A stretch of 64,000 bases of DNA, from contig JACPJE010000012.1 in NCBI GenBank assembly GCA_016187725.1, positions 27,451 through 91,450 of the forward strand, written 5' to 3'. The notes beneath the pieces were generated by a model, which saw nothing but the letters and a program-made list of their open reading frames with translations, had not been told where the DNA came from and did no database searches. The DNA is from Candidatus Latescibacterota bacterium (lineage in GTDB: Bacteria > Latescibacterota > UBA2968 > UBA8231). The translations under genes were made by a program, and so were the position numbers. This document shows, one piece after another, positions 1 through 64,000 of the stretch; within the stretch, counting starts at the first letter, position 1, and every line of letters begins with the position of its first letter.

Positions 1-128
1 CGGGTGGAGAAACCCGCTGGGGTGCGGTTTTCAAAGGTGGGAATAGCCCCGTACCCGGCCCGGCACAAAAACAGGCCGGCGGCCAGTGACCAGGCGATCA
101 GGGGGCAATGGGGCAGCGCGATTTTCAC
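1..128 (-). CDS. Secreted protein, N-terminal fragment running off the left edge
   Basis: A short open frame below the ORF track's length cut-off reads leftward from a GTG at 128-126 and stays open to the window edge. It begins VKIALPHCPLIAWSLAAG, a typical signal peptide (Lys, then a hydrophobic core), followed by AIPTFENRTPAGFS, which looks like the first residues of a mature exported protein. An AAGGA Shine-Dalgarno-like sequence lies about 8 bases upstream of the GTG. It is divergent from the next gene, which also encodes an exported protein. Only about 42 residues are visible, so no family can be named. The start and the reality of the gene are inferred from the signal peptide and ribosome site. 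Confidence 0.45.
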   Translation of the reverse strand, partial: MKIALPHCPLIAWSLAAGLFLCRAGYGAIPTFENRTPAGFST

Positions 129-471
129 TTCTCCATTCCTTCGGCAGCGCTGGACCGCCGCTTCGTGCGGCAGCAGGGCAACTGCCTTTGAGCAACTTCA
201 ATGCCACCCCCCCTTTGCCGCCTTGCAACTCCTTGGAAATGCTCTGCCTATTCCCCCTTTAGGCACCCTGTTCAACCCCGCACTCATCCAAAGGCGAGAA
301 ATAATTTCCCCCATCCTGGAGCATCTTTCCGCCCCTGCCCTCGTTTCCTCACTAGAAGGGACCTCCGGAAACTCTTGCCGCAGAGAGAAGAAGGGCACAG
401 ATGTCTGCTCGGAGCCCTTTGGCATAGGATTTGCCCTCTCTGGCAAGGTCTTTTTCCAGGGAGGGCTGCTC
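129..471. promoter_or_regulatory. Divergent intergenic region with a leader hairpin (375-446)
   Basis: No convincing gene is seen here. The ORF track extends the next gene through it from a GTG at 4, but that extension is low-complexity and precedes a proper signal peptide, so it is treated as non-coding. A long imperfect hairpin lies just upstream of the start at 472. TTGCC..AGAGAG at 375-387 pairs with CTCTCTGGCAA at 436-446, and AAGGGC pairs with GCCCTT inside it. It could shape the 5' leader of the exoprotein mRNA. No clear -35/-10 pair was recognised. Confidence 0.4.
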
Positions 472-3354
472 ATGGCACGAAGCTCAGGATGGCTGGGATT
501 ACTGGGGCTGATGTTTTTCATCTACATGGTGCCCGAAGCACTGCTGGCTGCCAAGCTGGAATTGCGCCAGGCCGGCACCGGCGACACCGATATTTCCGTG
601 GAGGTGGGGGACGAGTTCGAGGTGGAACTGTGGGTGGATGCCGAGAACCGGTCCATCTCTGGGGCCGCCATCTTCCTCAGCTTCGACGACCAGGTCCTGG
701 AACTGGTCGACCACGACCGTCCTGGCTACCTGCCTTTCAGGCCCGGGGCCTTCCTCCGCAACGGCGAGATCTACCGCAACACCCTGCTGGCTGCCGACGA
801 CCCGGCCGCTGCCGCTGCCGGCACCCAGGTGGACTACAGCGTGGTGCGCGCCAGCGACCAGGGGGCCGGCAGCGCCGCCACCTTCAGGCTGCGGACCAAG
901 GCCCCCTCTCCCCGCACAACCATCCGCATCGACGAGAGCGGCGGCCGGGAAACCCGCTTCTTCACGCCCGACGGGGCCCACCAGCCCTTCCAGTTCATCG
1001 CCCCCCTGCAGATCCAGGTCAAAGGCATCGAACTGGCCGGCATCCCCCAGCGCCTGGTGCTGGCCAGGGGCCAGGCCGACACTACCTCCCTGCAACTGGA
1101 CCATTTCCTCTTCGACCCGCTCTACGGTCCCCAGGACATCCAGTGGTTCGTCTCCCCCAGCCCCGCCCTCTCCCTCGAATTCGATGCCCAGACCCGCCTG
1201 GTGCGCCTGCAGGCGCCTGCGGGGGCCTCGCTGTGGGAGCAGCTGCGGCTCACCGCCACCAACCCGGACGGGCAGTCCGCTTCCGCCATTGTGGAAGTCT
1301 ACGTCGACGCCCCGCCCCAGCTGGCCGACGACCTGGGGCCGGTGGCCTTTGCCGAGGACCAGCCCTTCGAGTGGCCCCTGGAAAACCTGGTCAGTGATCC
1401 CGACTCCGGCCCCGACCGGCTGCAGTGGCAGTTCGAGGCGCCCCAGGAACTGGGCGCCTCGCTGGGGGTTTCTCCCCGCACCCTGCGCTTCTCCCCCCTC
1501 CCGGACTGGAACGGCGAGGGCGCGCTCACCCTGATGGTGGCCGACGAATTCGGTTTTGCCGACACCGCCCGGGTCTCCTTTGCGGTCGCTCCGGTGGCGG
1601 ATGCGCCCCGGTTCCGCATGGCGCCCAATATCCGCCTGATCCGCGGCCGGCAGGACAGCAGCCTGACCCGTCAGGCCCTGCTCAGCGACGCGGAGGAATC
1701 CCCTGATCAACTCGAACTCTCCTGGGAAGGCGCCGAGCACGTCGCCGTGCAGGAACGCGAAGGCCGGCTGGTGCTGGGGGCCTCCCTGGACTGGACCGGC
1801 ACCGAGGAGATCCGCCTGCGGGTGAGCGATGGGAGTGGCCTGAGCGCCCAGACCCCGCTGACCGTCAGCGTGGTGCCCTCCCTGCCCCCCGCCCTGCAGG
1901 AGGTGCCCCGCCGCAGAGGCATCGCCCCGGGCACGTATTTCGTCCTGGTCCTCGACTCCCTGGTGGTGGACCCCGACGACGAGGCCGGCAATCTGCGCTG
2001 GCAGGTGAGCGGCCAGCAGCAATTGAGCGCTGATCTGAGCGGCAACCGGGCCGTGCGCATCGAGGCCTCCGACTCCTTTGCCGGCACCGAATTGCTCCAC
2101 TTTGCCGTGGTCGATCCCAGCGGCGAAAGCGCCGGCTTCGACCTGCTGGTCTTTGCCGCCTCGGCCGACGGGGCGCCCACCATCGCCCCCCTGCCCGAAC
2201 TCTCGGTGCCCCTAGGCGGGGTGGACACCTCCCTGGATCTGGACGAATACCTCTTTGACCTGGACCAGGAGCCCTCGCAGATGGAGTGGTCTGCAGAGGC
2301 CATGGAGGGCGTGGAGCTGCGCATCGACCCCGACACCCACATGCTGGTGGTAAACCCTGCCATCGATACCCAATCCGGACTGCGCCAGGCCCAGCTGCGA
2401 GCGCGCGATCCGGACGGCCACGAAGCCCTGCAGACCCCCCTCCCTCACCTGATCGGGACCAGCGGCCCTGGCGACCCCGGTCCGGACAGCTCGCCGGCCC
2501 CCACAGTGCCGGTCCTGGCCTCCCTGCCCTCCCTCTCCATCCGGGCCGGCCAGTTCGACCAGAGCCTGGACCTGGACGATTTTGTCAGCCAGGCTGACCC
2601 TGCCACCCTCACCTGGGAGGTGCAGGCCCCCGAGCATCTGAGCGGATTGGTGGATGCCCAGAGCCACCGGCTGCTGGTATTGGCGGAAGCGGGATGGGAA
2701 GGCGAGGCTTTGCTGATCCTCAGGGCCAGGGATGCCCTGGGCAAGAGCGTGGAAGCAGTCCTGCGGGTCCTGGTGGTGCCGGCGGAACCGGCGCTGATCC
2801 TGCGGGAAACCCTGCAGGTGGACCTGCTGGAGGGCGATACCGAGATCCGCCTGCCCCTGAGCGATCTCTTCGAGGGACGGGAAATCCCAGAGGGCCTCAT
2901 TTGGGAGGCCAGCGGCAGCCAGCCCATCCAGATCAGCCAGGATGCCGGCGTGCTGATTCTCAAGAGCGGGCAGCCCTGGCAAGGGAACGAAACCATCACC
3001 CTGCAGGCGCGCGATACCCAGAACCACCTGGCCAGCGGCCAGCTGACCCTGCAGGTCTATCCCGCCGACGGCAGCGCCGGCCAGGAGGTGTCCGAATTCC
3101 GCCTGGCCCTGCTGCCCAATCCCCTCCAGCCCGAATACCTGGATCTCTTCGTGCTCAGCGACCGCCCTCTCTCCCAGACCCCGCGACTGCGCCTGCAGTC
3201 CGGATCAAACCTGGAGGTGATCCAGGTGGCTCCGGGCATCTGGCAGGGCAGCCATGTGCTGCAGCCGGGCGAAGCTGAAACCCTGGGCTTTTTGGCCCTG
3301 GCCCTGGATCAGGACCGGCAACTGCTCAAGAGCAGCCTGTCCTTCAGCAAGTAG
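472..3354 (+). CDS. Secreted cohesin/cadherin-like repeat exoprotein
   Basis: The ATG at 472 was chosen over the track's GTG at 4. It has an AGGGAGG ribosome site 7 bases upstream and is followed by a signal peptide (MARSSGWLGLLGLMFFIYM). The 960-residue product starts with a cohesin-like beta domain (about residues 28-175; ISGAAIFLSFDDQVLELVD). It continues with about seven cadherin/Ig-like repeats of roughly 90 residues that share the pattern L..L....D.D.....L.W. Such repeats serve in cell-surface adhesion or matrix binding. A C-terminal segment (about 875-960) with LLPNPLQPEYLDLFVLSD resembles terminal domains of exported FCB-group proteins. No catalytic domain is visible. Its 3' end overlaps the convergent glpD by 11 bases. 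Function beyond an extracellular structural or adhesive role is unknown. Confidence 0.75.
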   Translation: MARSSGWLGLLGLMFFIYMVPEALLAAKLELRQAGTGDTDISVEVGDEFEVELWVDAENRSISGAAIFLSFDDQVLELVDHDRPGYLPFRPGAFLRNGEIYRNTLLAADDPAAAAAGTQVDYSVVRASDQGAGSAATFRLRTKAPSPRTTIRIDESGGRETRFFTPDGAHQPFQFIAPLQIQVKGIELAGIPQRLVLARGQADTTSLQLDHFLFDPLYGPQDIQWFVSPSPALSLEFDAQTRLVRLQAPAGASLWEQLRLTATNPDGQSASAIVEVYVDAPPQLADDLGPVAFAEDQPFEWPLENLVSDPDSGPDRLQWQFEAPQELGASLGVSPRTLRFSPLPDWNGEGALTLMVADEFGFADTARVSFAVAPVADAPRFRMAPNIRLIRGRQDSSLTRQALLSDAEESPDQLELSWEGAEHVAVQEREGRLVLGASLDWTGTEEIRLRVSDGSGLSAQTPLTVSVVPSLPPALQEVPRRRGIAPGTYFVLVLDSLVVDPDDEAGNLRWQVSGQQQLSADLSGNRAVRIEASDSFAGTELLHFAVVDPSGESAGFDLLVFAASADGAPTIAPLPELSVPLGGVDTSLDLDEYLFDLDQEPSQMEWSAEAMEGVELRIDPDTHMLVVNPAIDTQSGLRQAQLRARDPDGHEALQTPLPHLIGTSGPGDPGPDSSPAPTVPVLASLPSLSIRAGQFDQSLDLDDFVSQADPATLTWEVQAPEHLSGLVDAQSHRLLVLAEAGWEGEALLILRARDALGKSVEAVLRVLVVPAEPALILRETLQVDLLEGDTEIRLPLSDLFEGREIPEGLIWEASGSQPIQISQDAGVLILKSGQPWQGNETITLQARDTQNHLASGQLTLQVYPADGSAGQEVSEFRLALLPNPLQPEYLDLFVLSDRPLSQTPRLRLQSGSNLEVIQVAPGIWQGSHVLQPGEAETLGFLALALDQDRQLLKSSLSFSK

Positions 3355-4921
3355 GGGGTAGGTACCCCGAAGCCAGGCGCGTGTACTCCTCCACCTGACC
3401 CTTCTCCCAGGCTTCGTCCCGCCCCAACTCACTCGCCAGCACCTGCGCCACTGCAGGCGCCGCCTCCACCGAGGCGCGCGCGTCCAGCAACAGACTGCGG
3501 GTGCGCCGGGCCAGCACGTCCTCCAGGGTGCGCGCCATCTCCGCCCGCGCCGCCCACACCACCTGCCCCATGAGGTAAGGCAAGCGCGGATGCAGCGGCT
3601 GGGCCCACACCGAGTCTGCAGCAATCAATTCCTCCACCCTCCCCCTTTCCGCCCCGTACGGATGCAGCGGGTCCTCCCATCCCGAACCCAACTCTTCCCT
3701 GGGCATCCAGCCCTGCAGGCGCAGTTCCTCGGTGGCGCAGGCACACACCGGTAACCCCCCCACCAAGGCCGCTGCATCCACCGTGTCCTGGGCCATCCGC
3801 CGGTAGGTGGTCCACTTGCCCCCGATGACGCTGACCAACCCGGCTGGCGAAACCAGCACCAGGTGCTCGCGGCCCACCGCCTTGGAGGCCCGCCCCGCCC
3901 GCTTGCCCTGCACCAGGGGCCGTTGTCCGGCGAAACAGCTGAGGATATCGGCGCGGCCCGGATCGCGCCGCAGATAACGGGCCGCGTTGCGCAGGATGAA
4001 GTCCACCTCCTCGGCCAGGGGCTTGGGCTCCAGCTCGGGCCAGGGCATGGCCGTGTCCGTGGTCCCCACCAGCACCCGCTGGTGCCAGGGGATCACAAAG
4101 AGCACCCGGCCGTCGTCGGTGTGGGGCACCATGATGGCTGCCTCGCCGGGCTGGAAGGCCGCGTCAAGCACCAGGTGTACGCCCTGGCTGGGCGCCAGCA
4201 GGGGTTTGCTGGAGGGCTCGTCCAGATGGCGCAGCTGGTCGGCGAAGACCCCGGTGGCATTGACCACCACCCGACCCTTCAACTCGTGGACCTGTCCCTT
4301 TTCCTCGTCCACCCCCCGCACCCCCTCCACCATCCCTTTGCCCTTGAGCAGCCCCTCCACCCGCAGGTAGTTCAGCAACACTGCCCCGTGGTCAGCGGCA
4401 GTGCGGGCCAGGGCCAGGGCCAGGCGCGCGTCGTCGAACTGGGCGTCGTGGTACACCACCCCGCCCAGCAGACGGTGGGTCTCCACGTTGGGGATCTGTT
4501 CCAGGGTCTGGCGCGGGTCCAGGAGCCGGGAGGGGGCCAGCTTCAACTCCCCGGCCAACCGGTCGTAGAGCTTGAGCCCAACTCCGTAGAAGGGCCCTTC
4601 CCACCACCGGTACCGGGGCACCACAAAGGCCAGGTCGCGCACCAGGTGGGGCGCGTTGCGGAAGATCAGCCCCCGTTCCCGCAGGGCCTCCACCACCAGC
4701 GAGACATTGCCTTGCTTGAGGTAGCGCACCCCCCCATGCACCAGCTTGGTGCTGCGGCTCGAAGTCCCCTGGGCAAAATCCCGCTGTTCAAGGAGTAGGG
4801 TCCGGTACCCGCGCGTCTGGGCATCCACCGCTACCCCTAATCCCGTGGCCCCCCCGCCCACCACGATCAGGTCCCAGACCTCGTCCCCCAGCCTGCCCAG
4901 CATTTGCTCCCGGTCCATCAT
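3344..4921 (-). CDS. glpD: Glycerol-3-phosphate dehydrogenase, FAD-dependent
   Basis: The enzyme oxidises sn-glycerol 3-phosphate to dihydroxyacetone phosphate at the membrane and feeds electrons to quinone. The 525-residue length fits the family. A Rossmann FAD motif ([13 protein letters not shown], about 17-28) is followed by the family signature [10 protein letters not shown] and a C-terminal helical domain. The start MMDREQ lies at an ATGATG where the TGA of glpK overlaps, so translation is coupled to glpK. The track fuses this frame with an upstream shadow (3344-6151); that longer ORF is not real. The gene ends 11 bases inside the convergent exoprotein gene. Confidence 0.95.
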
Positions 4922-6408
4922 TGCCCTCCCCAGCCCAGGCTGCGCTCCAATGCCCGGTGCCAGCGCTCCTTGAGTGCCTCCCGAGCCCCAGCCGCCATGC
5001 CCGGCTCGAAGCGCCGTTCCAATCTCCACTGACCCGCCAGTGCCGCCACCTCCGGCCACAGCCCCACCCCCAGACCCGCCAGGTACGCCGCCCCCAGAGC
5101 CGTGGTCTCGGTCAGCGCTGGCCGCTCCACCGGGATGCCCAGCACGTCGGCCTGCATTTGCATCAGCAGATCGCTGGCCGACGCGCCGCCGTCTACCCGC
5201 AGGGCGCTCAACCCCACCCCGGCATCCGCCTCCATGGCCTCCAGCAGATCGGCCACCTGCAGGGCAATGCCCTCCAGGGTGGCCCGGGCCAGGTGGGCGG
5301 CGGTGGTCCCCCGAGTCAACCCGAAGATAGTCCCCCGCGCCTCCGGGTCCCAGTGCGGAGCGCCCAGGCCGGCAAAGGCCGGCACCACCACCACCCCACC
5401 GCTGTTTGGCACGCTGGCCGCCAGCTCGTTTACCTGGGGTGCCGAATCGATGATCCCCAATCCGTCGCGCAGCCACTGGATGGCGGCTCCCCCCACAAAG
5501 ACGCTCCCCTCCAGGGCGTATTCGGGGGGCTGGCCTTCCAGTTGCCAGGCTGCGGTGCTCAGCAGGCGGTGGTGGCTGATGATTGGCTCGGTGCCGGTGT
5601 GGCGCAGGAGGAAGCAGCCCGTGCCATAAGTATTCTTGGCCAGGCCGGGCCGGGTGCACTGCTGCCCAAAGAGGGCGGCCTGCTGATCCCCGGCCATCCC
5701 GGCGATGGGGATGGATGCCCCCAGAAGTGCGGGCAGGGTCCGGGCCACCACCCCGCTGCTGGGCGCGATGCGGGGCAGCAACTCGGGGGGGATGCCGAAG
5801 AGGTCCAGCAACTCCTGGTCCCAGGTGCCCCGGCGCAGGTCCAGCAGCAGGGTGCGGCTGGCGTTGGTAATATCGGTCAGATGCTCGCCGCCGCTCAGCT
5901 TCCAGACCAGCCACGAATCGACGGTGCCGGCGGCCAGTTCCCCTTTTTCGGCACGTCCCCGGGCGCCGGGCACGTGGTCCAGCAGCCAGGCGATCTTGGT
6001 GGCCGAGAAATAGGGATCCAGGAGCAGGCCGGTCTTCTCCCTGACCAGGTCCTCGCAGCCCTCTTCCCTCAGGCGGGCGCAGTGCCCTGCAGTGCGGCGG
6101 TCCTGCCAGACCAGGGCCCGGTGCAGGGGCGCCCCGCTGGCCCGCTCCCACAGCAGGGCGGTCTCCCGCTGGTTGGCGATGCCGATGGCCGCCACCTCCG
6201 CCGGGCCCACACCCGCCCTGGCCAGGACCTGCCTGGCCATATCCAACTGGGTCTGCCAGATCTCCTCGGGATCGTGCTCCACCCAGCCGGGCCGGGGATA
6301 GTGCTGGGTGAGGGGCTCCTGGGCCTGGGCCACCATCTCGCCGGTCTCGTCGAAAAGCAGGGCCCGCGAACTGCTGGTCCCCTGGTCCAGGGCCAGGATA
6401 TGGGGCAT
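4918..6408 (-). CDS. glpK: Glycerol kinase
   Basis: The enzyme phosphorylates glycerol with ATP to give glycerol 3-phosphate, the substrate of the adjacent glpD. The 496-residue product is full length for the FGGY family. It starts with the ATPase-fold motif [16 protein letters not shown], and it contains [13 protein letters not shown], the NTYGTGCF segment and [11 protein letters not shown] of the second domain. A strong AAAGGAGG ribosome site precedes the ATG, and a plausible promoter lies upstream. No glycerol facilitator is present. A GDPD-family diesterase at 32.4-33.3 kb could supply more glycerol phosphate. Confidence 0.96.
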
Positions 6409-6442
6409 GAATCCCTCCTTTGGCGCGTTCCTGTTCCTGCCT

Positions 6443-6472
6443 ATATTACTGCGTCGCCCACCCCCCTGCCAA
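6443..6472 (-). promoter_or_regulatory. Candidate sigma70-type promoter for glpK-glpD
   Basis: Read on the minus strand, TTGGCA (6472-6467) and TAATAT (6448-6443) are separated by 18 bases, in the short divergent gap upstream of glpK. Both hexamers are close to consensus. No catabolite or glycerol-repressor site was recognised. Confidence 0.35.
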
Positions 6473-6496
6473 CCGGCCAGCCGAGGAGCCAGCCAG

Positions 6497-7222
6497 ATGA
6501 CCGAAACCGAGATCTACGAATTCGACCTGAACGGATACATCATCTTCCGCGACCTGATTCCCCCCGACCTGGTGCGCCGCATGAACGAGCGCATCGACGC
6601 CGACCAGGCCGGTGAGTTCCCCCACAGCTTCCAGTTCCTCCACCTCGACCCCTGCTTCATGGAATTGATGGCCCACCCGCGCACCCTGCATATCATGCGC
6701 ACCATCATCGGCGACTGGCTGCGCTTGGACCACACCTACGGCCTGCAGATGAACAAGGAGACCGAGGTGCGCGAGAACCTGCACGGCGGCCTGCGCGCCG
6801 ACCAGGGCGAGCACCAGTACCAGTGGGCTTACAACCGGATGTGGAACGGCCTGATCGTGGTGATGTACGCCCTCGAAGACGTCCCCCCCGGGGCCGGCGG
6901 TCTGATCGTGGTCCCCGGCAGCCACAAGGCGGCCCTCAACAGCTACAAACCCGAGGTCTACTCGCACCTGGTGGTCAATCCTTCGTTCAAGGCCGGCGAC
7001 CTGCTCATCTTCACCGAGGCCCTGGTCCACGGGACCCGCAAATGGATCGCCCCCGGGCGCCGGCGGGCCCTGCTCTACAAATACTCCCCCGGGTACTCCA
7101 CCTGGGGCGACGCCGCCAATCTCAAGAAGTACGAGGCCATGGCCACCACCCAGCTGCAGCGCGACCTCTTGCGACCGCCCTACGTGGGCAAACGCACCCC
7201 GCTCGACTTTCCAGAGGTCTGA
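6497..7222 (+). CDS. Phytanoyl-CoA dioxygenase (PhyH) family protein
   Basis: This is a predicted cytosolic Fe(II)/2-oxoglutarate-dependent oxygenase. The start at 6497 ([14 protein letters not shown]) follows a GAGGAG site and gives 241 residues; the track's upstream extension is the glpK antisense. Family features are the N-terminal [14 protein letters not shown] stretch, the central [13 protein letters not shown] block, the distal iron-ligand region [11 protein letters not shown] and a downstream Arg cluster for oxoglutarate. The proximal site reads LHGGLRAD rather than the HxD with two-residue spacing seen in the three other PhyH genes here. It therefore belongs to a different branch of the family. 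The substrate is unknown. It is divergent from glpK and followed by a separate gene after about 107 bases. Confidence 0.8.
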
Positions 7223-7329
7223 GGCCATGCTCAAGCAAGGCGCCTGGGCCTGAAGCCCCCGGCGCACCGGGAACTGCCCCTTCGAGTATATTCTGAAGTA
7301 CCAGTCCTCCTCGCCCCCAGAGGTGTCCC

Positions 7330-9651
7330 ATGCCCACCTCAGTTCTCCTCCTCCTCGCCCTGCCCACCCTCCTGGGCGCCGATGAATTGCGCTTCGACAC
7401 CCCGCAGGAATGGCAGACCTGGAAGTTGCCCCTGGGCGCAGTGGAATTCACCTCGACCGGCGACCTCAAGCCCGTCCAGATCCGCAAGAACACCAATGCT
7501 TCCCTGGACGCCCTGCACTACGGGGGCGGCATCCGCAGCGCGGGGGGAGCTGATCAGCGCGCTGCCCTCTCGGTACTGGATGGCGATCTCAATACGGGCT
7601 GGTCCCCCGACCCGGAGGCGCCCCTGGAAGACCGCTTCATCGAAATCGACCTGGGCCGGGGGGTCTCGGCCTACCGGGTGACCCTGCTCTTCGCCGAGGA
7701 CGCCCCGCCCTTCGAACTCTTCGACCTGCTGCTCTCCACCGGGGAGCAGCAGCTCGACCAGATCGCCAATCCCATCCCCAACACCCTGGTCTACCGCATC
7801 AGCGAGCGCTTCAAGGAGAACACCAGACACCGGCTGGTCTACCAGCTGGACCGGCCGGAGCACACCCCCATCCAGTACCTGCGCATCGCGGTCCTCAAAA
7901 GCCCGCCAGGCGCCCGGCTGGCCGAGGTGGAGGTGGAGGGCATCGGCGACAACCTGCTGCTCGATCTGGGCCAGAAGGGCGGCGACATCCAGATCATCGT
8001 CGACACCAGCAAACCGGACGAAGCCGTGCAGACGGGCAATGCCCAGGCCCTCACCGACGGCGACCTGAACACCCGCTGGCAGCAGCGCAACGAGCCGCGC
8101 GCCCCCTACGACATCTGGGGCAATATCACCCTCGACCTGGGCGCCGTGTACTGGGTGGACTGGTTCCGCCTCATCGGCGGGGTGGTGGTGCGTTCCGGCT
8201 CGGGGGGCGGCATCACCACCGCCCACTACGTCTCCCGGCGCAGCTTCATCTACAAGTACTACGAAGTGCTCACCTCCGACGGCTCCCTGGCACCAGACGG
8301 CAGCCGGGTGTGGACCAAGCACTACGCCGACTATCCCACCCAGGAATCCTTCACCATGGGCATGGCCGACCACAAGTTCGACCCCCTCCCCACCCGCTAC
8401 GTCCGGTTCGTCTGGCGGGTATGGGACGCCGCCTGCGCCGTGGCCGTGGGCGGCACCCAGGGCAGGACCTCCCAGTTCTGCCTGGTGACCGGTGCCACCG
8501 AGGAACTACAAGTTTTCGGCGAGGGTTATCCGCAGTCCCTGGAGTTCTCCTCTCCCACCATCGACCTGAGTGCCGGCAAGAATCTGCAGCGCATCTCGTG
8601 GCAGGCCAACACCCCCCCAGGCACCCGCCTCGAGATCCGCAGCCGCACCGGCAACGAGGTGGTCCAGCAGCTGACCTTCCGCGACAAGGACGGCAAGGAG
8701 GTCACCCAGAAGAAATACGAGAAACTCATCCCCTCCTTCCGCGGCCCCGTCGACACCCTGCTGGTGGCCGGCGGCGACTGGAGCCCCTGGAGCAAGATCT
8801 ACGGCGCCTCCGGCGAGGCCTTCCACTCCCCCTCGCCCCGGCGCTACCTGGAACTCAACGCCCGCCTGACCAGCGACAACCCCGATCAGGGGGCCAGCCT
8901 GGACTGGCTGGCTCTCGAATACACCTCTCCCCTGGCCAGCCGGGCCATCGGCGAGATCTCCCCCCCGGAGGTGCGCCCTGGCGAACCCACCGAATTCTCC
9001 TACTTCCTGCGACCCGAGGGCGCCGCCCCCGGCCTGGACCAGCTGGCCATCGAAGCCACCGTGCCCCTGCGCTTCACCGCCGCCTATGTGGACCAGCAGC
9101 CGGTGGAGGCCGAGGCGGATTCCACTCCCGCCGGCTTCCAGGTCAAGTTCCCCCGCCCGCTGCGCTCCGATCAGCTGGTGGAGCTGCGCTTCTCCTCGGC
9201 GGTCTTCCTCCAGTCCACCCGCTTCGACCTGTTTCTGGAGGACAGCCGCTCCAAGGTGCGCCAGCCCGCCGAGCCGGGCGACGCCACCCAACTGGCCGAG
9301 AGCAACTCCAACGTCGTGCGCCTGCCGGTAGCCGACCATCTGCTGGCCAACCTCTCCCTGGCCGCGGTCTTCACCCCCAACGGGGACGGGATCAACGACC
9401 AGTTGCAGGTCTCCCTGGACCTGGTCAATGTGCTGGCCCCCCGGCCTCTGCGCCTGCGCCTCTACGACCTGGCCGGCAGGCTGGTCTACGCCGCAGAAAA
9501 GCAGGCCATGGCCGGCCGCCAGGAGTTTTCCTGGAACGGCCGGGGAGCCGGCGGCCAGCTGCTGCCTCCCGGCCTCTACCTGCTCGAACTGACCATCGAG
9601 GGCGATGCCCGCCAGGAAAACACCCGGCGCGTGGTGCAGGTGGTGTACTGA
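7330..9651 (+). CDS. Secreted discoidin-like protein with gliding-type C-terminal domain
   Basis: The 773-residue exported protein begins with a short signal peptide (MPTSVLLLLALPTLLGADEL). Two galactose-binding-like (F5/8 type C/discoidin) segments can be picked out at about 60-210 and 225-400. Their hallmarks are VLDGDLNTGWSPD...FIEIDLGRGV and ALTDGDLNTRWQQ...NITLDLGAVYWV. A third beta-rich region follows. The last 100 residues (FTPNGDGINDQLQVSL...LYDLAGRLVY...GLYLLELTI) match the CHU_C/FlgD-like C-terminal domain common in type IX-type secretion of FCB bacteria. A role in binding carbohydrate on the cell surface is likely. It lies directly upstream of a sugar ABC importer, which supports a link to glycan use. 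Confidence 0.75.
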   Translation: MPTSVLLLLALPTLLGADELRFDTPQEWQTWKLPLGAVEFTSTGDLKPVQIRKNTNASLDALHYGGGIRSAGGADQRAALSVLDGDLNTGWSPDPEAPLEDRFIEIDLGRGVSAYRVTLLFAEDAPPFELFDLLLSTGEQQLDQIANPIPNTLVYRISERFKENTRHRLVYQLDRPEHTPIQYLRIAVLKSPPGARLAEVEVEGIGDNLLLDLGQKGGDIQIIVDTSKPDEAVQTGNAQALTDGDLNTRWQQRNEPRAPYDIWGNITLDLGAVYWVDWFRLIGGVVVRSGSGGGITTAHYVSRRSFIYKYYEVLTSDGSLAPDGSRVWTKHYADYPTQESFTMGMADHKFDPLPTRYVRFVWRVWDAACAVAVGGTQGRTSQFCLVTGATEELQVFGEGYPQSLEFSSPTIDLSAGKNLQRISWQANTPPGTRLEIRSRTGNEVVQQLTFRDKDGKEVTQKKYEKLIPSFRGPVDTLLVAGGDWSPWSKIYGASGEAFHSPSPRRYLELNARLTSDNPDQGASLDWLALEYTSPLASRAIGEISPPEVRPGEPTEFSYFLRPEGAAPGLDQLAIEATVPLRFTAAYVDQQPVEAEADSTPAGFQVKFPRPLRSDQLVELRFSSAVFLQSTRFDLFLEDSRSKVRQPAEPGDATQLAESNSNVVRLPVADHLLANLSLAAVFTPNGDGINDQLQVSLDLVNVLAPRPLRLRLYDLAGRLVYAAEKQAMAGRQEFSWNGRGAGGQLLPPGLYLLELTIEGDARQENTRRVVQVVY

Positions 9652-9712
9652 CCTTTGACAGGTCCCCTTCGCCCGGTTACATTCCTGCACCTTCTCTTTC
9701 TGCTGGCTGCCT

Positions 9713-11065
9713 ATGCGCTCCCAAATCGTCTTCGCCGCCCTGCTCCTGCTCTACGGCCTCTCCTTTTTCCTGCGGGGCGAAGACCCCAGGGCCGCGCTGG
9801 GAGACCGCGTCATGGAAGGAGTCTTCTTCCAGGGGGGATACGGCCTGCAGTGGGTCTACGACGCCGGCGAGGAATTCGAGCGGGCCCACCCCGACATCAC
9901 CGCCCATGTGTGGGGCAACCCCCGGGCCTGGGACCAGACCCGCCCCCGCTTCCTGGCCGGCAATCCGCCCGACGCCTTCTGGTGCATCCACAACATCAAT
10001 TTCTGGGTCAATCTCCAGGACGGCCTGGTCGCCGATCTGGACTCGCTGATGGAGTCCCCCGCCTACGGCCAGGAGAATGTCAGGTTCAAGGATACCTTCC
10101 TGCCCGGCACCCTGGAGCAGGGCCAGTACCAGGGCAAGCAGTACTTCCTTCCCCTCACCTACGCCGTCATCGGCCTGTGGTACAACAAGAAGATGTTCGA
10201 CGAACACGGCTGGGCCCTGCCTTCCACCTGGGACGAGTTTATGGCCCTCTGCGAAACGATCAAGACCACCACCTCCATCGCCCCCCTCACCCATCAGGGC
10301 AAGTACCCCTCTTATTTCGGGATGATCTACCGCGCCCTGCTCTACAAGCTGGGGGGCGAGGATCTCTTCGTCGCCATCGACAACCTGGAACCAGGGGCCT
10401 GGCAGCGCCCTGAGGTGATCCAGGCGGCCCAGCTGGCGCGCCAGGTAGTGGATAAGGGCTATATCCTCGAAGGCTCCTCCTCCTTCTCCCACACCGAAGG
10501 GCAGATGATCTGGCTGCAGGGCAAGGCCGCCATGATCCCCTGCGGCACCTGGCTCGAATCCGAGATGAAGAACGCCCTACCCCCCGGCTTCGAGATGCGC
10601 CTCATGCCCGTGCCCGGCTTTCCCGAGGGCCGAGGAGGGCTCAGGGCCGTGGAGGCGGACGCCGGCCCGGCTTTCTGGGTGCCCCGCCAGGCCGCCCACC
10701 CGGACTGGGGCATGGAGTACTTCCGCATCCTGCTCTCCAGGAAGATGGCCGCCCATTTCCTGGCCACTATCGGCTCGGTCGTGCCCATTGCGGGCAGCAC
10801 CGAGGGAGTGGCCATCCCCCCGGCCATGCAGAGCGCCCTGGACGCGGTCCAGGTAGCCGGCGGCGAGACCTTCAATCTGCGCTTCGCCTCCTGGTACCCC
10901 GAACTGCGCATCGAGTTCGAGAACGCCCTGGGCGGCCTGCTCAACGGGTACCTCTCTCCCGACCAGTTCGCCGCCCGGGTCGAGGAAAAAGCCCAAGGTC
11001 TGCGCCAGGACCCCGACCTGGTGCGCATGCGGCGCTCTCCCTCCAGGCCCCTGGCCAGCAACTGA
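9713..11065 (+). CDS. Carbohydrate ABC transporter substrate-binding protein
   Basis: The 450-residue protein captures a sugar or oligosaccharide outside the membrane and delivers it to the two permeases encoded next. It has an N-terminal hydrophobic segment (IVFAALLLLYGLSFFL) without an obvious lipobox, so it may be anchored by an uncleaved helix. The rest follows the family-1 solute-binding pattern: EFERAHPDITAHVW, LPLTYAVIGLWYNKKMFDEHGW, LQGKAAMIPCGTWLESEM and FWVPRQAAHPDWGMEYFRIL. The last two blocks recall proteins binding N-acetylglucosamine or chitobiose, but the substrate cannot be fixed from sequence alone. It is followed after 5 bases by the first permease. Confidence 0.88.
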   Translation: MRSQIVFAALLLLYGLSFFLRGEDPRAALGDRVMEGVFFQGGYGLQWVYDAGEEFERAHPDITAHVWGNPRAWDQTRPRFLAGNPPDAFWCIHNINFWVNLQDGLVADLDSLMESPAYGQENVRFKDTFLPGTLEQGQYQGKQYFLPLTYAVIGLWYNKKMFDEHGWALPSTWDEFMALCETIKTTTSIAPLTHQGKYPSYFGMIYRALLYKLGGEDLFVAIDNLEPGAWQRPEVIQAAQLARQVVDKGYILEGSSSFSHTEGQMIWLQGKAAMIPCGTWLESEMKNALPPGFEMRLMPVPGFPEGRGGLRAVEADAGPAFWVPRQAAHPDWGMEYFRILLSRKMAAHFLATIGSVVPIAGSTEGVAIPPAMQSALDAVQVAGGETFNLRFASWYPELRIEFENALGGLLNGYLSPDQFAARVEEKAQGLRQDPDLVRMRRSPSRPLASN

Positions 11066-11070
11066 GCCCC

Positions 11071-11946
11071 ATGCAGAAGAACTGGAAAGCCGGCCTGCTC
11101 TTCGTCCTGCCCGCCCTGGTCCTGTACCTGCTCTTCATGATCGTCCCCTATATGCTGGCCTTTGGGGTGAGCTTTGCCAAGTGGCGGGGAGTCTCCATGC
11201 AGCTCCACTTCAACGGGCTGGACAACTTCCACCAGATGTTCGGGGATCCCTATTTCTGGAAGGCCCTGCGCAATACGGTGTTTTTCACCGTCTTCACCGG
11301 AGCCCTAGTGCCGGCCCTGGCCCTGCACTTTGCCGTGGCCATCTCGCGCCGGCTGGTGCGGGGGCCGCGTTTCTTCCGGGTGGCCTTCTTCTTCCCCAAC
11401 CTCATCTCCCAGGTGGCCATCGCCGTGCTGTGGTGGTTCGCCCTCAACCCCGAGTTCGGCATCCTCAGCAATTTTTTGCGCCTCTTCGGCCTGGCTGACC
11501 TGCCCTCCTGGCTGGGCGACCCGGCCTGGGCTCCCTGGTGCGTGGTGGCGGTCAAGGTCTGGGCCGCCACCGGCTTCTACATGATCCTGTACCTGTCGGC
11601 CATCGAGGGCATCCCCACCGATTACTACGACGCCTGCCGCATCGACGGGGCCGGCGAATGGCAGTCCTTCTGGCACGTAACGCTGCCCCTGCTCTCCGAG
11701 ATGATGAAGGTCAGCGTGGTCTTCCTGCTTTTGAATGGGTTCGGCACCTTCGACGTGGTGCGGATCATGACCGATGGCGGGCCGGACCGGGCCACCGAGA
11801 CCCTGGCCACCTATATCTATGAGAACGCCTTCGAACTGGGCAAATTCGGCTACGCCACCACCCTGGCCATGACCCTCTTCCTCATCACCTTTGCCCTGGC
11901 GCTCTTCTCCCTGTGGCTGCAGCGCCGCGAGGTGGTCGAATACTGA
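11071..11946 (+). CDS. Sugar ABC transporter permease (MalF/UgpA type)
   Basis: This integral membrane subunit of a CUT1-type sugar importer has 291 residues and about six transmembrane helices. The first is AGLLFVLPALVLYLLFMIVPYM. The cytoplasmic EAA-type loop that docks the ATPase is visible around residues 190-210 (DACRIDGAGEWQSFWHVTLPLL). It shares a TGATG stop/start with the second permease. No ATP-binding subunit is encoded beside it. CUT1 importers often use a shared ATPase (MsiK-like) from elsewhere. Confidence 0.92.
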   Translation: MQKNWKAGLLFVLPALVLYLLFMIVPYMLAFGVSFAKWRGVSMQLHFNGLDNFHQMFGDPYFWKALRNTVFFTVFTGALVPALALHFAVAISRRLVRGPRFFRVAFFFPNLISQVAIAVLWWFALNPEFGILSNFLRLFGLADLPSWLGDPAWAPWCVVAVKVWAATGFYMILYLSAIEGIPTDYYDACRIDGAGEWQSFWHVTLPLLSEMMKVSVVFLLLNGFGTFDVVRIMTDGGPDRATETLATYIYENAFELGKFGYATTLAMTLFLITFALALFSLWLQRREVVEY

Positions 11947-12773
11947 TGATCCTGCTGCGCAAGATCCTGGTCCAGACCACCTTTCTGCTCTACTCCCTGG
12001 TGGTGCTCTTCCCCATGGTCTGGCTGCTCTACACCGCCTTCAAGTCCACCGACGAACTCTTCGCCAGCGCCTGGTCCCTGCCCAGCGTCTGGGGGTTGGA
12101 CAATTTCGTCAAGGCCTGGAACGAGGCCCAGCTGGGAGAGTACTTCTGGAACAGCATCTTCGTCACCAGCACCACCCTCGTCCTCCAACTCCTGGTGGGG
12201 GCCATGGCCAGTTATTCCCTGGCCAAGTACCAGTTCCGCGGGAATTCCCTGCTCTACTACGCCTTCCTGGCCGGCCTGATGTTCCCCATCTTCCTGGGCC
12301 TGGTCCCCCTCTTCTTCCTACTCAAGGGCCTGCACCTGATCGACACCCACCTCGGCCTGATCCTGGTCTACGCCGCCTCGGGCATCCCCTTCACGGTCTT
12401 CGTGCTCACCGCCTTCTTCCGCACCATCCCCACCACCATCATGGAGGCCGGCATCATGGACGGCTGCTCCCACTTCACCCTCTTCTGGCGGGTGATGCTG
12501 CCCCTGGCCAAACCCGGCCTGACCACCGTGGGGATCTTCACCTTCATCGCCATCTGGAACGAATACATCCTGGCCCTGGTGCTGCTCTCCTCCTCCCATT
12601 TGCGCACCCTGCCCCTGGGCCTGGCGGTGCTGCAGTTCGTGCAATACTACAAGGTGGACTTCGGCGCCCTCTTCGCCGGATTGGTGATCGTCATGCTGCC
12701 CACCATCGCCTGCTACATCATCCTCCAGGAACAGATCACCAAGGGCATCACCGTCGGTGCGGTAAAGGGTTAG
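11946..12773 (+). CDS. Sugar ABC transporter permease (MalG/UgpE type)
   Basis: This is the second membrane subunit of the importer. The ATG at 11946 ([18 protein letters not shown]) was chosen because it overlaps the stop of the upstream permease as TGATG; the track start 33 bases earlier lies inside that gene. The 275-residue product has six transmembrane helices and a clear EAA loop ([21 protein letters not shown]). It closes the three-gene importer unit. A gap of 28 bases separates it from the antiporter gene on the same strand. Confidence 0.92.
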
Positions 12774-12801
12774 TACCCCAGCTCTCACGGACAGGCCATT
12801 C

Positions 12802-14763
12802 ATGGGAATCGCCGCCGACATCGCCATCGTCGTGGTCGCCGCCTTGTTGGGCGGCCTGGTCGCCCAGCGGCTCGGGCAGCCGCTGATCCTGGGCTACATC
12901 CTGGCCGGGGTGCTGGTGGGCCCCCACACTGGGGGCATCACCGTCTCGGACGCCCACGGTATCGAGCTACTGGCCGAGATCGGCGTGGCCCTGCTGCTCT
13001 TCGCCATTGGCCTGGAGTTCTCCTTCAAGGAACTGCGGCCCGTGCGCCGCATCGCCCTGCTGGGCACCCCCATCCAGCTGGTCCTCACCATCGCCTACGG
13101 CTATGCCATCGGGCGCTGGTGGGGCTGGCCCTGGCTGCCCTCGGTGTGGCTGGGCGCCCTCATCTCCCTGTCTAGCACCATGGTCCTGCTCAAGACCCTC
13201 ATGGGCCAGGGCCGGCTGGGCAGCCTGTCCAGCCGGGTGATGATCGGCATGCTCATCGTCCAGGACCTGGCAGTGGTGCCGCTGATGATCGTCCTGCCCC
13301 AACTGAACCAGCCGGTATTCGATCTCTCCCGTCTGGCCTGGGCCACGGTGAAGGCGGCCTGCTTCCTGGCGCTGATGGTGCTGGCCGGCACCCGGCTCAT
13401 CCCTCACCTGATGGCGCGTATCGCCGACTGGAACTCGCGGGAACTCTTCCTGCTGGCCGTCACTGCCATCGGCTTGGGCGTAGGGTACGCCACCTATCTC
13501 TTCGGCCTCTCCTTTGCCTTTGGCGCCTTTGTGGCCGGCATGGTCCTGGGCGAATCTGACTACAGCCACCAGGCCCTCAGCGACGTGATCCCCCTGCGCG
13601 ATCTCTTCGGCCTGCTCTTCTTTGTCTCGGTGGGCATGTTGCTCGACCCCGCCTTTTTGCTGGCCAACTGGCCCGCGGTGCTGCTGCTGGTGGTGCTGGT
13701 CAGCCTGGGCAAAGGCCTGATCCTGGGCGGGCTGACCCGACTTTTCGGCTATGGAAACGTCGCCCCCCTGGCCGTGGGATTGGGGCTCTTTCAGATCGGC
13801 GAGTTCTCCTTCGTGCTGGCCCGGGTGGGCCTGAGCACCCAGTCCATCACCCCGGAAGCTTTTTCGCTGGTGCTCTGCGCCACCATCGCCACCATGCTCC
13901 TGACCCCCCTGGTCAGCGGCCTCACCGCCCCCCTGTACGTGCTGTTCCGGCGCTGGTCTCCCCGCGAGCCCATGCAGACCATCCAACTGCCCCGCACCGG
14001 CCTGCGCGACCACGTGATCATCGCCGGCAGCGGCCGGGTCGGCCGCCACGTGGCCCTGGTGCTCCAGCGCCTGGGGCAGGGCTTTGTGGTGGTGGAGCTG
14101 GACCCCAGGCGGGTCGAGCAGGCCAAGGCCGCCGGCTTTCCAGTGCTCTACGGGGACGCCTCCCAGGAGGTGGTGCTGCGCGCCGCCGGCCTGGAGCACG
14201 CCCGGCTGCTGCTGATCACCGCTCCGGTGGTCGCCAGCGCCCGGCTCATCGTGTACCAGGCGCGCCGGCTCAATCCCGCCCTGCCCATCGTCGCCCGCGC
14301 CGAGGGCCTGGAGCAGATGCGCTGGCTGCGGGACCACGGGGTGGACGAGGTGGTGCAGCCCGAGTTCGAGGCCGGCCTGGAGATCACCCGCCAGGCCCTG
14401 ATCCGCCTGCGCGTCCCCCTGGCCCAGATCCAGCGCTTCACCGATGCGGTCCGCCAGGAACTCTATGCCCCCCTCTACCAGACCCCAGGCGAGTACCATA
14501 CCCTGGCGCAGTTGCAGCACGCTGCCAGCCAACTGGAACTGACCTGGCTCGAGATTCCACCCCCCAGCCCCTGCGCCGGCAGGAGCATCCAGGAACTGGC
14601 CATCCGCACCCGCACCGGCGCCTCGGTGGTGGGCCTGATCCGCAGCGGCGTCCTCTACCCCAACCCCACCGCCGACCACCGCCTGGCCGCCGGCGATCTG
14701 GTGGGGGTACTGGGCACCGCTGAGCAACTGGTCGCCTTCCAGTCCTTGGCGCAAATCCCCTGA
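12802..14763 (+). CDS. CPA2-type cation:proton antiporter with TrkA domains
   Basis: The 653-residue inner-membrane protein resembles KefB/KefC and YbaL. Residues 1-385 form a Na+/H+-exchanger-type bundle of about 12 helices with [14 protein letters not shown] and [13 protein letters not shown] signatures. At about 400-520 a TrkA-N nucleotide-binding domain appears ([21 protein letters not shown]...VVELDPRRV). A TrkA-C-type regulatory domain closes the protein (about 570-650; [17 protein letters not shown]). It probably exports K+ or Na+ in exchange for protons and is gated by a nucleotide. The neighbouring importer and the DUF4336-like gene give no direct functional clue. Confidence 0.9.
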
Positions 14764-14774
14764 GAAAGACCCCC

Positions 14775-15467
14775 ATGCTCATACCCCTCGCCGAAAATCT
14801 CTGGGAAGTGTCCCGCCCCCTCAAAGCCCCCGGCCTGCGCATCGACCACCGCATGAGTGTGGTCCGGCTCTCCACCGGGGAGTTGCTGGTCCACTCCCCC
14901 GTCGAACTGGACGGCCAGCTCGACGGCGCCCTGGCATCCCTCGGCCCAGTGCGCCACCTCGTCGCCCCCAGCACCTTCCACGACCTGTACTGGCTGGCCT
15001 GGTTCGCCCGGTACCCACAGGCGACCTTCTGGGGCGTGCCCGGCCTGCGCGAGGCCCATCCGGAACTGCCCTTCCACCAGTTGCTCAACCCGGACCAGCC
15101 CACCCCCTGGGAGGCAGAACTGCCCAAGCTCCTCATCGCCGGCATGCCCAAACTCAACGAATACGTCTTCTTTCATTCCGCCACCCGCAGCCTGATCGTC
15201 GCCGACCTGGTCTTCAACTTCAGCACCGACCAGAATCTGTTGGGCAAACTCTTCCTCAAGGCCAATGCCTGCTACGGCAAGGTGGCCTGCTCGCGCCTCT
15301 TCCGGGCCTTCATCAAGGACCGGAACGCGTTCAGGCAGTCAGTGGAGAAACTGATGGAATGGGATTTCGAGAGAATTGTCGTGGGGCACGGCAAGATCGT
15401 GCCCACCGGGGGCAAGGAGGTGCTGGCTGAGGTCTTGCTAGCCAGCAGGCGAGTGGATAACCGCTGA
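14775..15467 (+). CDS. DUF4336-like metallo-beta-lactamase-fold protein
   Basis: The 230-residue protein starts MLIPLAENLWEVSRPLKAPG and contains GPVRHLVAPSTFHDLYWLAWFARYP, the pattern of DUF4336 proteins. These have a diverged metallo-beta-lactamase-like fold. A conserved VVGHGKIVPTGG segment sits near the C-terminus. The classic HxHxDH zinc motif is absent, so hydrolase activity is uncertain. It follows the antiporter by 11 bases, probably in the same transcript. No signal peptide is seen. Confidence 0.7.
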   Translation: MLIPLAENLWEVSRPLKAPGLRIDHRMSVVRLSTGELLVHSPVELDGQLDGALASLGPVRHLVAPSTFHDLYWLAWFARYPQATFWGVPGLREAHPELPFHQLLNPDQPTPWEAELPKLLIAGMPKLNEYVFFHSATRSLIVADLVFNFSTDQNLLGKLFLKANACYGKVACSRLFRAFIKDRNAFRQSVEKLMEWDFERIVVGHGKIVPTGGKEVLAEVLLASRRVDNR

Positions 15468-15479
15468 CTTCCTTTGGGG

Positions 15480-15508
15480 TTGCTTGTGTTTGGAGAGCCG
15501 GGTATATT
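15480..15508 (+). promoter_or_regulatory. Candidate promoter for the DUF433 gene
   Basis: TTGCTT and TATATT are separated by 17 bases in a 197-base gap without a gene. This would place a leader of about 150 bases before the DUF433 start. Nothing else was recognised in the gap. Confidence 0.35.
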
Positions 15509-15664
15509 GAAGGTAAACCGCATCCGTAAGACCTGGACCAGGCTGCTCTTGCGTAAGCAGGTGATACTCCGTCCTCGAACGGTGAGAATCGGCCCCCAGG
15601 GTGGAGCGGTTTTCTTTTTGGCTCCTACAGGATTATCTCGCGCACCTTCTCCAGGAGGGGGGTT

Positions 15665-15886
15665 ATGGTCGAGTTCGGAAGGATCACCTTCGACAAGGAG
15701 ATCATGGGTGGAAGGGCCTGTATCCGTGGCATGAGGATACCGGTGTCGGTGGTAGTGAGCCAGATCGCCCACGGAGCGACTATTGAGGAGGTACTCGCAG
15801 AGTACCCAGACCTGGAAGAAGCGGATATCAGGGAAGCATTGGCCTATGCCGGCTGGTTGGCGCAAGAGCAGTTGGCAGTTTCATAG
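15665..15886 (+). CDS. DUF433 antitoxin-like protein
   Basis: The 73-residue protein matches DUF433 (VapB45-like): an N-terminal ITFDKEIMGGRACIRGMRIPVSVV segment followed by a helix-turn-helix-like stretch (IEEVLAEYPDLEEADIREALAYAG). Proteins of this family are usually the first gene of a pair with a DUF5615 PIN-like RNase toxin. An AGGAGG ribosome site precedes the ATG. The partner toxin is present only as a 16-codon stump immediately downstream, so this may be an orphan antitoxin. Confidence 0.85.
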   Translation: MVEFGRITFDKEIMGGRACIRGMRIPVSVVVSQIAHGATIEEVLAEYPDLEEADIREALAYAGWLAQEQLAVS

Positions 15887-15894
15887 AGGATGCC

Positions 15895-15945
15895 ATGCGG
15901 TTTCTGGCCGACATGGGGGTTTCTCGCAGGGAATTACCCCGGTAA
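15895..15945 (+). pseudogene. Stump of a DUF5615 (PIN-like) toxin gene
   Basis: Eight bases after the DUF433 stop, an ATG opens a frame reading [16 protein letters not shown] and then TAA. The first ten residues match the usual N-terminus of DUF5615 toxins, including the first conserved Asp. The remaining roughly 90 residues are missing. The stump runs into the 3' end of the convergent ADP-ribosylglycohydrolase remnant, which suggests a deletion or rearrangement joined the two. It is too short for the ORF track. Confidence 0.65.
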
Positions 15946-16705
15946 GAATCGCCTCTCGTAGAGTTCCTCTGCCAGCCGCAGTATCAGCTCGGCCTGTGCC
16001 AGGCACTCGCGCCATGCCAATGGAATACCATCGACACCATAATAGGCTCCTGCCAGTTGCCCGTAGACCGCCCCGGTGGTGTCAGCATCATCCCCCAGAT
16101 TCACCGCCAGCAAACAGCCCTCCTGAAACGACGGTGATCTGGCAAAGGCCCACAGCACTGCTTCGAGCGATTGCACGACATAGCCAGTGCCGGCAATTTC
16201 AGGAGGGTTTCTCCGTTTGAAGGAACCGCAGGCAATCTCGTCGATCTCGGGGCATAGGGGCGTGCGCTCCCAAAAGTGTTCAATGGGAGCATAGCGCCGA
16301 GAGAGCAATTCCTCCTTTGAAATCCCCTGCACTGCGCCGACCAGCAGTCCTCCAAAGTAGCGACAGGCATCCAAACAGGTGCGCGCCCCGTGGGTCGTTT
16401 TTGAACTCTCTGCGCTCAGGCGGATGGCCTTTTCCGGGTCAGCGGCAAAAAAGAGAGGGACTGGCGCCAGGCGCATCAAGCTGCCATTGCCGGCGGCCCG
16501 GGGATCGGGAGAGCCGGCAAGAGGTTCACCAGTGCGGGCGAAGCGGTCCAGAGCAGCGGCTACGGTATTGCCGATGTCAAAACAGCGACCCGTGCTGCTG
16601 AGGTACCCTTCCCGCCACCAATTTGAACTCCACCGTCGTCCCCAAGGCATCCCCCGCAGCCAGTCCCAACAAGTACCCCTTGTAGCGCGACTGGATGGCT
16701 ATCAC
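15934..16705 (-). pseudogene. ADP-ribosylglycohydrolase with internal deletion and frameshift
   Basis: Two frames hold parts of one DraG-like protein. The N-terminus starts at a GTG (16705) after an AAAGGG site and reads [28 protein letters not shown]. In another frame the rest follows at once with [19 protein letters not shown] and runs to the end, including the metal-binding DD motif [15 protein letters not shown]. In intact relatives about 55 residues separate these blocks and carry the catalytic WTDDT metal motif; here they are gone and the frame changes. The product would be inactive. Intact enzymes remove ADP-ribose from proteins or small molecules. An assembly error cannot be excluded. 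Confidence 0.75.
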
Positions 16706-16828
16706 CCTGTCCCTTTCGTGGCGCCTACTCTTGTACCTCTCCCCTCCCCTATTCTGAGTGCTTCGCCAACGGTACAGTTGGAAAGCCACAAATCTCGCCT
16801 ATGTGCTCCTCATAGGCACCCACACCCC

Positions 16829-17695
16829 TCACCACCGATAGAACTTGTACCCCTTCCCCCGCTCCAACCCCTCGACCCACAGCCTACACCACTCCTGGTG
16901 ATCCGTGAGCACACTCTGCGGATTGGCGCGGCTGCGGCTGACAAAGGAAGGATAGACCTCCCGGCCCGAAGGCGTGCCCGTCGGCTGGTAGCGCAGGTCC
17001 ATGCTCCAGCGTATCGAATCGCTGAGATTGGGGGTGGAACTGTGGGGGGTCTCCTTGTGCATCAGCAGCACGTCGCCCTTCTGCATCGGCAGCGGCACCA
17101 CCGGTTCGGCGGGCAGTTCCCCTTCTTCCATGACCGCGCTCTTGGTGTGCAGCATCCCCCTGCCCACCACGCGCGGGATCACCTGCATGCAGCCGTTCTC
17201 CACCGTGGCCTCGGTCATCGGAATCCACACCGTCAGCACAAAGTGGGGGTCAGCCTCCTCCCGCATCACTGCCGCGTCCTGGTGCCAGCCGGCCACGTGG
17301 GTGTTGGGGGTCTTGGCGGTCCTGGCGGGCATCTTGGGGCGCAGGTGCTGGATGGGATTGCAGCTGATCTCCGGCCCCACCAGCCCCTCCACCAGGTCCA
17401 TCAGATGCTCGTTGCGCAGAAAATCAAAAAGCGCCCGGCCCCGGAAGTGCATGATGTCGAGTTCGTTGTAGATGGTCCCGTCCTCTTCGCAGATCCGCGT
17501 CAGCCGCCGCCCGAAGGGCTCGTGCTCGTGCAACTGGCTGATCTTGCCCTCGGCCTTCAGCTCCCGCGCCCTTTGGTCGATGTACTCTTCATACTCGCCG
17601 ATCACCGGGTCCAGGTCGCTGTCTTGTAATCCGCCCCGGACGACCACGTACCCTTCGCGCTTGAAATGTTCCAGATACTCGTTGTTCAGTTGCAT
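16829..17695 (-). CDS. PhyH-family dioxygenase, tandem copy 2
   Basis: This 288-residue predicted Fe(II)/2-oxoglutarate oxygenase has the full ligand set: HQD in AGWHQDAAVM, the distal His in HKETPHSST, and an oxoglutarate Arg in SIRWSMDLRYQ. MQLNNEYLEHFKREGYVVVRGG is the usual N-terminus. The ATG follows an AGGAG site. It lies 10 bases downstream of a very similar gene, so the two arose by tandem duplication and are probably co-transcribed. The C-terminus ends with a Trp-rich GYKFYRW. Substrate unknown; related genes are abundant in marine uncultured bacteria. Confidence 0.9.
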   Translation of the reverse strand: MQLNNEYLEHFKREGYVVVRGGLQDSDLDPVIGEYEEYIDQRARELKAEGKISQLHEHEPFGRRLTRICEEDGTIYNELDIMHFRGRALFDFLRNEHLMDLVEGLVGPEISCNPIQHLRPKMPARTAKTPNTHVAGWHQDAAVMREEADPHFVLTVWIPMTEATVENGCMQVIPRVVGRGMLHTKSAVMEEGELPAEPVVPLPMQKGDVLLMHKETPHSSTPNLSDSIRWSMDLRYQPTGTPSGREVYPSFVSRSRANPQSVLTDHQEWCRLWVEGLERGKGYKFYRW

Positions 17696-17705
17696 CTCTT
17701 TTCTC

Positions 17706-18593
17706 CTAGTTCCAGCGGTGGCCGCGCATGCCCCTGCCGCGCTCTAGGGCCTCGGCCCAGCGGCGCGACCATTCGGCGTGATCGGTGAGCACCCTCTGCG
17801 GATCGACGCGGCTGCGCACGGCGAATTCGGGGTGAAAGGGCCGGCCCGTGGGGGTGCCGGTCTGCTGGTAGCGCAGGTCCATGCTCCAGCGGATCTTGTC
17901 CGTGGTGTTGGCGGTGGAGCGGTGGGGGATCTCCTTGTGCATCAGCAACAGGTCCCCCTTGCTCATCGGCAGGGTGAGCGCCGCGCTCTGGGGCATCTCC
18001 TCGTCCATGATCACCGTGCCTACCCCTGGTTTGGTGTGGTGCTGCATCAGCCCCTTGCCGTGGGTGCGGGGGATGATCTGCAGGCAGCCGTTCTCCACCG
18101 TGGCCTCGCTCATCGGGATCCAGACCGTCAGGATGAAATAGGGATCAGCGTCCGCCCAGGTGACCCCGGCGTCCTGGTGCCAGGGCGCCACGTGGGGGTC
18201 GCCCCCCTCGGGGGTCAGGCCGGCGGGCAGTTTGGGGCGTATATGCTGGATTGGACTGCAGGTGATCTCCGGGCCGACAATGCCCTCGACAATGTCTAAC
18301 AGATTCTCATTGCCCAGGAATTCAAAGGACGCCTTGCCGCGCAGGTGCATGATGTCCAACTCCCGGTACAGGGCATTGTGCTCGCGGCAGATACAGGCCA
18401 GCCGGCGCTCGAAGGGTTCGCCCTCGTACAACTGGGCGATCTTGCCCTCGGCCTTCAGCTCCCGCGCCCGGCGGTCGATGTAGGCCTCGTATTCGCGGAT
18501 CACCGGGTCCAGGTCTCCATCTTCCAGACCGCCTCTGACCACCAGGAACCCTTCGTCCTTGAACTGCTCGATTTGTGCGGCATTCAGTGTCAT
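17706..18593 (-). CDS. PhyH-family dioxygenase, tandem copy 1
   Basis: This is the upstream member of the pair. The ATG at 18593 (MTLNAAQIEQFKDEGFLVVRGG) was chosen because it has an AGGAG site and matches the start of copy 2; the track extension of 18 codons is ignored. The 295-residue product keeps HQD (APWHQDAGVT), the distal His (HKEIPHRST) and Arg (KIRWSMDLRYQ). It aligns with copy 2 nearly end to end, with most differences in the loop before HQD and in the segment after IPRTHGKG. Those are positions likely to touch the substrate, which suggests divergence after duplication. Confidence 0.9.
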   Translation of the reverse strand: MTLNAAQIEQFKDEGFLVVRGGLEDGDLDPVIREYEAYIDRRARELKAEGKIAQLYEGEPFERRLACICREHNALYRELDIMHLRGKASFEFLGNENLLDIVEGIVGPEITCSPIQHIRPKLPAGLTPEGGDPHVAPWHQDAGVTWADADPYFILTVWIPMSEATVENGCLQIIPRTHGKGLMQHHTKPGVGTVIMDEEMPQSAALTLPMSKGDLLLMHKEIPHRSTANTTDKIRWSMDLRYQQTGTPTGRPFHPEFAVRSRVDPQRVLTDHAEWSRRWAEALERGRGMRGHRWN

Positions 18594-18625
18594 GGGCGCT
18601 CTCCTGTGAGGGTCTGACGCTGGCA

Positions 18626-18654
18626 AATATAAACAGCCCCCCGGCATCGGCCAA
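18626..18654 (-). promoter_or_regulatory. Candidate promoter for the tandem PhyH genes
   Basis: On the minus strand TTGGCC (18654-18649) and TATATT (18631-18626) lie 17 bases apart, about 30 bases upstream of the first PhyH start, in the gap shared with the divergent kinase gene. Confidence 0.45.
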
Positions 18655-18690
18655 CTTGCGGTCAGCAGGGCCTGGTCCTAAGTTGAGCGC

Positions 18691-20079
18691 ATGACCCCGT
18701 ACCTGCTCGTCGACTTCGGCACCACCAGCACCAAATCCACCCTGGTGGACCTGGACACCGGCACCTTTGCGCACCAGCAGCGCTATCCGGCCATCCCCAG
18801 CGTGCCGGGCCCTCACGGACACTGCGAAATACCCCTGGAGGCCCTGCAGCGCCGCTTCCTGCAGATCTGCGCCGATGGCTATGCACACGCCCCCCTGCGC
18901 GGCATCTTGTTGTGCAGCGAGATGCACGGTTTTGCCCTGCTCGACCACGCCGGCCAGCCCCTGAGCAACTACCTCAGCTGGAAGGACGAGCGCTCCCTGG
19001 AAAAGGTGCAGGGCCAGGATACCTTCTCCCTGGTCGCCGGCCAGCTGGGCCCCGCCTTCAAACAGATCACCGGCATGCGCCCTCGCCCCGGCTTTCCGCT
19101 GATGAACCTGGCCCACCTGGGCCGTACCACCGCGCTGCCTGCCCAGGCCCGGCTCGTCTCCCTGCCCTGCTGGCTGGCCCGCTGCAGCGGCGAGGCCGAG
19201 GAAATGCTCCACCCCACCGTGCTGGCCGGCCTGGCTCTTTTCGACCTGTGCCAGGGCGCCGTGTCCGCCGAACTCCTCTCCCTGCTGCGCGAAGTCACCG
19301 GCTGCGCCTTTGCCCTGGGCGAGCCCGCCCCGGCGCACCAGGTGGCTGGGTACTGGCGCCAGGACGGGGCGCGGGTCCCCATCTACGCAGGGGTGGGCGA
19401 TCACCAGTGCGCAGTCCTGGGAGCCGGCAATCTCCCCCGCCAGAGCCTCTCCCTCAACCTGGGCACCGGCTCCCAGGCCTCGGTCATCGGCGGCGACAGC
19501 CCCTGCGAGGAATTGGAGACCCGTCCTTATTTCGATGCACACCTGCTGCAGACCATCACCCACATCCCGGCCGGCCGGGCCCTGGCCGCCCACCTCGATT
19601 TCCTGGCCCAGGTCCGGGGCGCGCCCAGCAGCCAGGAGTTCTGGTCTATGCTGGCTGCCCTCGACGAGACCCAGTTGGAACAGGCCACCATGCACTTTGG
19701 GCTGAGCGTGTTCAAGAGCGCCCGGGGCTATAGGGATGGGGGCAGCATCAGCCGCATCGAGGAGGGGGATTACACCCTGCCCAATTACCTCGCCTCGCTG
19801 CTCGGCTCCTTCCTCGGCCAATACCTCGAAGTCCGGGAACTCCTCGACCCCGGGCACTGCTTGACCCAGGCCATCCTCAGCGGCGGCCTGGCCCGCAACC
19901 TGCCCAGGTGGCACCAGCTCTTCGCCCGGCGCGCCGGCTGCCCGGCCTTGCCGGCCACCTCGCTCGACGAAACCCTGCTGGGCCTGCGCACCCTGGCCCT
20001 GGTCGCCGAGGGCCGGGCCCAGACTTGTCTGGAGGCACAGCGGATCTTCGGCAGGGAGTGCCAGGCTATCGGGGATTGA
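18691..20079 (+). CDS. FGGY-family carbohydrate kinase, sedoheptulokinase-like
   Basis: The 462-residue enzyme is predicted to phosphorylate a sugar with ATP. The N-terminal phosphate motif LLVDFGTTSTKSTLVD, a central AGVGDHQCAVLGAGN with the catalytic Asp, and LNLGTGSQASV are FGGY hallmarks. The overall pattern, with LSWKDERS and SEMHGFALLD, is closer to sedoheptulokinase/xylulokinase than to glycerol kinase. The true substrate is open. The start has almost no ribosome site (GAGCGC), so initiation may be weak or leaderless-like. It is divergent from the PhyH pair. Confidence 0.82.
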   Translation: MTPYLLVDFGTTSTKSTLVDLDTGTFAHQQRYPAIPSVPGPHGHCEIPLEALQRRFLQICADGYAHAPLRGILLCSEMHGFALLDHAGQPLSNYLSWKDERSLEKVQGQDTFSLVAGQLGPAFKQITGMRPRPGFPLMNLAHLGRTTALPAQARLVSLPCWLARCSGEAEEMLHPTVLAGLALFDLCQGAVSAELLSLLREVTGCAFALGEPAPAHQVAGYWRQDGARVPIYAGVGDHQCAVLGAGNLPRQSLSLNLGTGSQASVIGGDSPCEELETRPYFDAHLLQTITHIPAGRALAAHLDFLAQVRGAPSSQEFWSMLAALDETQLEQATMHFGLSVFKSARGYRDGGSISRIEEGDYTLPNYLASLLGSFLGQYLEVRELLDPGHCLTQAILSGGLARNLPRWHQLFARRAGCPALPATSLDETLLGLRTLALVAEGRAQTCLEAQRIFGRECQAIGD

Positions 20080-20133
20080 CGCCAAGAGCCCAAAAGGGTA
20101 TGTAGCTCTTAAGGAGACACTGAGGAGGGCCCC

Positions 20134-21471
20134 ATGATCACCCGCGAGCAGCTCGAAGAGGAAAGAGGAGACCCCGCCGGCCTGGAGCGGCTCTACCGCC
20201 AGGCCGTGGCCACCGCCGAGGAGCCGGCTTTCAGGGAGGCGATCGCCCGCGGCGCAGCAGCCCATCCCGAGGACGCCCTGCTGGCGGCCTGGGCCTACCG
20301 CCTGGACCTGCGCCCCCTTCCCGCCGCATCCACCCACCCGGCGCGCATCACCCAGAACTGGACCACCGCCATCGCCGGCAGTGTGCTCATGGGGCTGTTG
20401 GCCTTCCTCTGCGCCGGCAACCGGCCGCCGGTTCCCAACCCGCAGATCGCCAGTCCGCTTTTCTGGATCGCCTGGGGACCTTTGACCGGGCTCGGCCTGC
20501 TGGGTTTTCTGGCCCTGCGGGGCAGCGCCGGCCGCCCGGACCAGCGCCTGGGCTCTTGCGGCCTGCCGGCGCTGGTCATGGTGCTGATCGCCGGGTACGC
20601 GGCCCTTGCCTTCTGGGGCCGCACCGACCAGCTGGCCCAGCTCATCGCCCTGCACCTGCCCTTTGTGGCCTGGGCGGCTCTGGGGGCCGGCCTGTCCCTA
20701 GGGCATCCAGACGCTCCAGAACAAGGCCATGCCTTCATGGTCAAATCGGTAGAGATCGCGGTGACCGCCGGGCTCTACTTCGGCGCCTGGATGGTTTTTG
20801 TGGGCCTCACCGCCGGCATCTTTGCGGTGCTGGGTTTCCGGCCCACCGGCGAAACCCTTCACAGAGCGGCTGCCTGGGGCACCGGGGCCGTGCCCCTGCT
20901 GGCCCTGGCCACGGTCACCGACCCGGCCAGGCCCCCCGCCGGTCAGCGCTGGGACACCGGCCTGGCCCGCATCCTCCGCATCCTGACCAGGATCTTCCTG
21001 CCCCTGGCCCTGGCGGTGCTGGCAGTCTACGTCTGCTGGTTCATCCCCGCTTACTTCTGGCGTCCCTTCCAGGAGCGGGAGGTGCTGGCGGTGTACAACG
21101 CCACCATCATGGCCATCCTGGTGCTGATGACCGCGGCCCTGGCGGACCCGGGTGAGCAACGATCACCCGCCCAGGACACCAGCCTGCGCTACCAGCTGCT
21201 GGCCCTGGGAACCGCCACCTTCTCGCTCAACCTCTATGCCCTGGCAGCCATCCTCAGCCGCACCCTCAATTACGGCCTGACCCCCAACCGCTACGCGGTC
21301 CTGGGCTGGAACTCCGTCACCCTCTTCATGCTAGCCATGGCCTTGGCGGGCCAGTGGCGCGCCCCCAAAGAAAACTGGGACAGTGCCTTTCGCACTGCCC
21401 TGGCCCGCGGCGCGGTGCTGGCGGCCCTGTGGGCCCTGTGGGTGCTCGTCGGCCTGCCCTGGTCGTTTTAG
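20134..21471 (+). CDS. Polytopic membrane protein of unknown function (DUF4153-like?)
   Basis: The 445-residue protein has a soluble, charged N-terminus of about 75 residues (MITREQLEEERGDPAGLERLYRQAV) and then about 11-12 predicted transmembrane helices to the end (LWVLVGLPWSF). The segment SRTLNYGLTPNRYAVLGWN resembles a signature seen in DUF4153 membrane proteins, but the match is by eye and weak. An AGGAGG site lies 5 bases before the ATG. It ends 3 bases from the convergent arsM gene. No enzymatic motif is visible. Confidence 0.6.
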   Translation: MITREQLEEERGDPAGLERLYRQAVATAEEPAFREAIARGAAAHPEDALLAAWAYRLDLRPLPAASTHPARITQNWTTAIAGSVLMGLLAFLCAGNRPPVPNPQIASPLFWIAWGPLTGLGLLGFLALRGSAGRPDQRLGSCGLPALVMVLIAGYAALAFWGRTDQLAQLIALHLPFVAWAALGAGLSLGHPDAPEQGHAFMVKSVEIAVTAGLYFGAWMVFVGLTAGIFAVLGFRPTGETLHRAAAWGTGAVPLLALATVTDPARPPAGQRWDTGLARILRILTRIFLPLALAVLAVYVCWFIPAYFWRPFQEREVLAVYNATIMAILVLMTAALADPGEQRSPAQDTSLRYQLLALGTATFSLNLYALAAILSRTLNYGLTPNRYAVLGWNSVTLFMLAMALAGQWRAPKENWDSAFRTALARGAVLAALWALWVLVGLPWSF

Positions 21472-21474
21472 GTC

Positions 21475-22226
21475 TCAGCTCCCCGGCTTGACCGCCTGCA
21501 CCCGCACGCTGACGAAGGCCCCTACTGCCTCCTTGATCTCCGCCTCGCTCAATCCCTGAGTCTCGGCCCTGGCCGTGGGATCGGCGACGATACAGTCGGC
21601 GGAAAAGGTGTTCTCCCCCATGATGCTGACCTCAGTGAAGCCCGCTGCGCGGATGGCAGCCAGGTATTCCTCCCGGCGCGACGCCCCGGAGATGCAGCCG
21701 GTGTACGCCTCCACCGAGTTCTTGATGGTCGCGGGCAATTCGCCGGTCAGCACGATATCCGAGACCAGCAGCCGGCCGCCCGGCTTGAGCACCCTGAAGG
21801 CCTCGCGGAAGGCCCGGCCTTTGTCAGGTACGAGATTTATGACGCAGTTGGACATGATCACGTCCACTTCGGCCTCCGCCACCGGCAGTCGTTCGATCTC
21901 GCCCAGGCGGAACTCCACGTTTTCGTACCCGCCCTTGCGGGCATTTTCGCGGGCCTTGGCCACCATCTGCGGGGTCATATCCACCCCGATCACCCGCCCC
22001 GCCGCGCCCACCTGTGCCGCCGCCAGAAAGCAGTCGAAACCCCCCCCCCCCCCCCACCCCCCCCCCGGCCCGCCCGCCCCCCTGAATACCCCAACTGACC
22101 GCTGATCCGCTCCGCAGTCCCCCCGGAACAACCACAACTGCCCTCCGTGGCGCAGCACGCCCCCTCCTTTTCGGCGATGGACCCATAGCGCGAGCGCACC
22201 GCCTGCTTTGCTTGTTCGGCGTTCAT
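21475..22226 (-). pseudogene. arsM: Arsenite methyltransferase, interrupted at a C homopolymer
   Basis: ArsM converts arsenite to methylated arsenicals with S-adenosylmethionine. The C-terminal two thirds are canonical: [39 protein letters not shown] and [11 protein letters not shown], with the conserved Cys residues. The N-terminus is also canonical, but in another frame. It starts at the ATG 22226 after AGGAGG ([22 protein letters not shown], then [10 protein letters not shown] and [10 protein letters not shown]). The two halves meet at a run of 16 C, A, 10 C (22040-22066). In relatives about 35 residues lie between them, including GANLGLGCGNP and the SAM-binding DLGSG motif. The gene is therefore broken as written, but the tract may be an assembly or sequencing artefact that hides an intact gene. 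It overlaps the HgcC-like gene stop by one base. Confidence 0.75.
22040..22082. repeat. Poly-C low-complexity tract
   Basis: Sixteen C, one A and ten C are followed by more C-rich sequence, inside the arsM frame. Nothing similar occurs elsewhere in the window. On the coding strand it is a poly-G run, a known failure mode of two-colour sequencing. Its position exactly where about 35 codons are missing favours an artefact over biology. Confidence 0.8.
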
Positions 22227-22507
22227 CACTGCTTTCCTCCTGTAGTGGGGTTGAAGATCTCCTCCATCATCGGGCCCAGCACCTGCCGCACCATGCCGGT
22301 GAGTTGCCCGGTCTTCACCAGCGACATGCAGCACACCTCCCCGTCCTGCTCCCAGACCACCACCGCCAGCTTGTCGCCGGCGCGGATGCCGGCCCGGTCC
22401 CGCAGTTCCTTGGGCAACACCATCTGCCCCCGTTCGTCGACGCTGACCAGCGCCTCCACCCTGCAACTGCAGGTGGCGGCGCAGCAGTTGTCCTTCTTCT
22501 TGGCCAT
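22226..22507 (-). CDS. AbrB-domain, Cys-rich HgcAB-associated-type protein
   Basis: The 93-residue protein joins a Cys-rich head (NCCAATCSC) to an AbrB/SpoVT swapped-hairpin DNA-binding domain ([23 protein letters not shown], about 18-45). It ends with [14 protein letters not shown] and GPMMEEIF. This layout matches the family called HgcAB-associated protein, often found beside arsM or hgcAB in anaerobes and metal-responsive loci. It may sense thiophilic metals through its Cys pairs and act as a regulator. It is first in a two-gene transcript with arsM, and its stop overlaps the arsM start (TGATG). A strong promoter with a dyad operator lies directly upstream. Confidence 0.85.
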
Positions 22508-22519
22508 ATCTTCTCCTTT

Positions 22520-22560
22520 TCAGTTTAATCAGAATATACTGATTTTACTGATACTGTCAA
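22520..22560 (-). promoter_or_regulatory. Strong promoter overlapped by a 32-bp dyad operator
   Basis: On the minus strand TTGACA (22560-22555) and TATATT (22538-22533) are 16 bases apart. The -10 hexamer is the exact centre of a dyad spanning 22520-22551: TCAGT-AA-AATCAG-TATATT-CTGATT-AA-ACTGA, with every arm base paired. A repressor bound here would block RNA polymerase. The geometry would suit an ArsR/SmtB-type dimer, fitting the arsM context. No arsR gene lies in the window, so the regulator is unknown. Confidence 0.7.
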
Positions 22561-22595
22561 GGGGCGAGCAAAAAAAATTACGCGGTGAGGTTGCA

Positions 22596-22760
22596 GCGGG
22601 GAGATGACCCTGAAGACCTTTTCCGGGGAGCGGTCGGGTAGGGAAGTCCGCGTGGCCGGGGGTCGGGTAGCGGAGTTATGCGAGCGAGGGGAATGCAACG
22701 CCCCAACGTATGGGGCGTTGCCCAGCGCCTTGGAAAAGGTCGGAATGGGTCGCTCTCCGC
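22596..22760 (+). repeat. Intergenic palindromic element, copy 1
   Basis: This is one of three related spacers in the window. The ends pair over about 23 bp in three blocks: GCGGGGAG/CTCTCCGC, GACCC/GGGTC and GACCTTTTCC/GGAAAAGGTC. The interior holds GGGAAGTCCGCGTGG and GGGTAGCGGAG, shared with copy 2. It also holds a perfect extra hairpin CAACGCCCCA-ACGTA-TGGGGCGTTG (22696-22720). It sits 12 bases beyond the stop of the transporter-HEAT gene, so it could act as a terminator or a processed RNA. Confidence 0.7.
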
Positions 22761-22772
22761 TGCCCCAGTGAA

Positions 22773-25700
22773 CTAGGCCGCCATCTGCTCCCGCAGCCGG
22801 CGCGAGAGGATGCGCATCATGGTGAAGGCGATAGAGGAGTAACGCCGCAGGATGCGCTCCAGGTCACGGCGCTGCAGCGAGAGCAGATGCACCTCGGAGA
22901 CCGCCACCACCGAAGCCGAGCGCGGCTCGTCGTCCAGCAGTGCCATGTCCCCGAACACCTGTTTTTCGGCCAGCACCGCGATGGGCGGGCCCTGGGGGCC
23001 GGCGGCGGCCTTGCGCACCTCCAGGCTGCCGCTTACCACGATGTACATCTTGTCCCCCCGGGTGCCCTCTTTGATCACCACTGCCCCCTGATGCACGCTC
23101 TCCTCCTGCATGGACAGGGCGATGTGGTAGAGTTCCTCCAGGGGCAGGGCCGCAAACAAGGAAGAGCCCTTGAGGAAGGCGATCTTGTCCATGGTGGTCA
23201 GGGGCTGATCTGCGCCGCTCATCGCACTTTCTCCTCTCTGCACAAACAATTGTTCCACCAGTTCCCCGGCCTGGGGCGCCAGGGCCTTGCCCGATTCGTT
23301 CAACTGGTCCAGGAGCCGGCTCCGATCCAGGGAAGCCGCCGTCCACACCGCCGCCATCTGGGTCCACGGGTCCGGCGCCACCAGCAGTTCCGCCAGCACC
23401 TCCTCCAGCACCACCCCTCCTTCAGGCGGCTGGTACTCCTCCTGGTCGGCCTCGACCAGGGGCAGCAGCAGCTTGAGCAGTGCTGGGTCACCGATGTTCT
23501 CCAGCAGTTCGACGGCCTGGTCCCGGCCCTCCTGGTCGCTGCCGCCCAGCCGCTCCAGCAGGTCGCTGACTACCCCGGTGTCGCTGAGGACGCCCAGCAG
23601 GCGGATCACCCCGTTCTGCACCAGTTGAATCTGCAGCCGCAGCTGGTCGACCATCAACCCCACCGCCGGCACCTCAGCCCGGGGCTGGAGCAGTTGGATG
23701 GCCGCCAACTGGCGATTGGCCTCCATCAGGCGCGCCCGGCACGAAGCCATCAGCCCGGGCTCCAGCGCCGGGTCGTCCATGCTGATCAGGGCCGCCAGCA
23801 AGCCCTCCCAGGCCTTCAACTGCAGGCCGGGCAGCGCCGCCACCAACTCCTGGCGCTGGCGATCTCCGGCGATGCGCCCCAGAGCCTCGACCGCCGCCTC
23901 CACCACGTCCGGGTCCGGGTCGGCCAGCACCGCGATGAACTCCTCTGGGGTACCTCCCCGCTCCGCCAGGCTGCGGATGGCAGCCTCGCGCACGGCCGGA
24001 TGCGGGTGGCGCAGGTGGGCCCGCACCTGGGGATAACTCTGTGGCATCTGCTGGGCCGCCCTGATCCCGGCGTCGATCTGGTTCACGTCCTCGCTGTCCA
24101 GCAGCTGCTGCACCAGCTGCCGCCGCCGCACTGCCGAGCCCTCGTCCTCCAGACCTTCCAGGACCACGCAGAGTTCGGCCTGCACCGCCGCGTTGTCGGC
24201 CTCCTGATCCAGGCGCGGCGAGACCGCACCGATCACCTCCTGCCGGCGCAGCACCAGGGCAGTGGTGCCCACGCGCAGGGCCAGGGCCCTGGCCGCGCTC
24301 TGCCGCACCTCGGCGTCCTCGTCCCCCAGCCGCGGCAGGATGCGATTCAGGCCCTCTTCCTCGGCGCCGCTGGGACCCAGGGCTTCCAGGGCGGCGCGGC
24401 GGATGCGGGGGTTCTCGTGGTCGATCAGGGGCAGACAGGCCGCCGCCGCCGCCGGCCCGGGACTTTTCTTTATGATTTCGATGCCCAGCTGGCGCACGTG
24501 GTCGTCGCGGTGCTGCAACAGGCTGCGGGCGAACTCCCCCGAGCCGGCGATCAGCTGGCGCATGGACTCCAGGGCATTGGCGTCGTCCACGGCGATGTCC
24601 TGCTCGCGCACCGCCCGGATCAGCACCTCGGTGTAGCCGCGCTTGAGGTACCAGCCCCCAACGACCATCGCCGCGCTCAGCGCCGCCAGGGCCAGGAACA
24701 TCTGCTCCAGGGTGAGGATCTGCTGGGCGTGGAGGGCGCTCAGGCCGGCGCCCACCAGCCCGCCCACCAGCATGAACCCCCCTTCCATGATCATGCGCGC
24801 CCCGTCGCTGTGCCGCTGGGGCACCAACTTGATCAGCACTTGATAGGTGGGCGCCACCACGCTGTCCAGCAAGAGGAAATTGACCAGGTTGAAGGCGAAG
24901 ATGGTCCACAGTTCAGGAAAGAGCCCCCGCCCCCCAAAGGTGGCGCTCAGCGCCAGGGCCACCAGCAAGTACCCCCCGCAGACCCAGGTATAGACGTTGC
25001 CGGCCCCCACCCAGCGCAACACCAGGCGCAAGAGGAAGGTGGTGACCACCAGGGTGCCGATGCCAGTGGCCCCGTAGAAGAGTCCGAAGAAACCGGTGGT
25101 CTGGGCTTCGGTGGGGTAATGGGCCGCGGCGGCCACATTGAAGGCGTAGTGGATGGCCGTGTACAGGGCCAGGATGGCGATGGACAGCACAAAGAGCGCC
25201 TTGAGGTACCTGGAGCGCCCGAAGTAGCGCAGGTTCTCCCCCAGGGTCGCCCCCTCCCCGCCCTCCTCCCCCTGGCGGGAGAACACGAAGTAGCGCCTGA
25301 CCAAGGGGCCCATCAGGGCGACGATCACCCCCAGGTCCAGGGCCGCCAGCGCGTAGAGCTGCCACGACTGCAGGAGCGGCCCCAGCAGGCGGACCAGGAA
25401 CCCGCCGCTGATATCGCCGATGGTGGCGCTGGCCGCAAAGAGGGGGAAGAATACCTTGGCGCGGGAGGTGTAGCAGATGCCCCCGGCCATGACCCAGACC
25501 TGGAAGCCGGCCAGGCTGCGGACCAGTTCGGAGGAGATGAAGAGCCAGGGATAGAAGGCTTCGCCCAACGGGCTCTGCCCCTGCTGGAACTCGCGCCAGA
25601 GCATCCAGACATTGAAGACCAGCACTGCCGCCAGGCCGGCCATCAAGCCGAAGAGCAGGCGCTGGCGGGAGACCCTGGCGCTCAGCACCGACAAGAGCAC

Positions 25701-25901
25701 CATGTTCAGGGAGAAGAACAGGGCGATGGCGGTGTACATCAGCGGCAGCTGGTCCACCCCAGCGCGGCTGTTGAAGACCGCGGCGGCGACGCTCTTGACG
25801 ATGCCGTCGGCGACGTTGGCCAGCAGGAAAACGGCCGCGGCGTGCAGCAGGCGCGGCACCTCGTGGCGCCGCAGGTTGAGCAGTTTGAGCAGGTGATTCA
25901 T
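22773..25901 (-). CDS. Transporter-like membrane domain fused to HEAT repeats and a cNMP-binding domain
   Basis: The 1042-residue protein has three parts. Residues 1-430 form about 12 transmembrane helices, like MFS or nucleotide-translocase-type carriers (HAAAVFLLANVADGIVKSVA at the start). Residues 440-880 are HEAT-like helical repeats with the recurring pattern D.....VR..A...L. The last 140 residues are a cyclic-nucleotide-binding domain (FLKGSSLFAALPLEEL...VVIKEGTRGDKMYIVVSGSLEV). A ligand-sensing tail on a carrier suggests gated transport or signalling at the membrane. It is the last gene of a minus-strand run with HDOD and PAS genes, 34 bases after the PAS gene. The substrate is unknown. 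Confidence 0.8.
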   Translation of the reverse strand: MNHLLKLLNLRRHEVPRLLHAAAVFLLANVADGIVKSVAAAVFNSRAGVDQLPLMYTAIALFFSLNMVLLSVLSARVSRQRLLFGLMAGLAAVLVFNVWMLWREFQQGQSPLGEAFYPWLFISSELVRSLAGFQVWVMAGGICYTSRAKVFFPLFAASATIGDISGGFLVRLLGPLLQSWQLYALAALDLGVIVALMGPLVRRYFVFSRQGEEGGEGATLGENLRYFGRSRYLKALFVLSIAILALYTAIHYAFNVAAAAHYPTEAQTTGFFGLFYGATGIGTLVVTTFLLRLVLRWVGAGNVYTWVCGGYLLVALALSATFGGRGLFPELWTIFAFNLVNFLLLDSVVAPTYQVLIKLVPQRHSDGARMIMEGGFMLVGGLVGAGLSALHAQQILTLEQMFLALAALSAAMVVGGWYLKRGYTEVLIRAVREQDIAVDDANALESMRQLIAGSGEFARSLLQHRDDHVRQLGIEIIKKSPGPAAAAACLPLIDHENPRIRRAALEALGPSGAEEEGLNRILPRLGDEDAEVRQSAARALALRVGTTALVLRRQEVIGAVSPRLDQEADNAAVQAELCVVLEGLEDEGSAVRRRQLVQQLLDSEDVNQIDAGIRAAQQMPQSYPQVRAHLRHPHPAVREAAIRSLAERGGTPEEFIAVLADPDPDVVEAAVEALGRIAGDRQRQELVAALPGLQLKAWEGLLAALISMDDPALEPGLMASCRARLMEANRQLAAIQLLQPRAEVPAVGLMVDQLRLQIQLVQNGVIRLLGVLSDTGVVSDLLERLGGSDQEGRDQAVELLENIGDPALLKLLLPLVEADQEEYQPPEGGVVLEEVLAELLVAPDPWTQMAAVWTAASLDRSRLLDQLNESGKALAPQAGELVEQLFVQRGESAMSGADQPLTTMDKIAFLKGSSLFAALPLEELYHIALSMQEESVHQGAVVIKEGTRGDKMYIVVSGSLEVRKAAAGPQGPPIAVLAEKQVFGDMALLDDEPRSASVVAVSEVHLLSLQRRDLERILRRYSSIAFTMMRILSRRLREQMAA

Positions 25902-25935
25902 CGGCGCGGCGCGGATGGAATGCGGCCCTCTCCCC

Positions 25936-26973
25936 TCACTTGGCCTGCTGGTCCTGCCACACGTCGATCATCTTGGGCCCGTCGGCGATGTACTCCTCGG
26001 CCTTGAGTTCGGTCATGGTCCTCAGCCTTTCGGTCACCGCCGCGATCCGCTTGACCTGGGCTTCGATGGTGTGCAGCTTGGCGGCGATCTTCTCGTCGAA
26101 TTCCGGATGGAGCAGGCGCAGGGACTGGGCGCTGTTGGCGATGATGCCCAGCGGATTGTTGATCTCGTGGTTCATCGCCACCACCATCTGCCCGACCACC
26201 GCCAGCCGCTCCATGCGCAGCAGTTCCTGTTCGAGCCGGGCCTGGACGGTCAGGTTCTCGCACACCAGAATGGCGCCCACCACCTCCCCCCGGTGGTCGC
26301 GCAGGGCCGTGGCCGATGCCCCCAGCACCAGCTCCCCGGCCTGGGTGGGGTAGTGCTGTCTGAGCTGGGCGTTGTCCTGCTCCTGGCGGACCACCGGCAG
26401 GCACAGGGACTGCCACTGGACCCCAGGTCCCGCAGGCAGCAGCGCTTCCAGGGTGGCGCCGATGGCCTCGGTCATGCCCAGGCGCACCCCCAGCTTTTCA
26501 AAATAGCCCAGCTGCTGGCGGTTGATGAAGGTGATCTTCAGGTCCTGGTTCAACACCGCCACGCCCAGAGAGATATTGGCCAGGATGTGTTCCAGGTAGT
26601 GGCGGGCGTCGAGCTGGATTTCCTCGGAGATGTGCTGGTGGGTCACGTCGGCAAAGAGCACCAGGAAGGCGCCCTCGGCAAAGGGCGCGCCCCAGACCCT
26701 CACCTCGTAACGGCGCTCGTCCCGCCGCCAGGAGAACATCTCCTCCGCCTCCGGACCGCCCAGGCGCGCCGTGGCCAGGGCCAGTTCGTCCCCCAGCTCC
26801 CGATCGGCGGCGAGGGCTTCGCTCAACCGCGCCTCCAGCCCGGCCCCCCGGGGCCGGCGTATATCGAAGAGGGCGGCGGCCCGCCGGCTGCAGGCCACCA
26901 CCTCCAAGGCCCCGTCCACCATCATCAGCGGGCTGGGAAACTGGTGCAGCAGTTGCTGGATGGCCGTCTCCAT
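25936..26973 (-). CDS. PAS-PAS-HisKA protein lacking the kinase ATPase domain
   Basis: The 345-residue protein starts at METAIQQLLHQFPSPLMMVDG; the track's longer frame runs into the HDOD gene and is not real. Two PAS-like domains (about 1-115 and 130-245) are followed by a histidine-kinase dimerisation helix pair with the H-box MNHEINNPLG (His at about 269). After the second helix (IAAVTERLRTMTEL) it simply ends in IDVWQDQQAK. The HATPase_c domain with its N, G1 and G2 boxes is absent. It could be a phosphoacceptor, a dominant-negative partner or a sensor that pairs with another protein. It starts 8 bases after the HDOD stop. Confidence 0.82.
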   Translation of the reverse strand: METAIQQLLHQFPSPLMMVDGALEVVACSRRAAALFDIRRPRGAGLEARLSEALAADRELGDELALATARLGGPEAEEMFSWRRDERRYEVRVWGAPFAEGAFLVLFADVTHQHISEEIQLDARHYLEHILANISLGVAVLNQDLKITFINRQQLGYFEKLGVRLGMTEAIGATLEALLPAGPGVQWQSLCLPVVRQEQDNAQLRQHYPTQAGELVLGASATALRDHRGEVVGAILVCENLTVQARLEQELLRMERLAVVGQMVVAMNHEINNPLGIIANSAQSLRLLHPEFDEKIAAKLHTIEAQVKRIAAVTERLRTMTELKAEEYIADGPKMIDVWQDQQAK

Positions 26974-26981
26974 CGCCCTAC

Positions 26982-27818
26982 CTACATGCGGGGGATGTCG
27001 TCCAGTTCCGCATCCATCCGCTCCATGATCTTGCGTATATCCTCCATGCCCAGGTCCAGCAGCCTCACCGCCGAGGGCTGAAGCGGGGGGATCTTGCGGT
27101 CCCCGCCGCTGCCCAGGGCCTCGGCGCGGCACAGCACGTCGGCCAGGTGCACCACCGCGGTCCATTCGGCGTGGCTGCGCTGCGGGCGGAAATCGTGGTG
27201 GTCGCTGACCGGGGCCACTAGTTTGGCCGGCAGGGCCCACCTCTCCAAAAGCCAGCCGCCCACCAGGCCGTGGTGCGCCCCCAGCACCTCCTCCTCCGCC
27301 TCGCAAAAGAGCAGGTCGCGGGTCTCGACCAGGGCCCGCACCTGGTGGAATTCCTCCTCGAATCCCTGGAAGAGCACCACCTTGCCCAGGTCGTGCAGCA
27401 GGCCGGTCACGCTGAGTTCCTCGACCTCGCCTATCCCCAGTTGTTCGGCGATGAACCCGCAGGTGCGGGCGCAGGCCAGCGAGTGCTCCCACAGCCCGGG
27501 CAGGGCCTCCTCCATGTCTTCGAGCGCCGAGCAGCTGAGCACCAGGCCCTTGACCGCGTCGAAACCCAGCATGGTCACCGCGTGGGTGATGGTGGAGATG
27601 GGCCGGGAGAACCCGTAGAATCCCGAATTGACCAGTTTGAGCACCCTGGCGGTGAGCACCTGGTCCTTGGCGATCTCGTCGCCCAGCTGGCGGCTGGAGG
27701 TCTGGGGGCTGTCCACCATGCCGATGACGCGCGCGATGACCACCGGCAGGGTGGGCAGGTTGTTGGCCCGCTCCAGGTGCTGGCGCACCCGCTCCTTTTT
27801 TTCCTCTAACCCGTCCAC
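26982..27818 (-). CDS. HDOD-domain signalling protein
   Basis: This 278-residue protein is covered by an HDOD domain (LPTLPVVIARVIGMVDSPQTS...LGDEIAKDQVLTARVLKLVNS), a catalytically degenerate relative of HD phosphohydrolases. It keeps a partial HD-like LLHDLGKVVLF motif and VSDHHDF, so weak metal binding is possible. HDOD proteins act in signalling, motility or cell-cycle control. It is preceded by a small HD-GYP-type N-terminal module 6 bases upstream and followed by the PAS/His-box gene, so the three probably form one signalling unit. Confidence 0.88.
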   Translation of the reverse strand: MDGLEEKKERVRQHLERANNLPTLPVVIARVIGMVDSPQTSSRQLGDEIAKDQVLTARVLKLVNSGFYGFSRPISTITHAVTMLGFDAVKGLVLSCSALEDMEEALPGLWEHSLACARTCGFIAEQLGIGEVEELSVTGLLHDLGKVVLFQGFEEEFHQVRALVETRDLLFCEAEEEVLGAHHGLVGGWLLERWALPAKLVAPVSDHHDFRPQRSHAEWTAVVHLADVLCRAEALGSGGDRKIPPLQPSAVRLLDLGMEDIRKIMERMDAELDDIPRM

Positions 27819-27824
27819 GATCTC

Positions 27825-28121
27825 TCAGCGCCGGCGCAGATGTCGGCGGGCTATTTCCTCGATCTGCCTCATCAGGGGCTGGTCCTGCCAATCGGCAAAG
27901 CGGTGCTCCAGGTCGGCCAGCAACCGGGCGGTGCTTTTTTTTGAGGTCCAGGCTCCCTGCCCCTCGACGCTCAACTCGAAAACCCCCCAGCCCTGCAGGC
28001 GCGAGAGCACTGCCGGCGAGAGCCTGGCGCCCTTGGGCAGCAGGGTCCGGCCCTGCCGGTCAGTCACCGGGGCGGCCAGCAGATCGCCCACCTTGGCCTC
28101 CTGAACGCGGATGCGGCGCAT
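27825..28121 (-). CDS. Small protein resembling the N-terminal module of HD-GYP/HDOD proteins
   Basis: The 98-residue protein (MRRIRVQEAKVGDLLAAPVTDRQGRTLLPKGARLS) resembles the beta-rich module found at the N-terminus of many HD-GYP phosphodiesterases, here as a separate gene. The segment GRTLLPKGARLSPAVLSRLQGWGVFEL is characteristic. A basic helical tail ends in RRHLRRR. It lies 11 bases after the YkgJ-like gene and 6 bases before the HDOD gene, so it likely works with the latter. The start was placed at the ATG 28121; the track's 357-residue frame is an antisense/shadow extension. Confidence 0.72.
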   Translation of the reverse strand: MRRIRVQEAKVGDLLAAPVTDRQGRTLLPKGARLSPAVLSRLQGWGVFELSVEGQGAWTSKKSTARLLADLEHRFADWQDQPLMRQIEEIARRHLRRR

Positions 28122-28132
28122 CGGGGACTCCC

Positions 28133-28855
28133 TCAGACAGCGTCCATCAGCTCGGCTTTTTTCCAGTAGCCCTTGAAATGCTCGCGCATCCACTCCAGGG
28201 GCGCCGCGCAGAGGGCGTTGAACCCGCCCCAGGTCCAGTTGAGCGGCCAGTCCCGCCGGCCCGTGAGTTTGAACAGGAGTTCCCGCCTTTCCGGGTCGGC
28301 CAGTTCCAGGCCCCCGTGCAGCCGGCGCAGGGCCCGTTCGTAGAAGGTGGTGATCAGGTTGTAGATGTGCTGCTCCAGCTTTTCCGGCTGCATCACCCGC
28401 ACCCGCGGGCAGAGCATGCCGCCCTCCCGCCGGGCAAAGCCCTTGAGCCAGGGCTCTGGCAACAGCTCTCGGTAGCGCTCCAGTGCCTGGGCGATGCGCT
28501 GGGGGTCCATCACCGCGTAGGTGCGGCAGATCAGCGGGCGCACCGGGTAGATGGTGCAGCGGCGATCCTCGCCCAGGAAGGGGCAGCGGCGGGGCCGTTC
28601 CTCGGTGAAGCTGAAGAGTTCCTGCTGGCGCTGGGGCGAAAAATGGGTGCGCACATGCTCGGCGATGTGCAGGTACTCGGCGCTGTACAGGGGGAACATG
28701 GTGGCCCAACCCTGGTCGAACTCCGCATCGGTCAGGGCGCAGCACTCCCCCGAATTGGCGCAGCAGGTGGAGGGCACCTGGTCGTAGAGGATTTTCAGCT
28801 GGCTGGAGAGGTCTTCGGCGAGGAGCGGGCTGGCTTCCATGTCCAAAAGATGCAC
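28133..28855 (-). CDS. YkgJ-family Cys-cluster protein
   Basis: The 240-residue cytosolic protein carries the YkgJ (zinc/iron-chelating) Cys cluster: CCANSGECCALT near residue 31, then CPFLGEDRRCTIYPVRPLICRTY at about 91-113, and a later Cys. The cluster probably binds a metal or Fe-S centre; the function is unknown. The GTG at 28855 and an ATG five codons later (MEASPLL) are both possible starts; an AAAGAGG stretch favours the GTG. It is first in the run of signalling genes and divergent from the strong promoter at 28885. Confidence 0.82.
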   Translation of the reverse strand: MHLLDMEASPLLAEDLSSQLKILYDQVPSTCCANSGECCALTDAEFDQGWATMFPLYSAEYLHIAEHVRTHFSPQRQQELFSFTEERPRRCPFLGEDRRCTIYPVRPLICRTYAVMDPQRIAQALERYRELLPEPWLKGFARREGGMLCPRVRVMQPEKLEQHIYNLITTFYERALRRLHGGLELADPERRELLFKLTGRRDWPLNWTWGGFNALCAAPLEWMREHFKGYWKKAELMDAV

Positions 28856-28884
28856 AACCTCTTTGCCCGGCGCAACCGCCCTGC

Positions 28885-28914
28885 TTGACAGGTTGCAAAA
28901 GCCGCTTCTATAAT
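28885..28914 (+). promoter_or_regulatory. Consensus sigma70-type promoter
   Basis: TTGACA (28885-28890) and TATAAT (28909-28914) are both perfect hexamers, 18 bases apart, about 19 bases upstream of the small zinc-finger gene's ATG. The track's TTG start for that gene is in fact the -35 box. Confidence 0.85.
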
Positions 28915-28932
28915 TCGGGAAAGAGGAAGACG

Positions 28933-29109
28933 ATGGAACAGAAGCGCAAATTCCTCGGGGTGCACTTCCAGTGCTGCAACGTGTACGCCCGCATCTATGT
29001 CAACCCCGAAGGCACGGCGTACAAGGGGAGCTGTCCGCGCTGCGGCAAGCGGGTGGAAGTCAAGGTCGGCCCCGGCGGCACGGACAACCGCTTCTTCACC
29101 GCCCGCTAG
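28933..29109 (+). CDS. Small zinc-ribbon protein
   Basis: The 58-residue protein MEQKRKFLGVHFQCCNVYARIY...GSCPRCGKRVEVKVG has two Cys pairs (CC near 14 and CPRC near 37) typical of a structural zinc ribbon. Very similar short proteins occur in several uncultured and planctomycete-like lineages, with unknown function. The ATG at 28933 is used because the promoter lies upstream of it; a GAGGAAG site fits. It has its own perfect promoter, so it is probably well expressed. Its end overlaps the convergent ceramidase-like gene by 14 bases. Confidence 0.8.
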   Translation: MEQKRKFLGVHFQCCNVYARIYVNPEGTAYKGSCPRCGKRVEVKVGPGGTDNRFFTAR

Positions 29110-30418
29110 CCAATTCCTCCAGCAACCTCGCCGCCGCTGCCTTGATCATCCCCTCGGATTCGGGCCCGATCATCTGCACGCTGGGATAGACCTTGTATGC
29201 CTCGTCCACCTCGTACCCGCCCCGCGGGTACTCCTCGGCAGTGGGCACGTACCCGATGCAGCCGTTGGCATAGCCGCAGAGCAGGGCCGGCTGCAGGGGC
29301 GCCGCCGGCTCCAGATCCAGCTGGTAGCGGACAAAGATCTCCCCCTCCATCCCCAGCAGCACCGCCCCGCCCAGCTGCAGCGCCTGGATCTCAAAAGGTT
29401 GGACCTGCCCGCTCACCCCCTGGCGGGCCAGGCCCCGCATGGCCTCGGCCCATTCGAGGCGGGCCCGCGGCACCCGCTGCGCCCACAGGTCTCCGCCGTC
29501 CTCGGCGATCCGGTGGATCTCCGCCTTCAGCTGCAAGCCCAGTTTCTCCACCTCTGCCAAGAGGCGCGGGGGCGGGTCCATCAGCGGCAAGGGCACCCGT
29601 GCGCTGCGGCAGGCCAGCCTTCCCCCCTCCAGTTCCCGCGCTGAATCCAACCCCTGCAGCACGGCCTCGGCCAGTTCTGCCCCTGCCTGGTCCACCTGAT
29701 CGAAGCCGCCGTGGGCCAGGCGCGGATTGATATCGCCGCAGGCCCCATTGACAAAGAGGGCCGGCCGGCCCGTGCGCGCTTCCAGCAGGCGGGTGGCGGC
29801 CCCGGGAAATTCGGCGCTGAGCTGGTGGTTGCCCTTGCCCAGGATCACCGGGTGGCAGGCATGGCTGAACAAGGTGGCCACCTGGCCGACCCGCAGCACA
29901 TGGGCGTAGTCGGCCACCGGCCCCTCCGGATTGCTGCCGATCACCATCCGCCCTTCCCGCTTTTGCCTGCGGTTGATCCCCAGGTGAGCGGGCACCCGGC
30001 AGTAGGACAGCCGCGCCGGCTGCAACCGGTCGGTGGCGCGCACCGCCGCTCCCACCACCGCCTCCTGCACCCTGGCCAGGTAGGCGCTGTCCAGGTCTCC
30101 CATGCCGCGGAAAGGCAGGGTCAGGGGACCGGCATGGGTGTGGGAGCAGCAGACCATCACCCCGGCAGCCGGGATACCGACGCGCCCTTCCATGCCGGCT
30201 CTGAACTGCTGGACGGCTGCGGCCTCCAGCCCCACCAGGTCGAGGGCGGCCAGGGCCACCCGTTCTTCGCCCTGGGCAATGACCAGCACCTTGGCCATCA
30301 GGGGGTCGCGGATGCCTATTGCCCCGGATCTGCGGCCCCAGTACCCGCCCATGTGGATCCCGGCGGGCGGGGTGATATCGGCGCTGGCGCAGCCGGCCCG
30401 CAATTGGTCTTCAGCCAT
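29096..30418 (-). CDS. Neutral/alkaline ceramidase-like hydrolase
   Basis: The 440-residue protein matches the N-terminal catalytic half of neutral ceramidases and related proteins: AGCASADITPPAGIHMGGYWGR at the start, VCCSHTHAGP (zinc His ligands), ATLFSHACHPVIL, and VNGACGDINPR. Ceramidases split ceramide into sphingosine and fatty acid, but many bacterial family members act on other amides or are uncharacterised. No signal peptide is seen, which is unusual for a ceramidase and suggests a cytosolic role. The full C-terminal Ig-like domain of classical enzymes is absent. It starts 8 bases inside the upstream coiled-coil gene. Confidence 0.78.
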   Translation of the reverse strand: MAEDQLRAGCASADITPPAGIHMGGYWGRRSGAIGIRDPLMAKVLVIAQGEERVALAALDLVGLEAAAVQQFRAGMEGRVGIPAAGVMVCCSHTHAGPLTLPFRGMGDLDSAYLARVQEAVVGAAVRATDRLQPARLSYCRVPAHLGINRRQKREGRMVIGSNPEGPVADYAHVLRVGQVATLFSHACHPVILGKGNHQLSAEFPGAATRLLEARTGRPALFVNGACGDINPRLAHGGFDQVDQAGAELAEAVLQGLDSARELEGGRLACRSARVPLPLMDPPPRLLAEVEKLGLQLKAEIHRIAEDGGDLWAQRVPRARLEWAEAMRGLARQGVSGQVQPFEIQALQLGGAVLLGMEGEIFVRYQLDLEPAAPLQPALLCGYANGCIGYVPTAEEYPRGGYEVDEAYKVYPSVQMIGPESEGMIKAAAARLLEELASGR

Positions 30419-30707
30419 CTTTTTCTTCGGCGGGTTTCTGCCTGGGCCGCTTGGCGGGCGCCTGCTGCTGTATTTTCTTGGCTTCCTGCTCGAGCTGGGT
30501 CAGTTCCTCCCGCAGGGGGGAAAGCTGGCCCCGCTGCTCGTCCAGGGCGCCCTTGGAATTGCGGATCTCGGACTGCAGCTTTTCCTTGGCCTGCTCGAGG
30601 CGCTGGAGCTTGGGTTCCAGTTCCTGCCGGCGCTTGAAGTAATCCGACACCATGTGCAGGATGAAAACCAGGCACCCCAGGGCCAGAACCACGACTACCC
30701 ATTCCAT
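30411..30707 (-). CDS. Membrane-anchored coiled-coil protein
   Basis: The 98-residue protein has one N-terminal transmembrane helix (WVVVVLALGCLVFILHMVSDYF). A charged coiled coil follows (about 25-80; LQRLEQAKEKLQSEIRNSKGALDEQRGQ), then a basic, proline-containing tail. No family is recognised. It could tether partners at the inner membrane. It lies between the zinc-ribbon membrane protein and the ceramidase-like gene, overlapping the latter by 8 bases. Confidence 0.72.
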   Translation of the reverse strand: MEWVVVVLALGCLVFILHMVSDYFKRRQELEPKLQRLEQAKEKLQSEIRNSKGALDEQRGQLSPLREELTQLEQEAKKIQQQAPAKRPRQKPAEEKDG

Positions 30708-30735
30708 AGCTGTCCCCAGCTAGCCAGCTGCCCGT

Positions 30736-30942
30736 TCAATACCGCAGGTCCTCCTCTTCGGGATCTCCGTAGTCATCGTCTTCCTCGCCGGGCACCTCGT
30801 AGATCCAGCCGCAGGAGGAGCACAGGGGCTGGCCGGCCTCCCTGGGCGCGGTGCACTGCGGACAGCTTTCGCCCCTGGGCCACAGGTATTTGAGCGCCAC
30901 CACCACCACCAGGAGACCGGCGAAGAGCAGGGGCCAGAGCAT
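30736..30942 (-). CDS. Membrane-anchored zinc-ribbon protein
   Basis: This 68-residue protein has a single N-terminal transmembrane helix (LLFAGLLVVVVALKYLW), then a zinc ribbon with two Cys pairs (CPQC and CSSCGW), and an acidic tail ending EEEDLRY. Such proteins are common but uncharacterised. It is part of the minus-strand run between the cNMP-binding remnant and the coiled-coil gene. Confidence 0.7.
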   Translation of the reverse strand: MLWPLLFAGLLVVVVALKYLWPRGESCPQCTAPREAGQPLCSSCGWIYEVPGEEDDDYGDPEEEDLRY

Positions 30943-30963
30943 CAGGCAGGGTCTGAGCGCCGC

Positions 30964-31367
30964 TCAAGAGGAAGAGGTGATGGAACTCAGCATCACGTTG
31001 GAATGGCGCAGACGCTGGGCCAGGACCTTGGCCAGGTTGCGCAGGACCGTCACCTGGGTGTCTTTGTGGCGGCCTGGACCGTGGCCGAGCGGGGTCCGTG
31101 GTCCACCAGCGACACTTCGCCGAAGAAGGTGCCCGGTACGTCGAGGGTGGCCAGGGCGACGGCGCGGCCCTTTTCCCCTTCGGCGCTGACCTGCAAGGCC
31201 CCTTCGCAGAGCAGGAAGAGCGAGTCGCCCACGCTGCCCTGGGCGACGATGGTCTCCCCTGACCTGAAGCGCTGCAACTGGGACAAGTCGACGAGCCTGC
31301 GGACCTCCTTTTCCTCGAGGCCGGCAAAGAGCGGCGACTGCCTGAGCAGCACAGCGACGTGATCCAT
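30964..31367 (-). pseudogene. cNMP-binding-domain protein with internal loss and frameshift
   Basis: The first frame encodes a cyclic-nucleotide-binding beta-roll (LLRQSPLFAGLEEKEVRRLVDL...GEVSLVDHGPRSATVQAAT). It then runs into a stop at 31050. The missing C-terminal helices are in another frame directly after: DTQVTVLRNLAKVLAQRLRHSNVML, ending at a TGA at 30964. Compared with the adjacent intact paralogue, about 15-17 residues (VRLLAFPKRKLAEIFARWP in the paralogue) are missing at the junction. The ATG at 31367 immediately follows the paralogue's stop (TAAGATG); a GTG at 31376 is also possible. It is either a decayed duplicate or a local sequence error. Confidence 0.65.
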
Positions 31368-31368
31368 C

Positions 31369-31854
31369 TTATCCACCCTGTCCCTTGGCTCCGGTCCTGA
31401 GCATCCCGCTGAGTTCGACGATCCTGTCGTCGGCCTCCCGCAGGCGCAGCGAGAGGCTGCGGGCGATGTTGAGGATCAGGGTCACCTGCAGCCGCGGCCA
31501 GCGGGCGAAGATCTCCGCCAGCTTTCTCTTGGGAAAGGCCAGCAGGCGGACTGGCCCCTCAGCGCGCACGTCGGCGGAGCGCGGCAGGATATCGATCAGC
31601 GACATCTCCCCGAAGAAATCCCCGGGTTCTCCCATGCTGGCGATCAGCACCACCCCCACCGAACTGGCCTTCTCCACCCGCACCGCCCCTTCTTCGAGGA
31701 TGAATAGACAATCGCTGGGCGTGCCCTCGACGACGATGCGGTCGGAGGCCGCATGGGTGCGTGTTTCAGCGACAGCCAGCAGATCCCCCAGTTCCTGCTC
31801 GGTCATCCCCATGCACAGCCCCGAAGCGCGCAAAGTCTCTATCCCGCTGCTCAT
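31369..31854 (-). CDS. Stand-alone cNMP-binding-domain protein
   Basis: The 161-residue protein is a Crp-type ligand-binding domain without a DNA-binding helix-turn-helix: EQELGDLLAVAETRTHAASDRIVVEG, GEPGDFFGEMSLIDILPRSADVRAEG, and the dimer helix LQVTLILNIARSLSLRLREADD. The phosphate-binding cassette reads GEMSLIDILPRSA, close to the usual GE..L....RSA, so cyclic-nucleotide binding is plausible. Its target is unknown. It has an AGGTGAG site and begins a small run after a 71-base gap following the ECF gene. Confidence 0.85.
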   Translation of the reverse strand: MSSGIETLRASGLCMGMTEQELGDLLAVAETRTHAASDRIVVEGTPSDCLFILEEGAVRVEKASSVGVVLIASMGEPGDFFGEMSLIDILPRSADVRAEGPVRLLAFPKRKLAEIFARWPRLQVTLILNIARSLSLRLREADDRIVELSGMLRTGAKGQGG

Positions 31855-31925
31855 GTCTCACCTATCTCGATAAGAGAAAAGGAGATACGGCCCTACCGCC
31901 CAATATAAGCACCAAGGGGGGAGCG

Positions 31926-32444
31926 TCAAGCGGTTTTTGAGGGGGGAGCGCCAAGTGGTTTCAGGCGCCGCTGCAGGGCGGCGGCCAAGGGCAGGCCGCA
32001 GACCAGGCTCGCCGCCCCCTGCAAGGTATTGCCCCACAGGCTGAGCAGGGCTGGCCCTGGCCCATAGAGGTAGAACTCCACCACCAAATAGCCCAGCACC
32101 ATCCAGACCATGCCCGCCGCGGCGATCCCCGCCCTGAGCACCCAGGCCCGGTCTGCACCCGGCCGGGTGCCCAGCCAGCCGATCAGCAGGCCCTCGCATC
32201 CCTTGATGACCAGGGTGAAGGGCGCCCAGTGGGTATACCCGCCGTACAGGTCGGCGAGGGCCGACCCCAGGCCGCCGGCCAATCCCCCCACGCGGCCTCC
32301 GCTCAACAGCGCGCCGGCGATGATCAGGGCGTCCCCCAGGTTGATGTACCCTTCGGTGGCGGGCATGGGGATACGCAGGGCCAGGGTGGCGGCGGCCACC
32401 AGCGCAATCAGCAGGGCGAGGCGGGCGAGCTTGCTGACCTTCAT
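31926..32444 (-). CDS. ECF transporter S component
   Basis: The 172-residue membrane protein has about five or six helices. It shows the ECF substrate-specific component pattern: N-terminal ALLIALVAAATLALRIPMP, then GYINLGDALIIAGALLSGG and ALADLYGGYTHWAPFTLVIKG. Such S components capture a vitamin or its precursor and work with shared EcfA/EcfT modules. None of those are encoded in the window, and no vitamin riboswitch was recognised in the 1-base gap after the GDPD gene. The substrate remains open. Confidence 0.85.
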   Translation of the reverse strand: MKVSKLARLALLIALVAAATLALRIPMPATEGYINLGDALIIAGALLSGGRVGGLAGGLGSALADLYGGYTHWAPFTLVIKGCEGLLIGWLGTRPGADRAWVLRAGIAAAGMVWMVLGYLVVEFYLYGPGPALLSLWGNTLQGAASLVCGLPLAAALQRRLKPLGAPPSKTA

Positions 32445-32445
32445 C

Positions 32446-33306
32446 TCAGGAATCGGACTCGGCGGCGCGGCGGCGCAGTTTCTTCAGCTGCCGCCGGCGG
32501 CCCCAGCGGCTCTGCGCCCGCCGGCGGCGCCTGCCCAGGGGGGTCTGGATGCCGCCCTCCCCCTCCAGGTCCTGGAGCACCTGGTTGAGGCGGTCGGGGT
32601 AGTTGGTGATCAGGCCCTGCACCCCCATCAGCGCCAGGTCGCGCATGACGATCTCGTCGTCCACGGTCCAGGCCCACACCCCGATGCTGCGCTGGCGCAT
32701 CTCCTCCAGCAGGGCCGGGGTGAGGGCGGTGTGCCAGATGCCCACCGCATTGGCTCCCGCCTCCAGCACTTCCTTGGCCAGCCGGCGGACCCGAATGCGC
32801 GCCGGGGTGGTGGGCAGGGAACTGACCAGCAGGGCAGCGGGCAAGGCCGGGGCCAGGAGCTTGAGCCGGCGCACCGTCTGCGGGGCAAAGGACTGGACCA
32901 CCACCTGGTCCTCGGCCCCCATCTCCTCGACGACCTGGAGGACCCGCTCGGCGATGTGCCTGCCCTTGATCTCCACCAGGGTCAGCACCCGCCGCCTGGC
33001 CAGGTCGAACACCTCTTCCAGGAGCGGCACCCGCTCGCCGCGGAAGGAGGGGGAAAACCACGAACCGGCATCCCCCCTGCGGATCTCGGCCAGGGACTTC
33101 TCGGCTACCGGGCCGCTCAGGTCCGTGGTCCGGTCCAGGGTGGCGTCGTGGATCACCACCAACCGCCCGTCGCCGCTCTGCTGCACGTCCAGCTCGATGA
33201 GGTCCACCCCCAGCTGGATGGCCTGCTCAAAGGCCGCCAGGGTGTTCTCGGGCGCCAGGCCTGCCCCCGAAGCCCCGCGATGGGCGATGCGCACCGGGTG
33301 GATCAT
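32446..33306 (-). CDS. Glycerophosphodiester phosphodiesterase
   Basis: The 286-residue enzyme should hydrolyse glycerophosphodiesters to glycerol 3-phosphate and an alcohol. GDPD hallmarks are visible: RIAHRGASGAGLAPENTLAAF (catalytic His and Glu), VDLIELDVQQSGDGRLVVIHDATLDRTT, and TLVEIKGR. A basic tail (RRRRRAQSRWGRRRQLKKLRRR) extends about 40 residues past the barrel and may bind nucleic acid or membrane phosphate. No signal peptide, so it is a cytosolic UgpQ-like form. Its product is the substrate of glpD at 3.3 kb. Confidence 0.92.
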   Translation of the reverse strand: MIHPVRIAHRGASGAGLAPENTLAAFEQAIQLGVDLIELDVQQSGDGRLVVIHDATLDRTTDLSGPVAEKSLAEIRRGDAGSWFSPSFRGERVPLLEEVFDLARRRVLTLVEIKGRHIAERVLQVVEEMGAEDQVVVQSFAPQTVRRLKLLAPALPAALLVSSLPTTPARIRVRRLAKEVLEAGANAVGIWHTALTPALLEEMRQRSIGVWAWTVDDEIVMRDLALMGVQGLITNYPDRLNQVLQDLEGEGGIQTPLGRRRRRAQSRWGRRRQLKKLRRRAAESDS

Positions 33307-33325
33307 CGCTGTTCCAGATAGCCGC

Positions 33326-34534
33326 TCATGCGCCGAACTTCTCCAGCCGGCGGGCGTGGGCCAGGGCCAGGGCCATCACCGCCGTGGAGGGCAGCATCCC
33401 CAGGCTGCCGGCGCGGCAGTGGCGCTCCGCAAAGCCGGGCAGACCATCGGCCATGGCCCAGGGGCTCTGCAGCACCAGGGGCACCGGATGCCAGCTGTGG
33501 CTGCGCATGACCGAGGGGGTGGAGTGGTCTCCGGTGAGGATGAACACCTCGGGCTTTAGCTCCAGGAAGCGGGGGACGAACTGGTCCACCTCCTCGAGCA
33601 ATTCCACCTTTCTGGCAAAATCCCCGTCCTCGCCGGCGCTGTCGGTCTTCTTGACGTGCAGGTAGACAAAATCGTACTCGGCCCAGCGGGTCCGCAGCAC
33701 GGCGAGTTCCTGATCCAGGTGCCAGTCGGTCTCCACCGTGTCCATGCCCACCGCCGAGGCCACGCCCCGGTACATAGGGTACCCGGCGACGGCCAGGGCC
33801 TTGAGTCCGTAGATCTCGCCCATCTGCGGCAGCACCGGATAACGCCCGAAGCCGCGGATCAGCACCATGTTGGCGGGCTCTTCCCCGCGCAGCACCTGGC
33901 GGGCCTGGGTCAGAAAGGCGTCGGCCACCTCCACCGTGCGCGCAGATCCCTGGCGGCGCGCCTCCAGGGGATGGGGGGGCACTCCGGTCACCTGGGGGTC
34001 CGAGTCGCTCACCTCGTCCTCCAGGCCTTCGCCCCTGAAGACTACCGCGGCCCGGTACTCCATCTCCGGGGCGATGGACACCTCGATGCCGGGGATGCGG
34101 ATGGCGGCCAGCTTTTCGCACAGCTGCCGGCCTTTCTCGGTGGGGATGCGGCCGGCGCGGCGGTCCCTCACCCGGCCCTGGTCGTCCACGGTGCAGAAAT
34201 TGAGCCGGGCCGCCACGTCGCCGGCCCGGAAATCCAGGCCCAGGCCCATGGCGGAGAGGGCGCCCCGGCCGATCTGGTGTTTCCACGGATCGTACCCGAA
34301 GAGAGCCAGATGGGCCGGCCCGCTGCCCGGGGTGAAGCCCGGACCCAGGGGCCAGATCAGGCCGCAGCTGCCCGAGGCGGCCAGGGCGTCCAGATTGGGC
34401 AGACGGGCGGTGTCCAACTCCGATTTGCCGCTGCGCGGATCGGGCAGGCCGCCCAGGCCGTCGACGACCACTAATAAGATTTTGGTGTCCCGGCCTTCAG
34501 CCAGCAGTTCTCGGGTGTACTCTGAGCTTATCAT
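33326..34534 (-). CDS. apgM: Archaeal-type cofactor-independent phosphoglycerate mutase
   Basis: The 402-residue enzyme interconverts 3- and 2-phosphoglycerate in glycolysis. It follows the ApgM pattern of the alkaline-phosphatase superfamily: LLVVVDGLGGLPD near the start with the metal Asp, TPGSGPAHLALFGYDP with the nucleophile Ser, and later FVYLHVKKTDSAGEDGD and ILTGDHSTPSVMRSHSWHPVP with metal ligands. ApgM occurs in archaea and scattered bacteria, often instead of GpmI. The ATG at 34534 has a weak ribosome site. It lies 15 bases after recJ. Confidence 0.92.
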   Translation of the reverse strand: MISSEYTRELLAEGRDTKILLVVVDGLGGLPDPRSGKSELDTARLPNLDALAASGSCGLIWPLGPGFTPGSGPAHLALFGYDPWKHQIGRGALSAMGLGLDFRAGDVAARLNFCTVDDQGRVRDRRAGRIPTEKGRQLCEKLAAIRIPGIEVSIAPEMEYRAAVVFRGEGLEDEVSDSDPQVTGVPPHPLEARRQGSARTVEVADAFLTQARQVLRGEEPANMVLIRGFGRYPVLPQMGEIYGLKALAVAGYPMYRGVASAVGMDTVETDWHLDQELAVLRTRWAEYDFVYLHVKKTDSAGEDGDFARKVELLEEVDQFVPRFLELKPEVFILTGDHSTPSVMRSHSWHPVPLVLQSPWAMADGLPGFAERHCRAGSLGMLPSTAVMALALAHARRLEKFGA

Positions 34535-34549
34535 CTAGGCGCTCGGTGT

Positions 34550-36226
34550 TCAGATGGGTGATGGGGACAGATCCTTGAGCACCAACTGCACGCCGCCCCT
34601 GCCCGCGTAGGTGTCCTCCTCCAGCTCGAAGGCCGCAGCCAGGGGTTGTCCCACGCCCAGTTGCGCGGCCACCTCTCCCTGGTTCCACCACACCGCGGTG
34701 CAGGACTGGCCCCCGACTTCGAGTCCCAGCTTGAGGTGGGCCCCTTCCTTGCCGATGCGGTCGCAGCGCTTGAGCCGGCAGTCGCGCAGGGCGAAGACCG
34801 GGGCCTGGTTGCCGTTGCCGAAGGGTTCGAGCCGGCTCAGCGCCTCCAAAGTCTGCAGCCCCAGGTCGCGGGGCTGGATGACCAGGTCCACCTGCAGGCG
34901 GGCCTGCAGATCCTCGGCGGAGAGGTGGGCCTGGGCGTGGTCGATGAGGGCGGCCCTGAAGGACTCGAAGGCCGCCGGCGCCAGGGAGAAGCCCGCGGCC
35001 CCGCTGTGGCCCCCGTAGGTGGTCAGGTGGGTGGCGCAGGCGCTGACAGCCGCGCCGATATCGTAGCCGGGAATGCTACGCGCCGAGCCCACATACAGCC
35101 CCTGCTCGCCCGCCTCGGTGCAGACCACGGCCGGCCGGGCGAAACGCTCGGCCAGCTTGCCGGCGATCAGCCCGATGACCCCCAACTCCCAGGTCTCGCC
35201 CAGCACCACCAAGATGCGCTCGGCGTCCAGCTCCTCGGGACTGACCAGCCCCTCGGCCTCGCGGAAAGCCGCCCGCTGCAACTGCTGGCGCCGGCTGTTG
35301 AGGCTGTTGAGTTCTCCAGCCAGCACCATGGCCTCGCTGTCGCTTTTGGCCCGCAGGAGGCGCAACGCCAGTTCCGGAGAAGCTAGGCGGCCGGCCACGT
35401 TCAGGCGCGGGGCCAGCTGAAAACCCACCACCGAGGTGGTCAGAGGCCGGTCGCCACAGCCGGCGGCGACCTTGAGCTGGCGCAGCCCGGGCCTGGTAGT
35501 CTGGGCCATGGCCTTGAGGCCACGGTGGATGAGCACCCGGTTCTCCCCCAGCACCGGCATCACGTCGGCCACCGTGCCCAGGGCCACCAGATCCAGCAGC
35601 CCGTTGAGGTAGCGCCGCCGCTGGTCCCCCTCCATGAAGCCCTGGCTGAGAGCCTGCACCACCTTGAAGGTGACCCCCACCCCGGCCAGCCCTTTGAAGG
35701 GATAGGCGCAGTCGCGGCGGTTGGGGTTGATCAGGCTGTGAGCCGGGGGCAATTGCTCCTGGGGCTGGTGGTGGTCGATGACCACCACGTCGATGCCCAG
35801 GCTGCGGGCCAGTTCCAGGGCCTCGAAAGCCGAAACCCCGTTGTCCACGGTGGCGATCACTCCGGCTCCCTGGGCGGCCACCTGCTGGACCGCCGCGGGC
35901 CTGATCCCGTACCCGTCGCGATGCCGGTCGGGCAGCAGATAGCTGCAATCCGCCCCGGCCTGCTCCAGAAAATCCAGCAGCAGGGCGGTGCTGGTGATCC
36001 CGTCGGCGTCGTAGTCGCCGAAGACCGCGATCCGCTCGCCTTTGCGGATGGCCGCTTCGAGGCGGGCCACCCCCCGCTCCAGGTCGGTCAGCAATTCGGG
36101 CGGATGCAGGTTCTCCGGATCGATGGCCAGGTCGGCCCAACTCAGACCGCGGCTGGCCAGCAGGGCCTCCAGCAGCGAGTCGTAGGGCTGGGAGTGACGG
36201 ATGTCCCACACTGGATAGCGGCGCAT
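34550..36226 (-). CDS. recJ: Single-stranded-DNA exonuclease RecJ
   Basis: RecJ degrades single-stranded DNA 5' to 3' in recombination and mismatch repair. The 558-residue product has the DHH-family motifs AVFGDYDADGITSTALL and VVIDHHQPQ, and the DHHA1 motif TTYGGHSGAAGFSL. A C-terminal OB-like domain completes it. The ATG at 36226 (MRRYPVWDIR) was chosen; the upstream 36 track codons precede the promoter. A well-formed promoter lies 55 bases upstream. It heads the operon that continues into apgM, GDPD and the ECF gene. Confidence 0.95.
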   Translation of the reverse strand: MRRYPVWDIRHSQPYDSLLEALLASRGLSWADLAIDPENLHPPELLTDLERGVARLEAAIRKGERIAVFGDYDADGITSTALLLDFLEQAGADCSYLLPDRHRDGYGIRPAAVQQVAAQGAGVIATVDNGVSAFEALELARSLGIDVVVIDHHQPQEQLPPAHSLINPNRRDCAYPFKGLAGVGVTFKVVQALSQGFMEGDQRRRYLNGLLDLVALGTVADVMPVLGENRVLIHRGLKAMAQTTRPGLRQLKVAAGCGDRPLTTSVVGFQLAPRLNVAGRLASPELALRLLRAKSDSEAMVLAGELNSLNSRRQQLQRAAFREAEGLVSPEELDAERILVVLGETWELGVIGLIAGKLAERFARPAVVCTEAGEQGLYVGSARSIPGYDIGAAVSACATHLTTYGGHSGAAGFSLAPAAFESFRAALIDHAQAHLSAEDLQARLQVDLVIQPRDLGLQTLEALSRLEPFGNGNQAPVFALRDCRLKRCDRIGKEGAHLKLGLEVGGQSCTAVWWNQGEVAAQLGVGQPLAAAFELEEDTYAGRGGVQLVLKDLSPSPI

Positions 36227-36281
36227 GGACGGGTGCTCTGCAGATCGGCAGGTACAGGACAGGGGAGGGGATGGTTGCACA

Positions 36282-36310
36282 AGTATAGGCCCCCCCTCCG
36301 GACCCGTCAA
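36282..36310 (-). promoter_or_regulatory. Promoter for recJ operon
   Basis: On the minus strand TTGACG (36310-36305) and TATACT (36287-36282) are 17 bases apart; each differs from consensus at one position. The rest of the 153-base divergent gap with rsmB shows a weaker TTGCTC/TACATT pair on the plus strand and no other feature. Confidence 0.7.
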
Positions 36311-36379
36311 GACAGCCCCGCCCTTGCTCGGCACCCGCTGAGGGCCCTACATTATGGCCCAGCCCTCATCCTCCTGTCT

Positions 36380-37687
36380 ATGAAATTCAGCGATCCCGCC
36401 CGGGCCCTGGCCCTGCGCCTGCTCTGCGACTTCGAAGCCACCGGCGCCCCCCTCGACCAATTTCTCGAAGGCCTCGAAGAGCGGCTGCCCATCGCGCGCG
36501 ACCGCCGCTTTGCGCGCCACCTGGTGCTGGGGGTGACGCGCTGGCAGGCGCAGCTGGACTGGATCCTGGGCCGCTTCACGCGCCGCCCTCTGGAGAGCTG
36601 TTCGCCCGCTGCCCGCCAGATCCTGCGCCTGGGCGCCTATCAGCTCCTCCACCTGGACAAGGTCCCTTCCCGGGCGGCGGTCCACACGGCCGTCGAACTG
36701 GCTAAACGCCACGCCACGCGGGGAGTGCCCAAATTGGTCAATGCCGTGCTGCGCCGGGTGGCCGCCACCGCCGCCTGCCCGCCCCTGCCCGAGCGCGGGG
36801 AGGACCTGGCCGGCCATCTCTCCGTGTGCCACTCCCACCCCCGCTGGCTGGTGGAGCGCTGGCTGGTCCGCTGGGGAGCGGCCCCGGCCGAGGCCCTCTT
36901 GCAGGCCGACAACCAGCAGCCCCCCCTCTATGTGCGCCTCAACCCCCTGCGCAACGCCAGCCCCCCGGAAACGGCCCGGCCCGCCGGGTTCCTGCCTGGT
37001 TTCTTCGCCCTCGAAGACAGCGAATCCTTCTTCCAGTCCGCCTCCTTCCGCGAGGGCCACTGCCAGGTGCAGGACATCAACGCCGGACTGCCCGCCGCCC
37101 TGCTGCAACCCCAACCCGGTGAACGGGTGCTGGACGCCTGCAGTGCCCCCGGGGGCAAGGCCACCCAACTGGCCGTCCAGATGCAGGACCAGGGCCTGGT
37201 GGTGGCCGCCGACCTGTCGGCCCGGCGCCTGGGCCGCCTGCGCGAGAACCAGCAGCGGCTAGGGCTGCGCAGCCTCCGCCTCCTGGTCGAGGACGCCCGC
37301 AGCGGTCAGAGCGGCCCCTTCGACCGGGTGCTGGTCGATGCCCCCTGCAGCGCCACCGGCACCCTGGCCCGCCACCCCGACGTGCGCTGGCGCAAGCACC
37401 CCGAGCAGTTGCCGGCCCTCAGCGCCGCCCAGTACGCCATGCTCTGCCGTGCCTTTGCCCGACTGCGCCCGGGAGGGGTGCTGGTCTACAGCACCTGCAG
37501 CCTCGAAACAGAGGAAAATGACGGGGTGGTGGAGCGCTTTCTGGGCGCCACCCCCGCTGCCCGGCTGGAACCGGCGGCACCCTTCTTCCCCGACCAACCC
37601 TGGGCCGGCGCCTACGTGCAGACCCTGCCCGGCCGCGAACCAGGCGATGGCTGCTTTGCCGCCCGCATCCGCCGGGGTATCCAGTGA
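36380..37687 (+). CDS. rsmB: 16S rRNA m5C967 methyltransferase RsmB
   Basis: This 435-residue enzyme methylates a cytosine in 16S rRNA. An N-terminal NusB-like helical domain (about 1-145; LRLLCDFEATGAPLDQFL, LGAYQLLHLDKVPSRAAVHTAVELAK) is followed by the SAM-dependent methyltransferase domain. That domain has LDACSAPGGKATQLA, VLVDAPCSATGTLARHPDVRW with the catalytic Cys, and VYSTCSLETEENDGVVERFL with the second Cys. The ATG at 36380 is used; the track's earlier start lies inside the recJ antisense. It overlaps the next gene as GTGA. Confidence 0.94.
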   Translation: MKFSDPARALALRLLCDFEATGAPLDQFLEGLEERLPIARDRRFARHLVLGVTRWQAQLDWILGRFTRRPLESCSPAARQILRLGAYQLLHLDKVPSRAAVHTAVELAKRHATRGVPKLVNAVLRRVAATAACPPLPERGEDLAGHLSVCHSHPRWLVERWLVRWGAAPAEALLQADNQQPPLYVRLNPLRNASPPETARPAGFLPGFFALEDSESFFQSASFREGHCQVQDINAGLPAALLQPQPGERVLDACSAPGGKATQLAVQMQDQGLVVAADLSARRLGRLRENQQRLGLRSLRLLVEDARSGQSGPFDRVLVDAPCSATGTLARHPDVRWRKHPEQLPALSAAQYAMLCRAFARLRPGGVLVYSTCSLETEENDGVVERFLGATPAARLEPAAPFFPDQPWAGAYVQTLPGREPGDGCFAARIRRGIQ

Positions 37688-38469
37688 GCGGTCCGCTGCG
37701 CTCCGCCGCCATCCTCGGGGGGGTGATCCTGGCCACCCTGGCGGTCTACCTGCTGGTCTTCGACCAGGTGCTCATGCCCTACGTGGTCGACGTGGGCAAG
37801 GTCCACGTGCCCAAGCTCGAAGGCCTCACCGTCGAACAGGCCCGCCGGCAGTTGCGCCAACGGGAACTGCGCCTGGGCATCCGCGACAGCGTGAACCACG
37901 CCACCCTCGCCGCCGGCTTGATCGTCGACCAGACCCCCGCCGAAAAGCAACTGGTGAAAAAGGGCCGGCGGGTCTCGGTGGACATCAGCCTGGGTTCCCG
38001 CCTCTACTCCGTGCCCGCAGTCACTGGCGGCAGCCCGCGCGACGCCCGCCTCAAGTTGGAGAGCAGCCACCTGCGCCTGGGCGATCTGGCCTACCTCTCC
38101 TCCGACCGCTTCCCCGAGGGCGCCGTCATCCTCCAGCAGCCCAAGGCCGGCACCCGCCTGCCCCTGGGCGGCAGGGTGGACCTCAAGATCAGCAGCGGGC
38201 CGGCCTCCCAGCCCAAACGGGTGCCCGATCTGCGCGGGCTGCGCATCGACGCGGTCGAGGATTCGCTCAGGAAGTACGAAATGGTCATGGGCCAGATCCA
38301 GGAGCAGGTGGACAACGGCGTGCCGGCCGGCACCGTGCTCTCCCAGAGCGTCGCCCCACCCCGCCGGGCCCTGCGCGGCACCCCCATCGACCTGGTGCTG
38401 AGCGTGCAACAGGCCGCTGCCGATAGCAGTGCCCAGCCCGAGGGCTCGGCTTCTCCCACGGAGGAATGA
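37684..38469 (+). CDS. PASTA-domain membrane protein
   Basis: The 261-residue protein has one N-terminal transmembrane helix (AAILGGVILATLAVYLLVF) and then three PASTA repeats of about 65-70 residues outside the membrane: VHVPKLEGLTVEQARRQL, YSVPAVTGGSPRDARLKLE and KRVPDLRGLRIDAVEDSL. PASTA domains bind peptidoglycan or beta-lactams and usually belong to Ser/Thr kinases or penicillin-binding proteins, but no catalytic part is present. The GTG start at 37684 overlaps the rsmB stop. The rsmB-PASTA-rpe order is seen in several bacteria. Confidence 0.87.
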   Translation: MSGPLRSAAILGGVILATLAVYLLVFDQVLMPYVVDVGKVHVPKLEGLTVEQARRQLRQRELRLGIRDSVNHATLAAGLIVDQTPAEKQLVKKGRRVSVDISLGSRLYSVPAVTGGSPRDARLKLESSHLRLGDLAYLSSDRFPEGAVILQQPKAGTRLPLGGRVDLKISSGPASQPKRVPDLRGLRIDAVEDSLRKYEMVMGQIQEQVDNGVPAGTVLSQSVAPPRRALRGTPIDLVLSVQQAAADSSAQPEGSASPTEE

Positions 38470-38472
38470 GCC

Positions 38473-39126
38473 ATGCCCACTGCCCTGGTCGCCCCTTCCC
38501 TGCTGGCCGCTGACTTCGCCCGGCTGGCCGAGGAAATCGCCCGCGTGGAAGAGGCCGGCGCCGACCTGCTCCACCTCGACGTCATGGACGGCCATTTCGT
38601 GCCCAACCTCAGTTTCGGCCTCCCGGTGATCGAGTCGGTGCGCAAGGTGACACGACTAAAGCTCGACACCCATCTCATGATATCCGCTCCAGCCAGGTAC
38701 CTGCAGGCCTTCAAGGAGGCCGGCGCCGATTCGCTCACCGTCCACCTCGAGGTCTGCCCCGATCCCCTCCCCGTCCTCGCCCAGATCCGCGGCCTGGGAC
38801 TGGAATGCGGCCTGACTATCAACCCGGCCACCCCGGTGGAAGGGCTGTTCCCCTTCCTCGCCCACACCGACCTGATCCTGATCATGTCGGTGCAGCCCGG
38901 ATTCGGCGGCCAGCCTTTCTTGCCCGCCTCCCTGGACAAGGTCCGCGCCCTGCGCACCCGCCTGGACCAGGATCATCTGCAGGTGCCCATCCAGATCGAC
39001 GGGGGCATCAATCCCCAGAACGCCCTCTCCTGCCGCCAGGCCGGGGTGGGGATCATCGTGGCCGGCTCGGCGGTGTTCGGGGCCGCAGATCCGGCAGCGG
39101 CCATCCGCAGCCTGGCCGGCCGCTGA
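38473..39126 (+). CDS. rpe: Ribulose-phosphate 3-epimerase
   Basis: The 217-residue TIM-barrel enzyme interconverts ribulose 5-phosphate and xylulose 5-phosphate in the pentose phosphate pathway. Family signatures are VAPSLLAADFARLAEE, LLHLDVMDGHFVPNLSFG with metal ligands, LDTHLMI, VQPGFGGQPF and IDGGINPQN. It starts 3 bases after the PASTA gene; a GGAGGA site overlaps the PASTA stop, so translation is coupled. Confidence 0.96.
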   Translation: MPTALVAPSLLAADFARLAEEIARVEEAGADLLHLDVMDGHFVPNLSFGLPVIESVRKVTRLKLDTHLMISAPARYLQAFKEAGADSLTVHLEVCPDPLPVLAQIRGLGLECGLTINPATPVEGLFPFLAHTDLILIMSVQPGFGGQPFLPASLDKVRALRTRLDQDHLQVPIQIDGGINPQNALSCRQAGVGIIVAGSAVFGAADPAAAIRSLAGR

Positions 39127-39197
39127 CCGGCGGGGCTATTGCCGGATTCCCCTTTAAAATCTATATTGATATTTTTCGATTTAACCGGTGTTGTATC

Positions 39198-40520
39198 ATG
39201 TTCGATCGCCTTTCCGAGCGCTTCGAGGAGGTCTTCCGGAAACTGCGGGGCCAGGGCAGGCTCACCGAGAAGGACATCGACGAGGCCCTGCGCGAGGTCC
39301 GGCGCACCCAGCTCGACGCCGATGTCAACTTCAAGGTCGCCAGAGATTTCCTCCAGCGGATCAAAGAACGCGCCAACGGCCAGGACGTCCTGAAGAGCCT
39401 GACGCCCGGCCAGCAGGTCATCAAGGTGGTCTACGAGGAGTTGGTGACCCTGTTGGGAGGGGTCGCCAGCCCGCTCAAACTCTCGGACCATCCGCCCACG
39501 GTGATCATGATGGTGGGCCTGCAGGGCTGCGGCAAGACCACCGCCGCCGGCAAGCTGGCCCTCCGCTTCAAGAGCCAGGGCCGGCCTCCCCTGCTGGTGG
39601 CCGCCGACATCTACCGCCCTGCCGCGGTGGAGCAGTTGCAGACCCTGGGCCGGTCCATCGGCGTGCCGGTCTACACCCAGCCGGCCGGCGCCGATCCGGT
39701 GGCCATCTGCAGGCAGGGGGTGGAGGAAGGGCGGCGCACCAACCGCAGCGCGGTCATCTTCGACACCGCCGGGCGGCTGAGCATCGACGAGGAGATGATG
39801 GAGGAGCTGGCCCAGATCCAGCGCCAGACCTCTCCCCACGAGATCCTCTTCGTGGCCGACAGCATGCTGGGCCAGGACGCGGTGGAGACGGCCAGCCGTT
39901 TCTACCAGTACCTCTCCTTCACCGGCTGCCTGCTGACCAAGATGGACAGCGACGCCCGGGGCGGGGCGGCCCTCTCCATCCGCCAGGTCACCGGCCAGCC
40001 CATCAAGTTCGTCAGCACCGGCGAGAAGCTGGAGGCCCTGGAGCCTTTTCACCCGGACCGGATGGCCTCGCGCATCCTGGGGATGGGCGACATCCTCTCG
40101 CTGGTCGAGAAGGCCGAGCAGGCCTTCGAGCGCGAGCAGGCCCAGAAGCTGGAGGCCCGGCTGCGCAAGGAGGCCTTCACCTTCGAGGATTTTTTCGAGC
40201 AGCTCCAGGCCATCAAGAAGATGGGGCCCCTCGACCAGTTGCTGGGCATGATCCCCGGGGTCGGCAAGGCCGTCCAGGGCGTGGACGACCGGGCCTTTGT
40301 GCAGGTGGAGGCCATCATCAATTCGATGACCCCCATCGAGCGCCGCAACCCCCAGGTCCTCAACGGCAGCCGGCGCCGGCGCATCGCCAGGGGCAGCGGC
40401 ACCACCATCCAGGACGTCAACCGGCTGGTCAAGCAGTTCGAAGCCATGCAGAAGATGATGAAGCAGATGAACCGTTTCAGACCCGGCAGGACCAAACTCA
40501 GACTACCTTTTCCCCAGTGA
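39198..40520 (+). CDS. ffh: Signal recognition particle protein Ffh
   Basis: Ffh binds signal peptides of nascent membrane proteins and targets ribosomes to FtsY. The 440-residue product has the N domain, the GTPase G domain (MVGLQGCGKTTAAGKLA, FDTAGRLSIDEEMM, TKMDSDARGG) and the Met-rich M domain (about 300-440; GPLDQLLGMIPGV, QKMMKQMNRF). The ATG at 39198 is used; a Shine-Dalgarno site is poor. The AT-rich stretch just upstream (AAAATCTATATTGATATTTTT) may hold the promoter. No 4.5S RNA gene was seen nearby. Confidence 0.96.
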   Translation: MFDRLSERFEEVFRKLRGQGRLTEKDIDEALREVRRTQLDADVNFKVARDFLQRIKERANGQDVLKSLTPGQQVIKVVYEELVTLLGGVASPLKLSDHPPTVIMMVGLQGCGKTTAAGKLALRFKSQGRPPLLVAADIYRPAAVEQLQTLGRSIGVPVYTQPAGADPVAICRQGVEEGRRTNRSAVIFDTAGRLSIDEEMMEELAQIQRQTSPHEILFVADSMLGQDAVETASRFYQYLSFTGCLLTKMDSDARGGAALSIRQVTGQPIKFVSTGEKLEALEPFHPDRMASRILGMGDILSLVEKAEQAFEREQAQKLEARLRKEAFTFEDFFEQLQAIKKMGPLDQLLGMIPGVGKAVQGVDDRAFVQVEAIINSMTPIERRNPQVLNGSRRRRIARGSGTTIQDVNRLVKQFEAMQKMMKQMNRFRPGRTKLRLPFPQ

Positions 40521-40542
40521 AACTCCAGAAAGGAGTGCGTCA

Positions 40543-40893
40543 GTGATCAAGTTGCGTCTGAAGAGAATGGGGCGCACCAAACGGCCCTTCTACCGGCTGG
40601 TGGCGGTCAAGGCCGACGCCCCGCGCGACGGCCAGACCCTCGCCCAGATGGGCACCTATGACCCGCTCTACGCCAAGGTCAACATCGACGAGGCCGCCGC
40701 CCTGCTCTGGCTCAAGCGCGGCGCCCAGATGACCGCCACGGTCCAGACCCTGTTCAAGAGCCAGGGCATCCTGGCGCGTCTGCAGGGACTGGAGGGCAAG
40801 GTGCGCGAACATGCCCTGACCCGCGAGAAGCCCGCCAGACGGCGCAAGCTCAAGGGACAGCCGCCCCCGCCTGAAGGCGAGACCCAGGTCTGA
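40543..40893 (+). CDS. rpsP: 30S ribosomal protein S16
   Basis: S16 binds 16S rRNA during 30S assembly. The start is a GTG (40543) with an AAGGAG site 7 bases upstream. The first 80 residues are canonical (IKLRLKRMGRTKRPFYRLVAVKADAPRDG, GTYDPL), followed by a basic tail of about 35 residues (KPARRRKLKGQPPPPEG). It opens the classical rpsP-rimM-trmD-rplS cluster, 22 bases after ffh. The KH-domain gene often found between rpsP and rimM is absent. Confidence 0.97.
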   Translation: MIKLRLKRMGRTKRPFYRLVAVKADAPRDGQTLAQMGTYDPLYAKVNIDEAAALLWLKRGAQMTATVQTLFKSQGILARLQGLEGKVREHALTREKPARRRKLKGQPPPPEGETQV

Positions 40894-40914
40894 GCCGCCT
40901 GAATTGGCCCGGCC

Positions 40915-41445
40915 ATGGAGGCCCGCCCCACCGAGCGCATCGCCGTCGGCTACGTCACCCGCGCCAAAGGGGTGAAAGGCCAGGTGAAGGTAGAGCCCCT
41001 GACCCGCGATCCGCAGCGCTTTGCCCGGCTCTCCGAGGTGGTCCTAGCCAAGGAGGGGCACCAGGAGCGCCGGCTGCGCCTGGAAAACTGGCGGGTCGAA
41101 GGCCGCGCCCTGGTCCTCAAGTTCGCCGGGATCGACACCTGCGAGGAGGCCAGGGAATTGCTGGTCAAGGGCTATCTGACCATCGCTCCCGAGGAGGCGG
41201 CCCCGCTCCCGCCCGACACCTTCTACGTGGCCGACCTGATCGGCTGCCGGGTAGAGACCGAAGCCGGGGCGCTCCTGGGGCAGATCGCCGAGGTCCTGCC
41301 ACTGCCCACCACCGACGCCTACGTGGTGCGCCCCGCCGGGGGTGGGGGGGAATTCCTGATCCCCGCGGTGGGGGATTTCGTGGTGGAGGTCTCTCCGGCC
41401 CAGAGGCGGGTGGTGGTCCGGGGCGTCGAGGAACTGCTGGCATGA
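40915..41445 (+). CDS. rimM: 16S rRNA processing protein RimM
   Basis: RimM aids maturation of the 30S head and binds S19. The 176-residue protein has the N-terminal RimM domain (IAVGYVTRAKGVKGQVKVEPLTRDPQRF) and a PRC-barrel domain (about 97-176; FYVADLIGCRVETEAGALLGQI, FLIPAVGDFVVEV). It overlaps trmD by four bases (ATGA). Confidence 0.96.
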   Translation: MEARPTERIAVGYVTRAKGVKGQVKVEPLTRDPQRFARLSEVVLAKEGHQERRLRLENWRVEGRALVLKFAGIDTCEEARELLVKGYLTIAPEEAAPLPPDTFYVADLIGCRVETEAGALLGQIAEVLPLPTTDAYVVRPAGGGGEFLIPAVGDFVVEVSPAQRRVVVRGVEELLA

Positions 41446-42200
41446 AGATCGAACTGGTCACCCTCTTCCCCGAATTCTTCCGCTCGCCGCTGGCCACCAG
41501 CATGGTGGCCAGGGCCTGCAGCCAGGGCTCAGTCCAGATTGCCGTCCACGACCTGCGGGACTTTGCCGGCGATCGCCACCGCACCGTGGACGACACGCCC
41601 TATGGCGGGGGCGGGGGCATGGTGATCAAGCCCGAACCGGTGGCGCGGGCCTGGGAGGCCCTCCAATTGGCCAGGGGCCGCTGCATCCTGCTGAGCGCCG
41701 ACGGCGTGCCTTTTGACCAGCGCCTGGCCGTCGAACTCTCGCTGGAGCCCCACCTGGTCCTGCTGTGCGGCCACTACAAGGGCGTGGATGAACGCATCCG
41801 CCGGCGGCACATCGACCAGGAGATCTCCACCGGCGACTATGTCCTCACCGGCGGCGAACCGGCCGCCCTGGTGGTCCTCGACGCAGTGGTGCGGCTCATC
41901 CCGGGCGTGCTGGGCAATTTCTCCTCCGCCCTCGAGGACTCCTTCCAGGAGGACCTGCTGGACTGCCCCTGGTACACCCGGCCTGCCGTCTTTGCCGGCG
42001 AGGCCGTGCCCCAGGTGCTGCTCAGCGGCGATCACCAGCAGGTGCGCGCCTGGCGCCGCCGCCAGGCGCTGCGCCGCACCTTTGAACGGCGGCCCGACCT
42101 GCTGGCCAGGGCGGAACTGGACGAGGAGGAGCAGCGTCTCGTCGAGGAGTGGACCCGGGCCCTGCCAGCGGCAGCGAACAAATCCCAAGCAGCGTGCTGA
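41442..42200 (+). CDS. trmD: tRNA (guanine-N1)-methyltransferase TrmD
   Basis: TrmD forms m1G37 in tRNAs, which prevents frameshifting. The 252-residue SPOUT enzyme shows MKIELVTLFPEFF at the start, DDTPYGGGGGMVIKPEPVARA, LLCGHYKGVDERI and the trefoil-knot region STGDYVLTGGEPAALVVLDAVVRLIPGVLGN. The start overlaps the rimM stop. Confidence 0.97.
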   Translation: MKIELVTLFPEFFRSPLATSMVARACSQGSVQIAVHDLRDFAGDRHRTVDDTPYGGGGGMVIKPEPVARAWEALQLARGRCILLSADGVPFDQRLAVELSLEPHLVLLCGHYKGVDERIRRRHIDQEISTGDYVLTGGEPAALVVLDAVVRLIPGVLGNFSSALEDSFQEDLLDCPWYTRPAVFAGEAVPQVLLSGDHQQVRAWRRRQALRRTFERRPDLLARAELDEEEQRLVEEWTRALPAAANKSQAAC

Positions 42201-42231
42201 TACCAGCCCAACCAACACAGAGAGGTAGATC

Positions 42232-42579
42232 ATGGACGCCCGTATCCTCCGCGAAGTCACTTCGCACCAGCTCAAGACCGACATCCCCGAGTTCCGCTCC
42301 GGCGACACCCTGCGCATCCACGTGCGGGTGATCGAGGGCGAAAAGGAGCGCATCCAGGTGTTTGAAGGCGACGTCATCCAGCGCAAGGGCAGCGGTATCC
42401 AGGAGACCTTCACCGTGCGCAAGGTCACCCAGGGCGTGGCAGTGGAACGCATCTTCCCCCTGCACTCGCCCCGCATCGCCCGCATCGAGAACATCCGCCG
42501 CGGCAAGGTGCGCCGCGCCCGGCTCTTCTATCTGCGCACCCGCAAGGGCAAGGCCGCCCGCATCAAGGAAAAGAGGTAA
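42232..42579 (+). CDS. rplS: 50S ribosomal protein L19
   Basis: L19 sits at the subunit interface. The 115-residue product is canonical: [55 protein letters not shown] and [32 protein letters not shown] ribosome site precedes the ATG. It is the last ribosomal gene of the cluster. Confidence 0.97.
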
Positions 42580-42585
42580 CCGGTC

Positions 42586-42822
42586 ATGGCCCTGCTGCGC
42601 GAGCTGCCCTTCACCCGCAAGAACTGGACCCTCCTCGCCATCGGCCTGGCCACCATCGCCCTGGGCTATCTGGCCCTGAGCATCCCGCCAGCTGATGGCT
42701 TTCTCTCCCTGACCCTGGCGCCCTTGCTGCTGGTCGCCGGGTACTGTGTCCTGATCCCTCTGGCCATCCTGGCCAGGGAGGATGGGGACCAGGGATCGCC
42801 AGAGCGGCGCCCCTCCCGATAA
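42586..42822 (+). CDS. Small two-helix membrane protein (DUF3098-like)
   Basis: The 78-residue protein begins MALLRELPFTRKNWTLLAIGLATIAL and has two transmembrane helices. The FTRKNW-helix start and overall plan resemble the DUF3098 group of small FCB membrane proteins. Function unknown. It follows rplS by 6 bases with an AAAGAGGT site and is probably in the same transcript. Its C-terminal tail is charged (EDGDQGSPERRPSR). Confidence 0.7.
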   Translation: MALLRELPFTRKNWTLLAIGLATIALGYLALSIPPADGFLSLTLAPLLLVAGYCVLIPLAILAREDGDQGSPERRPSR

Positions 42823-42940
42823 GGCCCCGCCAGCGCCGGAGGACGTCTGCCTGGCTTCAGCCCACCGGGTCGACAGCGGTCTCGATCGCCTGATCGACCA
42901 CCTGGCCGGGTGCATCGCCCGTCACCTGGCCAGTCCCTGA
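42782..42940 (+). CDS. Possible 52-residue ORF overlapping the small membrane gene
   Basis: An ATG at 42782 opens a frame too short for the track. Its end, VDSGLDRLIDHLAGCIARHLASP, could form an amphipathic helix. It overlaps the end of the upstream gene in another frame. A purine run (AGGGAGG) abuts the ATG directly, which is too close for good initiation. It is listed as a weak candidate only. Confidence 0.2.
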   Translation: MGTRDRQSGAPPDKAPPAPEDVCLASAHRVDSGLDRLIDHLAGCIARHLASP

Positions 42941-43128
42941 CGCTCGGGCTTCTCCTCTTTACACCTGGAATTTTGAGCAGCTGCTCTGCTCTTTGCAAAC
43001 TACAATTACTTGTAGTCCCGAATACCCACCAGACCACAATAGCTTGTATGGAGACGAGGCCGTCCAGGTGAACCTATTTGTGATAATCTATTATTTTAAT
43101 TACACTTACTTTGTTTTTTAATTTTTTC
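42941..43128. other. AT-rich gene-free stretch upstream of the ATP-grasp cluster promoter
   Basis: No gene is supported here. The composition shifts sharply from GC-rich to AT-rich, especially 43080-43128 (ATTATTTTAATTACAC, TTTTTTAATTTTTTC), which could act as an UP element. A perfect palindrome GAGCAGCTGCTC and a hairpin CTACAA-TTAC-TTGTAG lie in the first half and may end the rplS transcript. The base bias differs from all other spacers and may reflect acquired DNA or a strongly bent promoter region. Confidence 0.6.
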
Positions 43129-43156
43129 TTGACATTTGGGTGAAAAATTCTATAAT
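43129..43156 (+). promoter_or_regulatory. Consensus promoter of the ATP-grasp cluster
   Basis: TTGACA (43129-43134) and TATAAT (43151-43156) are perfect hexamers separated by 16 bases, behind a strongly AT-rich stretch. The transcript would have a leader of about 325 bases before the first ligase gene. The leader contains GGAGGAT-ATGC-ATCCTCC and GGGAC...GTCCC hairpins and a short ORF with its own ribosome site. No known riboswitch class was recognised. Confidence 0.85.
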
Positions 43157-43409
43157 TAACAAAAGTTCTGTGATTGCAACGAGGCGCCCCCCCCTGCTGG
43201 TGCTACAAGACGCGGAGGATATGCATCCTCCAGGGATGTGAGAAGGGATGTCGGAGGGACAACAATCGCGTCCCCTGCCTGCAAATACGCGCACGATCGG
43301 GTTTTCATCCGCTCCCTGCACTGCTGTTGACGACCGCGCTGGTCAGCCCGTCCTCTCCCCCGCCCAACTGCGGTCTTTTCGCTTCGCTTTCACTGCGAGG
43401 AGTCAGCCT

Positions 43410-43484
43410 ATGTCCACTCTGTGTTTCTTCCCCGCACACCGCCACAGGTACACTCTTCATTTTCTTTCCTATGGAGGGCTCTAG
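43410..43484 (+). CDS. 24-residue leader peptide upstream of the ATP-grasp operon
   Basis: An ATG at 43410 with a well-placed GAGGAG site reads MSTLCFFPAHRHRYTLHF and LSYGGL, and ends at a TAG directly before the first ligase. The ligase ribosome site GGAGGG lies inside its last codons, so translation of the peptide would open or occupy that site. It is rich in aromatic and His residues, as in attenuation leaders, though without a long run of one amino acid. Alternatives are a peptide substrate or a chance ORF. Confidence 0.45.
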   Translation: MSTLCFFPAHRHRYTLHFLSYGGL

Positions 43485-44774
43485 TTGCCGATGGACGACC
43501 TGAATAGTTCTTCAGCCCCCCCCAAGCTGCTGTTCATCCACAGCGGTTCGCCCAAAAAGCGGCTCACCTTCGATGCCGCTTCGGCCCTTGGTCTCGATAT
43601 CTTTCTCTTCAATCCCGAACAGAACTGGGCGGTGGCCTATGCCCGCCAGACCCTGATCACTGCCGGGCTGTCGCTGCCCCGCATCCTCGATCTGGCCGGC
43701 GATCTGCACGCCCAGGCGAGCCTGGACGGGGTGGTCACCTTCTGGGAAGAGGACGTGCCCACCTGCGCGCTGGTGGCCCAGCGCCTGGGGCTGCGCGGCA
43801 ACAGCCCCGCCTCGGCCCTGCGTTCGCGCAGCAAGTTCCGCATGCGCCAGGCCTTCCTCAAGGCCGGCATCCCGGTGCCCCCCTTTGCGCGGGTCTCCAG
43901 TCCGGCGACCCTGCTGAAGGCCTGCGAAGAGATCGGCCTGCCCGCGGTGCTCAAGCCCGAGTGGGGCTCTGACAGCGAGTGGGTCACCCGGGTGGATTCG
44001 ACCCAGGAAGCCCTGGAGGTTTTCCGCGAGGTGCGCCGCCGGGTCCGGGTACAGGACTGCATCTACTCTTATCCCAACGGCAACTTTGTCCTCGAAGGTT
44101 ATCTCACCGGCCCCGAAGTCAGCATCGAAGGGGTGGTTCAGCACGGCCGGGTGACCTTCTATGCCATCATCGACAAGGCCAAGATGCTGGAGCCCTCCTT
44201 CATCGAGCGGGGGGAGTGCACCCCCTCCCGTCTGCCCCTGGCAATCCAGCAGGACATCCGCCAGATGGTGGCCCGCGGGGTGCGGGCCCTGGCACTCGAA
44301 AACTCGGGGATCCACGCCGAGGTCAAGATCACCCCGGAAGGACCGCGCATCGTCGAGATCGGCGCGCGCATGGGCGGCGACTGCATCCACGCCCTGGTGA
44401 AACGGGTCTACGACATCGACCTGGCCGAGGAAAACATCCGCGTCTCCCTGGACCTGCCGGTGCATCCCGAAATGCCGGCCCATGGCTGCGCCATCTCCCG
44501 CACCCTGGTCCCAGACCGCCCCGGGCGGGTGGTGCTGCAGTCCACCCGCGCCCTGCGCCGCAGCCGCAACCTGATCGAGGTGGTGCTCACCAAGCACCCC
44601 GGCGACCAGGTGCAGATCCCGCCCGAAGGCTACGACAACCTGGCCTGGATCAGTGTCTGGGGGCGGAACTACCGCGAGGCCCAGCGCCGGCTCGAAACCC
44701 GTTCCAGCCGCCTGGAAAATGCCTTCCTGATCCAGCCGGAAGAGGCCCTGCAGGAATACGTCCATGGCGGCTGA
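43485..44774 (+). CDS. ATP-grasp amino-acid/carboxylate-amine ligase A1
   Basis: The protein (about 430 residues) is an ATP-grasp enzyme that should activate a carboxylate as acyl phosphate and join it to an amine. After a Rossmann-like N-domain (LLFIHSGSPKKRLTFDAAS), the ATP-binding part shows LPAVLKPEWGSDSEWVTRVDS and FVLEGYLTGPEVSIEGVV. Metal and phosphate residues follow in IHAEVKITPEGPRIVEIGARMGGDCI. This plan matches BacD/TabS-type dipeptide ligases rather than biotin carboxylase or graspetide ligases. A TTG at 43485 has the best-spaced ribosome site (GGAGGG, about 7 bases); an ATG at 43491 is the alternative. It overlaps the next ligase by 11 bases. Confidence 0.85.
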   Translation: MPMDDLNSSSAPPKLLFIHSGSPKKRLTFDAASALGLDIFLFNPEQNWAVAYARQTLITAGLSLPRILDLAGDLHAQASLDGVVTFWEEDVPTCALVAQRLGLRGNSPASALRSRSKFRMRQAFLKAGIPVPPFARVSSPATLLKACEEIGLPAVLKPEWGSDSEWVTRVDSTQEALEVFREVRRRVRVQDCIYSYPNGNFVLEGYLTGPEVSIEGVVQHGRVTFYAIIDKAKMLEPSFIERGECTPSRLPLAIQQDIRQMVARGVRALALENSGIHAEVKITPEGPRIVEIGARMGGDCIHALVKRVYDIDLAEENIRVSLDLPVHPEMPAHGCAISRTLVPDRPGRVVLQSTRALRRSRNLIEVVLTKHPGDQVQIPPEGYDNLAWISVWGRNYREAQRRLETRSSRLENAFLIQPEEALQEYVHGG

Positions 44775-46104
44775 GGTTCCGCACCTGCTCCTCATCCACA
44801 CTGCCGGAGATCCGCGCCCCTACCTGGCCCGCCTGCGGCAGCGGGGTTTCCGCTTCTCGTTGATCAAAAAGCGGCCCACCACCGCCGATCGCCTCTGCTT
44901 CGACCAGGTGGTGGACTGGGATTACCAGGAAGACCTGCATCAGACCCTGGCCATCGCCGCCAGCCTCCACCGCGACCATCCCCTTTCCGGGGTGCTGAGC
45001 TTTTCGGAGAGCGGGGTGATCGCCGCCAGCCTGGTCGCCCGCCACCTGGGCCTGCCCGGCAATCCGCCGCGGGCCGCCCTGCGCGCCCGCAACAAGTATC
45101 TGATGAGGCAGACCCTCCAGCAGGCGGGCCTGCCCACCCCGCCCTTCCACCTGGTGCGCTCGGCAGACCAGATCCACGCTTTGCTGCAGCAAGCCGGCCG
45201 GCCCATGGTGCTCAAACCCATCAGCGGCTCTTCCAGCTACGGGGTCACCCGGCTGACCCCGGGCCACACCCAAGTGCAGATCGCCGCCCGGCTGGAGGAC
45301 GTGCGGGCCTATATCCGCGACTACCCCCAGCACAACCCCCAGTACCCTTTTGAATTCTGGCTGCCCCCCCAGGGTCTGGGCATTCCACCGGAGGAGATCT
45401 TCTCGCCCGAGGACGATTTCCTCCTCGAAGGGTTCATCCCCGGCCAGCAGTTCAGCCTCGATGGCCTGGCCTGCGGCGAAGCGATCACCTGCCTGGGGGT
45501 GATCGAGATCGAGCGGATCAAGGGCTCCGATTACTTCCTGGAGTACGAGGAGTGGATGCCCACCCGCCTGGGTCCCGAGCGGGAGGAAGAGATCGAGCAG
45601 GTGGTGACCCGGGCCGTGCGCGCCCTGGGCCTGCAGCGCTCCTGTTTCCACTGCGAGGTCAAGGTCAACCCCGAGGGCGTCTTTGTGCTGGAGGTGGCGG
45701 CGCGGCGGGGAGCCGACAATATCGCCGATTTCCTGCAGCAGGTCATGGGGATCGACATCTACGAGGAAGGCCTGCGCCTGGCCTGCGGCCAGACCCGCTT
45801 CTACCCCGACCTCCGCCCCCGCTGCTGCATGAGGATGCGCTACTTCCTGCCCCCGGCCTCGGGTACCCTCGAAGCCATCGAGGGCATCGAGGCGGTGAGC
45901 CGCGACCCGCGCGTCAGCGAACTCGAGTTCGAGGTCTCCCCCGGCGACTCGGTCCTCACCCCTCCCGAGGGCTTCGAGTTCCTGGGTTATCTCAGTGTGC
46001 GCGGCGCCACTCCGGAGGAGGCCGAAGCCGCCCTGGAGGAACTCTACACCCGGATCCACTTCCACATCGCCCCCGCTGCTGTTCCTGCCCTGGCGCTGCA
46101 GTGA
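44764..46104 (+). CDS. ATP-grasp amino-acid/carboxylate-amine ligase A2
   Basis: The second ligase has 446 residues and the same order of motifs: LLLIHTAGDPRPYLARLRQRG, MVLKPISGSSSYGVTRLTPG, DFLLEGFIPGQQFSLDGLACG and FHCEVKVNPEGVFVLEVAARRGADNI. An insert of about 45 residues between the ATP-lysine strand and the LEGF strand (QHNPQYPFEFWLPPQGLGIPPEE) is absent from A1 and A3 and may shape its substrate pocket. Overall similarity to A1 is clear but low, so these are separate activities rather than a recent duplication. Overlaps on both sides (11 and 4 bases) imply one transcript and tight co-production. Confidence 0.85.
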   Translation: MAAEVPHLLLIHTAGDPRPYLARLRQRGFRFSLIKKRPTTADRLCFDQVVDWDYQEDLHQTLAIAASLHRDHPLSGVLSFSESGVIAASLVARHLGLPGNPPRAALRARNKYLMRQTLQQAGLPTPPFHLVRSADQIHALLQQAGRPMVLKPISGSSSYGVTRLTPGHTQVQIAARLEDVRAYIRDYPQHNPQYPFEFWLPPQGLGIPPEEIFSPEDDFLLEGFIPGQQFSLDGLACGEAITCLGVIEIERIKGSDYFLEYEEWMPTRLGPEREEEIEQVVTRAVRALGLQRSCFHCEVKVNPEGVFVLEVAARRGADNIADFLQQVMGIDIYEEGLRLACGQTRFYPDLRPRCCMRMRYFLPPASGTLEAIEGIEAVSRDPRVSELEFEVSPGDSVLTPPEGFEFLGYLSVRGATPEEAEAALEELYTRIHFHIAPAAVPALALQ

Positions 46105-47318
46105 GCCTGGTCGTCATCCAGCCCAGCGCTGACTACGCCGCGCGGGTGCGCCGCCATTGTCCCGCCGCCCTCTTCCTCGCCACTCCTGAGCGCGCTGCCT
46201 TGCTCGCCGATCATCCCCGGGTGGTGGCCGCCGACCTCGGCGATCCCCAGGCCGCTCGCCGAGCGCTCGACAGGTACGCCGGGGCACGGCAACTGCGCTA
46301 CCGCGGCCTGACCTGCTTCATCTGCGAGTACCTGCCCCTGGCCGCCGCGCTCGCCCCGCTCCTGGGAGTGCCTTTTCACTCTCCGGCGGCCATTGGCCTG
46401 AGCCGCGACAAGGGCCGCGCCGCCCTGGCGTGGATGCGGGCGGGCGTCTCCACCCCGCCCACCTGCCTGGTCCACAGCGAGGAGGAGCTGCGGGAATTCG
46501 CCGCCCAGCACCCCGGCCCTTGGATCCTCAAGCCCACTGACCGCAGCGGCAGCGAGTGGGTGCTCAAGGTGGAGCAGCCCGGGGAACTGGGTGCAGCGCA
46601 CCACCGCCTGGAGCAAGGCTTGGAAGGAGCCCCCTATCTGGCCCAGGGTTTTGTCCGGGGCCGCGAGTTCAGCGCCGATTTCTATCTGGAAGAGGGCCGG
46701 GCCAGGCTGTTGCGTTTGACCGAGAAATACCTGCTGCCCCAGGAGAGCCTGGCCGGCCTGGTGGGCGCCTACTTCCCCGCCCGGGTGCCGGCGGCCCTGC
46801 GGGAAAAACTATTGGACACCTACCAGCGCGGGGCCCTGGCCCTGGGCGTGGAGCGGGGCATCGTCATGGTGGACTCCATCCTCAACCGGGGCACCCCGTA
46901 TCTGTTAGAGATGGCCCTGCGCCCGGGGGGCGACTGCCTGCCCGACCTCTGCCTCCACACCACCGGGTACGATCCCATCCGCGCCGCCTGCCAGGTGGCC
47001 TTGGGTCAGCCGCCCGACTTCCCCGATCTGTCCCAACCAGCGTCTCTGGCGGCCCTCCACCTGATGACCACCCGCAGCGGCCTGATCCGCGCCGTGGATT
47101 TCAGCGCCCTTGAGGCCCACCCAGCAGTGGTCCAGGTCGAACCCTACCACCTGCCCGGCGAGGAATTGCGCTGCTGGGAAGGCAGCTACGACGACCGCAT
47201 CCTGGCCGCCTGCCTAGTGCGCTGCCAGGGAGAGGAGCAGTTGCCCCCCCTGATCGAAGAGCTGAACGACCTCATCGCCCTGGAACTGGAAGCAGATCCC
47301 CTCCCTGTAGAGAGATGA
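46101..47318 (+). CDS. ATP-grasp ligase A3, most diverged
   Basis: The GTG at 46101 overlaps the A2 stop (GTGA) and begins VSLVVIQPSADYAARVRRHCPAALF; the track's earlier start lies inside A2. The 405-residue product keeps GPWILKPTDRSGSEWVLKVEQ, YLAQGFVRGREFSADFY and PYLLEMALRPGGDCLPDLC. The position of the usual H-x-E before the last metal site is changed to VMVDSILNRG, so metal binding or the amine site may differ. It overlaps the decarboxylase start by four bases. Confidence 0.8.
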   Translation: MSLVVIQPSADYAARVRRHCPAALFLATPERAALLADHPRVVAADLGDPQAARRALDRYAGARQLRYRGLTCFICEYLPLAAALAPLLGVPFHSPAAIGLSRDKGRAALAWMRAGVSTPPTCLVHSEEELREFAAQHPGPWILKPTDRSGSEWVLKVEQPGELGAAHHRLEQGLEGAPYLAQGFVRGREFSADFYLEEGRARLLRLTEKYLLPQESLAGLVGAYFPARVPAALREKLLDTYQRGALALGVERGIVMVDSILNRGTPYLLEMALRPGGDCLPDLCLHTTGYDPIRAACQVALGQPPDFPDLSQPASLAALHLMTTRSGLIRAVDFSALEAHPAVVQVEPYHLPGEELRCWEGSYDDRILAACLVRCQGEEQLPPLIEELNDLIALELEADPLPVER

Positions 47319-48694
47319 AACCCATCGACCCTGCCCTCCTCGCCGCCCTCCAACAACTGCTCGCCCAGGACGACCACCCCCTGTACCGCGGCGAACTGAC
47401 CGGCCTGGTCGAACAGGTGCTGGAAAATCGCCCGCGGTACCTGGAGGCGGCCCGCCGTTTCGGCACCCCCCAGTATCTCTTCGAGGAGCCTGCCCTGCAA
47501 GCCCAGATCCAGCGCTTCACCGTGGCCTTTGCCCGCCAGGGCCTGGTAGCCCGCCCCCACTACGCCTTCAAGGCCAACCCCACCCTCTGCCTGGTGCAGG
47601 CCATCCAGCGGGCCGGCCTGGCCGCCGACGCCTCCTCGGGGCTGGAGCTGGAACTGGCCCTGCGCTGCGGCTTTGAGCGCATCGTGCTCAGCGGCCCGGC
47701 CAAGACCGACGAAGAGCTGGAGCTGGCCCTGCGCCATGCCCAGCGGGTGACCGTGCACCTGGACAGTTTCCTGGAGCTGGAACGCCTCGGAGCCCTGGCC
47801 GCCCGCAGCCAGACCACCATCCGCGCCGGAGTCCGTCTCAACACCCAGGGCCACGGCCTGTGGACCAAGTTCGGCATCCCCTTCACCGCCCTGCCCGAGT
47901 TCACTGCCCAGGCCGGCCTCCAGCCCCACGTGCACCTGGAGGGAGTGCAGTTCCACCTCAGCTGGAACCGCCAGGCTGGCGGGTACCTGCGCACCCTAAC
48001 GGAACTGGGCCCGGCGCTGGGCCAGTGCGCCCCGCCCTCGGGCTGGAGGTTCGCCGATATCGGCGGGGGGTACTATCCCGAGGGCGACGAAGCCGCCTAC
48101 CCCTGGCTGACCCGCCGTGGCCGCCTGCTCAGCCTCCTGGGCCTGGCTCCCGCCGAGGGTCCGCCGCCCGACTGGAATCTGGAATACCTGCTCCACCCGG
48201 TCCAGCCCATCGAGGCCATGGCCCGCCAGATCATGGACGCCTTCCAGGACCATCTGCCCGGGGGACTGGAGATGTGGCTGGAGCCGGGCCGGTACCTGGC
48301 CAATCAGGCTGTACACTTGTTATTGCGGGTGGCGGATGTCAAGACTCCCCAGCTGGCCATCACCGACGGGGGCACCAATCTCCTGGGGTGGGAGCGCCTC
48401 GAAGGCGAGCACACGCCGCTCATCAACCTCTCGCAGCCGGCCCTGGTCCAAAAGCCCTGCCGGGTCTACGGCAGCCTCTGTACCCCCCACGATCTATGGG
48501 GCTACGCCTGCTACGGGGAGGGGCTGCGCCCCGGGGATGTCCTCATGCTGCCGGCCCAGGGCGCCTATGTGCAGACCCTGGCCCAGCGCTTCATCAAACC
48601 CCTCTGCCAGACCGTGGCCATCGACCTACAGGGGGAGCTGCGCCAGGCCGCCCCCACCGAAACCCTGGCTGACCGCTATCCGCAACTCCGATAA
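47315..48694 (+). CDS. PLP-dependent decarboxylase, LysA/BtrK-like
   Basis: The 459-residue enzyme belongs to the alanine-racemase-fold group of Orn/DAP/Arg decarboxylases. HYAFKANPTLC carries the PLP lysine; GVQFHLSW, FADIGGGYYPEGD, LEPGRYLANQA and YGSLCTPHDLWGYACYGEGLRPGD with the catalytic Cys follow. It differs from housekeeping LysA in its N-terminal 50 residues and in an insert near TRRGRLLSLLGLAPAEG. In known pathways such as butirosin, an ATP-grasp ligase (BtrJ) and a LysA-like decarboxylase (BtrK) act together on a ligated amino acid. A similar role on the products of A1-A3 is inferred from context. It starts within the A3 stop (ATGA). Confidence 0.85.
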   Translation: MKPIDPALLAALQQLLAQDDHPLYRGELTGLVEQVLENRPRYLEAARRFGTPQYLFEEPALQAQIQRFTVAFARQGLVARPHYAFKANPTLCLVQAIQRAGLAADASSGLELELALRCGFERIVLSGPAKTDEELELALRHAQRVTVHLDSFLELERLGALAARSQTTIRAGVRLNTQGHGLWTKFGIPFTALPEFTAQAGLQPHVHLEGVQFHLSWNRQAGGYLRTLTELGPALGQCAPPSGWRFADIGGGYYPEGDEAAYPWLTRRGRLLSLLGLAPAEGPPPDWNLEYLLHPVQPIEAMARQIMDAFQDHLPGGLEMWLEPGRYLANQAVHLLLRVADVKTPQLAITDGGTNLLGWERLEGEHTPLINLSQPALVQKPCRVYGSLCTPHDLWGYACYGEGLRPGDVLMLPAQGAYVQTLAQRFIKPLCQTVAIDLQGELRQAAPTETLADRYPQLR

Positions 48695-48698
48695 CCAT

Positions 48699-48845
48699 AG
48701 CGATACGGGAGATGCCCCGGCGGCCTTTCCCGGGGAGTGGCCGGGACGGGAAGTCCGCGTGGTAGGGGGTTGGGTAGCGGAGCGAAGCGCGCGAGGGAGA
48801 AGGACGCGCCTGGGGAAAGGCCAGAGAGGGCATACCCGTGTCGCT
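48699..48845 (+). repeat. Intergenic palindromic element, copy 2
   Basis: The ends pair as AGCGATACGGG/CCCGTGTCGCT, ATGCCC/GGGCAT and GGCCTTTCCC/GGGAAAGGCC, with the same layout as copy 1 but different bases in the stems. The interior shares GGGAAGTCCGCGTGG, GGGTAGCGGAG and GCGAGGG with copy 1. It fills nearly all of the gap between the decarboxylase and the HDAC-family gene. Confidence 0.7.
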
Positions 48846-48859
48846 GAGGAGCACAACCC

Positions 48860-49861
<1,002 letters not shown>

Positions 49862-49927
49862 GGCCGCGGCGGTTTCGCAGACCCAGCCCCTGCCCTATAT
49901 TTACCCCCTAGAAGGAGGATTTACGCC

Positions 49928-50155
49928 ATGGCCAAGGAAATCCGCATCCAGTACTGCACCTCCTGAAACTATCTCCCCAAAGCCGCCAGTTTGGCGGAAA
50001 GCGTTCTCAAGGAATACAAGCAGCACATCGCCGGCCTCACCCTGGTCCCAGGTTCGGGAGGCTGCTTCGAGGTGAGCGTGGACGGCGTGCTGGTCTTCTC
50101 CAAGCTCCGCGAAGGCCGTTTCCCCGAATACGAGGAAATAAAAACGCATCTGTGA
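49928..50155 (+). CDS. SelW/Rdx-family selenoprotein with in-frame UGA
   Basis: The frame has a TGA at codon 13 (49964-49966) and otherwise runs from an ATG with a strong AGAAGGAGG site to a TGA at 50153. Read with selenocysteine it gives 75 residues beginning MAKEIRIQYCTSUNYLPKAA. CxxU is the redox motif of the Rdx group (SelW/SelT/SelH/Rdx12). The rest fits the thioredoxin-like fold: VPGSGGCFEVSVDG, then VLVFSKLREGRFPEYEEI. A SECIS-like hairpin lies 16 bases after the UGA. The product is probably a small cytosolic thiol oxidoreductase. It implies that the organism has a selenocysteine system (selABCD), not visible here. The stop overlaps the next gene (GTGA). Standard gene callers would miss it or truncate it at codon 13. 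Confidence 0.9.
49983..49997 (+). promoter_or_regulatory. Bacterial SECIS-like hairpin
   Basis: CCGCCA-GTT-TGGCGG forms a perfect 6-bp stem starting 17 bases after the UGA, with a GU at the loop. Position and form suit bacterial SECIS elements, which lie inside the coding region just 3' of the UGA and recruit SelB. Confidence 0.75.
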
Positions 50156-50349
50156 GCGACCGCCGCATCTGCCGCGCCTGCAGCGAAGCCTACGAGTACC
50201 CGGGCCACCAGAGCCTGGCCACCCGCTCCCACTGCGAGCACTGCGCCCCCCTTCCCGAGCCAGTGCGCCGGGCCTTTGAGCGCCTGCGCCGCCGGGTGGA
50301 CCGGCTGCAGCGCGAGGTGGCACAACTGCGGGCTGGTCAGGCCAAATGA
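50152..50349 (+). CDS. Small zinc-ribbon plus coiled-coil protein
   Basis: The 65-residue protein starts with a GTG that overlaps the selenoprotein stop. It has two Cys pairs (CRAC, CEHC) forming a likely zinc ribbon and then a basic coiled coil (VRRAFERLRRRVDRLQREVAQL). The segment YEYPGHQSLATRSHCEHC recurs in small proteins of unknown function. Translational coupling to the selenoprotein suggests shared expression; functional linkage is not shown. Confidence 0.65.
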   Translation: MSDRRICRACSEAYEYPGHQSLATRSHCEHCAPLPEPVRRAFERLRRRVDRLQREVAQLRAGQAK

Positions 50350-50351
50350 AA

Positions 50352-50379
50352 GAGCCCCGGAGGGTGGCCCCCGGGGCTC
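50352..50379. terminator. Bidirectional stem-loop between convergent genes
   Basis: GAGCCCCGG at 50352-50360 and CCGGGGCTC at 50371-50379 make a perfect 9-bp stem in the 49-base gap between the plus-strand zinc-ribbon gene and the minus-strand aldo-keto reductase. It lacks a T-tract, so termination may be weak or assisted. Confidence 0.6.
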
Positions 50380-50398
50380 GCCTCGTTCCTGGCTGGAC

Positions 50399-51571
50399 TC
50401 AGGCCAGCTTCTGGGCTGCCTCGCGCATCAGCGCCCCGATGGGCAGCCGGTGCGGACAGGCCGCCTCGGCCGCGCTGAAATCCACCCCCTCGATCCTTCT
50501 GGCTTCGGCGGGCAGGGCCGCGTACAGGGCCCGGCCCCGCTCCGGCTCGCCGTAGTTCTCGCTGTACATCCGGTAGCGCAGGGTGTCGGCCACCTGCAGG
50601 GGCGCCTGCAGCTGGCTCTCGCACAGTTGGCCGCAACCCCGGCAGTAGAGGTGGTCAGTGGCCGCCGCGTACTCCAGCAGCAGTTCCCGCTCCTCCATGC
50701 CCATCTCGCTGTTGCGCGCTGCCTGGGCGTTCTCCTGCACCTGGCGCAGGTTCTTCATCGCCGACACCAGGCCGTGGATGCGCCCGTCGGCCCACACCGA
50801 CTTGAGCGCGGCCTGGAAGGGGTTGAAGCCCTTGGCCTTGAACTTGTCCACCCCCTCCTGGAAGGAGACCGCCCCGCCCTGGGTCTTCATGGCGATCAAG
50901 CCGATACCCGCCGCGGCGCACAGATCCATGGCCTGGTTGAGGGCGGCATTGTCGTAGTCGCGGAAATTGTACTTGAACATGATCGCGTCCACGAAGCCCA
51001 CCTGGGCCGCCTTTTCCAGGGTGGGCACCAGATTGCCGTGGTGCGAGGAGAAACCAAAAAACCGGATCTTTTTTCCCTTCTTGAGCCGCTCGGTGGTCTC
51101 CTTCATCTCCTGGTCCAGCCGGCCCGGGTCTCCCAGATCGTGGAGGAAGTAGAGATCCACGTACTCGGTGCGCAGGCTCTCCAGGCTGCCGGCCAGCCGG
51201 GCGCCGAAGCTGGCTGCATCGTGGTGCTCGCACTTGGTGACGATGAAGCAGTCCTGACGCCGGCCGTTTTTCTCCAGAAACTGGCCGATGTTCTTTTCGC
51301 TCTGGCCCTCCATATAACCTTGGGCGGTGTCGAGGTAGGTGATGCCCTCGGCCAGGACCGCGTTGAGCAGCACCGGCGTCACCGACAGGGCCGAACCCAT
51401 GCCCAGGATGGGCACCTTCACCCCGGTCTTGCCCAGGGTGGCAATGGGCATGGCCGCTGCCCTGGATTCCTCGGCGGAGGCCAGGCCCGCGGCGCCGGCC
51501 AGCACCGCGCCAGCACCCAGGGCCCCCGAGGTAGCCAGAAACTCCCTTCGCGTGATCTTCCCTTTGCGCAT
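50399..51571 (-). CDS. Tat-exported aldo/keto reductase with C-terminal Cys cluster
   Basis: The 390-residue protein has a twin-arginine signal (ITRREFLATSGALGAGAVLAGAAG) and then an aldo/keto-reductase barrel: GKTGVKVPILGMGSA, ITYLDTAQGYMEG with the catalytic Tyr, RTEYVDLYFLHD, and a C-terminal NADP-type segment. The tail carries YCRGCGQLCESQ and a later CPHRLP, a four-Cys set typical of the Fe-S-bearing branch of the family. It is predicted to act outside the cytoplasm, where electrons could come from the adjacent polyferredoxin. It follows that gene by 15 bases in the same direction. Confidence 0.85.
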   Translation of the reverse strand: MRKGKITRREFLATSGALGAGAVLAGAAGLASAEESRAAAMPIATLGKTGVKVPILGMGSALSVTPVLLNAVLAEGITYLDTAQGYMEGQSEKNIGQFLEKNGRRQDCFIVTKCEHHDAASFGARLAGSLESLRTEYVDLYFLHDLGDPGRLDQEMKETTERLKKGKKIRFFGFSSHHGNLVPTLEKAAQVGFVDAIMFKYNFRDYDNAALNQAMDLCAAAGIGLIAMKTQGGAVSFQEGVDKFKAKGFNPFQAALKSVWADGRIHGLVSAMKNLRQVQENAQAARNSEMGMEERELLLEYAAATDHLYCRGCGQLCESQLQAPLQVADTLRYRMYSENYGEPERGRALYAALPAEARRIEGVDFSAAEAACPHRLPIGALMREAAQKLA

Positions 51572-51586
51572 CTAACTCTCCTTTCT

Positions 51587-54106
<2,520 letters not shown>

Positions 54107-54107
54107 T

Positions 54108-55214
54108 TTAGTCTCCCGCGCTTCGCAGCACTTCGGCAGCCAGGCGTCCGGCCTGTTCCCGGTCCTCGGCCTGGCTCACCCCGCCCACATGCACTCCCGT
54201 CCGGAACACCACGTCGAAGAACCCCCCCAGTTCGGCGGTGTACATCGTCAGGTCTCCCTCTGCCACCTTGATAGCGACGATCCTCCCGTACTCTCCCACA
54301 TAGTCGCTGTACTTGTCCATCACCTGGTTCGCCTTCTCCGGCGATTCCTGCCGCGACAGGAAGGCGATCAACTCCTTCCCCCCTTTGCGGTACCGGGCCA
54401 CAAAGGTCTCGCCGAGGAAATCGAGGCTGAGGGCGTCGCGCATGAAGTACTGCAGGCTGCCGGGCACCTGGCCCGCGGCCGGCAGGGCGCTCTCCCCCCA
54501 CAAGGCCTCTCCCTGGTTCTCCAGCCGGCCGGCCACCTGGCGGGCGATCTGCAGGCCGGCCCGCTCCAGCTCCTCCCCCTCCCCGCCGGCCACCACCTGC
54601 ACGTAGTGCCGGCCTTTCCAGAAGAAATAGCTGGCCCCCGACTGGTATCCGTGCCGACCCAGTTCCAGGGCCGCAGCCTCTGGTGGTCTCTCCACCGAGA
54701 AGATCCCAAAGGCGCGGATGGGCTCGCCCATATCATAGACGAATATATCGATGAAGCGCCCTTTGTCATCGGCCAGGCCCGCGCATTTCAGGTCCACCAC
54801 CGCATAGGCCAGGTACTGCTCGGCCCGGCCATTGATCTTCACGTAGAGGTCGTCCGCCGAAAACCGCTCGATCCCGCCCTGGGGACGCCATCCCGCCGGG
54901 GCCAGGTCTGCAAGCAGTTCCTTCCTCCGACCAGGAACCGACGCGGTTGCGGGTTTGACCTCAGAGACCGCCGGCGCCCGGCCGGCCGCATCCTCGCCCT
55001 CCTCGCCGGCCAGAGGGACGGGCAGGCGCGCCGCTTTGCCGCTGGCCAGCAGTGCGGGGTCCAGGGAGAAGAGGGCCGGATCGAAGCGCCGGCCCTTCAG
55101 GTACACCCCGGCCCCGATCCCCGCCAGCAAGAGCAGGATGCCCCCGCCGATGAGCCTTTCCCGCACCGAGATCCGCGTGCGTTCAAAGGCGCGTTTGCCG
55201 CTGCCGCCGAACAT
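54108..55214 (-). CDS. DUF6599-like membrane-anchored protein
   Basis: The 368-residue protein has an N-terminal transmembrane helix ([20 protein letters not shown]) and a large outer domain. It contains [36 protein letters not shown] and [14 protein letters not shown], the pattern of DUF6599 proteins. These occur next to DUF362 or 4Fe-4S membrane genes in anaerobe-type genomes, as here. The fold is beta-rich with no recognised active site. It heads the three-gene redox operon. Confidence 0.78.
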
Positions 55215-55377
55215 AGGTCATCCCTCGTTTCTGCGGACCTTCCTCGCCTAATATACTGGCGAAAAAGGCTTTGACAAAGCGCTGCCGCCATTCTACATTT
55301 ACCCATGTAATTTGCGGCGAGGTTCAGTGGCTTCTCACCTTTGCCAAAAGGGAGGTAAATATGCCACCGGACTACAA

Positions 55378-55511
55378 AAGGCGGCTGGGGTGACAGACAC
55401 CTTCAAGCCGCCTTCCCTCGACCTACCCGCTAGCTCGGCGCCGATCCACGGCCTGCCCGATCGGCGCCGAACACAGAGTCTGCCGCAGACTCTTCTATCA
55501 GTTCTCTGATA
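55378..55511 (+). repeat. Cluster of four hairpins in a 412-base gap
   Basis: The gap between the DUF6599 start and the ABC gene contains no ORF of note but four consecutive perfect stems. These are AAGGCGGCT/AGCCGCCTT (with GGTG/CACC inside), TCGGCGCCGATC/GATCGGCGCCGA, AGAGTCTG-CCG-CAGACTCT, and TATCAG-TTCT-CTGATA. The first contains GGGGTGACAGACACC, a string that recalls REP-type palindromes spread by RAYT transposases, though no such gene is present. The array could be a small structured RNA or a REP cluster. A classical terminator follows directly. Confidence 0.65.
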
Positions 55512-55513
55512 GG

Positions 55514-55553
55514 AAATCCCTGCTCCCCAAGTTCGAGCAGGGATTTTTTATTT
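55514..55553 (+). terminator. Rho-independent terminator
   Basis: AAATCCCTGCTC, a 9-base loop and GAGCAGGGATTT form a perfect 12-bp stem followed by a run of T. It would end any RNA made across the hairpin cluster at 55378-55511 before the ABC exporter genes, since there is no plus-strand gene just upstream to terminate. Confidence 0.9.
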
Positions 55554-55626
55554 CCCTTGCCGGTGTTCACCTGCGCTTTTATATTTCGGTTCGCTATCGC
55601 GAACCTCCCTTCCCCCCTGATTGCCC

Positions 55627-56610
55627 ATGCCCTGCATCCTCGCCGAGAACCTGGTCAAAACCTACCGCATCTCCCAGCGCCAGCCCGGGGTGTGGGGCGC
55701 GGTCCGGGGCCTACTGCACCGCCAGCACCGCACCCTGCGCGCCCTGGACGGGGTCTCCTTTGCCATTGAGCCGGGCGAACTGGTCGGCTATATCGGTCCC
55801 AACGGGGCCGGCAAGTCCACCACCGTCAAGGTGCTCTCCGGCATCCTGGTGCCCGATGCGGGCCGCTGCCTGGTGCTGGGCCGGATCCCCTGGCAAGACC
55901 GCATCGCCCACGTGGGGCGCATCGGGGTAGTCTTCGGCCAGCGCACCCAACTGTGGTGGGATCTGCCGGTGGTCGAGTCCTTCGAACTCTTGCGCGACAT
56001 CTACCGGGTGCCGGCCAGGGACTACATCCTCCGCCGCGATGAACTGGTCGCCATCCTCGAACTGGAGCCCCTGCTGGACGTGCCGGTGCGCCAATTGAGC
56101 CTGGGCCAGCGCATGCGCTGCGATCTGGCCGCCTCCCTGCTCCACGCCCCGGCACTGCTCTTCCTCGACGAGCCCACCATCGGCCTGGACGCCCTCTCCA
56201 AACTGGCGGTGCGCGACTTCATCCGCCGCCTCAACCGGGAGCGCGGCACCACGGTGATCCTCACCACCCACGACATGGACGACATCGAAGCCCTGTGCAG
56301 CCGGGTGCTGCTCATCGACGGGGGGCGGATCCTGTTGGACGACACCCTGGAGGGCCTGCGTGCCCAGGTCTCCTCCGAGCGCCGCCTGATCCTCGACCTG
56401 GTCGAAGACGGGCAACCCTTCAGCGATCTCCAGGTCCGCCTCCTCCGGCGCGAAGGCCGCCGGGTCGAGCTGGCCTTCGACCCCGAGGAGATCCCGGCCG
56501 CCGCCCTCATCAGCCGGCTCACCGCCCTGCACGCGGTGCGCGACCTCTTTGTGGAGAATCCCCCCATCGAGGAGGTCATCGCCCACCTCTACCGCCAAAA
56601 CCAGGGATGA
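55627..56610 (+). CDS. ABC exporter ATP-binding protein
   Basis: The 327-residue ATPase drives the two permeases that follow. Walker A (YIGPNGAGKSTTVKVL), signature (LSLGQRMRCDL), Walker B (LLFLDEPTIGLD) and the switch His (TTHDMDD) are all intact. The C-terminal 80 residues form a domain seen in DrrA-type or polysaccharide/drug exporters. The ATG at 55627 is preferred to the TTG at 55621. It overlaps the first permease as ATGA. Confidence 0.93.
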   Translation: MPCILAENLVKTYRISQRQPGVWGAVRGLLHRQHRTLRALDGVSFAIEPGELVGYIGPNGAGKSTTVKVLSGILVPDAGRCLVLGRIPWQDRIAHVGRIGVVFGQRTQLWWDLPVVESFELLRDIYRVPARDYILRRDELVAILELEPLLDVPVRQLSLGQRMRCDLAASLLHAPALLFLDEPTIGLDALSKLAVRDFIRRLNRERGTTVILTTHDMDDIEALCSRVLLIDGGRILLDDTLEGLRAQVSSERRLILDLVEDGQPFSDLQVRLLRREGRRVELAFDPEEIPAAALISRLTALHAVRDLFVENPPIEEVIAHLYRQNQG

Positions 56611-57398
56611 GGAGCTATCTGGCGGTCTTCAGCGCCCGGCTGCGCATGCTGCTCCAGTACCGGGCCGCTGCCTTTGCCGGCCTGGCCACTCAGCTCTTCT
56701 GGGGCCTGATCCGCGTCATGATCTTCGAGGCTTTCTACCGCACCACCACCAGCCCCCAGCCCATGAACTACGCCCAGGTCGTCGACTATGTCTGGCTGGG
56801 CCAGGCCCTCCTCGCCCTGCTGCCGATCTGGATGGATACGGAGGTCCGTGCCATGATGCGCAACGGCACGGTGGTCTACGAGCTGGTGCGTCCCCTGGAC
56901 CTCTACAATTTCTGGTACGCCCGGGCCCTGGCCTCCCGGCTGGCGCCCACGCTCTTGCGCGCCCTGCCGCTCGGTGGCCTGGCCCTCCTCTTCTTTGGGC
57001 TCGCCCCGCCCGTCTCCCCTGCCGCCGGCCTGGCCTGGCTGCTGACCGTCCTGGGCGCCCTGCTCCTGGGCGGGGCCATCTCCACCCTGCTGAACATCTC
57101 GCTGATGTGGACCATCGCCGGGGAGGGCATCTTCCAGATCGTCGCCGCCTGCGTCGTCCTCCTATCCGGCATGATCGTGCCCCTCCCCTTCTTCCCCGAC
57201 TGGATGCAGGTGGCTTTGAAGTCGCTGCCCTTTGCTGGCCTGGTGGACCTGCCCTTCCGCCTCTACACGGGTCATATTCCCGCCGCTGAGGCGCCGGCCA
57301 TCTTCGCCGGCCAGCTGGCCTGGACCGCAGCGCTGGTCGGCCTCGGCCGTCTGGTCCTGCGCCGGGGCATCCGCCGCCTGGTGGTGCAGGGAGGCTGA
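56607..57398 (+). CDS. ABC-2 type permease 1
   Basis: The 263-residue membrane protein has six helices and matches the ABC-2 (DUF990-like) branch: YLAVFSARLRMLLQYRAAAFAG, NGTVVYELVRPLDLYNFWYARALA and GMIVPLPFFPDWMQ. The ATG at 56607 overlaps the ATPase stop. It pairs with permease 2 to form a heterodimeric exporter; the cargo is unknown. Confidence 0.9.
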   Translation: MRSYLAVFSARLRMLLQYRAAAFAGLATQLFWGLIRVMIFEAFYRTTTSPQPMNYAQVVDYVWLGQALLALLPIWMDTEVRAMMRNGTVVYELVRPLDLYNFWYARALASRLAPTLLRALPLGGLALLFFGLAPPVSPAAGLAWLLTVLGALLLGGAISTLLNISLMWTIAGEGIFQIVAACVVLLSGMIVPLPFFPDWMQVALKSLPFAGLVDLPFRLYTGHIPAAEAPAIFAGQLAWTAALVGLGRLVLRRGIRRLVVQGG

Positions 57399-57413
57399 AA
57401 AGATGTGGAACAA

Positions 57414-57546
57414 GCGCGGCGGGGAGATGACCCCGAAGGCCTTTACTGGGGGAGTGGAGGCCGGGAAAGGGCCTGGGGGCAGAGTGGGGCGTCGGTGGCA
57501 GGCCCGGGCATCGGGAAAGGCCGGAGCGGGTCACTCACCGTCGCGC
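57414..57546 (+). repeat. Intergenic palindromic element, copy 3
   Basis: The ends pair as GCGCGGCGG/CCGTCGCGC, GAG/CTC, GACCC/GGGTC and GGCCTTT/AAAGGCC, keeping the AU bulge between the second and third blocks as in copy 1. The interior is more diverged but keeps GGGGGAGTGG and CCGGGAAAGG. It lies between the two permease genes of one exporter operon, so it must be transcribed. Confidence 0.65.
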
Positions 57547-57572
57547 CGGAATCTCTGTGGTAAACCACTACC

Positions 57573-58373
57573 ATGAACGCCCTCCGCCTCTACCTGCGCT
57601 ACCTGGGGGTCTCCTGCCGGGGCCAGATGCAGTACCGCGCCTCCTTCCTCATGCTCACCCTGGGTCACTTCCTCATGACCGGCCTGGAGTTCGCCGGCGT
57701 CTGGGTGATCTTCTCGCGCTTCGGCAACCTCCAGGGTTGGTCCCTGCCCGAGGTCGCCCTCTTCTACGGCATCATCAACATGGCCTTTGCCCTCAGCGAC
57801 GCCACCTCGCGCGGCTTCGACATCCTGCCCACCCTGGTCAAAAACGGCGAGTTCGACCGCATCCTGCTGCGCCCGCGCAGCACCGTGCTGCAGCTGGCCG
57901 GCCAGGAGTTGACCCTGCGCCGCGTCGGCCGCTTCTCCCAGGGCCTGCTGGTGTTCCTCTGGGCCGCCCACACCCTGGAACTGAGCTGGTCGCTGGCCAA
58001 AATCGCCCTGCTCTTAACCACCCTCCTCGGCGGGGCCTGCCTCTTCTACGGCCTCTTCGTGCTCCAGGCCACCATGGCCTTCTGGACCACCGAGACCCTG
58101 GAGATCATGAACACCCTCACCTACGGTGGGGTGGAAACCGCCCAGTATCCGCTGGTCATCTACCGCGCGTGGTTCCGCCGCTTCTTTACCTTGGTGGTGC
58201 CCCTGGCCTGCGTCAGCTACTACCCGGCCCTGGCCCTGCTGGGGCGCGCCGACCCGCTGGGCTCGGCGATTGTCCTGCACTGGCTGGCGCCCCTGGTGGG
58301 CCTCCTCTTCCTGGTCCTGTGCCTGCAGGTCTGGCGCTGGGGCGTGCGCCACTACCGCTCCACCGGCAGTTGA
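57573..58373 (+). CDS. ABC-2 type permease 2
   Basis: This second six-helix permease (266 residues) belongs to the same branch: YLRYLGVSCRGQMQYRASFLM, NGEFDRILLRPRSTVLQLAGQE and QYPLVIYRAWFRRFFTLVVPLACVSYYPALALLG. It is separated from permease 1 by the palindromic element, unusual for partner subunits that are normally tightly linked. Confidence 0.9.
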   Translation: MNALRLYLRYLGVSCRGQMQYRASFLMLTLGHFLMTGLEFAGVWVIFSRFGNLQGWSLPEVALFYGIINMAFALSDATSRGFDILPTLVKNGEFDRILLRPRSTVLQLAGQELTLRRVGRFSQGLLVFLWAAHTLELSWSLAKIALLLTTLLGGACLFYGLFVLQATMAFWTTETLEIMNTLTYGGVETAQYPLVIYRAWFRRFFTLVVPLACVSYYPALALLGRADPLGSAIVLHWLAPLVGLLFLVLCLQVWRWGVRHYRSTGS

Positions 58374-58406
58374 ACCCCCGCCACCCCACACCTATTTTTC
58401 CTGACT

Positions 58407-59507
58407 ATGCCTTTCCTCCTGCTCTTCTCCCTGTGCCTGCTGTGGGCCTGCGGCGACCATCCCACCGGACCTGACGGAGGTTCGACCCGGCTCGTCGCCG
58501 GGGTGGACTTCGACCGCCTCTTCGCCCTGCCCACCCGGGAAGAACTCGCCGCCATCAGCGCCGAATGGGCAGGCCGACCCGCTCCCTCCGCAGCGCACAC
58601 CGAAGTGTTCAGCACCGCCGTGCCCCTGGGCGCCAAGAACGCCACCCTGCGCATCCTCGCCTATACCGTCGCCGGCGCGCGCCTTTACGGCGCCCTCCTC
58701 GCCCCCCGCGGCGCCTCCCCCGGCAGCCTGCCGCTGATCGTCTACGCCCACGGCGGGGACCAGGGGGTCAGCGTCGAGGAATTCCTGCTGATGAGCCTGG
58801 GCCTGGGCGAAGCCCGCGGCCAGTACGCCTATGCCCTGCCCTCCTTCCGCGCCGAAGCGCTCAGCTACGGCCAGGAATTCTTTGTGTCCGCGGGGGAACC
58901 CGCCCCCTGGGACGGCGACGTGGACGACGGCCTGGCCCTGGTCGAGGTGGCCCTGGCGGCCGAGCCGGCCCTCGACCCGCAGCGCCTCGGCGCGGTGGGG
59001 GTCAGCCGGGGCGGAACCGTGGCCATGCTGATGGCCGTGCGCGACCCGCGCCTCGCCAGGGTGGTGAACTTCTTCGGGACTACCGATCTGCTGGATGTCT
59101 TCGGGCAGGAAGTGGCAGAGGAAGCGCTGCTGGGCAACCCGCGCCAGTTGCCCGGCCTGGATTATCTGAACCGGACGCTCTTGCAGCCCCTGAAGGAGGG
59201 CTCCCTCGGGATCGGGGAGGCGCGGCTGGAACTCATCCGCCGTTCCCCGGTGTATTTCGCCGACCGCCTGCCCGCGGTGCAGGTGCACCACGGGACCGCC
59301 GACCCGCTGGTGCCGGTGAGTCAGGCCCAGCGCCTGATCGAGGTCATGCTGGGGCTGGGGCGCGGCGCCCCGGAATTCGCGTACTATCTCTACGCAGGGG
59401 GCGGCCACCACCCTCTGTCCCTGCCAGGCAGCCTGGAGCGGACCCAGCTCTTCCTGGCCCCCCTGCTCCAGCCGGCGCCGGCCTTCACTGCGGCATTCGC
59501 CTACTGA
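58407..59507 (+). CDS. Lipoprotein alpha/beta hydrolase (esterase/peptidase-like)
   Basis: The 366-residue protein has a lipoprotein signal with lipobox LWAC (MPFLLLFSLCLLWACGDHPTG), so it is anchored in a membrane facing outward. The fold shows YAHGGDQGVSVEEF for the oxyanion region, GAVGVSRGGTVAML with the nucleophile Ser, VHHGTADPLVP with the Asp, and GGGHHPLSLPGS with the His. This is closest to S9-type peptidases or acetyl-xylan-esterase-like enzymes. It overlaps the convergent purF by 7 bases. Confidence 0.85.
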   Translation: MPFLLLFSLCLLWACGDHPTGPDGGSTRLVAGVDFDRLFALPTREELAAISAEWAGRPAPSAAHTEVFSTAVPLGAKNATLRILAYTVAGARLYGALLAPRGASPGSLPLIVYAHGGDQGVSVEEFLLMSLGLGEARGQYAYALPSFRAEALSYGQEFFVSAGEPAPWDGDVDDGLALVEVALAAEPALDPQRLGAVGVSRGGTVAMLMAVRDPRLARVVNFFGTTDLLDVFGQEVAEEALLGNPRQLPGLDYLNRTLLQPLKEGSLGIGEARLELIRRSPVYFADRLPAVQVHHGTADPLVPVSQAQRLIEVMLGLGRGAPEFAYYLYAGGGHHPLSLPGSLERTQLFLAPLLQPAPAFTAAFAY

Positions 59508-60985
59508 TCGCGGCCCAACAGCGAGAGCTGGACCGTGGCGACCTTGGGCATGATGTACTCGTCGCAGCCGGCAAAGGGATGCCGGCCGCCGATGCAGTAG
59601 GTGCACAGGTTGTCTTCGGGCATGCCCGACTTTTCGTACGCCTCCAGCATCCCCGCCACCGAGATATAGGCCACCGGCATGCCCATCTGGCGGCCGATCT
59701 CCTCCTCGTCGCGGCCCCGGGCGATGAATTCGTCCCCCGGCGGCGGATCAGGGGGCATGTCCACCCCGAAGTGGCAGCCGCGGGGCACCCCGTCCTCGCC
59801 GATGATGCCGATGGGCGGGGTGTAGCTGACCAGGTAGGCCTTCTTCACCCTGGCCTCCTTGTAGAGCAGGTCCCGCGCCCGCCTGGAGTTGTTGCCCCGC
59901 ACGATGCTGTCGTCGATCATCACCACGGTCCTGCCCTCCAGGGTCCGCTCCACTCCTGGCATCAGGTGGAGATTCTCGCCGATGGACTGCTTGCGGTCGC
60001 TGGCCGTGGTCCCCTGGAAGGAGCGCTCGCCCCGCATCTTGTAGAACACCGGCAGAAAGGGCAGCCGCGCTTTGTTGGCGTAGGCCCGGGCCGCCACCTC
60101 CGGGCAGCGGGGCAGGAAGGTCACCAACTCGGCGTCGGCCGGCCTGAATTCCCCGGCCAGCACCTCGCCCAGGGATTCGCGGATGCGGCGCACGCTCACC
60201 GCGTTGAGGATGGAGTCCACGTCGGCGATGTAGTTCCACTCGAAAAAGCAGTGGGCCAGCCGCGGGTCGAAGAGGGTCTCCTTGGTGTAGTTCCCCTCGG
60301 CGGTGAGGTGGTAGATGGAACCGGGCTCCAGGTCCTCGACGTAGTCCCCGCCGTTCTTGCGGTAGGCGATGTCCTCGGAGGCCACCCCGTACTTGCCGTC
60401 CTTCCAGCTGAGCACCCCCGGCTTGATCCCGGTGCGGTCGCGCAGCACCATGACGTCGTGCTTGCGCTTGTCGGCGATGGCCATGGTGTAGGCGCCGGGG
60501 ATGCGGCGCAGGAAATTGTACTCCCCGTGCATCCGGTACACGTGGAGCAGGGCCTCGGTGTCGCAGGTGGTCTTGAGCTGGTCCAGGGGCACTTCCTTGT
60601 AGTACTCGCGGTCCACCTGGCCGTTGTGCACGGCGGCCATATCGCAGTCCCAGAGCAGGATGTGGTTGCCCCGGTGCTCGGGCCGGCCGCCCACCACGTG
60701 GGGATGGGCGTCTTCGAGGATGCGGTCCTTGCGCCCCCGGGTGGCGTAGCGCACGTGGGCCATGTAGGTGTGGTAGTTGGGGCTGGGGAGGATCTTGTGC
60801 AGGTCGGTGATGTCGAAGCGCTCCACCCCGCCGGCCCATTTGATCACATCGATGCGGTTGTCGCCCACCGCGGCGACGCCGGCCGCCTCCCGGCCCCGGT
60901 GCTGCAGGGAGCGGATGAAACGGTGGGCGTCGTGCAGGGTGTGGGCAACGCTGAATCCGCAGTTGTGGCGGACCTGTTCTTCCAT
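59501..60985 (-). CDS. purF: Amidophosphoribosyltransferase
   Basis: PurF makes phosphoribosylamine from PRPP and glutamine, the first step of purine synthesis. The 494-residue protein has a short propeptide (MEEQVRHN) before the catalytic Cys9 (CGFSVAHTLHDAHRFIRSLQHRGREAAGV), the glutaminase domain, and the PRPP site RTVVMIDDSIVRGNNSRRA. The C-terminal CTYCIGGRHPFAGCDEY keeps Cys residues that may bind a cluster. The segment YTPPIGIIGEDGVPRGCHFGVDMP is longer than in classical PurF, which marks a side branch. A paralogue acting on a related substrate is possible. Confidence 0.85.
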   Translation of the reverse strand: MEEQVRHNCGFSVAHTLHDAHRFIRSLQHRGREAAGVAAVGDNRIDVIKWAGGVERFDITDLHKILPSPNYHTYMAHVRYATRGRKDRILEDAHPHVVGGRPEHRGNHILLWDCDMAAVHNGQVDREYYKEVPLDQLKTTCDTEALLHVYRMHGEYNFLRRIPGAYTMAIADKRKHDVMVLRDRTGIKPGVLSWKDGKYGVASEDIAYRKNGGDYVEDLEPGSIYHLTAEGNYTKETLFDPRLAHCFFEWNYIADVDSILNAVSVRRIRESLGEVLAGEFRPADAELVTFLPRCPEVAARAYANKARLPFLPVFYKMRGERSFQGTTASDRKQSIGENLHLMPGVERTLEGRTVVMIDDSIVRGNNSRRARDLLYKEARVKKAYLVSYTPPIGIIGEDGVPRGCHFGVDMPPDPPPGDEFIARGRDEEEIGRQMGMPVAYISVAGMLEAYEKSGMPEDNLCTYCIGGRHPFAGCDEYIMPKVATVQLSLLGRDQ

Positions 60986-61035
60986 CGGGTTACCCCTGGG
61001 TAAGATGGTGGGTGGGGTTCAGCATAAATGGGAGT

Positions 61036-61815
61036 TCAACGCACGCAACCGGGAAAGGTGCGGCCCTGGATGTGGTAGTACTCGGGCGCCTCACCCTCGC
61101 CGGCAAAACGGGAATGGGAGGACATGTAGGAAAGGGCGATGGCCCGCCGCCACTGGCCGGAATTGTTGGGCGCCGTGTAGTGGGGCAGCAGCGAGTGGAA
61201 GAAGAGCCCGCTGCCGGCCTTCATCGGCACCAGCCGCATCTCGGCGAAGGAATACTGGTCCTCGGCGATCACAAAGTCGTCCGGCACCCGCTGATGGGGC
61301 AACGGCCCGCGCAAGTGACCGCTGGGCAGCACTCCCATACAGCCGTTTTCGGGGGTGGCCTCGTCGAAGGGAAACCAGCAGGAGCACAGCGCCATGGGCT
61401 GGATGGGCCAGTAGGGGGAATCCTGGTGCATGCCCTTCTGCGAGCCCACCTTTGGGGGCTTGAGCAATAGGGAATTGCGGAACATCTTCAGGTCCGGGCC
61501 CAGGATCTGGGCGATGATGCCGACGATGTTGTCATCCAGGCCCAGGCGGTTAAACAGCTCGTCCCCCTCCACCAGGCCGTCGATCTTGCGTATCCCATCG
61601 CCCCAGGCCGCTACCTGTAATTCCCCCCGCTGCACCCGGGGTTCCACCTGGATCTTGAGTTTGTCGGCGGACCGGCCTCCGTGGGTGTACTCCCGCAGGC
61701 GCTCGCCCAGGGCGCAGACCTGTTCTGGGGGGATCAGGTTCTCCACCACGGCGAAACCTTCGCGGTGGTACGACGCCAACTGCCCTTCGCTCAGCCGGAT
61801 GGGGGCAGTGCTCAT
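61036..61815 (-). CDS. PhyH-family dioxygenase
   Basis: The 259-residue oxygenase has the ligands HQD (GMHQDSPYWPIQP), a distal His (HSLLPHYTAP) and Arg (QWRRAIALSYMS). A perfect AAGGAGGT ribosome site lies 5 bases before the ATG (MSTAPIRLSEGQLASYHREGFAVVENLIPPEQV). It differs from the tandem pair at 17-18 kb in the core loop and lacks their long N-terminal helix, so it represents a third branch in this window. The 107-base gap downstream of the partial sorbosone-dehydrogenase gene ends in AAGGC-GGGGG-GCCTT plus CTTTCT, which may be a weak terminator for that gene. Confidence 0.88.
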   Translation of the reverse strand: MSTAPIRLSEGQLASYHREGFAVVENLIPPEQVCALGERLREYTHGGRSADKLKIQVEPRVQRGELQVAAWGDGIRKIDGLVEGDELFNRLGLDDNIVGIIAQILGPDLKMFRNSLLLKPPKVGSQKGMHQDSPYWPIQPMALCSCWFPFDEATPENGCMGVLPSGHLRGPLPHQRVPDDFVIAEDQYSFAEMRLVPMKAGSGLFFHSLLPHYTAPNNSGQWRRAIALSYMSSHSRFAGEGEAPEYYHIQGRTFPGCVR

Positions 61816-61922
61816 CGCTCACCTCCTTGTGCGTACACCTAGAAAGAAGGCCCCCCGCCTTTTTTCAGCAACTGCCCGGTCAACCAGAACTGGCCGGACG
61901 GGGCGCTCACCCCTCAGATCTT

Positions 61923-64000
61923 TCACTTCAGCAGCAGCAGCTTGCGCAGCCCGATCCGCCCTCCTGCCTGCAGCCGGTAGAGGTACACGCCGCTGGCCAG
62001 GGCGCGGCCCCGATCGTCGCGGCCGTCCCAGCGCAAGGCATAGCTCCCCGCCTCACGGCTGCCCGCTGTCAGGAGGGCCACCTGGTGTCCGGCCAGATTG
62101 TAGATGGCCAGCTTCACCTCAGCCCGGGCCGGCAGGGTGAAGCGGATCAGGGTCTCGCTGTTGAAGGGGTTGGGGTAGTTCGGTGCCAGGGAGAAGGCCG
62201 ATGGCAGGACGTCTTCCTCCAGCACTGCCGTGGACGGCGGGACCAGGGGCTGGGGCGCCACCAGACGCAGATCGTCGAGGTAGAAGGTCCCCGTCAGATT
62301 GCCGGAGAAGCGGACCGCCTCGATCAGGTCTCCCGCACCGAGGCCCTCCAGGGGGATCTCTATCACCTGCCATTCCCGCTTCTCCAGATCCACGCGCAGG
62401 GCTTCGCTGCCCCGCTGCAGATCTGCCACCTTCCGATTGGACCCTTCCAGGCTCACCACCAGAGCCTTGACCAGGGGACCTTCCAGGTCGCCGGGGTGAA
62501 AGGCGAAGCGCAGGGCGGAAAAGCCGAAGGGGGAGACCGGTTCGGCGGCCCGCAACTCCACCTCCCAGTTGACCACCGACCTCTCCGGCCTCACCTGGAT
62601 GGCGCCGGCCCGCCCCCCGCTGTACACCGGCCCGGCCGCGCCAAAGACCGGGGCCTGGCCCCCGGCCTTCCCCGCTGCCTGCCAGCCCGTGGCCAGGGCG
62701 TCGTCCAGGATCAGCACGTCGCCGGCCGGCACCACGGTGATGGTTTTGGTGAGCGTCACACTGTATCCCGGGCGCAGCGAGTCCTGGGAGACCCGCACCG
62801 AGATGCTCCTCAGCCCGGTCTGCCCCAACACCGGCAAGGTGGCCTCCAGCCGGAAGGTGCTGTCCCCCAGGGCTGCCAGGGGCTGCTCGGTCGGCCCGCC
62901 GAAATCGCCCAGGTCCACCGTGACCCTGGGGTCCTGGCCGTCTGGGGCCAGGCGCAGGAGCCGCACCAGGGCGTCCACTTTGAGGGTGGCACCCGCTGCG
63001 ATGGAATCGGGTAGATTGTGCTGCCATTCACCTTGCGCGTAGCTGTGACTGATCTTCAGCACCATATAATTGCGGGCATTGCTGGTCACATAGAGATTGC
63101 CCAGGCTGTCTGCGGTGATGCCCACCGGCATCCCCCACACGTCGCTGTACTCGGTGCCGGTGACGAAACCGGTGATGAAATCCCCGATGCGCGCCTCGGA
63201 CCCGTCCGGCTGGCTGAACAGGGCCACCACCTTGTGCCCGGACACCGCTGCCAGGCTGCCCTTGATCTTGCCGTTGTGGAGGGCGACGAAGGCCGCGTTG
63301 CGAAAGCGGGGAGGGAACAACTCGCGGGTGTAGAAATACAGCCCCAGCGGCGCCAGATGCGCCGGCACCAGGCCGACCGGTCGCTTCTGCCTGGCGATGC
63401 GCACACTGTCCGCCTGGGTCAGGGGCAGCACCCCCACCTTCAGGTAGAGGTTCTCCACCTTGTCGAGGTGCTGCGAGCGGACGGAAGCCAGGTGGTCGGG
63501 ATCGGTGTTGAAGGCGTCGAAGCTGGTGAAGTCGATGGGCACCTGGTACCCGTGGACAAAGGGATAGCCCATGAAGTCGTCCTGGCGGATGACGTCGATC
63601 CACTCCGGCGGCGCGTGCGGCCCCCCCAGGTCGTAGCCATTGTGATCCCCCCACAGCTCATTGGTGAGCGGGTGGATATCTATGCCCACCACGTTGCGCA
63701 TGCCAGTGGCAAAGATGCGCCGGCCCGTGCCGTCCAGCTCAAATTCCAGGATCGCCCCCCACTCGGGATTGGGGGGCAAGGGTTCCAGGGTGTCGGCGTT
63801 GAAGGGCTTTTCGGAGCGACACAGATCGCAGGGCGCGCCGATGCCCACGTAGAGCTTCTCGCGGACCCGGTCGATGGCGATGGTGCGCGTCGTGTGCCAG
63901 CCCTTTTCGCAGCAGGGCCCCGGCGAGGGCCATTCGGCCAGCACCTGCCGCTCCTCGTAGACCAGGTCGCCATCGGCGTCCCTCAGGCGCACTAGCTGGT
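61923..64000 (-). CDS. Secreted sorbosone-dehydrogenase-like protein, 5' end outside window
   Basis: The frame is open to the right edge; at least 692 residues are visible. The first 340 form a beta-propeller like glucose/sorbosone dehydrogenases (IAIDRVREKLYVGIGAPCDLC, FATGMRNVVGIDIHPLTNELW, DDFMGYPFVHGYQ). A galactose-binding-like domain (about 440-590; WEVELRAAEPVSPFGFSALRFAF, FYLDDLRLV) follows. The end is a type IX/FlgD-like C-terminal sorting domain (FSLAPNYPNPFNSETLIRFTLPARAEVKLAIYN, GVYLYRLQAG). The enzyme is probably exported and oxidises a sugar using PQQ, though PQQ ligands cannot be confirmed by eye. Confidence 0.85.
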   Translation of the reverse strand, partial: QLVRLRDADGDLVYEERQVLAEWPSPGPCCEKGWHTTRTIAIDRVREKLYVGIGAPCDLCRSEKPFNADTLEPLPPNPEWGAILEFELDGTGRRIFATGMRNVVGIDIHPLTNELWGDHNGYDLGGPHAPPEWIDVIRQDDFMGYPFVHGYQVPIDFTSFDAFNTDPDHLASVRSQHLDKVENLYLKVGVLPLTQADSVRIARQKRPVGLVPAHLAPLGLYFYTRELFPPRFRNAAFVALHNGKIKGSLAAVSGHKVVALFSQPDGSEARIGDFITGFVTGTEYSDVWGMPVGITADSLGNLYVTSNARNYMVLKISHSYAQGEWQHNLPDSIAAGATLKVDALVRLLRLAPDGQDPRVTVDLGDFGGPTEQPLAALGDSTFRLEATLPVLGQTGLRSISVRVSQDSLRPGYSVTLTKTITVVPAGDVLILDDALATGWQAAGKAGGQAPVFGAAGPVYSGGRAGAIQVRPERSVVNWEVELRAAEPVSPFGFSALRFAFHPGDLEGPLVKALVVSLEGSNRKVADLQRGSEALRVDLEKREWQVIEIPLEGLGAGDLIEAVRFSGNLTGTFYLDDLRLVAPQPLVPPSTAVLEEDVLPSAFSLAPNYPNPFNSETLIRFTLPARAEVKLAIYNLAGHQVALLTAGSREAGSYALRWDGRDDRGRALASGVYLYRLQAGGRIGLRKLLLLK

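Follow-up and report, generated by a model that had tools for sequence, protein, structure and literature searches.

Four overlapping genes in a 64,000-nucleotide stretch of DNA from a Candidatus Latescibacterota bacterium (the window) probably encode a pathway that is self-contained and horizontally transferable, leads to a short decarboxylated peptide or amide and uses neither a carrier protein nor an NRPS. We put the probability of this reading at roughly 60%. It rests on gene order, conservation, fold families, the retention of catalytic residues, a fusion of two of the ligases and a recurrent link between decarboxylase and ligase. The genes of the cassette and the neighbour considered with them are as follows.

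43491..44774, plus strand: g1, ATP-grasp ligase 1, L-amino-acid-ligase type (ATG start; Pfam ATPgrasp_N, ATP-grasp_4 and LAL_C2)
44764..46104, plus strand: g2, ATP-grasp ligase 2, L-amino-acid-ligase type (Pfam, PDB matches, alignment)
46101..47318, plus strand: g3, diverged ATP-grasp ligase 3 (GTG start; Pfam, AF2, Foldseek)
47315..48694, plus strand: g4, fold-III PLP decarboxylase of a distinct subfamily (Pfam/NCBIfam, motif alignment, tree, fold)
48860..49861, plus strand: acetylpolyamine-amidohydrolase-like hydrolase of the HDAC superfamily, optional partner (Pfam, PDB matches, distribution)

Gene layout and enzyme families

An earlier note on this DNA had described four overlapping genes for three ATP-grasp ligases and a PLP decarboxylase. 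All four reading frames were found where it had placed them, with successive overlaps of 11, 4 and 4 bases, and their products carry ATP-grasp domains (g1 to g3) and both Orn/DAP/Arg decarboxylase domains (g4) in Pfam. The note had started the cassette at 43485, where an in-frame TTG does offer g1 an alternative start; we took the ATG downstream of it, at 43491, as the start. The same-strand genes upstream read as housekeeping (rpsP, rimM, trmD and rplS, assigned by reading the sequence). As the note had also claimed, neither a carrier protein nor an NRPS adjoins the cassette among the profiled neighbours, and no carrier protein was found among the reading frames beside the cassette or among the conserved genes.

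An ABC transporter, assigned by sequence, lies 7 kb downstream of the cassette (55627-58373) and was considered as its exporter. It was not counted as such, since only the window's genus shows this synteny and the cassettes of other genera have no such transporter beside them. No co-conserved exporter, regulator or resistance gene was found travelling with the nine cassettes that we compared. Between the cassette and the transporter, on the minus strand (50399-55214), a twin-arginine aldo/keto reductase, an 839-residue protein with DUF362 and ferredoxin domains and a DUF6599 protein are encoded in tandem; this trio had no synteny in the relatives compared.

All three ligases resemble L-amino acid ligases such as BL00235 and BacD, and dipeptide-forming activity is predicted for them. 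The products of g1 and g2 match ATPgrasp_N, ATP-grasp_4 and LAL_C2 above the Pfam cut-offs, and both match BL00235 and BacD, the best solved relatives of g1 (BL00235 as 3vot), with BacD NCBIfam scores of 76 and 40 bits, respectively, against a cut-off of 850. The g3 product is more diverged by sequence: it scores above cut-off for ATP-grasp_3/4 and has no LAL_C2 match. Its predicted fold (AF2 model, pLDDT 85) is closest to L-amino acid ligases, with 3vot the top Foldseek match and BacD and RizA in the first five, all at 12-19% identity. Alignment bore out the observation that the ligases differ in inserts and metal motifs, since g2 carries an extra segment of about 30 residues, with RRGAD replacing RMGGD, and the first metal-site strand of g3 reads MVDSIL, with D for the E of HAEVKI and HCEVKV in g1 and g2. 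A further change in g3 places Q for E at the adenine-side position.

The orthologues of g1, g2 and g3 form three separate clades across the range of the cassette. Thus, the ligase genes were duplicated before the cassette spread, all three copies have been retained, and none of them looks redundant. In one genus g2 and g3 are fused into one continuous reading frame with a proline-rich linker (L025:7368-9983 and L026:3-1724), which is independent evidence that the two ligases act together.

The product of g4 is a fold-III PLP decarboxylase of a distinct subfamily and is not LysA. Orn_Arg_deC_N and Orn_DAP_Arg_deC both score above the Pfam cut-offs, the fold matches, and the catalytic residues are invariant in both alignments (A1 and A2). 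The protein retains the PLP lysine K86, H214, the glycines at 250-252 (GGG), EPGR at 323-326, C389 and Y418, and its motif stretches are HLSWN (214-218), LGWERLE (357-363), CTPHDLWG (389-396) and QGAY (415-418). The claim that it is unlike the housekeeping enzyme was well founded. Its best NCBIfam match is lysA (TIGR01048), at 129.6 bits in two pieces against a cut-off of 297.9, and the helix R-P-S-L/M-Y and the CESGD motif of the LysA references are replaced by G-W-E-R-L-E and CTPHD, which are largely kept across the subfamily. Furthermore, the genome encodes its own LysA on another contig (C66), which keeps RPSLY and CESGD and whose full-length score of 270 bits also falls slightly short of the cut-off. 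On the score, the lost motifs and this separate gene, we rejected g4 as the housekeeping LysA.

In the g4 subfamily, GGG and E[PV]G are separated by 69-76 residues, compared with 36-43 in the LysA references, so that about 30 extra residues lie beside the active site. Thirteen sequences make up the subfamily, as one clade with support of 1.00. The AF2 model of g4 is good in its core and poor in the insert and the substrate loops; its structural neighbours are D-ornithine/D-lysine decarboxylase (the top match), LysA, FslC (7kh2), BtrK and SbnH (6knh). The FslC NCBIfam score is 43.4 bits against a cut-off of 500. Decarboxylases matched in Pseudomonas (L031 and L035) fell outside the subfamily in the tree, and a search for relatives of g4 on plasmids gave only distant decarboxylases of 25-29% identity; Y4yA-type and Streptomyces type-III enzymes were among them. 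On an Antarctobacter plasmid, two adjoining genes for diverged fold-III PLP enzymes are annotated as hypothetical (L066:3070-6290).

The earlier note had mentioned an HDAC-family gene. Such a gene is present at 48860-49861 and adjacent in 6/9 cassettes, and by its PDB matches, 9gkz (8e-80) and 3q9b (2e-77), both full length, it is more specifically acetylpolyamine-amidohydrolase-like. The catalytic residues (HH, DxH, D and Y) are kept in PGHH, DxDxHH, SAGFD and EGGY. Two acidic residues of the M. ramosa acetylpolyamine amidohydrolase (APAH), E106 and E117, presumably recognise the polyamine chain; the aligned residues in the window protein are V and T, a difference that weighs little, as the solved 9gkz also lacks the two acids. 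The gene adjoins the cassette in the window's genus, except in one genome (G002), and in both genomes of a second genus (g5), and is missing from the remaining three. Its spacing from g4 is a 4-base overlap in L023 and a 165-base gap in the window. We treated the amidohydrolase as an optional partner of the cassette.

Distribution of the cassette and of the ligase-decarboxylase link

The same four-gene order was found in nine genomes in a search of the relatives of the window's genome and of GTDB contigs, a recurrence that is more than chance. The carriers are 5/5 genomes of the window's genus, one and two genomes of two further genera of the same family, and one further MAG. All are uncultured and mostly draft MAGs. 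Essentially all four genes are visible in 8/9 cassettes; one contig (L026) begins inside g2, and in another (L028) the contig edge cuts into g1. The records of the relatives are mostly titled Latescibacterota or Candidatus Handelsmanbacteria, and two Gemmatimonas-type titles were taken as loose labels. The overlaps of 11, 4 and 4 bases are identical in all five genomes of the window's genus, and dN/dS against the congeners is 0.09-0.29; the cassette genes are under purifying selection. Conservation confined to this contig, or a close match of each gene to a characterised pathway, had been named beforehand as outcomes that would overturn the proposal. The gene set is kept well beyond the contig, and no such match was found for any of the genes.

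Within the window's phylum the cassette is patchy (8/64 genomes), and it is absent from all 11 genomes of a sister genus (g7). The ninth carrier (L024, genome G064) has an NCBI title of Verrucomicrobia and a GC content of 48%, and its flanks differ. The cassette thus occurs in at least two phyla, with L024 placed by its record title and by its absence from the 64-genome set of the window's phylum. Cassette flanks are unrelated between genera as well as in L024, where the cassette has 50% GC and the flanks 47%; the window cassette has 68%. Identities to the window for g1 to g4 are 52, 56, 45 and 62% in L024, as high as, or close to, the 63, 58, 50 and 60% of a sister-genus locus (L025), and g1 orthologues span 50-93% identity (8 loci). 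The simplest reading is that the cassette has spread horizontally as one unit. Right after the cassette, L024 carries an N-formylglutamate-amidohydrolase-like gene followed by MATCAP (DUF1704) peptidases, and glutathione-synthetase-like ATP-grasp genes, apparently tandem-duplicated, accompany these in a peptide-ligase/peptidase cluster (L024:11811-21361).

The link between ligase and decarboxylase also extends beyond the cassette. In 13 of the 15 genomes examined, the subfamily decarboxylase is preceded by an ATP-grasp gene, either immediately or with one gene between them, a raw count with no genome-wide baseline. In G123 and G889, of the same class and from the phylum of G064, a g3-like ATP-grasp gene directly precedes and overlaps the g4-like gene. 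G452 (L029) and G522 (L063) come from a single order, in which a Myxococcales-titled MAG is included, and in both a Ddl-like ATP-grasp gene and a second gene precede the g4-like gene. This second gene gave ATP-grasp matches in L029 and no Pfam match in L063. The ligases of this Myxococcales-titled lineage differ from those of the cassette.

Two low-GC genomes (G104, locus L059, and G116, locus L060) have a subfamily decarboxylase with no neighbouring ligase, and the g4 subfamily may therefore have a ligase-independent substrate. At these loci (L059:8276-13409 and L060:4741-9879) a protein of about 1270 residues is encoded next to the decarboxylase; the one in G104 has DUF3857 and a transglutaminase core, and the G116 gene is similar in length. 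On a plasmid of Streptomyces sp. NBC_01276 (L067:4368-11052), a more distant decarboxylase lies two genes from a g1-like ATP-grasp gene; the genes there encode a 2OG-Fe dioxygenase, a methyltransferase, the LysA-like decarboxylase (annotated as alanine racemase), an MFS transporter, the g1-like ATP-grasp and a GNAT protein.

Proposed order of steps and alternative explanations

ATP-grasp enzymes form an acyl-phosphate and then join it to an amine. What we infer, as to the number of bonds, the substrates, the order of the steps and the role of the amidohydrolase, is as follows. Each of the g1, g2 and g3 ligases would convert one carboxylate to an acyl-phosphate and couple it with an amine, forming up to three amide bonds, and g4 would remove one alpha-carboxylate to leave an amine end. 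In some lineages the acetylpolyamine-amidohydrolase-like enzyme may then trim or unmask an acyl-amine. The sequence suggested in the earlier note, in which free amino acids are ligated first and decarboxylation comes later, is possible, but the genome data fit either order. Fold-III PLP decarboxylases need the alpha-amino group next to the departing carboxylate to be free. If ligation came first, the amino acid would therefore have to be linked through its side chain; otherwise decarboxylation would come first and supply the amine. BtrK, SbnH and FslC decarboxylate amino acids that are attached through the side chain, and by analogy with them we tentatively prefer an order in which a ligase, most likely g3, would first acylate the distal side chain of an amino acid and g4 would then act on it. 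This preference for decarboxylation after ligation is modest and comes from the altered specificity helix, the enlarged insert and the close pairing of g3 with g4. A broader proposal, possible although we would not bet on it, sees in the g4 subfamily a new class of PLP decarboxylases that act on an amino acid which a dedicated ATP-grasp ligase (g3) has already linked through its side chain; such a pair would be a general module that has been recombined with other ligases in several phyla. If true, this carrier-free g3-g4 relay would make a new class of decarboxylated pseudo-peptides.

Alternatively, g4 could supply a building block by decarboxylating free ornithine, lysine or a similar free amino acid, with the ligases capping the resulting amine with amino acids to give a peptidyl-polyamine, by a logic like that of E-64 or phevamine. 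We consider this unlikely, as the specificity helix differs from that of LysA, the larger active-site insert hints at a larger substrate, and the neighbour has V and T in place of the two acidic, presumably polyamine-binding APAH residues. Moreover, g4 is missing from no cassette, though a supply enzyme can be dispensable. Its appeal lies in D-ornithine/D-lysine decarboxylase as the top structural match of g4, in the APAH-like neighbour itself, and in the E-64 cluster, where a PLP decarboxylase proposed as the diamine source adjoins an ATP-grasp enzyme and an amide synthetase (PMC12568646).

The other explanations fare worse. That g4 is a second diaminopimelate decarboxylase, with the ligases engaged in lysine, purine or cell-wall synthesis, would agree with lysA as its best NCBIfam match, with the frequency of ATP-grasp enzymes in primary metabolism and with the position of the cassette after rplS/trmD-like genes in the window's genus. 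The score far below cut-off, the loss of the LysA motifs, the separate LysA and the patchy distribution, including the complete absence from genus g7, make it very improbable. Siderophore assembly of the staphyloferrin B or rhizoferrin type, with an SbnH- or FslC-like g4, is suggested by the structural neighbours SbnH and FslC; but no IucA/IucC-type synthetase, exporter or receptor is among the genes profiled beside the cassette, its ligases have the different ATP-grasp fold, and the FslC score is far short of its cut-off, so that we regard this as extremely improbable. Hardly any weight can be given to conjugation for amine breakdown or detoxification, in which the ligases would add an aminoacyl handle to be processed by the decarboxylase and the amidohydrolase: three ligases exceed the need of one protecting step, and the conserved unit has no oxidase, dehydrogenase or uptake system, even though an APAH-like hydrolase adjoins most cassettes.

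Comparison with known systems and implications

BtrJ and BtrK work on the carrier protein BtrI, and the substrate of BtrK is a carrier-protein thioester. This butirosin pair resembles the cassette in joining an ATP-grasp enzyme to a LysA-fold decarboxylase, and BtrK (2j66, 7ru7) is near g4 by sequence and fold; no carrier protein was found here, however, and the cassette has three ligases in place of BtrJ alone. SbnH and FslC are likewise LysA-fold neighbours of g4 and act after acylation of an amino-acid side chain, but their partner ligases are NIS synthetases rather than ATP-grasp enzymes. The acetylpolyamine amidohydrolases 3q9b and 9gkz share with the cassette's neighbour a full-length match and the catalytic residues; the two acidic positions set the neighbour apart. 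Small peptide natural products are known to be made by free-standing ATP-grasp ligases. BacD of bacilysin, BL00235 and MboC/MboD of mangotoxin (PMC13185094) are free-standing ATP-grasp L-amino acid ligases whose domains or fold are shared by g1 to g3. Such systems usually combine other tailoring enzymes with one ligase or two, whereas the cassette has three. We know of no L-amino acid ligase system with a paired fold-III decarboxylase.

The overall logic, in which NRPS-independent peptides are made by ATP-grasp ligases and a PLP decarboxylase, is already known, for example from E-64. The E-64 and cp1-cp2 clusters (of fungi, with mfa of Microcoleus) encode an Fe/aKG oxygenase, an hGSH-synthetase-like ATP-grasp enzyme, an ANL amide synthetase and a PLP decarboxylase, and removal of the decarboxylase left the products unchanged in a heterologous host (PMC12568646). 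Like the cassette, they combine a free-standing ATP-grasp enzyme with a PLP decarboxylase, use no NRPS and join an amino acid to an amine (PMC12568646). The cassette differs in having three L-amino-acid-ligase-type ATP-grasp enzymes where E-64 has one, and neither an ANL enzyme nor an oxygenase.

Both the gene set and the decarboxylase subfamily appear not to have been described before. Neither the exact set nor the g4 subfamily was found in the profile libraries and open-licence PMC papers searched, in keeping with the earlier note, which knew of no described pathway with these genes. To our knowledge, nearly all known examples of peptide natural products made by free-standing ATP-grasp ligases come from culturable bacteria and fungi, and we know of no cultivated member of the carrier lineages. 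The cassette offers a compact, testable four-gene pathway and an unexplored decarboxylase subfamily repeatedly tied to ligases. The motif of this subfamily is a search handle for related clusters, and the cassette enzymes could serve amide synthesis.
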